This document shows positions 1 to 43,423 of a stretch of 43,423 bases of DNA, in pieces (the first letter of the stretch is position 1; each line of letters starts with the position of its first letter). The notes beneath the pieces are model-generated. The model saw only the letters and a program-made list of their open reading frames with translations, did no database searches and was not told the DNA's origin. Source of the DNA: a virus; the IMG/VR virus record IMGVR_UViG_3300020182_000066, positions 1 through 43,423 of that record; one strand, 5' to 3'. A program made the position numbers and the translations under genes.

Positions 1-573
1 AGAATAATAGCGGATATAGGCACAGACGAGATGATTGCGGCGGCACAAAGGTACTCAAGGCACTCTTTTAATGTTAGCGGCATTTTGCTTACAACCTGCA
101 CGAAGGTATCCCCTCGCAGCTATAAAACCTTTAAGAAAGATTTGTTCGATCTCTATAACCTTATACGCCCAAAGCGGTATTCTGAGTTCGTTGATTGTCC
201 TGATGGTGGCACAGCAAAGAGAATAGTAAAAACGGAAGATTTGACATATCAACAGTTCATCGACAGATACCCCGAGGAAGTATTTTTGAAATTATACGTG
301 AAAATGAGATTGCAGGAAGAAATGCCAGATATGCCGGAAGCAGACAAGGAATCCGCAATAAAACAGCAAATTGCGCTTATGAAGCTTGATGGATCAATGA
401 CGAGACTCCACGAAAACTTTGAAAGCAATATCAATAAGACATTTGACAAACGCGGCTCATTGAGCTATAATATATATTCTAATAACGCTCAGTCCAAAAG
501 AAGTTTTGATCAGGGCGAGATAGCTAACATAACTATCACGGAATATAACGATGATTTTTCAAGCGATCGATGA
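1..573 (+). CDS. Unknown protein, 5'-truncated by window edge
   Basis: The frame is open from base 1, so the true start lies before the window; 190 residues are visible. I do not recognise the family. The visible part is mixed alpha/beta with many Lys and Glu and no clear membrane segment or metal motif. It ends 23 bases inside the next gene, a family A DNA polymerase that lacks an N-terminal exonuclease part, so translational coupling is likely and a role in replication is plausible from position only. I looked for a DEDD-type 3'-5' exonuclease motif that could complement the polymerase and saw none in the visible part. Confidence 0.7.
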   Translation, partial: RIIADIGTDEMIAAAQRYSRHSFNVSGILLTTCTKVSPRSYKTFKKDLFDLYNLIRPKRYSEFVDCPDGGTAKRIVKTEDLTYQQFIDRYPEEVFLKLYVKMRLQEEMPDMPEADKESAIKQQIALMKLDGSMTRLHENFESNINKTFDKRGSLSYNIYSNNAQSKRSFDQGEIANITITEYNDDFSSDR

Positions 574-1726
574 CAAGAGCGAGTGCATAGGTGTCTACGC
601 TAACGGAAAACTGCATTTTGAGGACTTTCCGGCAAACTTAACGAAGACTTGGAAATATAGTGGCTCGATTAAAGATCCGAACGTAGAGTATGCTTGGCTA
701 TATTCTCTTGGTCGACCGATCGAGGAAGATTGCCCAGAAGAACTGAAACAGGAGCTACAAAGAGTCCAAAATAAAATGAGCGCATTTTATAAGTCTTTTA
801 AGATCGCCAAGGTCGACCTGACAGACCACTGTGTCTTTGATTTGATACCTCATGACTTTATTCTTGAGTTCTGTGAAGTTAAGAATAAGTTAACTGAACA
901 CATTTTCGAGTCTTGTGCGCGACCCAAACACTATGATCACTTAAGTGCAGTGCAAAAACTGCTGCATAAGATCAAATATCAAGATCTGAACCTTAATAGC
1001 GAAGGCTGCCGCAGTATGTTTACATCAACCTCTAATCGGACGAAACTTAAGGCTCTTTTGAACAACTATCGTTCTATCGATTATAACTTGTTTGGCACGG
1101 TTACCGGTCGCCTCACTACTACAAAGGGCTCTTTCCCTATTTTGACGGCTAAAAAGGAACATCGTAAGCTCTTAAAGCCAAATAACGATTTGTTTATCAG
1201 CTTTGACTACAATGGAGCCGAAGTACGGACCCTGCTTGAGTTGTGTGGGCACTCACAGCCGAAAGAAGACATTCACCAGTGGAACATCGTTAATATTTTT
1301 AAAGACGAGCAGATGTCAAGAGCAGCAGCCAAGTTGAGCTTTTTTGCTTGGCTTTATAACCCGGAATCTAACGATATTGAGACTCAATTTTACGATCGAG
1401 AGAAAGTGCTTGACAAGTATTACGAAAACGGGTATATTAAGACTCCATATGGAAGAGAGATTAAAGTGGATCGCCGGCGAGCACTCAACTACTTGATTCA
1501 GAGCACAACCTCTGATCGAGTTCTACAAAAGGCAGTTCTTTTGGATCAAATGTTGGAAGGAAAGAAATCATACATCTCGCATATAGTACATGACGAGGTT
1601 GTGATTGATTATAGCAGAGAAGAGAAAGACCTACTCCCAAAACTCAAAGAAGAGTTTGAAGATTCTTATTTGACTAATATTTCTGTTGGGAAAAACTACT
1701 ACGATTTGAGCGACTTGAAGCTATGA
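551..1726 (+). CDS. Family A DNA polymerase, polymerase domain only
   Basis: All three family A polymerase motifs are present over 391 residues. Motif A is DYNGAEVR with the metal-binding Asp at 219. Motif B follows RxxxKxxxFxxxY at 257-269, with Phe at the dNTP-selecting position. Motif C is HDE at 347-349. The TVTGRLTT segment near 183 is the usual fingers/thumb signature. E. coli Pol I is about 930 residues; this protein has no 5' nuclease and no recognisable 3'-5' exonuclease domain, so any proofreading must come from another protein. The spacing between motifs A and B is short. The start overlaps the previous gene by 23 bases and the stop overlaps the next start by 4. A separate 5' nuclease (10584-11582) and a DnaE polymerase (18062-21493) are also encoded. 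Polymerase identity is secure; its division of labour with DnaE is unknown. Confidence 0.9.
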   Translation: MIFQAIDDKSECIGVYANGKLHFEDFPANLTKTWKYSGSIKDPNVEYAWLYSLGRPIEEDCPEELKQELQRVQNKMSAFYKSFKIAKVDLTDHCVFDLIPHDFILEFCEVKNKLTEHIFESCARPKHYDHLSAVQKLLHKIKYQDLNLNSEGCRSMFTSTSNRTKLKALLNNYRSIDYNLFGTVTGRLTTTKGSFPILTAKKEHRKLLKPNNDLFISFDYNGAEVRTLLELCGHSQPKEDIHQWNIVNIFKDEQMSRAAAKLSFFAWLYNPESNDIETQFYDREKVLDKYYENGYIKTPYGREIKVDRRRALNYLIQSTTSDRVLQKAVLLDQMLEGKKSYISHIVHDEVVIDYSREEKDLLPKLKEEFEDSYLTNISVGKNYYDLSDLKL

Positions 1727-2562
1727 TTTCAATTATTGGACTGGGCAACGCTGCTTCCGCGATTGCTGAGAATTTTAAAGAGGTTCCTTCATACAACGTT
1801 TATACTCTGAATGATCAAGTGAGCCGGACCTCGAAAAACAAATTTAAGCTCAAATCTCACGATCACCCGGAGAAGTACGAAAAAAGCATCCCCGATGTAT
1901 CCAAGTTCTTTGCAAATTTGGATGAAAACGTACAGTTCTACATTATGGGCTCTTCGTATAGCTCAAACTATTCACTGGGAATCTTAGAGCAGATAAAAGA
2001 CAAGAACATTGATGTTATTTACATTAAGCCAGACACCGAAATGCTAACCGGCATGCCGGCACTTATAGAAAAGGCAGTATTTGGCATACTGCAAGAATAT
2101 GCTAGATCTGGGCTGCTAAAGTCTATGACTATCGTTTCTAATTTGAGCTTAGAAAAGCACTTAGGAGATTTGCCAATCAAGTCTTACTATAAGTCCTTAA
2201 ACCAGTATATCTTTTCGGCGTTTCACCATATAAACTATTTTAACCACGCGGAAGCTGAAATCGGCAAAGTGTCAGAACCATCTGAAATCAATAGGATTAG
2301 GACGATTAGCGGACTAAACTTGAAAAATCTTGAAGAAAAGTGGTTTTTTGATCTTGACACACCGAGGGAGTTGTGCTATTATTTAGCTATAAACAGTAAG
2401 AGATTAGAAACCGAGGGCGGTTTGCACAAGAGAATTGTTGAGATGCTGAAGTCTAAACCACGGAACGCATATCGTAAACTTTCTTATGCGATTTATGAGA
2501 CGCCATATGATGATTTTGGGTTCTGCGTTGCCCATACGAACGTAGTGCAAAAGAACTCTTGA
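1723..2562 (+). CDS. Divergent FtsZ/tubulin-like protein (tentative)
   Basis: 279 residues. The N-terminus MISIIGLGNAASAIAENF resembles the FtsZ T1 loop (a beta strand, then a Gly-rich turn, GNA and a helix). Residues 70-105 run as strand, GSSYSSN, helix, strand and then a KP dipeptide, like the FtsZ order of strand, GGGTGTG, helix and 'tkPf'. A long helix and a 'iVSNLSLEK' segment follow, like FtsZ 'ipNdrL'. The Gly-rich nucleotide loop is degenerate (GSSYSSN), so GTP binding may be altered or lost. The gene overlaps the polymerase by 4 bases (ATGA) and ends at the promoter of the SSB gene. The alternative is an ordinary Rossmann NAD-binding protein, from the GLGNAA turn alone. The assignment rests on segment order read by eye. 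Confidence 0.4.
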   Translation: MISIIGLGNAASAIAENFKEVPSYNVYTLNDQVSRTSKNKFKLKSHDHPEKYEKSIPDVSKFFANLDENVQFYIMGSSYSSNYSLGILEQIKDKNIDVIYIKPDTEMLTGMPALIEKAVFGILQEYARSGLLKSMTIVSNLSLEKHLGDLPIKSYYKSLNQYIFSAFHHINYFNHAEAEIGKVSEPSEINRIRTISGLNLKNLEEKWFFDLDTPRELCYYLAINSKRLETEGGLHKRIVEMLKSKPRNAYRKLSYAIYETPYDDFGFCVAHTNVVQKNS

Positions 2563-2587
2563 CTTGTTTGTTTGAGAGTGATATAAT
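2559..2587 (+). promoter_or_regulatory. Sigma-70-type promoter of the SSB gene
   Basis: TTGACT at 2559-2564, a 17-base spacer and TATAAT at 2582-2587. The -35 overlaps the stop of the upstream gene. Transcription should start near 2594 and give a leader of about 50 bases before the start at 2645. Confidence 0.85.
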
Positions 2588-2596
2588 ATATAACAG

Positions 2597-2617
2597 ATGC
2601 TAAGAAATGGATAGCAT
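2597..2617 (+). promoter_or_regulatory. Leader hairpin upstream of the SSB gene
   Basis: ATGCTA (2597-2602) and TAGCAT (2612-2617) form a 6-bp stem with a 9-base loop, starting only a few bases after the predicted transcript start. No clear T-run follows. T4 gene 32 is autoregulated through a structured mRNA leader, so a similar role is conceivable here; this is inference. Confidence 0.4.
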
Positions 2618-2644
2618 ACTTTATTAACCATAGAAGGAGATAAC

Positions 2645-3418
2645 ATGGGAATCGATATGGAACTAATGCGGCGGAAGCTGTCCTCTCTTCGAGGAGACGG
2701 TAAGAGTCGCGACAACAATTCGGTCTGGTTCAAGCCAGAGGAGGGTGATACCGATATTCGGATTGTACCAGCAGCCGATGGCGATCCGCTAAAGGAGATG
2801 TTCTTCCACTATAATGTAGGAGATCACAAGGGTGGCGTCCTTTGTCCGAAGCGTAACTTTGGGGATGAGTGCCCAGTCTGCGACTTCGCCACCAAGTTAT
2901 GGCGTGAGGGAGTTGATGCCAACGATGAGGAGAGCAAGAAGCTAGCGAAGAGCTTATTCGTGCGTACTCGCTACTTCTCTCCCGTTGTTGTGCGAGGTCG
3001 AGAAGACGAAGGAATCAAGGTCTACGGCTACGGCAAGCAGGCATATGAACTACTTCTTGGGTACATCCTCGATCCAGAATACGGAGATATTACGGACTCG
3101 AAGGAGGGTACGGATATCACCCTAACGTACACCAAGCCCAATAAGCCTGGAGCATATCCACAGACAAACCTTAAGATGCGCCGAAATACTTCTACTCTTC
3201 TGAGTGATGCAGAGGCTATCCCTGGGCTACTTGACCGCTTGCCTAACTTTGATAGCCTATTCGAGCGACTTAGCACTAAGCAGGTCGAGGCAATCTTGGA
3301 CGCGCAACTATCCGGAGATTCTTCCGCAGAAAGCCGCTCCTCTACTACCTCTAGGTACAGCCCTAGTACGAGTGAGAGCAATGTTGACCGCGCATTTGCA
3401 GAACTGATGCCCCGCTAA
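2645..3418 (+). CDS. gp32-like single-stranded DNA-binding protein
   Basis: 257 residues with the gp32-type core: a basic N-terminus, then a zinc-binding cluster formed by a His near 60-66 and the Cys set in LCPKRNFGDECPVCDF, followed by an OB-fold-like region with aromatic residues (VRTRYFSPVVV, YGYGKQAYELL). A Ser/Thr-rich linker (about 225-245) leads to a short tail, as in T4 gp32, where the tail recruits replication partners; the tail here is less acidic than T4's. It would coat ssDNA for the helicase, UvsX and polymerases encoded in this window. The start has a strong AAGGAG site. The gene has its own promoter, leader hairpin and intrinsic terminator, so it is a single-gene unit, fitting a protein needed in large amounts. 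Confidence 0.85.
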   Translation: MGIDMELMRRKLSSLRGDGKSRDNNSVWFKPEEGDTDIRIVPAADGDPLKEMFFHYNVGDHKGGVLCPKRNFGDECPVCDFATKLWREGVDANDEESKKLAKSLFVRTRYFSPVVVRGREDEGIKVYGYGKQAYELLLGYILDPEYGDITDSKEGTDITLTYTKPNKPGAYPQTNLKMRRNTSTLLSDAEAIPGLLDRLPNFDSLFERLSTKQVEAILDAQLSGDSSAESRSSTTSRYSPSTSESNVDRAFAELMPR

Positions 3419-3443
3419 ATCAAATAACTAGTTCTGAGACCGA

Positions 3444-3480
3444 TGGCAGACCGGCTAATAAATAGTCTGCCACTTTTCTT
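3444..3480 (+). terminator. Intrinsic terminator after the SSB gene
   Basis: TGGCAGAC (3444-3451) pairs with GTCTGCCA (3465-3472) as a perfect 8-bp stem, followed by CTTTTCTT. It lies 25 bases after the SSB stop codon. Confidence 0.85.
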
Positions 3481-3498
3481 AACATAAAGGAGTAATAT

Positions 3499-3798
3499 AT
3501 GTTAGATTCATTGAAGATGTTATGGAGCCGATGGAAGGTTCAGGTCACGTTCGCAGGTGGAGTGCTCGTAGTAGCCACCGCATTTGGGACTTGTTCGTAT
3601 GATCCTGAGCAAGTATCGAGTGTTGTGGAGGAAGTGACCCCCACCACCACTGCTGTCGGCGCAACCGTCGAAACTGAGACTGTTGAGGTATCTGGCAACA
3701 CGCTGGCGACCGAGACAGTGACTGAGACTGTTGAGGTAACTGACAATGCTGCAGCGACGGAGACCGAAACTGTTGAGTTATCTGGTGGCACGCACTGA
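3499..3798 (+). CDS. Small membrane-anchored Thr/Glu-rich protein
   Basis: 99 residues. A basic N-terminus (residues 1-13) precedes one hydrophobic helix (about 14-31) ending AFGTC. After that the chain is rich in Thr, Glu and Val with three imperfect copies of a TETVEV-type unit. The Cys is preceded by FGT, which is a poor lipobox, so a signal anchor is more likely than a lipoprotein. The start has AAGGAG at a good distance. It follows the SSB terminator and precedes a 53-residue lipoprotein. A membrane protein next to a small lipoprotein is how two-component spanins are often arranged, but there is no coiled coil here, so that role is only a suggestion. A surface or exclusion role is an alternative. 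Confidence 0.65.
   Translation: MLDSLKMLWSRWKVQVTFAGGVLVVATAFGTCSYDPEQVSSVVEEVTPTTTAVGATVETETVEVSGNTLATETVTETVEVTDNAAATETETVELSGGTH
3673..3780 (+). repeat. Imperfect tandem repeats inside the Thr/Glu-rich gene
   Basis: ACTGAGACTGTTGAGGTA occurs at 3673-3690 and 3721-3738 (period 48). A diverged copy, ACCGAAACTGTTGAGTTA, lies at 3763-3780 (period 42). All are in frame and encode TETVEV/TETVEL. Confidence 0.8.
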
Positions 3799-3799
3799 G

Positions 3800-3838
3800 G
3801 GTACCAGAAGTTGGTGCCTGATTGCACACACTGTGCAA
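3800..3838 (+). promoter_or_regulatory. Two adjacent hairpins in the 3799-3879 gap
   Basis: The first is GGTACCA (3800-3806) with TGGTGCC (3812-3818), 7 bp with one G-T pair. The second is TTGCACA (3822-3828) with TGTGCAA (3832-3838), a perfect 7-bp inverted repeat around CAC. Neither is followed by a T-run, so they may be a weak terminator, an mRNA-stability element or an operator. An AT-rich stretch with TATAAT (3859-3864) follows, but no matching -35 was seen. Confidence 0.5.
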
Positions 3839-3879
3839 ACCTAATTGAATATATATAGTATAATATAAAAGGAAGAACT

Positions 3880-4041
3880 ATGAAGAATATTGTTATGATC
3901 ACCACTGCTGTAGCAGTGCTAGCGCTAACCGGCTGTGACCGAGAGGAGGAGCAGGAAGAGGCTTGCCCTGACGGACAGGTCTTGGTCGAAGGCGATACCA
4001 GCGACACCGGCGAGTGTGTCGATGATGTTGCAGAAGAGTAA
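3880..4041 (+). CDS. Small lipoprotein, 53 residues
   Basis: The chain starts MKNIVMITTAVAVLALTGC: a Lys, a hydrophobic stretch, and a textbook lipobox LTGC with the lipidated Cys at 19. The mature part is about 35 residues, very acidic, with two more Cys that could form a disulfide. The start at 3880 has AAGGAAG upstream. Candidate roles are the outer-membrane half of a spanin pair with the preceding membrane protein, or a superinfection-exclusion lipoprotein like Llp of T5. Neither is proven by the sequence. Secretion and lipidation are well supported; they imply a diderm host if it is a spanin. Confidence 0.75.
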   Translation: MKNIVMITTAVAVLALTGCDREEEQEEACPDGQVLVEGDTSDTGECVDDVAEE

Positions 4042-4053
4042 TTGAAAGCCGCT

Positions 4054-4075
4054 GGCACACCGGTTAAAGTGTGCC
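4054..4075 (+). promoter_or_regulatory. Hairpin upstream of the dam-like gene
   Basis: GGCACAC (4054-4060) and GTGTGCC (4069-4075) form a perfect 7-bp stem with an 8-base loop. There is no T-run. It sits between the lipoprotein stop and the methylase start at 4144. Confidence 0.5.
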
Positions 4076-4143
4076 GCACACCCCCGATGAACCACTCTCT
4101 TCTGCACTCTATCGATAAGCAGGTGAGGCTAGGAGCAGAGAGT

Positions 4144-4956
4144 ATGAAGACCCCCTTGCGATATCCCGGCGGTAAGACTCGCGCAGTAAAGCATATTCTA
4201 CCGCACGTTCCGGAAGGCATCCATCAGGTTTGCTCACCATTCTTTGGAGGTGGCTCAATAGAGTTAGCTTTAGCTGATCGGGGAATTCAAGTGTTTGGTT
4301 ATGATAAAATGAAACAGCTTGTTTGGTTTTGGCAGGGTCTATGTGGGGATAATAATAGATTAGCCAATGAAGTACAGGGGTTGCGCGAGAAGTACGAAAC
4401 CAGAAACGGAGATGCTGTAATCGGCTGCTCTAAAGATTCGTTCCACCGACATCGCGATGAACTAAAGACAGATTCGCTAGAGTTTTCTTATGAAAGGGCT
4501 GCGAAATACTACGTTGTGAACAGGGCAAGCTTCTCTGGCGCTACGTTCAGTGGTGGTTGGTCTGAGAGGGCGTCCTACGCAAGATTTACCGACTCGTCTA
4601 TTCAAAGACTGAGAGACTTCAAAGCAAAAAACTTTACAGTAGAGTACGCTGATTTTGAGGATGCAATACAACGCCATCCACAAACTTTCTTGTACCTCGA
4701 TCCGCCATACAAACTCAAAGGTTCTCAAAATTCTCTATACGGGGTTGATGGCAATCTTCATGATTCTTTTGACCACGAAAGATTGCATTCCTTGCTGGCA
4801 AATCGTAACAACTGGCTGATGTCATATAACGATTGCCCAGAAATCAGAGATATGTACAAAGGTTACGAAATCATCAACGCAGAATGGGCATATGGGATGA
4901 AGAACGTTGGAAAAAAAAAGATGGGTTCCTCCTCTGAAATACTAGTTAAAGGATAG
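4144..4956 (+). CDS. D12-class DNA adenine-N6 methyltransferase
   Basis: 270 residues from the start at 4144. This start is chosen because AGGAG lies 8 bases upstream and the protein then begins MKTPLRYPGGK, the usual D12-family N-terminus; the frame is open further upstream but without a better start. FFGGGSIEL (about 33-41) is the AdoMet-binding motif and DPPY (about 184) is the catalytic motif of N6-adenine methylases. The conserved NRASFSGATFSGGW stretch lies between them. It should methylate adenine in a short target, possibly GATC as Dam does, but the target cannot be read from sequence. A PD-(D/E)XK nuclease gene starts 24 bases downstream, so the two may work as a pair, with methylation marking phage DNA. 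Confidence 0.9.
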   Translation: MKTPLRYPGGKTRAVKHILPHVPEGIHQVCSPFFGGGSIELALADRGIQVFGYDKMKQLVWFWQGLCGDNNRLANEVQGLREKYETRNGDAVIGCSKDSFHRHRDELKTDSLEFSYERAAKYYVVNRASFSGATFSGGWSERASYARFTDSSIQRLRDFKAKNFTVEYADFEDAIQRHPQTFLYLDPPYKLKGSQNSLYGVDGNLHDSFDHERLHSLLANRNNWLMSYNDCPEIRDMYKGYEIINAEWAYGMKNVGKKKMGSSSEILVKG

Positions 4957-4980
4957 TGACCGATTAAAGGAAAATGAAAT

Positions 4981-6093
4981 ATGAAAGAGATATACGATAG
5001 ATTCAAAACCTACCTAAGTGAGCAAGACCTGGAAGTTCCGGCGAAGATGAAAAAAGATCTTGAAGGACCGTTACCCTCTCCGGAAGACTCGAAGAAGACC
5101 AACATAGAGCGCACTATTCGGGTTATCGAGGCGGAAGGATATGATTACAAAGTAGTAAAAAACAACGTTACCGTTTTGGATGATGATCGTATAGAGACAA
5201 TGGATAAGTTAAATCATATGCTATCGCCACTGGGTTTTGTATATAACCCCATTGGTGGAGGTAGTAGCATTGGTCGCCTAGATCTGAAAGACCGCCAGGG
5301 CGGCAGTGTATATGTTAAGGTCAAACCCAAGACTCGTAGATCAGCCGCTTCCGCTGGCATGGACTTTGAATTAAAAATAGCAAACCAGATTGAACAGCGA
5401 TACGAACACTTGGGAATCACAGCGAAGTCTGCGGGATCCGGACACGGATCTGACTTATCTATCATGAAGGATGGAAAGGTGGTTCTGACTGTGGAATTAA
5501 AGACAGCACTGGCAGCAGATTTTGGACAGTTTAGGGCTCAATTTAATTTGAATACGGGATCGTGGGAGCCACGCCGCACAAAGGGTTATACTAAAAATGA
5601 GGATATCTTCAGACCCTTGTTCGAAGATAACTTACTAGAATGGCTCAATATTAATGCTCGATTCCCAGACACCAGCGATCCAAGACTAAACAAAGATAGG
5701 AACAACAATATTGTTGGACTAAAACGAACGCTACGTACCGGCGAACTAAAGAGAGAGTTGGAAAACTTGTGGTTTGACGGCAAAACCGACATTAAAGTTC
5801 CGTTTGATTTTTCTCACATTGCCAATTATTATAGCGATAAAGGTGATTCGTTTATTCAAATTAATGGTAGGGGTCTCTATGCCCTAACGCCCGAAGCGCA
5901 AGACTTCCTTGGCGTACCTAACTTTAAAGATCTGGGTCTAACTAGCGAACTAAGATTCCGATTTAAACCATCGTCAGGTCCGAATAGCTCAACTGGGTTC
6001 ATTTGTGCAGTAAAAATCAAAGGACGATACCAGAAGTCAAATCTTAGCTTGACAAACGAGCAAGATTTAGATAAAATAATATCAATGCTATAA
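4981..6093 (+). CDS. PD-(D/E)XK nuclease-like protein
   Basis: 370 residues. The middle carries a clear PD-(D/E)XK pattern: Glu130 in a helix (DFELKIANQI), Asp158 in GSGHGSDLSI, and Glu172-x-Lys174 in LTVELKTA on the next strand. This is the metal-binding set of restriction-type, recombination and repair nucleases. The N-terminal 110 residues and C-terminal half are not recognised. Genes on either side are an adenine methylase and the UvsX recombinase. It could be a restriction-like enzyme whose own DNA is protected by the methylase, a host-DNA nuclease, or a recombination nuclease. Fold and likely nuclease activity are fairly well supported; the role is not. Confidence 0.65.
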   Translation: MKEIYDRFKTYLSEQDLEVPAKMKKDLEGPLPSPEDSKKTNIERTIRVIEAEGYDYKVVKNNVTVLDDDRIETMDKLNHMLSPLGFVYNPIGGGSSIGRLDLKDRQGGSVYVKVKPKTRRSAASAGMDFELKIANQIEQRYEHLGITAKSAGSGHGSDLSIMKDGKVVLTVELKTALAADFGQFRAQFNLNTGSWEPRRTKGYTKNEDIFRPLFEDNLLEWLNINARFPDTSDPRLNKDRNNNIVGLKRTLRTGELKRELENLWFDGKTDIKVPFDFSHIANYYSDKGDSFIQINGRGLYALTPEAQDFLGVPNFKDLGLTSELRFRFKPSSGPNSSTGFICAVKIKGRYQKSNLSLTNEQDLDKIISML

Positions 6094-6108
6094 CTAACAG
6101 GAGGGCGA

Positions 6109-7272
6109 ATGCCTAATAAGAAGACAGCGAAAGCCAGTGCTACTAAGGCTGGCAGAGTGTCAATGAAGGATATGATATCAATCATAAATAAGAAGGCTGG
6201 TAGGAATGTCGCGCATGATTTAAACGGCGATAATCCTACGTCAGTCGACGACTGGATTCCAACTGGCTCTCGCTGGCTGGATTCAATCATTTGCAAGGGT
6301 AGAGTGGCAGGTATTCCTGTTGGCAAAGTTACGGAGATCGCAGGACTAGAATCCACAGGTAAGTCTTATATGGCTGCGCAGATTGCAGCGAACGCCCAGG
6401 AACAGGGTAAGCTTGTTGTATATTTTGATTCCGAGTCTGCCATCGACCCAAGCTTTTTAGAGCGCTCAGGGTGCGACCTGGACCGTCTGATGTACGTTCA
6501 AGCATCCTCTGTGGAGTTTGTTTTAGAGACGATTGAGGAGCTTCTTGGAGCGACCGATGAGAAACTTGTGTTTATTTGGGACTCATTAGCGTTCACTCCA
6601 TCGATTTCAGATATAGAGGGAGACTTTAATCCTCAGTCATCGATGGCGGTGAAGCCTAGGATCCTTGCGAAGGGGATGTCAAAATTGACGATTCCTCTTG
6701 CGGATAAACAGGCTACTTTGATTGTATTAAATCAGCTAAAGACTAATATTCCGCAGGGACCAAATGCTAGAGTTGTGGCGATGACAACGCCCTATGTAAC
6801 CCCCGGTGGCAAGGCGATGCACTATGCATATTCGCTGCGAATTTGGCTTACCGGTAGAAAGGCAAAGTCATCATTCATCGAGGATGACAAGGGATTCCGC
6901 ATTGGTTCAGAGGTTAAAGTTAAACTTGAAAAGTCCCGATTCGGAACCCAAGGTCGTTCGTGCGCTTTCCGAATTCTATGGGGAACGGATCAGATCGGTA
7001 TCCGCTGTGATGAAAGTCTTTTTGACGCACTCAAGGGCTCGGACTGCTTGACCTCAGCTGGTTCTTGGTATACTTTTTCTGCATTGAATGGCTATAGTAA
7101 GAAATTTCAACCTTCGAAGTGGGCAGATCTTATGGCAAGTGACGCTGAGTTCAAAAAGAACGTTTATAAAGTTTTCGACACAGAGATGGTTCAAAAGTTT
7201 GCTAAGCGAGAAGGCAGTGCTAGTGCCTTTTATGCAGATCCGGAAGATCTTACCGTCCCAGTTAAAGATTAA
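6109..7272 (+). CDS. uvsX: UvsX/RecA-type recombinase
   Basis: 387 residues, close to T4 UvsX (391). Walker A is GLESTGKS (79-86). The Walker B strand ends KLVFIWDSLA. The DNA-binding loop region with NIPQGPNARVVAMTTPYVTPGGKA and the following core strands match RecA-family order. The protein forms helical filaments on ssDNA and drives strand exchange, repair and recombination-dependent replication, working with the gp32-like SSB. The start has a perfect AGGAGGG. It follows the nuclease gene by 15 bases and is probably cotranscribed. The stop lies 22 bases before the next promoter. Confidence 0.9.
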   Translation: MPNKKTAKASATKAGRVSMKDMISIINKKAGRNVAHDLNGDNPTSVDDWIPTGSRWLDSIICKGRVAGIPVGKVTEIAGLESTGKSYMAAQIAANAQEQGKLVVYFDSESAIDPSFLERSGCDLDRLMYVQASSVEFVLETIEELLGATDEKLVFIWDSLAFTPSISDIEGDFNPQSSMAVKPRILAKGMSKLTIPLADKQATLIVLNQLKTNIPQGPNARVVAMTTPYVTPGGKAMHYAYSLRIWLTGRKAKSSFIEDDKGFRIGSEVKVKLEKSRFGTQGRSCAFRILWGTDQIGIRCDESLFDALKGSDCLTSAGSWYTFSALNGYSKKFQPSKWADLMASDAEFKKNVYKVFDTEMVQKFAKREGSASAFYADPEDLTVPVKD

Positions 7273-7294
7273 AGCTGCTCTCGATAGAAAGTAG

Positions 7295-7323
7295 TTGACT
7301 TGAGCCTCCCATTTGGTTATAAT
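7295..7323 (+). promoter_or_regulatory. Sigma-70-type promoter before the deaminase gene
   Basis: TTGACT at 7295-7300, a 17-base spacer and TATAAT at 7318-7323. The transcript should start near 7330. It is preceded by AGAAAGTAG; the 16-base block AGAAAGTAGTTGACTT at 7286-7301 is identical to 22263-22278. Confidence 0.85.
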
Positions 7324-7350
7324 AGATATAATCACTTGGGAGGTTCTTTT
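7302..7350 (+). terminator. Hairpin enclosing the promoter and the ribosome site
   Basis: Bases 7302-7311 (GAGCCTCCCA) can pair with 7337-7346 (TGGGAGGTTC) for 10 bp including one G-T, followed by TTTT at 7347-7350. The 5' arm is in the promoter spacer, while the 3' arm contains the GGGAGG ribosome site of the next gene. RNA from upstream can fold it; RNA started near 7330 cannot. It could terminate uvsX transcription, hide the ribosome site in long RNAs, or both. Confidence 0.6.
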
Positions 7351-7354
7351 GTCA

Positions 7355-7792
7355 ATGTTTAGCGGTGAATATAACTATGCTACGATTACCACTCAGAGAA
7401 AGTACACAGGTCGAGTTAGAAGGTTTATAGATCTTGCAGCCAAGATGGCAAACCAATCATGCGATCCCGTTAATCGCCATGGCGCTGTTCTCGTAAAGGG
7501 CTCTTCTGTACTGAACGCCAGCCACAATAAGAACAGCTTCTGTTCATTCGGGCAGCGCTTCAGGGAGAAGGGAACTGGAGTCTCAACTATGCACGCTGAA
7601 CTTGGGGCTATATTGGGAATGGACAGAAAAATCACAGAGGGAGCCACAGTGTATGTGGCGCGACTCGGAAAGAGGGGGAACTTGAAGCTCTCAAAGCCTT
7701 GTTCTATGTGTTATTCTGCGATGAAGCACGTGGGAATCAAGAAAGTGGTCTACACGATCAACGGAGAAGTAGCAGGGGTCTACAAGATGTAA
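7355..7792 (+). CDS. Zinc-dependent cytidine/deoxycytidylate deaminase-like protein
   Basis: 145 residues from ATG 7355. The catalytic zinc signature is HAE (80-82) and PCSMC (115-119), as in the cytidine/dCMP deaminase superfamily, where the Glu is the proton shuttle. dCMP deaminase would feed dUMP to the ThyX encoded nearby, though other deaminases, including ones acting on RNA or free bases, share the motif. An in-frame upstream ATG at 7313 is rejected because it lies inside the promoter and before the expected transcript start. TTG at 7349 is a possible alternative start, 5 bases from GGGAGG; ATG 7355 is 11 bases away. It is expressed from its own promoter. Confidence 0.75.
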   Translation: MFSGEYNYATITTQRKYTGRVRRFIDLAAKMANQSCDPVNRHGAVLVKGSSVLNASHNKNSFCSFGQRFREKGTGVSTMHAELGAILGMDRKITEGATVYVARLGKRGNLKLSKPCSMCYSAMKHVGIKKVVYTINGEVAGVYKM

Positions 7793-7799
7793 AGATCCT

Positions 7800-7823
7800 G
7801 TCAACGGGAGCAATATCGTTGAC
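7800..7823 (+). promoter_or_regulatory. Inverted repeat overlapping the -35 of the uvsE promoter
   Basis: GTCAACG (7800-7806) and CGTTGAC (7817-7823) are a perfect 7-bp inverted repeat with a 10-base loop. The 3' arm includes most of the -35 element. No T-run follows. It could be an operator or a 3'-end hairpin for the deaminase mRNA. Confidence 0.5.
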
Positions 7824-7847
7824 ATTTGACGGTAATTGTTCTATACT
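7819..7847 (+). promoter_or_regulatory. Sigma-70-type promoter of the uvsE gene
   Basis: TTGACA at 7819-7824, a 17-base spacer and TATACT at 7842-7847. The leader is about 18 bases and holds AAGGAGAG before the start at 7872. Confidence 0.8.
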
Positions 7848-7871
7848 TATTAAGTAAATTAAGGAGAGATT

Positions 7872-8810
7872 ATGGGCGAAATTAACCTTGGCTACGCATG
7901 CATCTTGACAGCATTGAACGACTTGCCTAAGAAGCAGCGAGTAACAACAAACCGTTCTATGATTAAGAGAACATTTCTATCTAACGGCTTAGCATACGCA
8001 TCAGAGCTTGCACTAAAGAATTGTAAAGACTTGTTGACTATTTTAGAATGGAACGAGGCTCACAACATCAAGTTCTTTCGACTATCTTCCGATCTACTGC
8101 CTTGGTCTTCCGAGTACAACATTTGTGATCTGCCCGACTTTGAAGATATCGCTTTTGCCCTAGACGAGGCTGGCAAATATGCACGTGAACACGGTCACCG
8201 TATTACTACCCACCCTGGTCCATTCAACGTTCTTGGCTCTCCCCGCCCAGATGTCGCAGAAAAGACCATTAAAGAACTAGAGACCCACTCAGAAGTCTTT
8301 GATCTTATGGGCTTGCCTGCTACACCTTATGCGAAGATAAACATTCATGTTGGTGGAACATATGGCGGAGACTTTGCTGGCACAGCAGAGCGCTGGTGTC
8401 GTAATTACTTACGCTTATCCCCCAATGCCCAGAGTCGCCTGACGTTAGAGAATGATGATAAGGCTTCTATGTGGAGCACTCAGCACCTTTATGACTACAT
8501 CTACAAGACTGTAGGCGTTCCGATCGTATTTGATTTCCATCATTATAAGTTCTGTCCCGGCGGACTGACAGAACGTGAGGCACTTAACCTTGCAATCTCT
8601 ACTTGGGGCGATGTTAAGCCAGTTGTTCATTATTCACAGGACCGCAGCGTGGAGCAGAACGATCCAAAGATCAGACCCCAAGCCCACTCTGACTCCTATT
8701 GGACTCCGGTGAATACTTATGGTCGGGATGTGGATGTTATGTGTGAAGCCAAAGGAAAAGAAAAAGCACTCTTCAAGATGCGTGAATTGCTGCAATTAGA
8801 AAATAGTTAA
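7872..8810 (+). CDS. uvsE: UV-damage endonuclease (UVDE/UvsE family)
   Basis: 312 residues, the usual UVDE length. The N-terminus has the family sequence LGYACI. The TIM-barrel metal ligands are spread along the chain in recognisable blocks: HPGPF, NIHVGG, LENDD, DFHHY, VHYSQ, a HSD block and CEAKGKEKA near the end. UVDE nicks DNA 5' to pyrimidine dimers and starts an alternative excision repair. In a marine phage exposed to sunlight this would repair the genome in the infected cell. The start has AAGGAGAG at good spacing and the gene has its own promoter. Confidence 0.9.
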   Translation: MGEINLGYACILTALNDLPKKQRVTTNRSMIKRTFLSNGLAYASELALKNCKDLLTILEWNEAHNIKFFRLSSDLLPWSSEYNICDLPDFEDIAFALDEAGKYAREHGHRITTHPGPFNVLGSPRPDVAEKTIKELETHSEVFDLMGLPATPYAKINIHVGGTYGGDFAGTAERWCRNYLRLSPNAQSRLTLENDDKASMWSTQHLYDYIYKTVGVPIVFDFHHYKFCPGGLTEREALNLAISTWGDVKPVVHYSQDRSVEQNDPKIRPQAHSDSYWTPVNTYGRDVDVMCEAKGKEKALFKMRELLQLENS

Positions 8811-8849
8811 AAGACAATCTTGAAAACATATGGAAATATAGGATTATAA

Positions 8850-9500
8850 ATGAATAATGAAGTAGAACTAATGGGAACCTACGGGAGTGACGAAACACAC
8901 GCACTCTCGGCTTGGACTAGCACCAGCCGCCAGTTAGGTCCAAAGAAGCGCGAGCGCATCGGAAAGCTTCTCAAGATGCTAGCAACCGAGGGGCATATGA
9001 CCCCGTTTGAGAAGTCGTCTCTTCATTTTCTCGTGACGACCGACATCGCGACGCACATCCACCTGCTCAAACACAGGATTGGTGTAAACATCAACGCAGA
9101 GTCGGCACGCTACAAGGAATTCAAGGTTGATAAATATCACCTACCTGTTGATTGGGACGAAGAAGAGCAAGCAGAACTAGAAGCCTTTATCAAGGATGCT
9201 TACGACCGCTATCACAAGTGTATTGCCCGCCTAGAAGAAAAGGGTTACTCACGAAAGCGGGCTAAGGAAAGTGCTCGTCTTTACCTACCCTACGGCATTC
9301 AGATCACTTGCGACATTATGTTCAACTGGCGCTCATTCGCTCATTTCCAGAAACTACGAAATGACGAACACGCCCAATTGGAGGTTCGTGAGGTCGCAGC
9401 AGAAATGCTAAGACTTGTAGAAGAGCAAGGCGACTTCCCTAAGACGATCGAAGCTATGACCGCAGCAGGAATGCTTCCGGTCAAGGAGAACGAAGAATGA
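8850..9500 (+). CDS. thyX: FAD-dependent thymidylate synthase
   Basis: 216 residues, the normal ThyX length. The diagnostic segment is KHRIGVNINAESARY, a variant of the RHRxxSxNxxSxR motif with Lys at the first position and one extra residue. TEGHMTPFEKSSLHF near the N-terminus and the C-terminal QLRND-type segment (QKLRNDEHAQLEVRE) also fit. ThyX makes dTMP from dUMP with FAD and methylene-tetrahydrofolate. The ribosome site before ATG 8850 is weak, and there is no convincing promoter in the 39-base gap, so it is probably read from the uvsE promoter. The last codons are formed by a repeated ribosome-binding cassette and encode KENEE; the stop overlaps the next start (ATGA). Confidence 0.9.
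   Translation: MNNEVELMGTYGSDETHALSAWTSTSRQLGPKKRERIGKLLKMLATEGHMTPFEKSSLHFLVTTDIATHIHLLKHRIGVNINAESARYKEFKVDKYHLPVDWDEEEQAELEAFIKDAYDRYHKCIARLEEKGYSRKRAKESARLYLPYGIQITCDIMFNWRSFAHFQKLRNDEHAQLEVREVAAEMLRLVEEQGDFPKTIEAMTAAGMLPVKENEE
9483..9500 (+). promoter_or_regulatory. Repeated ribosome-binding cassette, copy 1
   Basis: AAGGAGAACGAAGAATGA: a Shine-Dalgarno site, a fixed spacer and an ATGA stop/start overlap. It encodes the last residues of ThyX (KENEE) and starts the next gene. The same 18 bases recur at 10402 and 42931, with one-mismatch copies at 9878 and 42778. Confidence 0.85.
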
Positions 9501-9895
9501 AATCAGATTATGTTTATAGTCTCATTGAAAGAATACTTTATGATGAAAAGTATTACTATTTTGATGGTGAGATAAAGGATTATCGTGGCGCAGTAGAGGT
9601 GCATTGTTCATTTGAAGAAATGATGACTTTCGTCCAAGATGTTGAAAAGCGAGGCTGGAACGGGTTTGTTGAACATGATCCAAAAAGGTTACTTTTCGGG
9701 GTAAGATTTGATATGACCGGACCCGATTATGATGGTTTTAAAGTTTTTTGCAAGGTCAGTGGCATGAACAATGTTGTTAAAAATCTAAAAAACTCTTATC
9801 CAGAAATAGTTTCTGAAATGAATCTGTTGATGTCCTCAAAGAATAAACTCTTTCGGGAAGTGATACCTAGCAGATACAAGGAGAGCGAAGAATGA
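9497..9895 (+). CDS. Unknown protein, 132 residues
   Basis: The family is not recognised. The chain is soluble, rich in aromatic residues and acidic, with alternating helices and strands; no Cys cluster, nucleotide motif or membrane segment is seen. It starts in the ATGA overlap with thyX, driven by the repeated ribosome-binding cassette, and ends in another copy of that cassette, giving a C-terminal KESEE tail. Position between ThyX and a zinc-ribbon protein gives no firm clue to function. Confidence 0.7.
   Translation: MKSDYVYSLIERILYDEKYYYFDGEIKDYRGAVEVHCSFEEMMTFVQDVEKRGWNGFVEHDPKRLLFGVRFDMTGPDYDGFKVFCKVSGMNNVVKNLKNSYPEIVSEMNLLMSSKNKLFREVIPSRYKESEE
9878..9895 (+). promoter_or_regulatory. 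Repeated ribosome-binding cassette, copy 2
   Basis: AAGGAGAGCGAAGAATGA, one mismatch from copy 1. It ends the 132-residue gene and starts the next one in an ATGA overlap. Confidence 0.8.
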
Positions 9896-10419
9896 GCGAC
9901 GTACCACCAATGTATGAGTGCCTTGTTTGGGATCATACCGATCCTGTCAGCACAAGGCGGGTACTTGATTGGATAGAGACCCAACCAAGAAAGGCAACAG
10001 TCGGGTACATCCAGATCGGACAACAGAGCCCCATTAAAATTACTCACAAGAACCGACACACGTGGCAGAAGATATTATTTGACTGTGATCAAGAACTAAC
10101 TCAGTTTTGTGAGAAATGCGGTCAGGAGATGTTAGAAGATGAGTACTCTACATCCGATCTTATTTGCGATACTTGTGTTGGTGAACGTGACAGAGGGTCC
10201 AGCAAATGGGAACCGCTTGTCGACAAGTGGGCTGGCAAAGATGTTTATGATAATAAAATGTGCCGCTACGGAGTTGTGCAGAAAATGCCGCCTGCTACTG
10301 GTGTTTCATACTATAAAGACATCGAGCAGAATGAAGACGTTACAAAATGGTACGACTGCCCGCATTGTGATGCCGGCTACCCAGATCAAAAGTGCATATG
10401 CAAGGAGAACGAAGAATGA
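9892..10419 (+). CDS. Unknown protein with two zinc-ribbon-like Cys clusters
   Basis: 175 residues. The first cluster is FCEKCG followed about 18 residues later by CDTC, a four-Cys zinc ribbon. A second set, CPHC with CIC close behind, lies at the C-terminus. The N-terminal 70 residues are not recognised. Zinc ribbons often bind nucleic acid or hold protein interfaces, but no enzyme motif is visible. It starts and ends in copies of the ribosome-binding cassette and has the same KENEE tail as ThyX. The next reading frame opened by that cassette stops after three codons, so this is the last gene of the uvsE-thyX unit. Confidence 0.7.
   Translation: MSDVPPMYECLVWDHTDPVSTRRVLDWIETQPRKATVGYIQIGQQSPIKITHKNRHTWQKILFDCDQELTQFCEKCGQEMLEDEYSTSDLICDTCVGERDRGSSKWEPLVDKWAGKDVYDNKMCRYGVVQKMPPATGVSYYKDIEQNEDVTKWYDCPHCDAGYPDQKCICKENEE
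10402..10419 (+). promoter_or_regulatory. Repeated ribosome-binding cassette, copy 3, leading nowhere
   Basis: AAGGAGAACGAAGAATGA, identical to copy 1. Its ATG (10416-10418) opens only Met-Asn-Ala before TGA, and the promoter TTGACA begins at 10424. This looks like a join where a downstream gene was lost or replaced. Confidence 0.75.
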
Positions 10420-10423
10420 ATGC

Positions 10424-10452
10424 TTGACAAGTGCCCTTGGGCGTGCTATTCT
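10424..10452 (+). promoter_or_regulatory. Sigma-70-type promoter of the 5' nuclease gene
   Basis: TTGACA at 10424-10429, a 17-base spacer and TATTCT at 10447-10452. The transcript should start near 10459, giving a long leader of about 125 bases. The spacer holds the inverted repeat GTGCCC-TT-GGGCGT. Confidence 0.8.
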
Positions 10453-10458
10453 CTTATA

Positions 10459-10583
10459 AGAAAGTGAGAGAAATAAGAAGTCTTATTCCGAGTCGGAATT
10501 AGCCAGCAAAAACTAGCAGAAACGCTTAGGTGCCCGAAAGGGCGTATGAAGCATATTCTAAAAAACAGTTCACGGAGAGAAGA
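10459..10583 (+). promoter_or_regulatory. Long structured mRNA leader of the 5' nuclease gene
   Basis: No gene is supported in 10420-10583. Two strong hairpins are visible. Bases 10482-10502 fold with ATTCCG/CGGAAT plus two outer pairs after one mismatch. The second, near 10525-10552, is GTGCCC-GAAA-GGGCGT, a stem capped by a GNRA-type loop, enclosed by GCTT/AAGC. The second repeats the inverted repeat in the promoter spacer. A riboswitch, an autoregulatory site or a processing signal are all possible; no known class was recognised. The 5' nuclease frame runs through the end of this leader from GTG 10530, but the ATG at 10584 has the better ribosome site. Confidence 0.5.
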
Positions 10584-11582
10584 ATGAGCGAAGAAGACAA
10601 GACAAAAAGAGTTCTAATAATAGACGGAGCAAATGCCGTTATACGTGCATATATAGTTGATCCTAGCCTGTCTCATCACGGACAGCCGATTGGTGGACTA
10701 AAAGGGTTTATCAAGATTCTTCAAAAGCTAGTACGCCAGACAAAGCCAGATTCGATTGTTGTTTGTTGGGATGGGGCTAATGGTTCCAAGAAGCGTAAAG
10801 ATATGGATAAGAACTATAAGGCAGGTCGCAAGCCAATCCGCCTGAATCGAGCCCACCACAACCTGACTGACGATGAGGAGCTTAAGAATAAGATCTGGCA
10901 ACAGACTCGACTGATGGAATACCTTAATAATATGCCAATCATTCAGTCGATCTTGCCAGAGATCGAAGCTGACGATATAATTTCATATGTTTGCTCAATG
11001 GAGCATTACGCAGATTATCAGAAGATTATCGTCTCCAACGATAAAGACTTTATGCAAATTTGTAGTGAGATGACCGTTCTATGGCGTCCAGTAAAGGACG
11101 AGATCCTAAACTCTAAGAGGATCGTAGAGCAAACAGGCGTTCATCCGACCAATATGGCACTAGCGAGAGCAATTATTGGAGACTCCTCTGATAATCTCCC
11201 TGGAGTGAAGGGTGCTGGATTCAAAACCGTAGCTAAGCGTATGGGTTTCCTATCAGAGAGCCAGACGTACACAATCGATGAAGTTATGGAACACTGCGCA
11301 GAGAAGTCTATCACCAGTAATCTAAAGTTCTACCAGAACGTATTAGAAAACAAGGAGCTTATCGAGCACAACTATAAGATGATGCAACTGTACTCGCCTC
11401 AAATGTCTATCCAATCAAAGATTCATGTCAAGGAATCGATAGAGAACTTTGAATGTGATTTCAATAAAACAGAGATCATTCGACTTATGCGCGAAGATGG
11501 TTTTGGTGAACTAAACTGGGGAGATCTCAAGGGACACTTAAACAGGATCTCCGTTGATTGTGTAGATATGACAAATGAATAA
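10584..11582 (+). CDS. 5'-3' exonuclease / RNase H-like flap nuclease
   Basis: 332 residues. The FEN/PIN nuclease acidic residues are in place: LIIDGAN at the N-terminus, VCWDGANGSKKRK, EIEADDIIS, SNDKDFMQI, and GDSSDNLPGVKGAGFKTV, which combines the last acidic residues with the helix-hairpin-helix. This is the T4 RNase H and Pol I 5'-nuclease family; it removes RNA primers and flaps on the lagging strand. Since the family A polymerase here has no 5' nuclease domain, this gene supplies that activity. ATG 10584 is chosen because GGAGAG lies just upstream. GTG 10530 would add 18 residues encoded by the structured leader and is less likely. Confidence 0.85.
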   Translation: MSEEDKTKRVLIIDGANAVIRAYIVDPSLSHHGQPIGGLKGFIKILQKLVRQTKPDSIVVCWDGANGSKKRKDMDKNYKAGRKPIRLNRAHHNLTDDEELKNKIWQQTRLMEYLNNMPIIQSILPEIEADDIISYVCSMEHYADYQKIIVSNDKDFMQICSEMTVLWRPVKDEILNSKRIVEQTGVHPTNMALARAIIGDSSDNLPGVKGAGFKTVAKRMGFLSESQTYTIDEVMEHCAEKSITSNLKFYQNVLENKELIEHNYKMMQLYSPQMSIQSKIHVKESIENFECDFNKTEIIRLMREDGFGELNWGDLKGHLNRISVDCVDMTNE

Positions 11583-11590
11583 ATCAGAAA

Positions 11591-11624
11591 TATACCTTGA
11601 CTTTGGGGGTAGATCAGGTATAAT
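11591..11624 (+). promoter_or_regulatory. Promoter of the helicase gene, framed by an inverted repeat
   Basis: TTGACT at 11597-11602, a 16-base spacer and TATAAT at 11619-11624. TATACCT (11591-11597) and AGGTATA (11616-11622) are a perfect 7-bp inverted repeat whose arms reach into the -35 and -10. The site suits an operator. RNA from upstream could also fold it, with an 18-base loop. Confidence 0.75.
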
Positions 11625-11648
11625 TGTAGTTACTAAGAGAGAGTACTA

Positions 11649-13043
11649 ATGCTAGCAGAAAAAGTAAACCTTGGGAAATACGGTAAGACTTTTCAAGAAG
11701 GATTAGTTCAATTGATCTTTGAAGATCGACCCTTTGCAGATCAGATAACTGAAGTATTAGATGTAAGCTTTATCGAGCTTGAATACTTGCAAGTATTCCT
11801 AAGAAAGACAATGCAGTTCCGGCATCGCTACGACAAGCACCCATCTGTCGACGCAATGTTGACGATTCTTAAGACGGAACTAGATAACGAAGATGAAGTA
11901 CTCCGCACACAGGTGCAAGATTACTTTTCAAGAATGCACGCACAAGAGGTGACGGACACTGGATACATAAAAGAAACTTCTCTTGATTTTTGCAGAAAGC
12001 AAAATCTCAAAGAAGCAATGATGAAATCTGTGGGGCTATTGCAGAACTGCTCTTTCGATGAGATATCCAAAGTTATCAACGATGCCCTAAAATTGGGATC
12101 TGAGAATAACTTTGGATATGATTATATGGTCGACTTTGAAAAGAGGTTCGAACCAAAATTCAGAAATACGGTCACGACTGGCTGGAAGGATATGGATGAT
12201 ATCACTGGTGGAGGTCTTGGTAAGAGCGAGCTAGGCGTTGTTATCGCACCCACAGGTGCTGGTAAGTCTATGGTACTAGTCCACTTGGGTTCTCAAGCGA
12301 TAAAGGAAGGAAAGACGGTTGTACACTACACCCTGGAGCTTCAGGATACGGTTATTGCAACAAGATATGACAGCTGTATCACGGGCTATCCTCTGTCAGA
12401 TATCATAAACTTTAAAGAAGAAGTATATGAGGAGATCAAGGATCTCGAAGGAGGGCTAATCATCAAGGAGTATCCAACTAAGTCTGCATCAACAAGCACA
12501 ATCCGAGCCCACCTATCGAGACTTATCAAGAGGGGTATTGAGCCAGGACTCATTATTGTAGACTACGCAGATCTACTTAAGCCAGTTCAAGTAAGAAAAG
12601 AGAAAAGAAACGAACTAGAATCTATTTACGAAGAGTTGAGAGGGCTTTCGACAGAGTTTCAGTGTCCTATTTGGACGGCTTCGCAAACGAATCGTTCCGG
12701 ACTCAGCGCAGAAGTGATTACGATGGAGCAGATATCGGAAGCATTTAATAAGTGCTTTGTTGCAGATTTCATTTTTTCTGTTTCTCGCACAATTGAAGAT
12801 AAGCAAAACAACCTAGGCAAGATTTTTATAGCGAAGAATAGAAATGGTCCTGACGGAATGATCTTCAATATCTTTATGGACACCTCAAGCGTGAATATCA
12901 AGATATTGCCAAAGGTGCCTGGATTATCCACTGGCACAGCTGTCACTCATAGCAACGTCGCAACTTCTCCGGTAGCCCTAGACTCGCGCGCACAACAAGC
13001 GCTATTAAAAGCAAAATACACCAAACTTAAGAGGAAAAAATAA
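11649..13043 (+). CDS. Replicative DNA helicase, DnaB/T4 gp41-like
   Basis: 464 residues, like T4 gp41 (475). Walker A is APTGAGKS (200-207) in the RecA-like core, preceded by TTGWKDMDDITGGGL, the usual entry to DnaB-family cores. The Walker B strand is GLIIVDYADLL, and a SQTNRSG sensor segment follows. The N-terminal 150 residues are helical, as in DnaB N-terminal domains. It would unwind DNA as a hexamer on the lagging strand. The C-terminal 35 residues are Ala/Ser/Lys-rich and probably flexible. The gene has its own promoter 25 bases upstream and runs directly into the RNR gene, three bases away. Confidence 0.9.
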   Translation: MLAEKVNLGKYGKTFQEGLVQLIFEDRPFADQITEVLDVSFIELEYLQVFLRKTMQFRHRYDKHPSVDAMLTILKTELDNEDEVLRTQVQDYFSRMHAQEVTDTGYIKETSLDFCRKQNLKEAMMKSVGLLQNCSFDEISKVINDALKLGSENNFGYDYMVDFEKRFEPKFRNTVTTGWKDMDDITGGGLGKSELGVVIAPTGAGKSMVLVHLGSQAIKEGKTVVHYTLELQDTVIATRYDSCITGYPLSDIINFKEEVYEEIKDLEGGLIIKEYPTKSASTSTIRAHLSRLIKRGIEPGLIIVDYADLLKPVQVRKEKRNELESIYEELRGLSTEFQCPIWTASQTNRSGLSAEVITMEQISEAFNKCFVADFIFSVSRTIEDKQNNLGKIFIAKNRNGPDGMIFNIFMDTSSVNIKILPKVPGLSTGTAVTHSNVATSPVALDSRAQQALLKAKYTKLKRKK

Positions 13044-13045
13044 CA

Positions 13046-15013
13046 ATGAGAACAATTCAAAACATTCGCCGATTTCGCTTGTCGGATACGTTTGTCGAGC
13101 CCTACAAGATTGCCACTGTACCTTGGGGACCGCTTGGGTATGTTACGTTTAAACGAACATATGCACGCAGACTGAGTGAGTTCGATCCAGAAGCTGTCGG
13201 TACAGAAGAGTGGTGGCAGACCTGCCGGAGAGTCATTGAAGGCATGTTTAACATGCAAAAGCAGCACGTTTTTCATCTTGGTCTTGAGTGGAATGATGCA
13301 AAAGCACAAAGAACTGCTAAAGACGCATACGACAGACTGTTCAATTTGAAGTGGACCCCTCCCGGTCGCGGTCTGTGGATGATGGGAACGAAATTCATTG
13401 AAGAGCGAACAGCTGCCGGATTGTTTAATTGCGCTTTCCGCTCTACCAAAGACCTTCCATCCAAGGGTGGTTATCTATTTGCTTGGATGATGGATGCTTT
13501 GATGGTCGGAATCGGTGTAGGTTTTGATACCGAAGGATCTGGCACCATAACTATTCGTGAGCCAGACTACACTAGTGATGTTCTTGTTATAGATGACTCC
13601 CGTGAAGGGTGGGTTGACTCTGTTCATATACTCATAGACGGATTTTTCTTTGGCTCAAAGGTTCCAAAGTTTGACTATTCCGCTATTCGACCAGAAGGCG
13701 CACTAATCCATGGGTTCGGAGGAACTTCATCAGGATACGCCCCTCTCAAAGAATTGCACGATAACTTATCTGAGTTGTATACTGCAAACATTGGAAAACT
13801 AATCACGTCAGTAGATATTGTCGACACAGAAAACCTTATTGGTCGCTGCGTTGTAGCCGGAAATGTGCGCCGCTCTGCCGCTCTTGCTATGGGTCGCCAC
13901 GATGATAAGCACTATCTTGAGATGAAGAACGATTCTGAAAAGCTGCATCACCACCGATGGGGTTCGAACAACTCATTTAACGCCGTAGTGGGCATGGACT
14001 ACGAGTGGCATGCCGCACAGTCACAGAAGAATGGTGAGCCTGGGTACATTTGGCTCAATAACGCCAGAACTCGTGGTCGCTTTAAGGATGGAGAGCGCCT
14101 AGATGATATAAATGTCGCAGGGTTTAATCCTTGCGTCGAGCAGCAACTGGAGGATGCTGAGCTTTGTTGCCTCGTTGAGACGTTCCCTGCAAAGCACGAA
14201 GACTTTGAAGATTACCTCAAGACGCTAAAGATTGCTTACCTGTACGGTAAGACTATTACCTTGTCTAACACGCACTGGCCAGAGACCAATGCAAAGATGC
14301 TAAAGAATCGCCGTATCGGTCTATCTCAATCTGGCGTGGTTCAAGCTTTCAATAAACATGGTCGTCGCGAGCTATACAATTGGTGTGATCGGGCATACAC
14401 ATATGTCCAAGAACTTGATGAAGAGTATTCAAACTGGCTTTGCATCCCAAAGTCGATCCGCACGACTTCGATTAAGCCATCCGGCACAGTCTCTCTGCTT
14501 AACGGATCAACCCCTGGAATCCATTTCCCAGAGGATGAGTACTATATTCGCAGGATTCGGTTCGGAAAGAGTTCGTCTCTACTCCCCGCTCTTGCAGAAG
14601 CTGGATATTTTATTGAAGATGACGTATACTCCCCGAATACTGTTTGTGTTGAGTTTCCCGTAAAAGAACCGTACTTCCTCAAAGGAAAGAGGGATGTCGG
14701 TATGTGGGAACAGCTAGAGATAGCTGCGCAGTATCAGCATTTCTGGGCAGATAACTCAGTATCTATAACAGTAACATTTAAGCCGGAAGAGGCTAGCCAG
14801 ATCAAGGATGCATTAGAAATGTACGAGAGTCGACTCAAGGCAGTCTCCTTCCTTCGATACGAAGAGACAGGATATAAGCAAGCGCCATATGAGCCTATAC
14901 CAAAAGAGAAGTATGAAGCCTTGATTTCGAAAATAACTCCTGTGCAAAGGTTCGTAACGAACGAAGGCGGAGTTGGTAGCAAATTCTGCTCGAATGATTC
15001 TTGCGAAATTTAA
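13046..15013 (+). CDS. Adenosylcobalamin-dependent ribonucleotide reductase (class II, monomeric type)
   Basis: 655 residues, somewhat shorter than the 739-residue Lactobacillus enzyme. Class II RNR features in order: PPGRGLWMMGT, AGLFNCAF with the first redox Cys, the NPCVEQ catalytic loop with Cys and Glu of the radical site, ELCCLVETFP carrying the second redox Cys, the TIKPSGTVSLL-type phosphate-binding segment, and a C-terminal FCSNDSCEI with the Cys pair that relays reducing power. It converts ribonucleotides to deoxyribonucleotides using B12 and needs no second subunit, so the host must supply or import cobalamin. Thioredoxin- and glutaredoxin-like proteins encoded at 24188 and 40926 could reduce it. 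It is translated right after the helicase. Confidence 0.9.
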   Translation: MRTIQNIRRFRLSDTFVEPYKIATVPWGPLGYVTFKRTYARRLSEFDPEAVGTEEWWQTCRRVIEGMFNMQKQHVFHLGLEWNDAKAQRTAKDAYDRLFNLKWTPPGRGLWMMGTKFIEERTAAGLFNCAFRSTKDLPSKGGYLFAWMMDALMVGIGVGFDTEGSGTITIREPDYTSDVLVIDDSREGWVDSVHILIDGFFFGSKVPKFDYSAIRPEGALIHGFGGTSSGYAPLKELHDNLSELYTANIGKLITSVDIVDTENLIGRCVVAGNVRRSAALAMGRHDDKHYLEMKNDSEKLHHHRWGSNNSFNAVVGMDYEWHAAQSQKNGEPGYIWLNNARTRGRFKDGERLDDINVAGFNPCVEQQLEDAELCCLVETFPAKHEDFEDYLKTLKIAYLYGKTITLSNTHWPETNAKMLKNRRIGLSQSGVVQAFNKHGRRELYNWCDRAYTYVQELDEEYSNWLCIPKSIRTTSIKPSGTVSLLNGSTPGIHFPEDEYYIRRIRFGKSSSLLPALAEAGYFIEDDVYSPNTVCVEFPVKEPYFLKGKRDVGMWEQLEIAAQYQHFWADNSVSITVTFKPEEASQIKDALEMYESRLKAVSFLRYEETGYKQAPYEPIPKEKYEALISKITPVQRFVTNEGGVGSKFCSNDSCEI

Positions 15014-15033
15014 GTAATAAAATAGGAGAAATT

Positions 15034-15321
15034 ATGTTTAAGCCAGTTAATAGGTATATTCAAGTCGAGTTAGCAAGTTTGAGTGAACAGGAGACAAGCA
15101 CAGGTATTCTTCTGCCTTCCGACTATAAGCCGACTGAAGATCGCTACACAAAAGTGAAAATTAAGAGTTGGGCGGACGATGTTAGGTTTGCCTCTATCTT
15201 AGCCACAAATAGTTGGGCTATTGTGGACAAGACTATGATTGAGGAGCTTAATTTTGATGGACAGAAGACGAGTGTGATATTGGATAATTATATCTTAGGA
15301 CTACTTACTGTTAAGAAATAA
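15034..15321 (+). CDS. GroES-like co-chaperonin
   Basis: 95 residues, the GroES size. The start KPVNRYIQVEL matches the GroES 'RPLhDRViVk' strand. TSTGILLPSDY corresponds to the mobile-loop end and following strand (GGIvLp). The C-terminal KTSVILDNYILGLL matches 'eeyLImsesDILai'. T4 gp31 is the known phage example, needed to fold the capsid protein with host GroEL. This phage also encodes a GroEL at 29508, 14 kb away. ATG 15034 is chosen for its AGGAGA site; the frame also has an ATG at 15001 inside the RNR gene. The hydrophobic GIL tripeptide that contacts GroEL is visible. Confidence 0.75.
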   Translation: MFKPVNRYIQVELASLSEQETSTGILLPSDYKPTEDRYTKVKIKSWADDVRFASILATNSWAIVDKTMIEELNFDGQKTSVILDNYILGLLTVKK

Positions 15322-15346
15322 CCCACCAATTGGTTAAAATAACAGT

Positions 15347-16303
15347 ATGCCCATAATTGATAAAAACTTCTATAACGAATCTTCTGCTTCCTCACTGGGG
15401 TGGGATCCAACTTGGTTTGGTGAAAAGTATTATGATGACCAACTAACGCGAGCTATTAAAAAATGGCAGCGCGAAAGGAAGCTGGCTGCAGATGGCATGT
15501 GTGGACCGGCTACCTTTCGTCGCGCTTGGACAGAGCGTCAATCAAATATTGATGCGCACAAGCCAGAAGCTCTCCAATATTCAAATTATATTGTTTATAA
15601 TGGAGAATTTCATAAAATAGAATGGTCAAAAGTTGTACTGTGGTCGGAGAAGGGTGGACTTAAGTCTAGAAAGGGTACTTATTATGATTATACCGGTCGC
15701 GCCAAGAGATCGGTGAGACTGTTCGTTAACCACTGGGATGCTTGCTTAAGCTCCAATGCTTGCCAGACTATATTGAATAAGAGAGGTATCTCAGTTCACT
15801 TTATGATAGATAACGACGGCACAATTTACCAGACGGTAGATATGCAACATGGTTGCTGGCACGCTGGCTCGGAGAGAGTTAATCGAGCCTCCGTTGGGGT
15901 CGAGATAAGCAATGCTTACTATCCGAAATATCAAGATTGGTACGTGAGGAATGGGTTCGGCGAAAGACCAGAGGTGGAAGGTGCGAGAGTCCACGGAGAG
16001 GTGCTGGATCCCTTCTTGGGCTTTTACCCTGTACAGATTCGCGCAATGAAAGCTTTATGGAGGGCGATTCACAATTGTGCTGGTATAGAATACGAAACAC
16101 CGCTAAACCAATTTGGCACAACCTCCAAGAAGTACGAGCAAGAGGTTAAGTATGGAAAATTTAATGGATTTGTTAGTCACTATCACGTTAGCAAGAACAA
16201 GATCGACTGCGCAGGTTTAGACATAAAATCTCTATTAGAAGAGGCTATAGATGAAGAGAGCGAAGGGCATATTGACACCGGAGATAGCTGCGCTCACAGG
16301 TAG
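15347..16303 (+). CDS. N-acetylmuramoyl-L-alanine amidase endolysin with peptidoglycan-binding domain
   Basis: 318 residues. The N-terminal 60 residues are a PG_binding_1-type domain (AIKKWQRERKLAADGMCGPATFRRAW). From about 120 on lies an Amidase_2/PGRP-type domain: VNHWDA with a zinc His, CWHAG, a GVEISNAYY core strand, and SHYHVSKNKIDCAG with the remaining zinc ligands. It would cut the amide bond between MurNAc and the peptide at lysis. No signal peptide is seen, so a holin is needed; none is evident next door. The last 53 bases overlap the next gene. A small palindrome ACCAATTGGT (15325-15334) lies just upstream, and the ribosome site is weak. Confidence 0.85.
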   Translation: MPIIDKNFYNESSASSLGWDPTWFGEKYYDDQLTRAIKKWQRERKLAADGMCGPATFRRAWTERQSNIDAHKPEALQYSNYIVYNGEFHKIEWSKVVLWSEKGGLKSRKGTYYDYTGRAKRSVRLFVNHWDACLSSNACQTILNKRGISVHFMIDNDGTIYQTVDMQHGCWHAGSERVNRASVGVEISNAYYPKYQDWYVRNGFGERPEVEGARVHGEVLDPFLGFYPVQIRAMKALWRAIHNCAGIEYETPLNQFGTTSKKYEQEVKYGKFNGFVSHYHVSKNKIDCAGLDIKSLLEEAIDEESEGHIDTGDSCAHR

Positions 16304-17180
16304 ACAGAGTTACGATAACGTTGTTGTTGGCAGTAATCTTTCTGCCGTCTTGTTTGCTTTTAACAACAAATACCCTATTTTATTCACAAATCCGAATTAT
16401 CCATTTCGTTTTGATTTCCTGAATACAGATTATGACCTGAGCTGTCTCAAGATCCCGCAAGAACAGCGATCGCTCACCACACACAGCGGCGAATTGACGG
16501 TTGGCAGCCCCAAGTACATTCTTTGGGAAAGGCTGATGTTTCTGCTTACACTGTCCGGGCAAGTACCATTATCAAATCTTTGCCGAAGTATGAGAGAGAT
16601 AGATAATCGCATAGTATGCTCTAATGAATATTCTAAGATTGCTGAAATTGAATTTGGCACCTGTCATTATTTTGGGGATCACTTTGCTCACGATTTTGTT
16701 ACGGAAAAAAGGCTTGCCGAAGAAGAGTATGTATGCTATGATTGGGTAGCTTTTAATCGAGGAGGCAAGCATAAAATTGACTATATCAAGACAGACGACA
16801 GTCTAGCGAAAGAAGTGTGGTTCTACTCCTCAGATCGGATCGATGGAGCAACCCCGGTCAAAGATGCGTGTGTGGTGTCAAGATTAAACAATACACAAAT
16901 AGATTCTTTTGACTTTTCTGAGACGATGGCTCGCTTTAAGCTTATAAACGAGATGGAGTCGAGAGGGATGAAGGGTTTGTTTAATGGACTGGGACCGACA
17001 GGGAGACCAAAATATTATAAATTCAGAACAACTAGTATGCATAGGGAGAAACACAGGACCCCAAGCAAGCTAGAACCGAGTGCCAAATACATAAAGATAG
17101 AAAAGAACGCAGAAGACCAGCTGATTCGAGAATTACCAATGATGTCTGACGCTTACGACAACTTTTTGAGGTGGTTATGA
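16251..17180 (+). CDS. Unknown protein, 309 residues
   Basis: No family is recognised with confidence. Residues 19-45 read as a strand, a Gly-Ser-Asn turn, a helix and a strand (VVVGSNLSAVLFAF), like the start of a Rossmann or FAD-binding fold with an incomplete glycine motif. The rest is mixed alpha/beta with no obvious catalytic cluster. The start lies inside the endolysin gene, with AGAGG 6 bases upstream, and the stop overlaps the next start (ATGA). The tight pairing with a nucleotidyltransferase-like gene suggests the two act together. Confidence 0.65.
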   Translation: MKRAKGILTPEIAALTGRQSYDNVVVGSNLSAVLFAFNNKYPILFTNPNYPFRFDFLNTDYDLSCLKIPQEQRSLTTHSGELTVGSPKYILWERLMFLLTLSGQVPLSNLCRSMREIDNRIVCSNEYSKIAEIEFGTCHYFGDHFAHDFVTEKRLAEEEYVCYDWVAFNRGGKHKIDYIKTDDSLAKEVWFYSSDRIDGATPVKDACVVSRLNNTQIDSFDFSETMARFKLINEMESRGMKGLFNGLGPTGRPKYYKFRTTSMHREKHRTPSKLEPSAKYIKIEKNAEDQLIRELPMMSDAYDNFLRWL

Positions 17181-18052
17181 AAAAGATGCATATGGCAGGA
17201 GTGATTCCGGTATCGGGCATAGAGACAGATATGGAGACAGTATATCCAGAGATCCTGCTATCAGTAGATAAAGGGTACACTGCGATACAGAAGTCCGTTT
17301 TTGAGTGCGCTATGGCAGGCTGCAGCACCATATGGATCGTTGCGAACGAAGATCTAGCTCCGATAGTTAGAAAAGTCGTAGGTGATTGGATCTATGATCC
17401 TGTATATATGAATCGTCGTAACTTCGGCGAAGACAGCGAGAGTAGGAGGGAGATACCTATTTTTTATTGCCCGATTCACCCAAAAGATGTTGGCAGGAGA
17501 GATTCTTACGGTTGGTCGATCTTGAACGGAGTCTATTCTGCCTGGAAAGTAGGTAATAAAATTTCCAAGTGGCTCATACCAGAAAAGTACTATATCTCGT
17601 TTCCTATGTCAATTTTTAACATTTATGACTTAAGAGCGCAGAGATCGAAGATAAGCGACAAGAATGATAACTTTTTAATGTCCTATGAGGGAAAAACAGT
17701 ACTAGATAACGTTCCGCTAAGCTTTACGATGTTTAATCGGGACTATCTCAGTTGCCGCAGATCGGTAAACAAAGCCACGACAAGAGACTTCTATAATACG
17801 GAAGAGGGTGAGAAATACCCCTCCCGGCGACTTCCTCTAGCAGAGAGGTGGTCAGCTAAAAGATTTCCTTTGAGTCAAGTGCTTTCTGAGCTTGACACAG
17901 CTAGCGCTTTCTTGTATAATGTAGACTGGTATAAAGACTTGTCATCTTGGCAAGGATATTTGGATTACCTCTCGTCTGAAAACCTCTTCAAGAAGCCGTA
18001 TGAGCTATTGACAAAGGCACGCAGACATGCTAATATACCATATAACGATTAA
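17177..18052 (+). CDS. Nucleotidyltransferase-like protein (GT-A fold, tentative)
   Basis: 291 residues. The N-terminus MKKMHMAGVIPVSG followed by PEILLSVDKGYTAIQKSV and AGCSTIWIVANED follows the order of sugar-nucleotide transferases: a Gly-rich loop, a 'PK.ll.v.gkp.iq' segment, a helix, then 'aGc.eiiiv'. The exact GxGTR signature is missing, so activity is uncertain. A later FPMSIFNIYDLRAQ segment could be the metal-binding region. ATG 17177, in the stop/start overlap, is preferred over GTG 17171 because GAGG then sits 5 bases upstream. It is probably translated together with the preceding unknown gene. Confidence 0.5.
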   Translation: MKKMHMAGVIPVSGIETDMETVYPEILLSVDKGYTAIQKSVFECAMAGCSTIWIVANEDLAPIVRKVVGDWIYDPVYMNRRNFGEDSESRREIPIFYCPIHPKDVGRRDSYGWSILNGVYSAWKVGNKISKWLIPEKYYISFPMSIFNIYDLRAQRSKISDKNDNFLMSYEGKTVLDNVPLSFTMFNRDYLSCRRSVNKATTRDFYNTEEGEKYPSRRLPLAERWSAKRFPLSQVLSELDTASAFLYNVDWYKDLSSWQGYLDYLSSENLFKKPYELLTKARRHANIPYND

Positions 18053-18061
18053 GGAATTGTC

Positions 18062-21000
18062 ATGAATCGCACGGAATCTAAAATTAAATTCGTTGGACTG
18101 CACGCACATTCTGTGGCTGGATCTATTTTTGACGCTATCGGGTTTCCGAACGCACATATGGACTTTTGCTACCAGAACGGAGGCGAGGCACTGGCGCTAA
18201 CCGATCATGGAAACATGAACGGCTTACCATATCAGGTGCTGCACTGTAAGGAGATGCTCGCAGCCGGCAAGCAGTTTAAGCCAATTTTTGGCTGTGAGGC
18301 TTATTTCATTCCTTCCATCGATGAGTGGCGAGAAGAATACACAAAGGCGATGGAAGATAAGAAGCGCTCTCGCGCCGCCAAGAAGGATGCGCAGTCAGGT
18401 GCTACGATTGAAGACGAGGGATCTTCGAAGAAGACTCAAGGCATCCTGCGCCGCCGTCGCCATCTTGTGCTCGTTGCCCAGAATCAAACTGGACTCAATA
18501 ACCTCTTCAAGTTGGTCTCAGAGTCATACAAAGCAGAGAACTTTTATAGGTATCCTCGTATCGACTATAAGCTTTTAAAGAAGTACAGCGAGGGTATCAT
18601 CGCCTCTAGCGCTTGCCTTGGTGGTGTCTACGCGGGCAACTACTGGGAGAACAGAGAAGACGGGGACGAGGCGGTAATGAATGCAATGCGCGAGACGACC
18701 AAGAACATGATTGACGTGTTTGGCGATCGTTGGTATGCTGAGATTCAATGGAACAACATCAAGGAACAGCACGAACTTAATCAGTATGTCATTCGGGTTG
18801 CTAAGGAATTCGGAGTGAAGCTAATCTCGACTGCTGACAGTCACTACCCAAATCCAGAAGCGTGGAAAGACCGGGAGCTTTACAAGCGTCTCGGGTGGCT
18901 CGGAAAAAGCAAGCCATCATACGCTGACGAAGGCTCTGAGCTTCCTGCTGGGGTTGAGGAGATTGGGTACGAACTGTACCCCAAGAACGGGGATCAGATG
19001 TGGGACAGCTATAAGCAATACTCCCAAGAGCAAGGGTTTGAGTACGAAGATGAGTTGGTCCTCGAAAGTATCGAGGAGACTCACAGAATCGCATTCGATC
19101 GCATCGAGTCCTTTCTTCCAGATAACACAGTACGTCTTCCTGAGTTTGTTGTGCCCGCCGGATTTACGGCAACTCAAGCTCTAGTTAATTATTCGCTAGA
19201 GGGTCTCAAAGACAAGGGACTACACAAGAACAAGGAATACACCGATCGTCTCAAGCACGAACTAAATGTTATTGATGATCGCGGCTTTTCAAAGTACTTC
19301 TTGACAATGAGATCGATTGCGGAAGTCGCCACTGGTATGATGCTTACTGGTCCAGCGCGAGGATCTGCAGCAGGCTCGCTAGTTGCGTATGCTTTGGATA
19401 TCACGCAAGTTGATCCTATTAAGTACGGTCTGCTGTTCTCTCGCTTTTTGCGTTCAGACGCCACCGATTATCCAGATATCGACTACGACGTGTCAGACAG
19501 CATGCTACTCAAGGAAAAGCTGGTCGAGATGTGGGGAGAAGATTGTGTCGCACCCATCTCCAACTGGAATACTCTTCAACTGAAGTCTCTTATCAAAGAC
19601 ATCTCCAAGCTTTACGGGATCCCCTTCACTGAGGCGAATACTGTAACCTCTATTATGATTCGAGAAGCAACCCCTGAAGCCAAAAGAAAGCATGGAATTA
19701 AGTCAGGAGTGTATGCGCCAACGTGGCAAGAGGTTATCGAGTTCTCTCCAGCACTGCGCAAGTATCTCGACAAGTACCCTCAAGTGAAGACTCACGTTGA
19801 AGGGCTGGTCGGACAGGTACGCTCCTGCTCGCGCCACGCTGGCGGTGTAGTGATTGCAGAGAACTTAAACGAGAACATGCCCCTGATCAATTCTGGAGGC
19901 GTCAGACAGGCTCCCTGGGCTGAAGGACAGAACGTTCGACACCTTGAGCCGATGGGGTTCATTAAATTCGACTTGCTTGGCTTGTCGACACTTAAGATGA
20001 TGGAGGGGTGCATTGAGCACGTTCTCCGTCGCCATCACGGAATCGAAAACCCGACATTTGCTCAGGTGCGAAAGTACTATGATGATAAGTTACACCCCGA
20101 CAGGCTCGACTTATCTGATCCAAAAATCTATGAGAACGTATTTCACGCCGGCAAGTGGGCAGGTATGTTTCAGTTCACTGAAGACGGGGCACAAAAGTTC
20201 TGCGTAAAAGCCAAGCCAAACGGTATTATTGATACAGCAGCTTTGACTTCTATCTTCCGCCCAGGACCGCTAGCAGCTGGAGTTGACGCTGATTATGTAG
20301 AAGCAAAGCAGCACCCACACCGTATCAAGTACTTATCCGATGTACATCGAGAGATTACAGAAGAAACTTTTGGTTTCCTTATTTTCCAAGAGCAAATTGC
20401 GCTGCTAGCTCACAAGCTGGGCGGTCTAACTTTGGATGAAGGAAACTTGCTGCGCAAGGTGCTAACAAAGAAAGGAACAGGCAAGGGATCAGTCAAAGAT
20501 AATCTCCACAAGAAGTTTATCAAGGGTTGTGTAGATAACAAGATCAGCCGCGATGACGCGCAGGGTTTGTGGGATAAGTTCGAGTTCTTTAGTGGGTATG
20601 GCTTTAACAAGTCTCACGCAGTTGGGTACTCTATTATTTCGTACCAATGCGCTTGGCTCTGGAACTATTATCCTGCCGAATGGATGGCTGCATTCTTGGA
20701 CAAAGAGCCAGAGAGTCGGAAGGAGAAGGCGATCAACGTCGCCAAGAAGTATGGTTTCGATATTGCGCCGCTGGATGTAAATAAGTCAGGTACGGTATGG
20801 GAGATCAGTGAAGACGGCAAAACAATGATCCAGCCCCTAACTTCGATCAAGGGCTTGGGCGAGGCTGCAATCATTCAGATTCTTGCAAACCGACCTTTGC
20901 GAAGCGCGGAAGATCTTTTGTTTAATGAGAACATTGTCTACTCTAAATTGAACAAGAAGTGTTTGGATGCATTGTGTCGCGGTGGCGCTTTGGATAAGAT

Positions 21001-21493
21001 TGTGGATGATCGCTTCTCTGGTCGCAAACACTTTTGGTCTGCGTGCATTGTCGACAGACCGAAGAACCTTAAGCGACTCGGTGAAAACATCGATACATAT
21101 AAGCCTGAAGGAGACTTTAGCGAAGAAGAGATTATTCAGTTTAAGACCGAACTAACTGGTGTGTTTCCTATCAACTTGGTCATCAATGCAGAAACGATCC
21201 AGAAGTTGCAAGACAAGTACATTCCACCGATCTCTGAGTATGATTCGGATTTGGGCGTGTGCTGGTTTATCCCGCGCAAGGTGGTCCCAAGAAAGACCAA
21301 GAAGGGTAAGGATTACTGGATCGTAGAGGTGATTGATTCTAACAATGAGCTATCCAAGATCAGGTGTTGGGCAATCAAGCCAGAGAAGGATGTAATCCAC
21401 CTTAACCGACCCTATATGGCTAAGTTAAACTATGATGAAAACTGGGGCTTCTCAACTTATGCCGTCGGAAAGACGTTTAGATTATTGGCTTGA
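18062..21493 (+). CDS. dnaE: DNA polymerase III alpha subunit (DnaE family)
   Basis: 1143 residues, close to bacterial DnaE (about 1160). The N-terminal PHP domain shows HAHS and LTDHGN with metal-type His and Asp residues. The palm carries GPARGSAAGSLVAY (430-443) and PDIDYD (471-476) with catalytic Asp residues. IKFDLLGL, QEQIALLA, and FNKSHAVGYSIISYQCAWL are further family blocks. The C-terminal part has a helix-hairpin-helix-like GLGEAA segment and an OB-like end. An insertion rich in Lys and Glu sits at about 95-130 in the PHP domain. This is a full bacterial-type replicative polymerase, encoded beside a family A polymerase at 551. No clamp or clamp loader gene is in the window. Confidence 0.92.
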   Translation: MNRTESKIKFVGLHAHSVAGSIFDAIGFPNAHMDFCYQNGGEALALTDHGNMNGLPYQVLHCKEMLAAGKQFKPIFGCEAYFIPSIDEWREEYTKAMEDKKRSRAAKKDAQSGATIEDEGSSKKTQGILRRRRHLVLVAQNQTGLNNLFKLVSESYKAENFYRYPRIDYKLLKKYSEGIIASSACLGGVYAGNYWENREDGDEAVMNAMRETTKNMIDVFGDRWYAEIQWNNIKEQHELNQYVIRVAKEFGVKLISTADSHYPNPEAWKDRELYKRLGWLGKSKPSYADEGSELPAGVEEIGYELYPKNGDQMWDSYKQYSQEQGFEYEDELVLESIEETHRIAFDRIESFLPDNTVRLPEFVVPAGFTATQALVNYSLEGLKDKGLHKNKEYTDRLKHELNVIDDRGFSKYFLTMRSIAEVATGMMLTGPARGSAAGSLVAYALDITQVDPIKYGLLFSRFLRSDATDYPDIDYDVSDSMLLKEKLVEMWGEDCVAPISNWNTLQLKSLIKDISKLYGIPFTEANTVTSIMIREATPEAKRKHGIKSGVYAPTWQEVIEFSPALRKYLDKYPQVKTHVEGLVGQVRSCSRHAGGVVIAENLNENMPLINSGGVRQAPWAEGQNVRHLEPMGFIKFDLLGLSTLKMMEGCIEHVLRRHHGIENPTFAQVRKYYDDKLHPDRLDLSDPKIYENVFHAGKWAGMFQFTEDGAQKFCVKAKPNGIIDTAALTSIFRPGPLAAGVDADYVEAKQHPHRIKYLSDVHREITEETFGFLIFQEQIALLAHKLGGLTLDEGNLLRKVLTKKGTGKGSVKDNLHKKFIKGCVDNKISRDDAQGLWDKFEFFSGYGFNKSHAVGYSIISYQCAWLWNYYPAEWMAAFLDKEPESRKEKAINVAKKYGFDIAPLDVNKSGTVWEISEDGKTMIQPLTSIKGLGEAAIIQILANRPLRSAEDLLFNENIVYSKLNKKCLDALCRGGALDKIVDDRFSGRKHFWSACIVDRPKNLKRLGENIDTYKPEGDFSEEEIIQFKTELTGVFPINLVINAETIQKLQDKYIPPISEYDSDLGVCWFIPRKVVPRKTKKGKDYWIVEVIDSNNELSKIRCWAIKPEKDVIHLNRPYMAKLNYDENWGFSTYAVGKTFRLLA

Positions 21494-21523
21494 GGGTATT
21501 GCAGTATAGGAACTATATAATTT

Positions 21524-22249
21524 ATGTCAATTGCACAAAAGCTCAAATGGAAGAGAGCACTCTCAACTCTAAGATTCACTTATGAAGAACACGACTACAT
21601 TAAAGAAGTGTGCTCTGCGATTGCCGCAGACTTTCAAGAATACTATGAGCAATATTGTGCTGCCAACCAGATCGATCTTGAAAAACTAAACAGAGAACAT
21701 TCAGAAAGGCTCAGCGGGTTATACGAAAGAGAAGGCGAGCAACACAGCGAGAAAGCCGATAACGCTCAGATAGATGATCCTGGTGATGCTGCTATGGTGT
21801 TGCATGATGAGTCTTCCGATCTTGGTGGCGAGGGTGAACAGAGAGGCGAAGAAGAGAACGAGTATAAAATGACAGCCGATGAAACAGCCGTACACAACTC
21901 TTTTTCTAAGCTCTTTAAACAGATTGCTCTAAAGATCCATCCTGATAAGATTAGTCCGGACTTGTCAGACGAGCAACGACAAACTACGGTACGTATGTTC
22001 ACGGAAGCCAATAAGGCATTTGAAGAAAAAAAATATTATATTCTTCTTGATATTGCTGACAAGCTAGAGATCAGCGCCCCAAAGAATTATGGACAGCAGG
22101 CTCGATGGATGAAGAAGGAAGTAAGGAAAATACAAGAAGAAGTTAAGAAAGCAAAAAACACATACAACTACAGCTTTTCAGAAGCAGAGACAGACGAACA
22201 AAGAGATATAGTTATGAAAAGGTTCGTTAAGCAATTATTTGGAGTTTAA
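21524..22249 (+). CDS. J-domain-like (DnaJ-type) protein
   Basis: 241 residues. Residues 120-175 look like a J-domain: helix II FSKLFKQIALKI, the invariant HPD at 139-141 followed by Lys, then a helix MFTEANKAFEEKKYYILLDIAD in place of helix III. The N-terminal 75 residues are helical and a Glu/Asp-rich linker separates the parts. A Lys-rich helix follows the J-like part. HPD stimulates DnaK ATP hydrolysis, so the protein may redirect host DnaK. It joins phage GroEL, GroES and ClpP homologues. The gap before it has a TATAAT-like sequence (21516-21521) but it is only 3 bases from the start, so it is not taken as a promoter. Confidence 0.65.
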   Translation: MSIAQKLKWKRALSTLRFTYEEHDYIKEVCSAIAADFQEYYEQYCAANQIDLEKLNREHSERLSGLYEREGEQHSEKADNAQIDDPGDAAMVLHDESSDLGGEGEQRGEEENEYKMTADETAVHNSFSKLFKQIALKIHPDKISPDLSDEQRQTTVRMFTEANKAFEEKKYYILLDIADKLEISAPKNYGQQARWMKKEVRKIQEEVKKAKNTYNYSFSEAETDEQRDIVMKRFVKQLFGV

Positions 22250-22262
22250 CCAAATTAAGAAG

Positions 22263-22301
22263 AGAAAGTAGTTGACTTCAGACCCACTTTAGTGATATAT
22301 T
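22263..22301 (+). promoter_or_regulatory. Sigma-70-type promoter before the dut unit
   Basis: TTGACT at 22272-22277, an 18-base spacer and TATATT at 22296-22301. The upstream part AGAAAGTAGTTGACTT (22263-22278) is identical to 7286-7301. Confidence 0.75.
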
Positions 22302-22328
22302 ATCATAGTAACAACAAAGGAGAGCCCA

Positions 22329-22586
22329 ATGGCTAACACGAACGAAGAACGCAAGCGGTATGTCAAGGAATACATCCGGTCACTAGTCGCGATTGAAGAG
22401 GCGATGGAGCCATACAAGGAGCAGAAGCGCGATTTACGTGTTGAGTTCAAGGAGAACGGGTGGCTGAATACTGATGAGATTCGTGCCGCTGTCAAAGCTT
22501 ATCGCCTGTTTCGGGGAAAGGTAAACATCGACGAGGTAGTTGAGAACTTTAATATGATTTCTGGTAATGATTCGGAGGAAGTGTGA
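22329..22586 (+). CDS. Unknown small protein, weakly GapR/DUF2312-like
   Basis: 85 residues, nearly all helical and highly charged. A long helix (MEPYKEQKRDLRVEFKENG), then a turn and 'RAAVKAYRLFRGK', resembles the layout of GapR/DUF2312 DNA-binding proteins (a long helix, 'eaKanGfD.k.lr..i.lrk'). The resemblance is by pattern only. It is the first gene after a promoter, has AAAGGAG, and overlaps the dUTPase start, so it is expressed with the nucleotide and methylase genes. Confidence 0.6.
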   Translation: MANTNEERKRYVKEYIRSLVAIEEAMEPYKEQKRDLRVEFKENGWLNTDEIRAAVKAYRLFRGKVNIDEVVENFNMISGNDSEEV

Positions 22587-23044
22587 TAATCGAGTATACT
22601 ATGATGCGAAACGAGCAGGTCTCAGAGCCTACGCGAGCAAATCCTTCCGATGCCGGTCTGGACGTGTACGCCAACTTTGATGATCCCAGTTTACACGTGC
22701 GCCTTCCGCCCTCTCAGTCGGTCATCGTGCCCACTGGGTTGAAGTTTGGTGTTCCTCACGGCTATATGCTTCAAGTAATGAATCGTTCCAGTGTTGCGGC
22801 TAAGCGAAGCTTAATTGTGGGCGCTCATGTTATTGACTCAGGGTACGATGGGGAAGTATTTATCAACCTTCACAACGTAGGAGCAGAAAGCCAGGATATC
22901 CATCACGGCGACAAGATCGCACAACTTGTAATGGTTCCAGTTATGTCTTTCCGGGCTAGAAAGGCAGACGATCCGGAGCTATATAAAGATGGAATTACGA
23001 TCTCAGAACGAGGCGACGGCGCACTGGGGAGCACAAATGGATAA
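22583..23044 (+). CDS. dut: dUTP diphosphatase (trimeric dUTPase)
   Basis: 153 residues, normal for the trimeric family. All five motifs are present: DAGLDVYA (1), NRSSVAAK (2), VIDSGYDGEV with the uracil-recognising hairpin (3), GDKIAQLVMVPV (4), and the C-terminal ERGDGALGSTNG (5), where Phe of the usual RGxxGFGS is replaced by Leu-neighbouring Ala-Leu. It hydrolyses dUTP to dUMP and pyrophosphate, keeping uracil out of DNA and feeding ThyX. The start is GTG at 22583 with CGGAGG upstream, overlapping the previous stop. It overlaps the next methylase gene by 8 bases. Confidence 0.92.
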   Translation: MIIEYTMMRNEQVSEPTRANPSDAGLDVYANFDDPSLHVRLPPSQSVIVPTGLKFGVPHGYMLQVMNRSSVAAKRSLIVGAHVIDSGYDGEVFINLHNVGAESQDIHHGDKIAQLVMVPVMSFRARKADDPELYKDGITISERGDGALGSTNG

Positions 23045-23510
23045 GAGCACACAAAAGACAATGTTTAGCTCAGCAACGGGCAACTGGGCAACTCCAAAGG
23101 ACTTTTTTCAAAAGCTCGACTGGCGATTTGGTCCCTTTGACTTGGATCCTTGCGCTAGCGCCCAAAACACGAAGTGCTCCAACTTCTTTACAGAAGCCGA
23201 AGACGGACTAAGTAAGGACTGGGCTGGATTTACCAGCTTTGTAAACCCTCCATATGGAAGAGGCATCGACAAGTGGATCGAGAAGGCTTACCTCTCGGCG
23301 AAGAAGAACGGGACTAAAGTAGTTATGCTCATTCCGGCTCGTACAGATACGAAATATTGGCATGATTATGTTATGAAGGCATCCGAGATTCATTTTGTCA
23401 AGGGTCGCCTTAAGTTTGGGGACAGTAAGAACTGCGCGCCTTTTCCGTCTGCTGTAGTGGTATTCGATGGCGGAGAGGAATTGTGGAGAGTTGAAGGAAT
23501 CAATCGATAA
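23037..23510 (+). CDS. Phage-type DNA N6-adenine methyltransferase
   Basis: 157 residues from ATG 23037, chosen because GGGGAG precedes it; the frame extends upstream into dut without a better start. WATPKDFFQKLDWRFGPFDLDPCA at the start (aromatic plus DPCA) and VNPPYGR are hallmarks of the small phage 'Dam' family (DNA_N-6-adenine methylase, Pfam PF05869). NPPY is the catalytic motif. It is unrelated in layout to the D12 methylase at 4144, so the phage has two adenine methylases, perhaps with different targets or timing. It is cotranscribed with dut. Confidence 0.85.
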   Translation: MDKSTQKTMFSSATGNWATPKDFFQKLDWRFGPFDLDPCASAQNTKCSNFFTEAEDGLSKDWAGFTSFVNPPYGRGIDKWIEKAYLSAKKNGTKVVMLIPARTDTKYWHDYVMKASEIHFVKGRLKFGDSKNCAPFPSAVVVFDGGEELWRVEGINR

Positions 23511-23521
23511 AGGAGTATGAG

Positions 23522-23929
23522 ATGACTGAAGATGTATTGAACGCCGCGATTCTTAGAATGAGAGCAAAGGCTCTAGAGAACTTCGCGCTTATTAAGGATT
23601 TGTATCACCGCCCAGCTACAAGGGAAACTGTTGACCAGATTTGTTCCCTCTCTCTTGCACTGGCTCAGTATGAGGGCGCTATGATAACTCTGCAGCAGTA
23701 TGCAGCAAACTTATCCTCTTTGACAGAGAATGAGAAGAAGCATACGATTGTAGAAATGCAAAAAGAAGTCGAGGAGCTTGAAGCAGAAGAGCCAGAGGAG
23801 CAAGACGAATCAGAGGAACCGGACAAGAAGATCCTTTCCGGAGAGGAGTTAGCGAAACGTTCTCCAACTAATCGACGCACTAGCGCGCGCAGCAAGCGCC
23901 CTAGGTCGAAGAAGAAAGAACAAGAATGA
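23522..23929 (+). CDS. Unknown helical, charged protein
   Basis: 135 residues. The first 75 residues are helical and could form a coiled coil or bundle. A Glu-rich stretch (VEELEAEEPEEQDESEEPD) follows, and the C-terminus is very basic (RTSARSKRPRSKKK), as in DNA- or RNA-contacting tails. No family is recognised. AAGGAG lies before the start. It overlaps the next gene by ATGA. Confidence 0.65.
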   Translation: MTEDVLNAAILRMRAKALENFALIKDLYHRPATRETVDQICSLSLALAQYEGAMITLQQYAANLSSLTENEKKHTIVEMQKEVEELEAEEPEEQDESEEPDKKILSGEELAKRSPTNRRTSARSKRPRSKKKEQE

Positions 23930-24201
23930 ACCGCAAACAGAAAAGAGCAAATAAGAAGAATAACCCTGAAGCTTCAGCTGAACTTTCAGCAAAAGTTTCC
24001 CAGTTTCAAAGTTTGCCGGATCACTGCTTAGCCTGTCAAAAGCCTTTTGATAAAAAAAGTAAAAAGATGGCTATGACGTGGAATGTTGTGGTTCGCGACG
24101 AAGACACTGTTAGGCTATATTGTCCAGATTGTTGGAAAACAGCCAATAGTATAATCGAAGACTGGAAAAAGGAAAAGGAGAAAAGCCATGGGAGTGAGTA
24201 G
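23926..24201 (+). CDS. Small zinc-ribbon-like protein
   Basis: 91 residues with a basic N-terminus (MNRKQKRANKKN). CLAC and CPDC, about 33 residues apart, form a four-Cys zinc-ribbon pattern around a beta-rich core (MTWNVVVRDEDTVRLY). Possible roles are binding nucleic acid or a protein partner; no enzyme motif is seen. It overlaps the neighbours on both sides and should be cotranslated with the thioredoxin-like gene. Confidence 0.65.
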   Translation: MNRKQKRANKKNNPEASAELSAKVSQFQSLPDHCLACQKPFDKKSKKMAMTWNVVVRDEDTVRLYCPDCWKTANSIIEDWKKEKEKSHGSE

Positions 24202-24595
24202 AATACCCGAAGATTCTTTACGAAAGATTATGAAAGGCAATGTAAGCATTAACGGCATAACTACTTGCGTAGTCAAGTTTTATTCAAACAGTTGCCACTT
24301 GTGTCACGCTCTGAGTTCTTATTATCGAGATATATCAGACTTAGAAGAATATGAAGACGTTTATTTCTATGCTTACAACATAGATGACGATCCGGATATT
24401 GCCAAGAAGCTGAGGCTAAATGGTGTGCCGTCTATCGGTCTTTTTAACATTAGTCGGGGTCGAGAGTCTAAGCCAGTGATCTTGCGTGATCCTGAGAGAC
24501 CAAATCAAGAGACTTGGTATTCCGTCAAGGATATTACCGGCTTCATAAATCAAAACAAAAAAAGCACAAACAAAGGAACAAACAATCATGATTAA
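24188..24595 (+). CDS. Thioredoxin-fold protein with CHLC active site
   Basis: 135 residues. VVKFYSNSCHLCHAL is the thioredoxin strand and active-site helix, with CxxC at 36-39. NIDDDPDIAKKLRLNGVPSIGLF gives the next strand, helix and the cis-Pro loop (VPS). The C-terminal 25 residues are a Lys/Asn-rich tail. It could reduce the class II RNR C-terminal Cys pair or other targets. AAAGGAG precedes the start. It overlaps its neighbours by 14 and 8 bases. Confidence 0.8.
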   Translation: MGVSRIPEDSLRKIMKGNVSINGITTCVVKFYSNSCHLCHALSSYYRDISDLEEYEDVYFYAYNIDDDPDIAKKLRLNGVPSIGLFNISRGRESKPVILRDPERPNQETWYSVKDITGFINQNKKSTNKGTNNHD

Positions 24596-25613
24596 GAAAG
24601 GATTGTCGTATGACGACACGCTGCTCGTACCCCAGTACTCTGATATCCGCTCAAGAAGCGAAATCGATTTATCAGTAAACATGGGGAACGGACTGTATCT
24701 GACACTGCCAATGCTTTCAGCACCCATGGATACAGTTACTGAGTCGGACATGGCGATCTCTATGTGTAACCATGGTGGAGCTGGAATTATCCACCGATAT
24801 AACACGATGGAGCAGCAAGAGAAGCTGATATTCGACGCGGCAGGTACGGGAGTAGCCTCATTGGGTGCTGCGCTTGGAGTGTCTGGTGATTATCTTGAGC
24901 GCGCCCATATGGCTCGCTCCGTTGGGGCAAACTTCGTATGTATCGATGTTGCTCATGGTCATCACATCATGGTAAAAGAAGCCCTGCGACACTTAAGAAT
25001 GTTGCTGGGAGACAATTTCCATATTATGGCTGGCAATATCGCTACACTGAAGGGGCTAAATGATTTATCTGATTGGGGAGCCAACTCAGTGAAAGTTGGA
25101 ATCGGAGGAGGGGCGATCTGCTCCACGCGAATCCAGACCGGTCACGGTGTCCCTGGTCTCCAGTCTGTCATTGATTGTGCGAAAACAGATAGAGACGTGA
25201 AGATAATCGCCGACGGCGGTATTAAGAACTCGGGAGACATCGTTAAAGCCTTAGCGCTGGGCGCTGACGCCGTTATGTGCGGTTCTTTATTAGCGGGTAC
25301 CGCAGAATCCCCTGGAGAAATTAAAATGGACTCTGACGGCAATAGCTGGAAGGTATATCGCGGAATGGCTTCGAAGGAAGCACAAATAGATTGGCGCGGT
25401 AAGTATTCTTCTCTTGAGGGTGTTTCCAGTCAAATACCCTATCGTGGAGATGTCGCAGAAGTCATTAATGATTTAGAGAGAGGGATTAGATCGGGACTCT
25501 CTTATGCTGGTGCAAGAAACCTCGCACAACTTCACAGTAAGGCACAGATGATGACACAGACTGTATCCGGCTTAGCCGAGAGTCGAACACACATCACCAA
25601 CAGGAAGTGGTAG
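24588..25613 (+). CDS. IMP dehydrogenase / GMP reductase family enzyme without CBS domains
   Basis: 341 residues. The TIM-barrel features are all present: [20 protein letters not shown], the phosphate-binding [11 protein letters not shown] loop with catalytic Cys178, [25 protein letters not shown], and the YRGMAS and [11 protein letters not shown] flap segments. The ending GLAESRTHI resembles IMPDH 'GI.ES..H'. The CBS pair usual in IMPDH is missing, with a direct run between barrel strands. IMPDH makes XMP toward GMP; GMP reductase does the reverse. Sequence favours IMPDH slightly. It would enlarge the guanine pool during infection. Confidence 0.85.
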
Positions 25614-25614
25614 G

Positions 25615-25941
25615 ATGCAAAATACAGTAGACTACGGAAACCTAAACAAGAGGATAGTTTTTACCGAAAATGACCACCGACAGGTGCAACTAAAGATGAA
25701 GCTAAAAACCCTTGGTGTAACTCAGTCTGATTTCTTTAGGCTTATGATTACTGGAGTGATTAGTGATGACAATAGGATTTATTCCTATCTAGATGAGGTT
25801 GGACCATTATCCAAGAAAAGAAAAAGCAGAAGTAAGAAATACAGGGATCAAGGGAAGGAGTTAGTTACGAACCTGGGCTTAGGCTCGGAAGAGGTTGAGA
25901 GTATTTTTGACCTTATTGCTGAGGAGCACCCAGGATTATGA
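25615..25941 (+). CDS. Unknown basic protein, possibly ribbon-helix-helix
   Basis: 108 residues. An N-terminal strand (KRIVFTENDH), a helix (RQVQLKMKLKTLG) and a second helix (TQSDFFRLMITGVIS) give the strand-helix-helix order of ribbon-helix-helix DNA-binding proteins. A Lys/Arg-rich stretch follows in the middle. No exact family was recognised. It lies directly before a sigma-like gene, with which it overlaps by ATGA, so a regulatory role is reasonable but unproven. Confidence 0.6.
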   Translation: MQNTVDYGNLNKRIVFTENDHRQVQLKMKLKTLGVTQSDFFRLMITGVISDDNRIYSYLDEVGPLSKKRKSRSKKYRDQGKELVTNLGLGSEEVESIFDLIAEEHPGL

Positions 25942-26201
25942 AAAAAGAAGATGGATTATTAGAGTGCTCTAGAACATGCATGAAGTTGAAGACTAGTTGT
26001 CCGGTTGAAGATTGCAGACATTGGATAGAGCACGAGGAGGAGTATAACTGCACACTAGTATCAGTACACCAGAATGGACCGATGACGTTAAGGCAGGCTG
26101 GAGAGCGAATGAATTTATCATTTGCTAGAATTAAACAAATTGAGACAAAAGCCCTACTTAAGATTAGAAAGTATGTGAGGTCCACAAATTTACTTTTTTA
26201 G
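25938..26201 (+). CDS. Sigma-70 region-4-like DNA-binding protein with Cys cluster
   Basis: 87 residues. The C-terminal part (MTLRQAGERMNLSFARIKQIETKALLKIRK, given here as two adjoining motifs: 'TLRQAGERMNLSFARIKQIE' and 'TKALLKIRK') matches sigma region 4.2, which normally reads 'TL.EIG..lglsreRVRQIe..AL.KLR'. The N-terminal part has four Cys (CSRTC, then CPVEDC) plus a His, likely a small zinc site. There is no region 2, so it cannot open promoters alone. It may bind -35-type sequences and adjust host polymerase, as an activator or partial sigma. Its position just before a gene with an AT-rich, -35-less upstream region fits a middle/late regulator. Confidence 0.7.
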   Translation: MKKEDGLLECSRTCMKLKTSCPVEDCRHWIEHEEEYNCTLVSVHQNGPMTLRQAGERMNLSFARIKQIETKALLKIRKYVRSTNLLF

Positions 26202-26267
26202 GTGTTTAGTTTAATATATTACTATTTATTTTGAGTTTCTAAAAACAAAAGAAGGAGATTTTTTAAC

Positions 26268-26945
26268 ATGGCTCGTAAAACATTATTGACAGAAGGCGAG
26301 ATCCGCCAATTTATAAAGCTCGCTAACTTAACAAATGTTAGCGATGGTAAAATCCAAGAAATGTACGGAGGCGGGACCGCTTATGGTCGCGACGAGGAAG
26401 ATACGATGGAAGAGGGCCCCGAAGATGGTCCCGAAGAACTAGATATGGCGGTATCAGACCCAGACGCTGAGGACGAGCTTGATGGTGAGATGGGGGCAGA
26501 GATGGGTCCAGAAATGGCTGATGACGCCATGGATATGGACGCAGCAGATTCCATGGATGTTTCAGAGCGTGAAGCCTTGATGGCTGACGTTGTGGCAGCA
26601 GTTGCTCAGGCTCTTGGTATCGAAGACCGTGTTGATGTAGAGGCTTCTGACGAAGACGATATGGGCGATATGGACGACATGGGAGTGGATATGGGTATGG
26701 ACGATATGGGCGATCTTGAAGAGCCAGACCTCGGGGCACCAGAAGGAGGTGATGATCTATCACTAGCCGACGAGGAGGAAGAGGACGAAGAGCTACCCCA
26801 AGATCTCGAAATGAAGAACGACGAGTTAGTTGCTGAGGTAGCCCGCCGCGTGGCTAGCCGCCTTAAGAACGAGCAAAGCCGTGAGGTTATGGTTGATACC
26901 CTAGCCGAAAGAATCATGAAGAGGTTAACCGCAACTAACACTTGA
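26268..26945 (+). CDS. Highly acidic Asp/Glu/Met-rich protein
   Basis: 225 residues. It starts MARKTLLTEGEIRQFIKLANL, a basic-then-helical head. Residues 45-175 are an extremely acidic low-complexity stretch (repeated DDMG, EEEDEE). A helical basic tail follows (VAEVARRVASRLKNEQSR, AERIMKRL). The layout resembles phage scaffold or prohead-core proteins, which are acidic and helical and are removed by a protease; a ClpP-like protease gene lies close by. No family was firmly recognised. AAGGAG precedes the start. The upstream 66 bases are AT-rich without a sigma-70 -35. Confidence 0.65.
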   Translation: MARKTLLTEGEIRQFIKLANLTNVSDGKIQEMYGGGTAYGRDEEDTMEEGPEDGPEELDMAVSDPDAEDELDGEMGAEMGPEMADDAMDMDAADSMDVSEREALMADVVAAVAQALGIEDRVDVEASDEDDMGDMDDMGVDMGMDDMGDLEEPDLGAPEGGDDLSLADEEEEDEELPQDLEMKNDELVAEVARRVASRLKNEQSREVMVDTLAERIMKRLTATNT

Positions 26946-26970
26946 CAAAGTGTTTTTGTAGAGTTATAAT
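26942..26970 (+). promoter_or_regulatory. Consensus sigma-70 promoter overlapping a terminator
   Basis: TTGACA at 26942-26947, a 17-base spacer and TATAAT at 26965-26970: a perfect match. The -35 overlaps the stop of the acidic-protein gene, and the -10 touches the 5' arm of the terminator hairpin. Confidence 0.85.
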
Positions 26971-27008
26971 AACCACTATAGCCTAGGCTTTAGTGGTTAT
27001 TTTTTTTG
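26969..27008 (+). terminator. Intrinsic terminator overlapping the next promoter
   Basis: ATAACCACTA (26969-26978) pairs with TAGTGGTTAT (26991-27000) as a perfect 10-bp stem, followed by an eight-T run. The loop holds AGCCTAGGCT. RNA begun at the overlapping promoter (near 26977) lacks most of the 5' arm and should escape it. Confidence 0.85.
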
Positions 27009-27015
27009 GAGTATC

Positions 27016-27426
27016 ATGGATATTTTGCTGTACCCCCTGTTGTTTTTTGTTGGTTATTACACTTGCAAATTTTCTAACCTATATCGGACAGCTAATGATA
27101 GCGTCGTAATGATAAAAGTGTCCCAATTGTCTTCCCTGTTGCTATATACTAGAGCGATAGAGCAGTATTCATATGTGAGGACGTTCGTGGCTAATATGAT
27201 TAAAAGCGATGGAGGATCAGACAGGGAGATTGAGAGCTTTCAAAAATATGTCGACAACGACATAGAATATTTTAAGAGTCAATCAATAAAGCAGATGAAT
27301 CTGTGTATATCGCCAATGTTCAGTGATGATATAAAAGTAGCTGACTGGGACGCCGGAATGGCGTTATTGGAAAGTGAAAAGGAAACTGTACGACAAATTT
27401 TTATAAATAGGAGTAAAGACAAATGA
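27016..27426 (+). CDS. Unknown protein with N-terminal membrane anchor
   Basis: 136 residues. A hydrophobic helix at 3-17 (ILLYPLLFFVGYYTC) without a cleavage site suggests a membrane anchor. The rest is helical and charged. No family was recognised. It is the first gene after the consensus promoter; GGAG precedes the start. It overlaps the ClpP-like gene by ATGA, so the two are coupled and may be functionally linked, for example by placing the protease at a membrane; this is inference. Confidence 0.65.
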   Translation: MDILLYPLLFFVGYYTCKFSNLYRTANDSVVMIKVSQLSSLLLYTRAIEQYSYVRTFVANMIKSDGGSDREIESFQKYVDNDIEYFKSQSIKQMNLCISPMFSDDIKVADWDAGMALLESEKETVRQIFINRSKDK

Positions 27427-28130
27427 TTATTAGAACGATTAAAGACCTGATTAACGGCGAGAAGATTAAGCGCCCAGAAGCCCCAGTCGATTGCGAGGGC
27501 TCAGCAGCAGCACCAGCAGAGGAAGAAGAGAAAGGTAACAAGATCGTAGTTATTGATCCAACGTCACTCTTAGGAGCCAGTGGATCTCCAACTGAGGAGC
27601 CCGATTTAAGAATCATCGGATTGTTCGCCGATGTCAGCGAAGAAAAAGTTGGAGAACTGGTCCACGGATTATTGTACTTGGACGAGATGAACCGGCTAGC
27701 CAATTCAGAAAAAAAGAAAGCCATTAAGTTTTACGTCTCCACCTACGGCGGAAGCGCAGATGATATGTTTGCACTACACGATGTTATGAGAGTAGTGAGA
27801 GAGAACAGCGAGATCCACACAGTTGGTTTAGGCAAAGTTATGTCCGCCGGCGTTCTCTTGCTAGCATCGGGCACAAAGGGAAAGCGTATGATTGGTAGAA
27901 ATTGCAGAGTTATGATTCACTCGGTTATGGGCGGAAATGTTGGGTCACTCCACAGCATGGTAAACGAAATGGAAGCTATCGAGCAACTGCAGGATATGTA
28001 CTGTGAGTGTCTTGTGTCCGAATCAAAGCTCACCAAGAGGCGCCTCAAGAAGATATTAGAGCGCAAGGTCAATGTTTACTTGACTGCCGAAGAAGCAGTT
28101 GAGATGGGCATCGCTGATATCATTATCTAG
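27423..28130 (+). CDS. ClpP-like serine protease
   Basis: 235 residues, with an N-terminal extension of about 60 low-complexity residues. The ClpP/crotonase core follows: FYVSTYGGSADDMFALHDVM, the nucleophile Ser141 in GKVMSAGVLLLASG, and His166 in RVMIHSVMGG. The usual third residue, Asp in 'rD.flsa.eA', aligns with Asn in NVYLTAEEAVEMGIAD. It could work with host ClpX/ClpA, or as the prohead maturation protease. No ATPase partner is encoded here. It is coupled to the preceding membrane-anchored gene and followed by an unknown conserved gene. Confidence 0.85.
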   Translation: MIIRTIKDLINGEKIKRPEAPVDCEGSAAAPAEEEEKGNKIVVIDPTSLLGASGSPTEEPDLRIIGLFADVSEEKVGELVHGLLYLDEMNRLANSEKKKAIKFYVSTYGGSADDMFALHDVMRVVRENSEIHTVGLGKVMSAGVLLLASGTKGKRMIGRNCRVMIHSVMGGNVGSLHSMVNEMEAIEQLQDMYCECLVSESKLTKRRLKKILERKVNVYLTAEEAVEMGIADIII

Positions 28131-28140
28131 AGGAAATTAA

Positions 28141-29460
28141 ATGGCTAGTTACATTAAAGATATGTTTCTCGAAGTGAGAGAAACAGAGGAGACTGATCAA
28201 ATATTAGATCTAGTTTACGAGACAGTCGTAAAGGCATCGAAAGCCCCAGTCATGACTGAGGTAGCACCCGAGAGAGCAAGAGAGTTTGTGTTGTCGTTGC
28301 CTAAGTTTGTTCCCACTGAGTCATGGGGAGACCCTAATAGCATGGATCGACAGCAGATTACGAAGCTGTTTGATGTGATGGGAGGAGGTAGAACCGTCGC
28401 GGGTAAGCTGCAATTCTTGCAGCGCATTGTGGACCCCAACAGCAAGATCTCATCGCCACGCCGCATCATAGCGTCTCTTATTATTCTGGAATCACTTAAG
28501 GCGGTCATCGAAAGTTTTAATGCAGCTAGTGCGGGGTTTGTATTTGAAGGATTCCTGTCAGCGCTCCTGCAAGGAACTCAGGAATCGAAAGTGTCTGCAA
28601 AGGGAAACCTGCCGATCCAAGATCTTATTGCTTTTTCGGACTCCGATCGCCCAGTTCCGATTAGCCTTAAGTTGCTCAATAAGACCACCAACATCGAAGG
28701 GAGCTACACCAACTTGATTGATGGGTTAGATGAATTTGGAGAGATGGTGTATATCGTCGCTAGAAAGGATAAAGAAGCCGGCGGCATTGTAATTGAAAAG
28801 TTTAGATTTGATCAGAACAATTTCATCGATGCCTTGTCGATTTCCGCTCGCGGCGGTATTAAAAATGCTGCGAAACTTTTTCAGTTGCCATATAAGAGCC
28901 CGAAAGAGTCTATTGCAATCCTTAAATCGATTGATAAATGGGAACACAAATACAGCGCACTACAATATTCAGCCGGATACTCCGATACAATCAGGAAAAA
29001 GAGAGAACTCGAAAGTCAAATAAGTCAAACCAAGCAAGAGGATCCTGACTCTGAAGAGAGCACAAGCTACTACGATCAGGAGGATCCTCCTCTCAATGAA
29101 GGAGTTGGTCAAAAAGGAATGAATCTACTTCTTGAGAAAATTGGCGGCTCTCAGTGGAATATCAGCCCGGAACAACTATCTAGCTACGATTTTGTTTATT
29201 ATGAGAATCTTGGTTCACTGCCGTATAGCGAAGAAGCAATTCTTAATGTCGCGCGCGCCCACATGGATAAGTTAGACGAAGAAATTATGCAACTGTTTGG
29301 AGCCACACAAGACCTATCACAGAATATAAATAAATATTTCTTAGTAGAAAAGCGCAGTTCTGCTATTGATTCTGGCAATAGAGCTATTCAGGATTCAGTC
29401 ATAATTCAAAAAACACTTCAGGCGCAGTTAAGTGAGCCGGATAGTGAAAATAACCCTTGA
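28141..29460 (+). CDS. Unknown protein with PD-(D/E)XK-like core, probably inactive
   Basis: 439 residues. The middle has the PD-(D/E)XK order: Glu136 in a helix (FVFEGFLSALL), Asp161 in LPIQDLIAF, then PISLKLL with Lys177, but the expected Glu or Asp before x-Lys is Ser. This is like the layout of the nuclease at 4981, where all residues are present. A Glu/Asp-rich linker near 295-320 and a helical C-terminus follow. It might be a structural or packaging protein using a nuclease-derived fold. The function is unknown. GAGG precedes the start; the stop overlaps the GroEL promoter. Confidence 0.6.
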   Translation: MASYIKDMFLEVRETEETDQILDLVYETVVKASKAPVMTEVAPERAREFVLSLPKFVPTESWGDPNSMDRQQITKLFDVMGGGRTVAGKLQFLQRIVDPNSKISSPRRIIASLIILESLKAVIESFNAASAGFVFEGFLSALLQGTQESKVSAKGNLPIQDLIAFSDSDRPVPISLKLLNKTTNIEGSYTNLIDGLDEFGEMVYIVARKDKEAGGIVIEKFRFDQNNFIDALSISARGGIKNAAKLFQLPYKSPKESIAILKSIDKWEHKYSALQYSAGYSDTIRKKRELESQISQTKQEDPDSEESTSYYDQEDPPLNEGVGQKGMNLLLEKIGGSQWNISPEQLSSYDFVYYENLGSLPYSEEAILNVARAHMDKLDEEIMQLFGATQDLSQNINKYFLVEKRSSAIDSGNRAIQDSVIIQKTLQAQLSEPDSENNP

Positions 29461-29485
29461 CATTAATATGATTTGATCTTATAAT
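29457..29485 (+). promoter_or_regulatory. Consensus sigma-70 promoter of the GroEL gene
   Basis: TTGACA at 29457-29462, a 17-base spacer and TATAAT at 29480-29485, a perfect match. The leader is about 15 bases and carries GAGG before the start at 29508. Confidence 0.88.
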
Positions 29486-29507
29486 ACAATATAACTTAGA
29501 GGTTCTA

Positions 29508-31085
29508 ATGAGTCGAGCATACGGCGACAGTCAAACACTGCAACAGAGTATTATGAGGGGAGCAAACATCTTGGCAGATAACGTTGCCTCTACCCTTGGT
29601 CCGCGAGGTAGAAACGTTCTACTGCAAGAAAAAGGGAAGGCACCTTTTATCACAAAGGACGGCGTAACTGTAGCCGCCTTTGTTCACCTTGAAGACCCCT
29701 TTGAGAACGCTGGAGCCCAAATTATTCGCCAAGCCGCTATCGAGACGAATAGCGAAGCCGGTGATGGTACTACTACTTCGACGGTGCTAGCCAGAGCCAT
29801 TCTGACAGAATCACAAAGGTTTATTGCATCGGGCATCTCACCCATTGAGCTACAGCGTGGTATCAATTTGGCGACAAGGTGTGTGATCGATAACTTAAGA
29901 GAGGCAGCTAAGCCGATTGAGAGCATTGATGATATCGAACACATTGCAACAATCTCTGCCAACAATGATCGCTCGATCGGAAAACTAATAGCAACTGTTG
30001 TTGATAAGGTAGGGCAAGATGGATCAATCTCAATTGAAGAATCCCGCTCTCTCGAAACATCGATTGATATTGCTGAGGGATTTAATCTAACTTCTGGGTA
30101 CTGCGCCGGGGCGTTTATTACTGATGAACGAAGAAGTGTCATGTATCACGAGAACCCGTTAGTACTAGTCACAGATCATAAGATCTCAGCAGTCGAATCG
30201 ATTATGGGAATCTTAGAGATGATTGCGCGTGAGAGCCGCCCGCTAGTCATTGTAGCCGAAGAGGTTGAAGGGCAGGCGCTAGCTGCTATGATCATGAACG
30301 CAATGCGCGGTACTCTTAAAATTGCGGCAGTTAAGGCTCCTTATTATGGAGAGGAGCGGAGAGATCTGCTTAAGGACCTAGCTCTATCAATCGGAGCAAG
30401 GTTTATCACCAGAGAGTCCGGAGATAAGATGACAGATGTTACTCTTGCGGATTTGGGATCTGCTTTATCAATTGAGAGTACGAAATATTCTACAACAATT
30501 GTTGGAGGAGCTAGCGATGCGCTAGCGGTAGAAAGCAGGATTGAGTCCTTTAAGGAGCAGATCACACAAACAGATTCGTTAAGCGAGTGTGAGAGAATCC
30601 AGGGTCGGATTACGCGATTATCTTCCGGAGTTGGAATTATTCGCGTTGGTGGATCGACCGAAGTTGAGATGACCGAGAAGAAGCACCGGATAGAGGATGC
30701 ACTTGAGGCGGTTAAATCTGCCATAGAAGAAGGCGTTGTATGTGGAGGTGGAGCGGCGCTGGTGGTTGCTTCGCAGAACATTACTATTACTACAGACAAT
30801 GCTGAACAAGAGTACGGTGTAGAGATTGTCCGCGCAGCATGTCAAGAGCCCCTCCGGCAGATGGCACACAATGCTAACGAATCAGCTGATATCGTGGTCG
30901 AGAAGGTTCTAAGCTCAGATCCTAACAATGGGTGGAACTTCAGGACCGGAGGTGTAGAAAATCTGCTGGATAGCGGAATCATCGATCCAGTTAAGGTAAC
31001 CCGCACCGCTCTACAGAATGCTGCTAGTTGCGCCGGCACGCTTATCACGACAAATTATGCTATTATCCAAACAGAGGTGGACTAG
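29508..31085 (+). CDS. groEL: GroEL-type chaperonin
   Basis: 525 residues, slightly shorter than E. coli GroEL (548) because the Gly/Met tail is missing. VASTLGPRGRNV, TKDGVTVA (Asp52 equivalent), GDGTTTSTVLA (Asp87 equivalent), and IEDALEAVKSAIEEGVVCGGGAAL (Asp398 equivalent) are all intact, so ATPase activity is expected. The apical region is diverged. It probably assembles into a ring that folds phage proteins. A GroES-like gene is at 15034, not adjacent as in bacterial operons. A perfect promoter drives it, so it is likely highly expressed. The stop shares one base with the next GTG start. Confidence 0.93.
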   Translation: MSRAYGDSQTLQQSIMRGANILADNVASTLGPRGRNVLLQEKGKAPFITKDGVTVAAFVHLEDPFENAGAQIIRQAAIETNSEAGDGTTTSTVLARAILTESQRFIASGISPIELQRGINLATRCVIDNLREAAKPIESIDDIEHIATISANNDRSIGKLIATVVDKVGQDGSISIEESRSLETSIDIAEGFNLTSGYCAGAFITDERRSVMYHENPLVLVTDHKISAVESIMGILEMIARESRPLVIVAEEVEGQALAAMIMNAMRGTLKIAAVKAPYYGEERRDLLKDLALSIGARFITRESGDKMTDVTLADLGSALSIESTKYSTTIVGGASDALAVESRIESFKEQITQTDSLSECERIQGRITRLSSGVGIIRVGGSTEVEMTEKKHRIEDALEAVKSAIEEGVVCGGGAALVVASQNITITTDNAEQEYGVEIVRAACQEPLRQMAHNANESADIVVEKVLSSDPNNGWNFRTGGVENLLDSGIIDPVKVTRTALQNAASCAGTLITTNYAIIQTEVD

Positions 31086-31297
31086 TGGTACAAGAGGGAG
31101 ATTTGGTCCACATCCCACAGGGAGCTACACTGCATGCTTCTAGAAGTACCAGCGCGCCATTCAAGAAAACAGAAAAACCAATAACCGGGGTTGTGATCGA
31201 GCGTGCCGGACCAACAACATTATCCATCTATGCCTGTGGATCTATGTATTATATTTCTGAGAGAGATACCTATTTAATGGAGAGAAAAGAATGCTAA
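31085..31297 (+). CDS. Small conserved beta-rich protein
   Basis: 70 residues, starting at GTG 31085, which shares a base with the groEL stop. GDLVHIPQGATLHA, TEKPITGVVIERAG, and SIYACGSMYYISERDTY form a small beta-barrel-like pattern of the kind common in marine T4-like phages. The function is unknown. The frame is open upstream inside groEL, but the GTG, with GGTGG before it, fits better. It overlaps the next gene by 7 bases. Confidence 0.65.
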   Translation: MVQEGDLVHIPQGATLHASRSTSAPFKKTEKPITGVVIERAGPTTLSIYACGSMYYISERDTYLMERKEC

Positions 31298-31581
31298 TAA
31301 GACTAACAGAAGTGCATCGAAACACTTCCCTAACTACAAAAAGCGAATATATGCTTCGAGAGGTGTTCGTAAACCCGGAGCATGTTGTAATGATAAGGGA
31401 AGATGCGCGTATGCAAACTCTCAACGAACAGAGCCAGCTTCCGAGTTCCCTAATGAAGGATCACCGGTTTACAAAGTTAACGATTAATCGTGGGCAAACT
31501 GGGACTGAAATAATTGTTGTTGGTGCGCCGGATATGGTCGAGCGTTCTTTGAACCAAAAAGCCCAACTGTTGAGGGGTTAA
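31291..31581 (+). CDS. Small conserved protein, 96 residues
   Basis: LREVFVNPEHVVMIRED and KLTINRGQTGTEIIVVG form a beta-rich chain with a C-terminal helix (DMVERSLNQKAQLL), similar in layout to the FlbD-like fold. The role is unknown. AGAG precedes the start, and the next gene begins two bases after the stop. It belongs to a string of small genes after groEL that is probably one transcript. Confidence 0.6.
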   Translation: MLIRLTEVHRNTSLTTKSEYMLREVFVNPEHVVMIREDARMQTLNEQSQLPSSLMKDHRFTKLTINRGQTGTEIIVVGAPDMVERSLNQKAQLLRG

Positions 31582-31582
31582 A

Positions 31583-32002
31583 ATGGGACAGCGAGTAAAT
31601 ATTCAATATTCTGTTGAGCTTGATGATCTTGGAGAAGAGGTTAACCGACTCTTTAGCCGATCGATCAAAGAACTTCGAGAGCTATTTCCTAGCCATGAGC
31701 CCGATCGGTATGTTCCGATGGATCTCGCCGGTATAGATATGATCGAGGATCTGAGGCAGAGGTTATCACGAGCAGATGCTGCCTTGGGCGATGTTCAAAA
31801 TATCGTGCAGGGTTATATTCAGTTCAAATCAACACCCCCTGAAGCGGAGACTTCAGAACCCCAGAGCGAGATTTACGAAGAAGATATAGATCATATGCAA
31901 CCGGGGCTCGCCGAGAGAATCCGTAAGTTTAAGGAGGCTATACCTAATGAACACGCCACTGAAGTACACCCATACGACAACGAAATCACTAGCGGAGATT
32001 AG
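31583..32002 (+). CDS. Unknown helical protein, 139 residues
   Basis: The N-terminal 85 residues are helical and may form a coiled coil (LGEEVNRLFSRSIKELREL, MIEDLRQRLSRADAALG). The C-terminal third is acidic and rich in Pro and Glu. No family was recognised. GAGGGG precedes the start. The last 56 bases overlap the next gene, which has its own strong AAGGAGG site inside this one. Confidence 0.6.
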   Translation: MGQRVNIQYSVELDDLGEEVNRLFSRSIKELRELFPSHEPDRYVPMDLAGIDMIEDLRQRLSRADAALGDVQNIVQGYIQFKSTPPEAETSEPQSEIYEEDIDHMQPGLAERIRKFKEAIPNEHATEVHPYDNEITSGD

Positions 32003-32711
32003 AAAGAAGATACCAGCCGGTGCCGTAATCGACTCTTACCTGCTGTTTTCTGGAGATCTTGAGCTATCTCTTTCTGATTACGATATGTTTGTATGCGCGC
32101 ACACGAACAAATATGTTATATATGAATTTTGGCTAACTCTGATAGAGGACTCTAGAAAGATATACGATATAGTTACCTGTGAAGATTTCAAATTTGTGGA
32201 ACCTCAGTATGAGATCTTGCAAGAGAACTGGGCTCACTACAAGGATCCGTATGTCAGAAGCGCCTTGTTTTTTCTACTGAATCGTTGCTCAGAAACGGGA
32301 GAGGTTTCATCCGGTAAGCTAACTTCTGGGAATTATAATAACTTTGCGCTAGCTAGTCTTGCAACTTTTAAGAAGCGAGATAACTTTTTTTTAGTATATG
32401 ATGAGACGGATGATTTCGTGCAATCCATTGTGCCTAGCGATTTATCTGACTATGTTCTTATCCGTGCCGGTGACTTTAAATATAACTTATTTGAGGAAGG
32501 GATCTCGCGTGGCGACGAGACAGTGATCTTTGATCACAAGAAACTAAAAAGAAAGATTGACTCCCTTGACAAAAAGGTAGTAATCGTTTATAATTTTCAT
32601 TCACAACTGCTCTCGATGTACCGAGACTACGAAGTGTGTATGATAAACAAATACGGCAAACAAACGAAAGATAAAGGACAGTGCATTGAACTCCTCATTA
32701 CTAACTTCTAG
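31947..32711 (+). CDS. D12-methylase-like protein lacking the catalytic motif
   Basis: 254 residues. Segment order matches D12 adenine methylases: an N-terminal 'YLLFSGDLELSLSDYDMFV' in place of FxGGGS.. and 'sDiN', then 'RSALFFLLNRCSETGEVSSG' like 'rAa.f.yLNr..fnG', then DHKKLKRKIDSLDKKVVIVYN, and a C-terminal CIELLITNF like 'ElLItNy'. The catalytic DPPY is absent; that region reads FKYNLFEEG. The AdoMet Gly motif is also eroded. So it is probably inactive as a methylase and may bind DNA or regulate the active D12 enzyme at 4144. The start has AAGGAGG 9 bases upstream, inside the previous gene. Confidence 0.6.
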   Translation: MNTPLKYTHTTTKSLAEIRKKIPAGAVIDSYLLFSGDLELSLSDYDMFVCAHTNKYVIYEFWLTLIEDSRKIYDIVTCEDFKFVEPQYEILQENWAHYKDPYVRSALFFLLNRCSETGEVSSGKLTSGNYNNFALASLATFKKRDNFFLVYDETDDFVQSIVPSDLSDYVLIRAGDFKYNLFEEGISRGDETVIFDHKKLKRKIDSLDKKVVIVYNFHSQLLSMYRDYEVCMINKYGKQTKDKGQCIELLITNF

Positions 32712-33048
32712 AATGGCATTAGCGCTCACCCTGTTCGCAGTTGGTCAAACAATGGCATGGTTCCAGCTAAATTCTCAGTTTGTTTGGGATTGGTGGAGAG
32801 ACCGTCCTTTGCTGGCTGTGCTCCTGTACGGTATCCCGACTGGCTTGTGTTTTTTTTATGGCGTTCGGATAGCTTACGCGGAGATAGGGCAAATCTGGGG
32901 AGCTAGGTTTTTAGTTTTTAGTATGTCATATATCACGTTTCCGATACTTACTTGGTATTTTATGAACGAGAGTATGTTTACTGCAAAGACGATGACGTGT
33001 GTATTTTTGTCCATGATGATCGTGGGCGTTCAACTATTTTGGAGATGA
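32686..33048 (+). CDS. Small four-helix membrane protein, DMT/SMR-like
   Basis: 120 residues with four hydrophobic segments (about 8-25, 41-60, 68-88, 97-117). The second half (GARFLVFSMSYITFPILTW, MNESMFTAKTMTCVF) resembles half of a drug/metabolite transporter (EamA/SMR type). Proteins like this recur in marine T4-like phages. The start is taken as TTG 32686, since AAAGGA lies 7 bases upstream; ATG 32713 lacks a ribosome site. It is followed by two mannose-type enzymes, so a role in envelope sugar traffic is possible. A holin is a weaker option. Confidence 0.65.
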   Translation: MNSSLLTSRMALALTLFAVGQTMAWFQLNSQFVWDWWRDRPLLAVLLYGIPTGLCFFYGVRIAYAEIGQIWGARFLVFSMSYITFPILTWYFMNESMFTAKTMTCVFLSMMIVGVQLFWR

Positions 33049-33053
33049 TGAAT

Positions 33054-33413
33054 ATGAGTAGAAAAGTAGAAAAAGCTTGGGGACACGAAGACCGCTGGGC
33101 AATAACCGATAAATATTTAGGTAAGATTTTATATATCAACGAGGGTCATCGTCTCTCGAAGCAATATCATATCGAAAAGGACGAAACTATTTATGTCCTC
33201 AAGGGCTCTCTATTGCTTGAGATAGGTCCGCACTACGAATACACAGACACAGAATCCGGAATAAAGATGGTCTTAGGAGAAGGCGAGTGTCAAAGGATCA
33301 GACCGGGACTAATCCACCGATTTTGTGCGGACAAAGGAGATGTTGTCTTGATTGAAGTCAGTACTGCCGAGATAGATGACGTGGTAAGGCTTCAGGACGA
33401 CTACGGACGATGA
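33054..33413 (+). CDS. Cupin of mannose-6-phosphate isomerase type II family
   Basis: 119 residues. VEKAWGHEDRWAITDKYLGKILYI is the typical entry of the isomerase part of bifunctional mannose-phosphate isomerase/GDP-mannose enzymes. LSKQYHIEKDETIYVLKG and IRPGLIHRF carry the cupin metal ligands (His, Glu, His). Of three in-frame ATGs, 33054 is preferred because GGAG then lies 9 bases upstream. It overlaps the next gene, a phosphomannomutase, by ATGA, so the pair could interconvert fructose-6-P, mannose-6-P and mannose-1-P. A GDP-mannose pyrophosphorylase is not obvious in the window. Confidence 0.75.
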   Translation: MSRKVEKAWGHEDRWAITDKYLGKILYINEGHRLSKQYHIEKDETIYVLKGSLLLEIGPHYEYTDTESGIKMVLGEGECQRIRPGLIHRFCADKGDVVLIEVSTAEIDDVVRLQDDYGR

Positions 33414-34177
33414 AAACCATCTATTTGTTTGACGTAGACGGCACTCTAACGCCGGCAAAAAGTGAAATCACGCCCACATTCAAGAAGCAGTTTTTGGAGT
33501 GGTCTAGGGGGCGTGAGGTATATATCGTGTCCGGCGGAACTTTTACTAGGATAATCAACCAGCTGACGAGAGAGGTGGTGGATCAGATGCAGGGAGTATT
33601 TTCTTGTATGGGTAACGCATTTTATCTCAATATGGGAAATAGCCCTGGCGGATATAGCGAGTGGGATCTGATGTATAAGAATAAGTTTTCTGTTGAAAAG
33701 CGAGAGCTTTTCTTTAGCGAACTGGAGCGCTATGTAATGAAGTCGGACTACCACACAAAGACAGGCAATCATTATGAAGAGCGGGTGGGAATGGTAAACT
33801 TTTCGATTGTTGGTCGCAATGCGACAATGGAAGAAAGGCTAGCATATGCCGCTTATGATGCAGAACACAATGAGCGAGAGGAGGTAGTGAAAAAACTATC
33901 TAAGAAGCACTCTACTCTTGATTTTGTTATCGGTGGAGCAGTGAGTATAGATATATACAACAAGGGGAATGATAAGGCACAAGTACTAAAACAATTCCTC
34001 AGCATCAAACAACAAGACAGTCGGATTGTATTTGTTGGAGATCGTACCGAGTTTCCAGGCAACGATCACTCGCTGGCACTCGCCCTCTCCGAACGCCCAA
34101 ACTCACAGACTGTTGGTGTCGAGAGTTGGGAAGATACGGCTGTGCAACTGAAGACCGGTTCTTTTGCTAGCACTTAG
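33410..34177 (+). CDS. Eukaryotic-type phosphomannomutase-like HAD protein
   Basis: 255 residues, the size of eukaryotic PMM. The HAD nucleophile motif is LFDVDGTLTP (Asp8, Asp10). NFSIVGRNATMEER, VIGGAVSIDIYNKGNDKAQVL, and VFVGDRTEFPGNDH match PMM family blocks that bind sugar phosphate and Mg. PMM interconverts mannose-6-P and mannose-1-P. Sequence order is that of the PMM/HAD-IIB group rather than the alpha-D-phosphohexomutases common in bacteria. It is coupled to the upstream isomerase-type cupin. A different HAD phosphatase activity cannot be excluded. Confidence 0.75.
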   Translation: MKTIYLFDVDGTLTPAKSEITPTFKKQFLEWSRGREVYIVSGGTFTRIINQLTREVVDQMQGVFSCMGNAFYLNMGNSPGGYSEWDLMYKNKFSVEKRELFFSELERYVMKSDYHTKTGNHYEERVGMVNFSIVGRNATMEERLAYAAYDAEHNEREEVVKKLSKKHSTLDFVIGGAVSIDIYNKGNDKAQVLKQFLSIKQQDSRIVFVGDRTEFPGNDHSLALALSERPNSQTVGVESWEDTAVQLKTGSFAST

Positions 34178-34221
34178 TTAAAAAGACGACTATTTATTAT
34201 GTTAACAAAGAGGTATATTTA

Positions 34222-37200
34222 ATGGACATCGCTACGAGCAAGTGGTTTAGTTTTCTAAACGAGAATAAAACAATTATTACCGAAGGACTCGACGACATCG
34301 GACTTCCGCAGTATGTTATTGATTACATCAACAAGGCTATGCCCGAAGCGCCGGAGAAATCAAAAGTTCTCGTTGGTAACCTGTGGAAGCAGTCTGAAAT
34401 AGGAGAGTCGCGTGTAGATACGTATGTTTCTAAAATGTTTGATATCATATGGAAGAATTATCTTGATCCAGACATACGACCCCCAATAGGTGGCGATATC
34501 GAGGGTCAGGCAAAGTTCATAGAGCGCGCAAAGTTCCTGATACAGACTCTCACCAAAACTGTCAAAGAGAAGAAGTATGGAACATGGAACAAAGCATTTC
34601 GAAAAGCAGTCAATGCTTTACGTAAAGCTGGGGCCGATCCTGAGAAAATTGAGGAAACCAAGGCAGATCTGGATAACTACCTAAAAGCAGCTTGGCATAA
34701 CTGGTGGGCATCTTATGATACTATTGGTGCGTTCTTGAATGATGATCCCACAAACTATGAGCTAGCTAAAGAAGCTTACGACCAAGACACAATGAGAATC
34801 GATATCGATGAATTAGAAACAATCGTGACGATGTATTTCGAGAATAAGGAAGATCCAGATAAAGTGGTGCATCGATTTGAGGATGGTTCCTATTGGTATG
34901 ACTTAGATGCATCAAACTGTCCGCTGGAGGCAGAGCGAATGGGACACTGTGGTTCCGATAATCGTGGAACCTTATATTCCTTGCGCAAGCTCAAGAAGGG
35001 TCGACGAGCCTCATCCTCCTATATAACTATGACAGTAAGAGATGATTATATTTACCAGATCAAGGGTCGAAATAATGCTGCCCCACCAGAAGAAACCTGG
35101 GATCACATCGTATGGTTCATTAATGAGTACGGAATCGAACACGTAGAAGAAACTGGAGAGCACTCGGACGACAGAGAGGGATTGCAAGAGATGACAGAAT
35201 ACCTTTCAGAGAATACAAATGCGAAATTCTCCGGAAACGTCCAGGACCGTATTGAAGAGATCGAACAAAACGTTCGCACAATCGACAACCAGTACAGCGC
35301 GCTTATCGAGGAAGCCCTGGAAAACGTTGATGCTATCATGTCCATTTATTGTGCAGTAGAGGATTCAGAAGAATACGGAGGAGACGCTGGTTCAGTCTAC
35401 TTAAGTATGGGTTATAGTTTAGAACTTATGATCGAACTAGGTTGGCCAGACTTTGTTGTTGATGATGGGTTTTACCGCGCCACGATCGGAGACAGCGCAG
35501 AAGATCAGACAGTTGATGATCGCTACGAAGGAATCCCCACTTCAACCTGGGGTTCAGACGCTAGGGACTTTGCACGAACGTTAGAAGGTGCCTCATATGA
35601 TCCGCCCTACAGTGATGACGGTGAAACCGAATGGAGGGTAGAAAAGGATCCCGAAGTCGGTGTATCTGGGGTTCATCTTATAATCGAGTTTAGGGGCAGC
35701 CGACTGGAAAACGCCAACGATGATAACGATGCATCGGAATATGATTATTTTGCCGAAGAGGTAAAAACATTTGCTGAAGACTTAGAAGATGCAATATCGG
35801 ATATCCGATCGAATCTAACAGAGGATGGATACGCTAAAAAAACACAGTTTGAAAACGATTTGGAATTTTTCGAGGAGGAGATGGCAGATCTTGAAAACTG
35901 GACTGATGGCTCTGTCACGGGAGGTGGTACAGCGTTAGTATGGATCGGCACAGGCGCGGATATTAGTAACAGAAACTCAGTAACAGATCAGAGCTTAGCT
36001 GAGCTTCCTATGGAATATAACTTCTACAATAACAACTCTATCATACGCCGACAACGCCGAGCAGGAATGCTCACCGCTGCCGAGATCTTTTCTATGGTTT
36101 TTAGGGAGCCAGGGCGGACTTTGAATAGCGTATTTAACTCTTTTTTAGCAGCTTCGGTTATTGCCGCAATTGAACCATCAAAGTCACAACTTTCGCTTAA
36201 TTACGGACCCAACTACGAGGCAAAGGCAGCAAAGGCGATTTTAGCTAATGACGGAGACTTTACTATAGTTCCAGTATCCCGCTCTGCATCTGGATACCGG
36301 GCTCCTGATTTGACTATACTTTGGAAATACGTAATCAAAATAAACCGAAATTCACCAGAAAAAGAATTTGAGGTAGCGGGTGATATCGCCAAGCTCCTAA
36401 ATGCTAATCCAGAAATCATTAATTCAGCAGTAAACAAGACAATCAGGCATTATCGGAACATATCAGACAAAGAGATAGCTCAAAATGTTGAGAAACTTAC
36501 TTCCAGCAAGAACCTGATTGACGCAACTAATAAAATAATTGATGACTATAGCCAGCCACCGAATGATTCATTCGTTGATGCTGCGCAACTGGTCCTGATG
36601 GCCAAATGGATGCAAGCTAATGTGTCGAAAATGAACAATATTGAAAAATATGTATCATACGTTTTATATTTGGATACGTTATCCAGAGGGCTCCAGCCGA
36701 CAACGCATCAAAGATTTATTAAGGTGGATCCTCCGGATGTTGGTAAGCCGCAAACTTGGGATGATCAAGTTCAGTCTGTAGAGCGAGCTATGGGGTCAGT
36801 CAAACCTGTGCGACGATCCGAAAATAGAGATCACTCGATCGAATCTCAGATTGAAAGAATAGACAACCTGATCAAAGAAATTGACTCGTCATACGATCTG
36901 AGGATTTATAAAATACAAGTTGGTTGCAGTATTGATAAGAACATTGGAGGCACTGAGTCAGAGACAGCAACAGAGATTCGTGGAATTCAAAGTGTCACAA
37001 CCGTGCGACCAGTGGCAGCAAGAAAAAGAGATATGACCCCAACTTCTGAATTCGTATTATATGATATTAAGTTTGAGTTGATTGGTGCGAGTTCACGCAA
37101 AGATTATCTAGAGAATATATTGCTACCAAACCTCCGCAAGATTAAAGGGCTCAGAATTATCAGTGTATCGAAAGTCACCCGCGCAAATAGGCGCGGATCA

Positions 37201-37671
37201 ACACGGAACATTCAAGAGTCTAAGATTCTAAAAGAATATGGAATGGGATCAGGGTACGGGTACACCGCTAATGGCGGCGGTGCTAGCAACTTAGGAAAAC
37301 AAAGGCGCACCCACGGCAGGGAAATGACAACTCCCCGCCCACAACTGCAAAGTATGCTCGATGATTGGTCTCAAGGAGGAGTAATGGCGTATGACGCGCC
37401 CACAAACCATACAGATATGCGATATCACGTTATGATGCCAGTTGAAGAACTTTGGCCACTTATTAACTCAGAAGAGTACAGTGGAAGCAAGAAAGATTTC
37501 CAAGGTGAGTACAGGAACTTTATTTCTACCGGTGCCGATGCGCCGGTCTATTTGGCACTTGGACAGAATGGCATAGTTAAAATAACAGGAGGAGAAGATC
37601 AAGTGTGGTTTGCTAAAGAATCAGGATTAGAAGAGTTGCCGGTCTTTTTAAGTTACCAAAAACAAGTTTAA
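34222..37671 (+). CDS. Giant unknown protein with PcfJ-like and ParB-like parts
   Basis: 1149 residues. Residues about 225-300 (EAERMGHCGSDN, SLRKLKKGRR, YIYQIKGRNNAAPPEE) resemble the PcfJ-like domain of mobile elements ('HCVgsY ... QikG..N'). The last 60 residues (APVYLALGQNGIVKITGGED, then VWFAKESGLEELPVFL) match the ParB/Srx-type order 'PV.v...g...i.dGehR..aak..G...vPV'. The regions between are acidic and helical or unrecognised. It starts WFSFLNENKTIITEGLDD. The function is unknown; a DNA-processing or head-internal protein are options. No promoter of sigma-70 type precedes it, but an ACTATTTATT element (34189-34198) also seen before 26268 does. Confidence 0.6.
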   Translation: MDIATSKWFSFLNENKTIITEGLDDIGLPQYVIDYINKAMPEAPEKSKVLVGNLWKQSEIGESRVDTYVSKMFDIIWKNYLDPDIRPPIGGDIEGQAKFIERAKFLIQTLTKTVKEKKYGTWNKAFRKAVNALRKAGADPEKIEETKADLDNYLKAAWHNWWASYDTIGAFLNDDPTNYELAKEAYDQDTMRIDIDELETIVTMYFENKEDPDKVVHRFEDGSYWYDLDASNCPLEAERMGHCGSDNRGTLYSLRKLKKGRRASSSYITMTVRDDYIYQIKGRNNAAPPEETWDHIVWFINEYGIEHVEETGEHSDDREGLQEMTEYLSENTNAKFSGNVQDRIEEIEQNVRTIDNQYSALIEEALENVDAIMSIYCAVEDSEEYGGDAGSVYLSMGYSLELMIELGWPDFVVDDGFYRATIGDSAEDQTVDDRYEGIPTSTWGSDARDFARTLEGASYDPPYSDDGETEWRVEKDPEVGVSGVHLIIEFRGSRLENANDDNDASEYDYFAEEVKTFAEDLEDAISDIRSNLTEDGYAKKTQFENDLEFFEEEMADLENWTDGSVTGGGTALVWIGTGADISNRNSVTDQSLAELPMEYNFYNNNSIIRRQRRAGMLTAAEIFSMVFREPGRTLNSVFNSFLAASVIAAIEPSKSQLSLNYGPNYEAKAAKAILANDGDFTIVPVSRSASGYRAPDLTILWKYVIKINRNSPEKEFEVAGDIAKLLNANPEIINSAVNKTIRHYRNISDKEIAQNVEKLTSSKNLIDATNKIIDDYSQPPNDSFVDAAQLVLMAKWMQANVSKMNNIEKYVSYVLYLDTLSRGLQPTTHQRFIKVDPPDVGKPQTWDDQVQSVERAMGSVKPVRRSENRDHSIESQIERIDNLIKEIDSSYDLRIYKIQVGCSIDKNIGGTESETATEIRGIQSVTTVRPVAARKRDMTPTSEFVLYDIKFELIGASSRKDYLENILLPNLRKIKGLRIISVSKVTRANRRGSTRNIQESKILKEYGMGSGYGYTANGGGASNLGKQRRTHGREMTTPRPQLQSMLDDWSQGGVMAYDAPTNHTDMRYHVMMPVEELWPLINSEEYSGSKKDFQGEYRNFISTGADAPVYLALGQNGIVKITGGEDQVWFAKESGLEELPVFLSYQKQV

Positions 37672-37686
37672 CTGCATACATAAGAT

Positions 37687-38499
37687 ATGAGCAACAACAC
37701 CAAGTCTGTTATTCACACAACATTTTATGCTGTTGTTGCTATTGTTATTGGCTGTTTTCTGCTTATCGACTCTTTCAATGAAAGTAGAAAGAATCCGTCA
37801 CATAAGGAAATCTCCGCTCTTGACAACAACTTTCAGACCCAGAGGTCTGGAGATTGGTCTGAAACAATAGAAAGATCCCGTAGCAGCGCTGTACGAGTCA
37901 TTTCTGCTTCCGGAGAGCCTGATCCCTCACGGGTTGCCTCGTCGAGCGGAACTTACGTTAGTATGTTTAATAGATATTTTGTGATCACCACTATGCACGG
38001 AATACTCGGATCGTGCGCGAACACCAGAATACTTGTGGGTAATACAATGCACCCTTGTGGGAGGTTCATAGAACTAAACGAGGTATCGGATTATGCGCTA
38101 ATCGAAATATACAAAATCAATGACCGAGAGCCGATAAAGGTGCCGAGAATGGTTCCGTCGACAAAGCATGAGTGGATCGAATCTCTTGCAATTATGAATA
38201 AAACAATATATACTGGTTTTCCAAATGGCATTGGACCGCTGACTATCGATGGCAAAATAGCAGGACATACAGAGGGAGACTTCATATACCTGATGTCATA
38301 CGCATGGTCTGGATCATCCGGCTCGGGTGTCTTCTCTTCGAAAGGAGAATATATAGGGTACGTAATAGCTATTGATGTCGGCGCTAGCGTCTACGGCGGA
38401 AATCAAATCTTGGAAAATGTAGTATTGGTTGTTCCATCTTTCAAGATTAACTGGGCTTCCGCGCTTGAATATGATACGTCTCTGCCACTGAGAGAGTGA
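37687..38499 (+). CDS. Membrane-anchored trypsin-like serine protease
   Basis: 270 residues. One hydrophobic helix (about 9-28) anchors or exports the protein. The catalytic triad of chymotrypsin-fold proteases can be read: His104 in FVITTMHGI, Asp135 in VSDYALIEI, and Ser211 in AWSGSSGSGVF (the GxSGSG form). Cys110 and Cys124 could form a disulfide, fitting an extracytoplasmic location. HtrA/DegP-type proteases share this fold; no PDZ domain is present. Targets could be host envelope proteins or receptors. It starts 15 bases after the giant protein and should share its transcript. Confidence 0.75.
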   Translation: MSNNTKSVIHTTFYAVVAIVIGCFLLIDSFNESRKNPSHKEISALDNNFQTQRSGDWSETIERSRSSAVRVISASGEPDPSRVASSSGTYVSMFNRYFVITTMHGILGSCANTRILVGNTMHPCGRFIELNEVSDYALIEIYKINDREPIKVPRMVPSTKHEWIESLAIMNKTIYTGFPNGIGPLTIDGKIAGHTEGDFIYLMSYAWSGSSGSGVFSSKGEYIGYVIAIDVGASVYGGNQILENVVLVVPSFKINWASALEYDTSLPLRE

Positions 38500-38502
38500 G
38501 GG

Positions 38503-38523
38503 ACTAATTAGTTTAGTTAACTA
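38503..38523 (+). promoter_or_regulatory. Two tandem 10-bp palindromes
   Basis: ACTAATTAGT (38503-38512) and TAGTTAACTA (38514-38523) are both perfect palindromes with centres 11 bp apart, so they face the same side of the helix. They fill the 47-base gap after the protease gene and could be a repressor site or mRNA element. Confidence 0.45.
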
Positions 38524-38545
38524 GTTTCAAACACAGGAGCCACCA

Positions 38546-38722
38546 GTGGAAATAAAAGACAATGAATGCAAATATGATGGCATATTATGTACTCTCAGTG
38601 AAATTGAAGAGAAGATAGCGAAGCTCCAAGAAGGGGTTAAAAAAATAAAGCTTAAGCTTTCTTTATATGACAAGACTGTTGAGAAAAGTATTTTAGAACA
38701 AGAAACAGAAGGTGATAAATGA
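38546..38722 (+). CDS. Small helical protein, 58 residues
   Basis: It starts at GTG 38546 with CAGGAG upstream and ends in an ATGA overlap with the next gene. The chain is almost wholly helical with heptad-like spacing (LSEIEEKIAKLQEGVKKIKL), suggesting a short coiled coil. There is an acidic tail. No family was recognised. The ribosome site and stop/start overlap support it as a real gene despite its length. Confidence 0.6.
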   Translation: MEIKDNECKYDGILCTLSEIEEKIAKLQEGVKKIKLKLSLYDKTVEKSILEQETEGDK

Positions 38723-39063
38723 ATTCCGAAACGAAAGAGGGAGAGAGCCGAGAGATCTCCATAGAACCAGAAGACCTGAAACCGAAGAGACCAAGCAATA
38801 GAGCACCAGAAGGCATAAGAACTTTCACAGTGTGCCGGCAGCACGACGAAACTGGGGTCTCAGGTGATGGTGTTGTAATAGAAGGAGTTAGTTTTGCCAC
38901 AGGGCACACAGTAATTCACTGGCTCACGCCCTCGCCGCGTGGCTCAATCGCGTTTTTTGATGCGTTTGACGATTTTTTAAAAATACACATAAAGCCTCAC
39001 CCAACTAACAAAACGATTATTACGTTTGAAGATGGTGAGCAAGCAATTTACGACGGAGGATAA
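38719..39063 (+). CDS. Conserved phage protein of unknown function, 114 residues
   Basis: The first 30 residues are charged and likely disordered. The rest (FTVCRQHDETGVSGDGVVIE, then GVSFATGHTVIHWL) is a beta-rich pattern frequent in phages as a stand-alone small protein: 'r..D.sGvSGtG.v.eGv.F.nG.v.l.W'. No activity is known to me. A short C-terminal strand pair follows. It is coupled to the preceding coiled-coil gene and followed closely by a nucleotidyltransferase. Confidence 0.65.
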   Translation: MNSETKEGESREISIEPEDLKPKRPSNRAPEGIRTFTVCRQHDETGVSGDGVVIEGVSFATGHTVIHWLTPSPRGSIAFFDAFDDFLKIHIKPHPTNKTIITFEDGEQAIYDGG

Positions 39064-39065
39064 AG

Positions 39066-39956
39066 ATGGCGAACAACAGAGAGACAACATCGAACGAACC
39101 ATATCAGACTAACGTCAAAAAGGGTTACGTTAATGACAGAAACCAATACTTGAAGGGTGGACCGGTCGCGACGAGCGCCGGAGGATCACCATATACCGAG
39201 AAGCCGCCGAACAGTCGCGCACTTAGCGCACCACCGATTGGCGAAGAAGTTGAGCCTGAGAGCTTTGAGAAGAAGTCGAATCTAAATAGTAAATTCTGGA
39301 TAGACAATCAGCTTTGCAGAAAAACAGCCAGAAGGCTTGAGAAGATCGCCAATGATTTTATTGAAGAACTGGACGTATTTGTGCCTGTCGAGGAGGTGAG
39401 GTTTACCGGCTCTTTGGCTAACTATAACTGGTCTAAGTATTCAGACATTGACTTACATATCGTCGTAGACTTCTCGAAAATCGATGAGGACACTGAACTA
39501 GTTAAGTCTTTTTTTGACGCAGCCAGACTGCGCTGGAACGACTTACACGACATAAAGATCCACGGATACGAAGTAGAGATATATGTAGAGAACCTGAGTG
39601 ATGATCACAGATCCTCTGGGATCTATTCAATAACTGATAGGAAATGGATCACTGAGCCGAACCCCGAGAGTGTTGATATTGATTATCGCTTGGCAAGAAG
39701 AAAGAGCAACGACATAGAGACTCAAATAAATCTAATCAAGCACGTGTTAAATAGGGGAAAATACAAGGTAGCCCTGAGCAGCATTGATCGAGTCAAGGGA
39801 AAGATAAGAAACCTGCGCAAAGCTGGTCTAGATAGCCCGCAGCAAGAATATTCCGCAGAAAACATTGCATTCAAGATCTTGAGGCGAGAAGATGCCCTGC
39901 AACGCTTAGCGGATATGAAGCTAGCAGCTTATGACAGCCTAATGAGTACAGTATGA
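39066..39956 (+). CDS. Nucleotidyltransferase-fold protein (Pol beta type)
   Basis: 296 residues. The active-site segment is FTGSLANYNWSKYSDIDLHIVV (GS at 115-116, then Asp127 and Asp129 about 11 residues on), the hallmark of Pol-beta-type nucleotidyltransferases; the third acidic residue is likely Glu in YEVEIYVE. The N-terminal 70 residues look disordered. A helical C-terminal part follows. Such enzymes modify RNA, antibiotics or proteins, or act as toxins; the target is unknown. GGAGGA precedes the start, and the stop overlaps the next gene. Confidence 0.8.
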   Translation: MANNRETTSNEPYQTNVKKGYVNDRNQYLKGGPVATSAGGSPYTEKPPNSRALSAPPIGEEVEPESFEKKSNLNSKFWIDNQLCRKTARRLEKIANDFIEELDVFVPVEEVRFTGSLANYNWSKYSDIDLHIVVDFSKIDEDTELVKSFFDAARLRWNDLHDIKIHGYEVEIYVENLSDDHRSSGIYSITDRKWITEPNPESVDIDYRLARRKSNDIETQINLIKHVLNRGKYKVALSSIDRVKGKIRNLRKAGLDSPQQEYSAENIAFKILRREDALQRLADMKLAAYDSLMSTV

Positions 39957-40192
39957 AGTTTGAATCTATATTAGAGGATTCTAAAATATTCCCAGGTGAA
40001 TACTTACTTTATGAGCCGACAATGGCAGTCGTCTTGTGTGGCGCGTTCAATAGAAGAGAAAACTTCATCAGGTGCCTAGGGAACGGAAAGATTATCAAAG
40101 ACTCAATTAATAAGTTTAAAAAAATCAGGCTATCTAGTGAAGAACAGAAAGAACGAAAACATACAAGATGCAAAGGTTGTTCCGGTAAGTGA
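39953..40192 (+). CDS. Unknown small basic protein with C-terminal CxxC
   Basis: 79 residues. A beta-like N-terminal part (GEYLLYEPTMAVVLCGAF) and a Lys-rich C-terminus that ends RCKGCSGK. One CxxC alone is not enough for a zinc ribbon unless the protein dimerises. No family is recognised. It starts in an ATGA overlap with the nucleotidyltransferase. Confidence 0.55.
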   Translation: MKFESILEDSKIFPGEYLLYEPTMAVVLCGAFNRRENFIRCLGNGKIIKDSINKFKKIRLSSEEQKERKHTRCKGCSGK

Positions 40193-40212
40193 AAAACAAA
40201 AGGACAAATGTG

Positions 40213-40383
40213 ATGAACAAAAGTAAAGAAGAGTTGCAAAAAGTGGTCGATTTCTGTCGAATCCAGCTGCAGATTCTGGACATAAGAGAAGATAAACTAA
40301 GGAAAGAGATATTTGACTGCAAGGTGCAAAAAGAGTTCCTGACAGAAACGCTATCGGTCCTTTCAACTCAGAACAAAGAGTAG
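40213..40383 (+). CDS. Small coiled-coil protein, 56 residues
   Basis: It starts at ATG 40213, with AAAAGGA about 8 bases upstream; GTG 40189 in the same frame has no ribosome site. The chain is one or two helices with heptad-like Leu/Ile (LQKVVDFCRIQLQILDIRED). The role is unknown. It resembles in size and style the helical protein at 38546. Confidence 0.55.
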   Translation: MNKSKEELQKVVDFCRIQLQILDIREDKLRKEIFDCKVQKEFLTETLSVLSTQNKE

Positions 40384-40391
40384 GGAATAAC

Positions 40392-40661
40392 ATGTTGAGT
40401 ATATCGAAGCAGTTTTTTTCGATTGGACCTTTCTCCGAATCTGAAGCTAGGTGCGACAAGTTCTTAAATAACCTGCAAGGTTTAGCTCTATATATGGAAA
40501 CAATTGAGCGCCTTTTCTTGCTTGAGGATAGGGAGTCTATAGCAGAAACCAAAGAAGAGGCAGATATAATTCGATCACAAATTGAGTTTACCGAGGCTAT
40601 TGTCAACCTAGCTAATCAAAATTTAATCGTGAACATAACTGAGACTAGCGCGGACAACTGA
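40392..40661 (+). CDS. Unknown helical protein, 89 residues
   Basis: Mostly helical, moderately acidic; no motif recognised. FLNNLQGLALYMETIERLFLL and EADIIRSQIEFTEAIVNLAN are likely the two main helices. The ribosome site is modest. The stop overlaps the next start (ATGA), which supports the reading frame. Confidence 0.55.
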   Translation: MLSISKQFFSIGPFSESEARCDKFLNNLQGLALYMETIERLFLLEDRESIAETKEEADIIRSQIEFTEAIVNLANQNLIVNITETSADN

Positions 40662-40924
40662 TGACTAAAATTTATACATATTGTTTGTTTGACAAGTTTG
40701 ATCACTTCTTGGGGGTATACTCTTCCTTGAAGGCTGTGCATCGAGACGCGACAGCGATTTGCAACCAGGGTACTTCGTCGGTTTATATGATAATAGATAA
40801 TAAAGCGCATGCGTGCTCCCTCACTGCTCTCCGTAACGCATTCAGAGGAAAGCAAGACTATCAGATCAAATACCAGAGCAATGTTCAATTCATAAAAATC
40901 TTTAAAACCAAACTAAGAGAATAG
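40661..40924 (+). CDS. Conserved phage protein of unknown function, 87 residues
   Basis: The N-terminus YTYCLFDKFDHFLGVYSSLK followed by AVHRDATAICNQG is a pattern I associate with small T4-like marine phage proteins: a beta hairpin followed by a helix. A second helix (LTALRNAFRGK) and a basic tail follow. No enzyme motif is seen. It overlaps the previous gene by ATGA and the glutaredoxin gene begins just after its stop. Confidence 0.6.
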   Translation: MTKIYTYCLFDKFDHFLGVYSSLKAVHRDATAICNQGTSSVYMIIDNKAHACSLTALRNAFRGKQDYQIKYQSNVQFIKIFKTKLRE

Positions 40925-40925
40925 C

Positions 40926-41165
40926 GTGTATTACATTATATATGGAATCTCAGATTGCCCATCGTGCTTGAGAGCATGCGCCGATTTGATGGAGCAAGAC
41001 TGTCAATATGTATTTGTGAACTGTGATTTCTCTAAAGACTATCGAAAAGAGATAAGAAGCCAACTTAACTGGCCAACATTCCCAATCGTTATGGAGTGCA
41101 GTGGCAAACAAAACAAACTAATTGGTGGTCAAGAGCAGCTAAAAGGAAGACTGGAGCGACTTTAG
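40926..41165 (+). CDS. Glutaredoxin-like protein
   Basis: 79 residues, glutaredoxin size. The active site is CPSC (11-14). WPTFPIV gives the cis-Pro loop and LIGGQEQL the glutathione-site Gly pair. It starts at GTG 40926, two bases after the previous gene. It could reduce the class II RNR or other disulfides together with the thioredoxin-like protein at 24188. Confidence 0.85.
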   Translation: MYYIIYGISDCPSCLRACADLMEQDCQYVFVNCDFSKDYRKEIRSQLNWPTFPIVMECSGKQNKLIGGQEQLKGRLERL

Positions 41166-41189
41166 CCCGATTGAGACCATAGTTATAAT

Positions 41190-41441
41190 GTGGCTAAGAT
41201 TACCAAAGGCTCCCTTATTCGATGGATTGTTGGACACAGCGTTTACGCTGCATACGAGGAAAATGTTGTTGGGTCAAACCCAATATACAATTATGGAATC
41301 GTGATAGAAGTGTCTATTTTAGATCCGCTAGCGGTGGTAGCCCACTGCAAAAACGAGAGTTACGGGGACCATTTGATTATCTTACACGGTGAAGAAGACG
41401 GCATAGAAATATTAAGCGGAGGAGCTAAAGATGGCGAGTAA
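41190..41441 (+). CDS. Unknown beta-rich protein, 83 residues
   Basis: The start is uncertain: GTG 41190 is the only candidate near the previous gene and lacks a good ribosome site. The chain is beta-rich (NYGIVIEVSILDPLAVVAHC) with an acidic end. Layout (a 'gslirw' strand, then a regulatory-protein-like barrel) resembles other small phage proteins at 41798 and 42275. It overlaps the next gene by 11 bases. Confidence 0.5.
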   Translation: MAKITKGSLIRWIVGHSVYAAYEENVVGSNPIYNYGIVIEVSILDPLAVVAHCKNESYGDHLIILHGEEDGIEILSGGAKDGE

Positions 41442-41724
41442 ACACTTTTCAGGAGAGAAAGCAGAAAGAGGAGAGGCAGTAAAGCAGCTGATGATACACG
41501 CAGCTGCCGAGTTCGAAGGAAGATTTTTTGCTAGATTTGAAAATGATGATGGCGGCTCTCACATAGTTTTATCTATAGAAGTTGAGGAACCATCTCACGG
41601 ACTCGATCCTCTACTTATGGATGCCCTATATGCTAGCAAGTGGATGGGCTGGCGTTATATGATCGTAAAAGTTCCTCCTGGGTATATCGATGCTATTATG
41701 AACGCAAAGAATTCAGACGATTGA
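41431..41724 (+). CDS. Unknown protein, 97 residues
   Basis: AAGCGGAGGAGC precedes the start inside the previous gene. The chain is alpha/beta with a central strand (GSHIVLSIEVEE) and a Trp/Tyr-rich helix end (YASKWMGWRYMIVKVPPGY). No family was recognised. It is followed by a cluster of TTGAC sequences and a promoter. Confidence 0.55.
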   Translation: MASKHFSGEKAERGEAVKQLMIHAAAEFEGRFFARFENDDGGSHIVLSIEVEEPSHGLDPLLMDALYASKWMGWRYMIVKVPPGYIDAIMNAKNSDD

Positions 41725-41745
41725 CATAGCCTTGACAAGCAGGAC

Positions 41746-41798
41746 TTGCAGTAGATTAGGTGATTGTGCTATAATAAGTAAAAGGATCAGTACTGCAA
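41746..41798 (+). promoter_or_regulatory. Promoter flanked by an 8-bp inverted repeat that reaches the start codon
   Basis: TTGCAG (41746-41751), an 18-base spacer and TATAAT (41770-41775). TTGCAGTA (41746-41753) and TACTGCAA (41791-41798) are perfect complements; the 5' arm is the -35 and the 3' arm includes the first base of the ATG. RNA from upstream could fold it with the ribosome site in the loop; RNA from this promoter could not. Two further TTGACA sequences lie at 41721 and 41732. Confidence 0.6.
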
Positions 41799-42181
41799 TG
41801 TCAAAAGTTGGAATCGGAGAATTGGTTTGCCTATACCGCCGCCGCAAGAAGGGTTTAGGGGTAGTTATAGAGATAGTCGACGATGCAAGGGAAAATCTAA
41901 ATTTAGATAATCCCTCAACCGATGCGTTAAGTGAGGTGCAGCTGCTCGGCTATGGAGGCAAGCAAGAATACATAGAAAAGCTAATAAAGAAAAGTACAGA
42001 TGCGGAACTGTCAGCCGCGTTCTTCGCATTTAACTCAAAGTCTTGGTGCAAAAAACCAAAGTACCAGTTTGTTAAAGTCAGGTGGCTCAAGATCCCCTCT
42101 TTCTATACAACACAGCATACTATAAGAAGTAATTTAAACGACACCACCTGGGTGCCGACAGATTGGGTTAGGGTAGTTTAA
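41798..42181 (+). CDS. Unknown protein, 127 residues
   Basis: It starts at ATG 41798, with AAAGGA upstream and after the promoter -10; the frame is open from 41732, which lies before the promoter and is rejected. IGELVCLYRRRKKGLGVVIEIVD is a small barrel-like N-terminus; a helical middle and a Trp-containing strand end follow (WLKIPSFYTTQH, TTWVPTDWVRVV). No family was recognised. A palindrome TGACTAGTCA (42184-42193) follows the stop. Confidence 0.55.
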   Translation: MSKVGIGELVCLYRRRKKGLGVVIEIVDDARENLNLDNPSTDALSEVQLLGYGGKQEYIEKLIKKSTDAELSAAFFAFNSKSWCKKPKYQFVKVRWLKIPSFYTTQHTIRSNLNDTTWVPTDWVRVV

Positions 42182-42221
42182 GCTGACTAGTCAACATAAT
42201 CGATTCAGAGACAGAAAGGGC

Positions 42222-42250
42222 TTGACTTTATTTTGCGCCCGTGAGATAAT
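42222..42250 (+). promoter_or_regulatory. Sigma-70-type promoter, first of a duplicated pair
   Basis: TTGACT at 42222-42227, a 17-base spacer and GATAAT at 42245-42250. Upstream sequence GACAGAAAGGGCTTGACTTT is repeated with one change at the 42533 promoter. Confidence 0.8.
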
Positions 42251-42274
42251 ATCACACACTCAAAGGAGAACTAA

Positions 42275-42511
42275 ATGACAAATCAGCGATTCAAGGCAGG
42301 GGAGGTAAGAGTTTGGCTAGATCAAGGACCGGCATTATTAATGACGCAGTGTAGGGTAGAAACTCGCGCAATTGCTATCGGCGAAAAGATAGAAGAAGGC
42401 ACACAAAACACAGAGCAAGGTTGGGTGATCAAGTTGCTTATGACCGGAGAGATCTTAACAGTACATGAAGACACTCTGCATAACGGCGAGATTTCCGTCA
42501 CAAAGGCTTGA
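42275..42511 (+). CDS. Unknown small beta-rich protein, 78 residues
   Basis: AAAGGAG precedes the start, and a promoter lies 25 bases upstream. AGEVRVWLDQGPALLMTQCRV and GWVIKLLMTGEILTVHEDTL form a beta-barrel-like pattern, similar in layout to the small proteins at 41190 and 41798. The role is unknown. It is a single-gene unit between the two duplicated promoters. Confidence 0.6.
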   Translation: MTNQRFKAGEVRVWLDQGPALLMTQCRVETRAIAIGEKIEEGTQNTEQGWVIKLLMTGEILTVHEDTLHNGEISVTKA

Positions 42512-42561
42512 CATTTGCTTGACAGAAAGAGCTTGACTTTCTCTTCGGCATATGGGATAAT
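42508..42561 (+). promoter_or_regulatory. Sigma-70-type promoter with three tandem TTGAC boxes
   Basis: TTGACT at 42533-42538, a 17-base spacer and GATAAT at 42556-42561. Two more -35-like boxes, TTGACA at 42508 and 42519, lie 25 and 14 bases upstream. CATATG occurs in the spacer (42549-42554) and again over the next start codon (42586-42591). Confidence 0.75.
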
Positions 42562-42588
42562 GTATATATCAATCAAGGAAGCGAACAT

Positions 42589-42771
42589 ATGATGTTGCTG
42601 CTAGCAATCTTTAAAAACCAACCAGAACAACCGCAGTGTGCAATCGATCAGTGCGAAGATGGGATTTGCATAGTTGAGACGCCAGAAGGCACAGTCGAAA
42701 TACCCAAGAAGCCCGACTATAAAGAGGGTGTGCTAGTTACTTGTCCCCTCTGGCTGGTAGAACCAACTTAG
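42589..42771 (+). CDS. Unknown small Cys-containing protein, 60 residues
   Basis: Start at ATG 42589 or 42592, both in frame, with AAGGAAG upstream. A short hydrophobic head (MMLLLAIF) is followed by four Cys (CAIDQCEDGIC, later VTCP) and a Pro/Glu-rich stretch. It could be a small metal or disulfide protein. No family is recognised. Confidence 0.5.
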   Translation: MMLLLAIFKNQPEQPQCAIDQCEDGICIVETPEGTVEIPKKPDYKEGVLVTCPLWLVEPT

Positions 42772-42777
42772 ACAAAT

Positions 42778-42795
42778 AAGAAGAACGAAGAATGA
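42778..42795 (+). promoter_or_regulatory. Repeated ribosome-binding cassette, copy 4 (one mismatch)
   Basis: AAGAAGAACGAAGAATGA, one base from the copies at 9483 and 10402. It supplies the start of the 46-residue gene at 42792. Confidence 0.75.
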
Positions 42796-42932
42796 AGATG
42801 CCTCCAACAATGCCTAAACTCAACAAAGAACAAAAAGCATATCAAGCCTCTAGAGATTGGTGGCATGTTTTTGCTGGATTTGTAATAGGCGCTATCCCGG
42901 CTTTTATCATCGGATTTGAATTAGCAAGATAA
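42792..42932 (+). CDS. Very small single-pass membrane protein, 46 residues
   Basis: A charged N-terminus (about 25 residues) is followed by a hydrophobic helix (HVFAGFVIGAIPAFIIGFEL) and a short basic end. The start is set by a copy of the repeated ribosome-binding cassette and the stop overlaps another copy, which supports it as real. Its role is unknown. Confidence 0.6.
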   Translation: MKMPPTMPKLNKEQKAYQASRDWWHVFAGFVIGAIPAFIIGFELAR

Positions 42933-42948
42933 GGAGAACGAAGAATGA
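42931..42948 (+). promoter_or_regulatory. Repeated ribosome-binding cassette, copy 5
   Basis: AAGGAGAACGAAGAATGA, identical to 9483-9500 and 10402-10419, 32 kb away. Its first bases are part of the stop of the small membrane gene; its ATG starts tilS. Confidence 0.85.
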
Positions 42949-43423
42949 TCAAAATCTTAGGCAAGGTGCCATCAAATATCGGAGTGGCAGTTAGTGGCGG
43001 AATCGATTCGATGGCTATGCTTGACTTCCTTCGGCGCGGCAATCATAAAATCACAGCACTCCACTATAATCACGGCACCGGACAATATGCTGATGATGCT
43101 GAGAAGTTAGTAAATGATTATTGCACGAAGAACAATATTTCTTTGATCATCGGTCGCAATGAAGAAGAGCCACCGGCTGGGGTTTCGCGAGAAAACTGGT
43201 GGAGAGGCAAGCGATATGAATTCTTCGAAGAATCGTACAAAGGGCAGATCGCCATGGCGCACCATCTTGATGATTGCGTAGAAGGGTGGATCTTTTCAAG
43301 TTTAAATGGTAAAGGAAGACTCATCCCGCATATGCGCGATCAGTTTATACGACCTTTTCTTACGACCGAGAAGAATGAATTCACTCTTTGGTGTGTCCGA
43401 AAGGGAGTTCCTACTATTGATGA
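42945..43423 (+). CDS. tilS: tRNA(Ile)-lysidine synthase-like PP-loop ATPase, 3'-truncated
   Basis: 159 residues are visible and the frame is open at the window end. The PP-loop is SGGIDSM, followed by LHYNHG (TilS 'HvnHg'), AMAHHLDDCVEGW (TilS 'a.HH.dDq.Et') and IRPFL ('RPLL'). TilS converts C34 of the CAU-anticodon tRNA-Ile to lysidine so that it reads AUA. A phage copy would keep AUA decoding active, perhaps for a phage tRNA outside the window. Other PP-loop enzymes such as TtcA share the first motif, but the HYNHG and RPFL blocks favour TilS. The start is fixed by the repeated ribosome cassette. Confidence 0.8.
   Translation, partial: MIKILGKVPSNIGVAVSGGIDSMAMLDFLRRGNHKITALHYNHGTGQYADDAEKLVNDYCTKNNISLIIGRNEEEPPAGVSRENWWRGKRYEFFEESYKGQIAMAHHLDDCVEGWIFSSLNGKGRLIPHMRDQFIRPFLTTEKNEFTLWCVRKGVPTID

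Follow-up and report, generated by a model that had tools for sequence, protein, structure and literature searches.

Translation of a phage dCMP deaminase gene probably depends on where its RNA was begun. As modelled from the sequence, RNA running in from the gene upstream would fold into a hairpin that buries the ribosome site, and RNA from the promoter of the gene itself would leave that site open. Phage genes lie head to tail, so that transcription of one gene runs into the next. The element described here, in which one arm of the hairpin (hereafter the lock) lies inside the spacer of a sigma-70 promoter, comes from a 43.4-kb fragment of an uncultivated phage (the window, that is, the whole stretch of 43,423 nucleotides analysed). 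Judged by sequence comparison, it is conserved in many marine phages, where it also heads exonuclease genes.

The element lies in a cluster of DNA-metabolism genes encoding Dam methylase, UvsX, dCMP deaminase, UvdE, ThyX, a 5′-3′ exonuclease, DnaB and ribonucleotide reductase. Upstream lies uvsX, the predicted source of read-through RNA, its stop codon 22 nt from the -35 box. The window's DNA, searched against phage isolates, gave no match; its deaminase protein occurs at 100% identity in three viral contigs. The features of the locus are as follows.

6109-7272, plus strand: uvsX/RecA-like recombinase gene (Pfam RecA, 4.9e-35; phrog_97, UvsX-like)
7295-7300, plus strand: -35 box TTGACT, of which TTGAC doubles as the 5′ side of the lower helix
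7302-7311, plus strand: 5′ arm, complementary to the Shine-Dalgarno sequence (anti-SD), within the promoter spacer (folding, covariation)
7314-7334, plus strand: inner helix 7314-7321/7327-7334, including the -10 region (folding)
7318-7323, plus strand: -10 box TATAAT, after a 17-nt spacer
7330, plus strand: predicted transcript start, placed 7 nt after the -10 box by promoter geometry
7337-7346, plus strand: 3′ arm, including the ribosome site (folding, covariation)
7338-7343, plus strand: Shine-Dalgarno (SD) sequence GGGAGG, predicted to be masked in the long RNA and mostly open in the short RNA
7347-7350, plus strand: T-run after the stem, a possible accessory terminator tract (TTCTTTTG from 7344, six T in eight)
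7349-7351, plus strand: TTG start codon; relatives have TTG, GTG or ATG at the same place
7349-7792, plus strand: dCMP/cytidine deaminase gene, 147 aa (Pfam PF00383, 6.5e-12; phrog_174 dCMP deaminase, 1.1e-17)
7351-7355, plus strand: 3′ side of the lower helix, GUCAA, predicted to pair with the -35 sequence in the long RNA (folding)

The promoter, TTGACT-17-TATAAT at 7295-7323, carries 11 of the 12 consensus letters, in keeping with the good, sigma-70-type promoter that the sequence-only reading had placed inside the hairpin; the spacer is 17 nt in all related elements, and the window shows no enrichment of the T4-type late motif TATAAATA. That reading had also described a 10-bp stem followed by TTTT, with GGGAGG inside its 3′ arm, and its coordinates are all correct: the stem is real and consists of nine Watson-Crick pairs and one G-U. 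Its account of the extent of the hairpin was incomplete, as the stem is only the middle helix of a three-part structure spanning 7295-7355, in which a lower helix (UUGAC 7295-7299/GUCAA 7351-7355) and an inner helix (7314-7321/7327-7334) had been missed.

We place the deaminase start at TTG 7349, five nt after GGAGG. A TTG at this position is the sole in-frame start candidate in L004, L005, L007-L009 and L011, and L013/L014 have GTG there. The gene starts neither with the longer open reading frame, at 7313, nor at ATG 7355, which lacks conservation. A non-ATG deaminase start is common in this clade.

The sequence-only reading had proposed folding both RNAs, and the models separate them. At 37 °C, the whole hairpin (RNA 7295-7360) has a minimum free energy of -30.4 kcal/mol, against -11.4 +/- 2.9 for dinucleotide shuffles (z -6.5; matched by 0 of 200 shuffles), whereas RNA from 7330 has no notable structure (z +1.4). 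The 5′ strand of the hairpin, 7295-7321, lies entirely upstream of the predicted start. In partition-function calculations, the SD is never free in long RNA from upstream (unpaired probability 0.00); in RNA from 7330 the unpaired probabilities across 7338-7343 are 0.01, 0.43, 0.90, 0.91, 0.96 and 0.98, so that five of the six bases reach 0.43-0.98, with the TTG start codon itself partly paired in the model (0.15, 0.83 and 0.12). Resting as they do on sequence and predicted folding, these values agree with the claim that RNA from upstream would be locked and RNA from about 7330 free.

Relatives of the gene were collected by protein homology, and the deaminases among them share about 45-65% amino-acid identity. 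They keep the same order of parts: TTGAC, an anti-SD arm in a 17-nt spacer, the -10 box, the SD arm and the start codon. A second gene, the 5′-3′ exonuclease of the same cluster, carries the element in two forms; in one of these, type A, the six-nt hairpin loop is exactly the -10 hexamer, closed by a stem of 12-13 pairs. All 72 elements directly follow a co-directional reading frame, whose end lies anywhere from 22 nt before to 4 nt after the -35 box; both arms would therefore be present on any read-through RNA.

The DnaB helicase promoters of these phages, which share the geometry, served as controls. When spacers were shuffled, the median z was -4.1 for deaminase elements (a class in which a few entries are duplicates and one is an unrelated gene of the window), -4.9 for exonuclease elements and +0.3 for the helicase controls, none of which (0 of 61) fell below -3. 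The median unpaired probability of the SD in long and short RNA, respectively, was 0.00 and 0.51 for deaminase, 0.00 and 0.53 for exonuclease, and 0.56 and 0.63 for the helicase controls. Counting any pairs that span the -10 box gave no separation (123 real against 115 expected from shuffled spacers), and energy z-scores were used instead. The arms change while pairing is kept, with about 65 distinct arm pairs across the elements. In the type A exonuclease alignment 97.4% of cells are paired and there are 6 two-sided changes against 0.9 in shuffles; in a deaminase alignment, two-sided changes occur in 5 of 10 pairs, in 10 cells against 2.6. Alignments A4 and A5, which have mixed stem registers, were excluded from the counting.

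The hairpin also depends on the promoter. Across deaminase and exonuclease genes, 75 of the 79 distinct starts that have a promoter close by also have the hairpin, and none of the 26 starts lacking such a promoter does (Fisher p 9e-21, a nominal value since the rows are related). Several of the starts that lack both belong to exonuclease genes directly behind the deaminase gene. On the exonuclease tree, promoter and hairpin change seven times each, and the supported independent pairs are concordant in five of five (p 0.0625). A few deaminase elements have a promoter and no hairpin (L232, L293 and L016) or fold no better than their spacer shuffles (L235, L271 and L273). The element is absent from the isolate exonuclease relatives in Microcystis phage Mel-JY01, Flavobacterium phage immuto and the uncultured LR756508; the Mel-JY01 gene has a hairpin at that place and no recognized promoter.

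The absence of the SD contrast from helicase controls, the compensatory changes and the restriction of the hairpin to starts with a close promoter together lend weight to the logic first put forward for this locus, in which the origin of the RNA would decide its translation. We propose that read-through RNA from uvsX, carrying both arms, would fold into the hairpin and bury the SD, together with part of the start-codon region in the deaminase family, and that ribosomes would be unable to load on it. RNA begun at the sigma-70 promoter, at about 7330, would start past the whole 5′ arm, making the hairpin impossible, and would present an open SD behind a leader of 12-19 nt. With the long RNA locked and the own-promoter RNA open, the gene would be insulated from read-through, its dose and timing set by its own promoter.

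The alternative that fares best, though we consider it unlikely, is that the element, with the promoter in the loop, acts mainly as an intrinsic terminator, at which uvsX RNA would end in the T-tract before the start codon, with SD masking as a by-product. The window's own stem is followed by the T-rich TTCTTTTG, L270 (from the same contig as L011) has eight T, and 22 of the 44 deaminase rows, as compared with none of the 55 helicase controls, have T-rich tails. A clear case of such an arrangement also exists in the window, at 26942-27015 (promoter, stem 26968-27001, T8). The level of six T in the eight nt after the stem is, however, reached by just half of the deaminase rows and, among exonuclease rows, by 2 of 28 (24 of 72 rows overall); type A exonuclease elements end in GGAGGTAATCTATG, with no tract, and yet have strong stems; and the window element is absent from the scanner's terminator list. 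A terminator, moreover, has no need of a ribosome site under its 3′ arm, and this is the feature common to the elements. T-richness over the eight positions after the stem is 5.3 for deaminase and 4.4 for exonuclease elements against 2.8 for the helicase control, and some termination is therefore likely in a subset, where the tract may also end read-through RNA. With a T-tract in only about a third of elements, termination is probably an accessory at most.

The locus at 26942-27015 combines a perfect sigma-70 promoter (12 of 12) with an overlapping 17-bp stem at 26968-27001, a T-run and GGAG, followed by the gene at 27016. RNA from upstream is predicted to fold there in a terminator-like manner, as RNA from about 26977 cannot (-29.6 vs -9.0 kcal/mol), and the same insulation as in the deaminase element is apparently reached by termination.

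Less probable is a palindrome that acts at the DNA level, as a dimeric-repressor operator or a cruciform at the promoter. The repeat is centred near the -10 box, as are the operator-like palindromes of antitoxin-like genes (L403 and L475), but it extends to the SD, and some 65 arm pairs with pairing kept are unlike a protein half-site. In 65 of 72 elements the predicted fold of the sense strand is more stable than that of the antisense (medians -24.2 and -18.7), an asymmetry partly forced by the G-rich SD. G-U pairs are abundant: 120 have their G in the 5′ arm, an arrangement not imposed by the SD, and 56 have it in the 3′ arm. Thus neither the conserved half-site nor the lack of strand preference expected of a DNA operator was found. 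Together, the changing arms, the strand comparison and the G-U pairs favour selection on RNA over a protein-binding palindrome, as far as sequence comparison can tell. The strand comparison took the place of a Watson-Crick-scored mismatch count (G-U over A-C, 61 to 25), which is confounded by shared descent and the G-rich SD. In bacterial genomes, the antitoxin-like genes matched by the element's DNA pattern (L376, L403 and L475) have palindromes that resemble autoregulatory operators, a source of false positives for wider scans.

Least probable is a regulated switch, with a ligand, temperature, a protein or a ribosome finishing uvsX opening the long RNA: stable SD-masking hairpins are the output part of many switches, and the deaminase contributes to dTTP synthesis, with ThyX encoded nearby, but an Rfam search of the element for known structured RNA families found none at E 5 or better, no conserved unpaired motif was seen besides the promoter, and the type A stem of 12-13 pairs with the -10 box as its loop leaves no room for an aptamer. 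An N4-type hairpin promoter was set aside, a normal -35/-10 pair being present, as was a bidirectional promoter, because the minus-strand TTGACA in the window mirrors the start-codon pairing.

The proposed dependence on RNA origin has precedents in phage T4, and the comparison with genes e and soc made in the sequence-only reading is apt; the homing endonuclease gene I-TevI, segB and Aeh1 mobE are equally close (PMC3014915, PMC2988022). In this group of ribosome-binding-site-sequestering hairpins with an internal promoter, a long RNA begun upstream hides the SD or start codon in a hairpin, and a promoter within the 5′ part of the hairpin yields an RNA that lacks it and is translated; these internal promoters are mostly late (TATAAATA for e), giving a late switch (PMC3014915, PMC2988022). 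The deaminase element resembles them in that the SD is predicted to be paired in upstream RNA (0.00 unpaired; -30.4 kcal/mol, z -6.5) and the own-promoter RNA would lack the 5′ arm (5′ strand 7295-7321, before the predicted 7330). It differs in having, in place of a late promoter, a full sigma-70 -35/-10 pair whose 17-nt spacer accommodates the anti-SD arm, and in serving DNA-metabolism genes, where the T4-type cases concern lysis, capsid and endonuclease genes. In the fold-back inhibition of IS10 and IS50 transposase, transcripts that enter from outside promoters have their ribosome site masked and own-promoter RNA is free, with the 5′ arm near the element end and not within the promoter spacer; the gene here is a dCMP deaminase among phage replication genes, not a transposase. 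Intrinsic terminators that overlap a promoter likewise insulate from upstream transcription by a hairpin and T-run, as the T-rich tails of a subset of elements recall, but most elements lack a good T-tract and their stem masks the SD. In the literature searched, with subscription journals largely outside its reach, neither the sigma-70 spacer form nor conservation with changing arms over many phages turned up. As far as we have found, there is no precedent for a sigma-70 promoter whose spacer contains a masking arm and which recurs on replication genes.

We advance more tentatively, as a possibility with less than even chances, that this is a general gene-start module of about 55 bp in phages and bacteria, in which a sigma-70 spacer holds the anti-SD arm and only own-promoter RNA would be translated. 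It would cover the deaminase, exonuclease and rarer UV-repair genes of marine phages, unrelated genes in other viral contigs and a minority of bacterial pattern matches. Most of the matches obtained by pattern scanning of viral contigs belong to the exonuclease family, and further ones precede unrelated genes; among bacterial-genome matches, 10 of 112 distinct ones extend the seed by at least six pairs, where about 0.3 would be expected with random bases, and some of the bacterial matches may instead be operators. If true, phages would possess a compact device to ignore read-through, with promoter, lock and ribosome site in about 55 bp. A handful of T4 curiosities would become a widespread rule, phage genes set by their own promoter could be predicted from sequence, and a ready-made insulated promoter part would be at hand. 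The question raised is why the exonuclease and deaminase would need such strict control and the neighbouring helicase or uvsX would not.

The exonuclease genes include a natural experiment, in which an endonuclease gene is inserted behind the lock or remnants of it lie ahead of the exonuclease. In L154 (2123-3001) and L181 (type A), the interval from the lock SD to the exonuclease start is occupied exactly by a GIY-YIG/NUMOD3 homing-type endonuclease gene; in L173, L175 and L177 only its 3′ end is left in front of the exonuclease, as a decayed remnant. The window at 10501-10587 reads SQQKLAETLRCPKGRMKHILKNSSRREE, an endonuclease 3′ remnant whose stop overlaps the exonuclease ATG at 10584, and the exonuclease has its ribosome site within the remnant and no lock. 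In the window, the device is thus confined to the deaminase, of these two genes.

Similar structures were seen at other genes. A pyrimidine-dimer DNA glycosylase gene (PF03013; L216:2540-2950) also has a lock, the UvdE promoters of L197 and L200 have a lock-like hairpin over the SD, and in the window an inverted repeat, TGTCAACG..CGTTGACA at 7801-7826, surrounds the -35 box of the UvdE promoter. A small gene of 66-67 aa (KTHH..CGAC.KV), for which the L075 copy gave no Pfam match, stands behind a lock in L075, L133, L313, L321, L332, L338 and L360, and that lock is nearly identical to exonuclease locks in related contigs.
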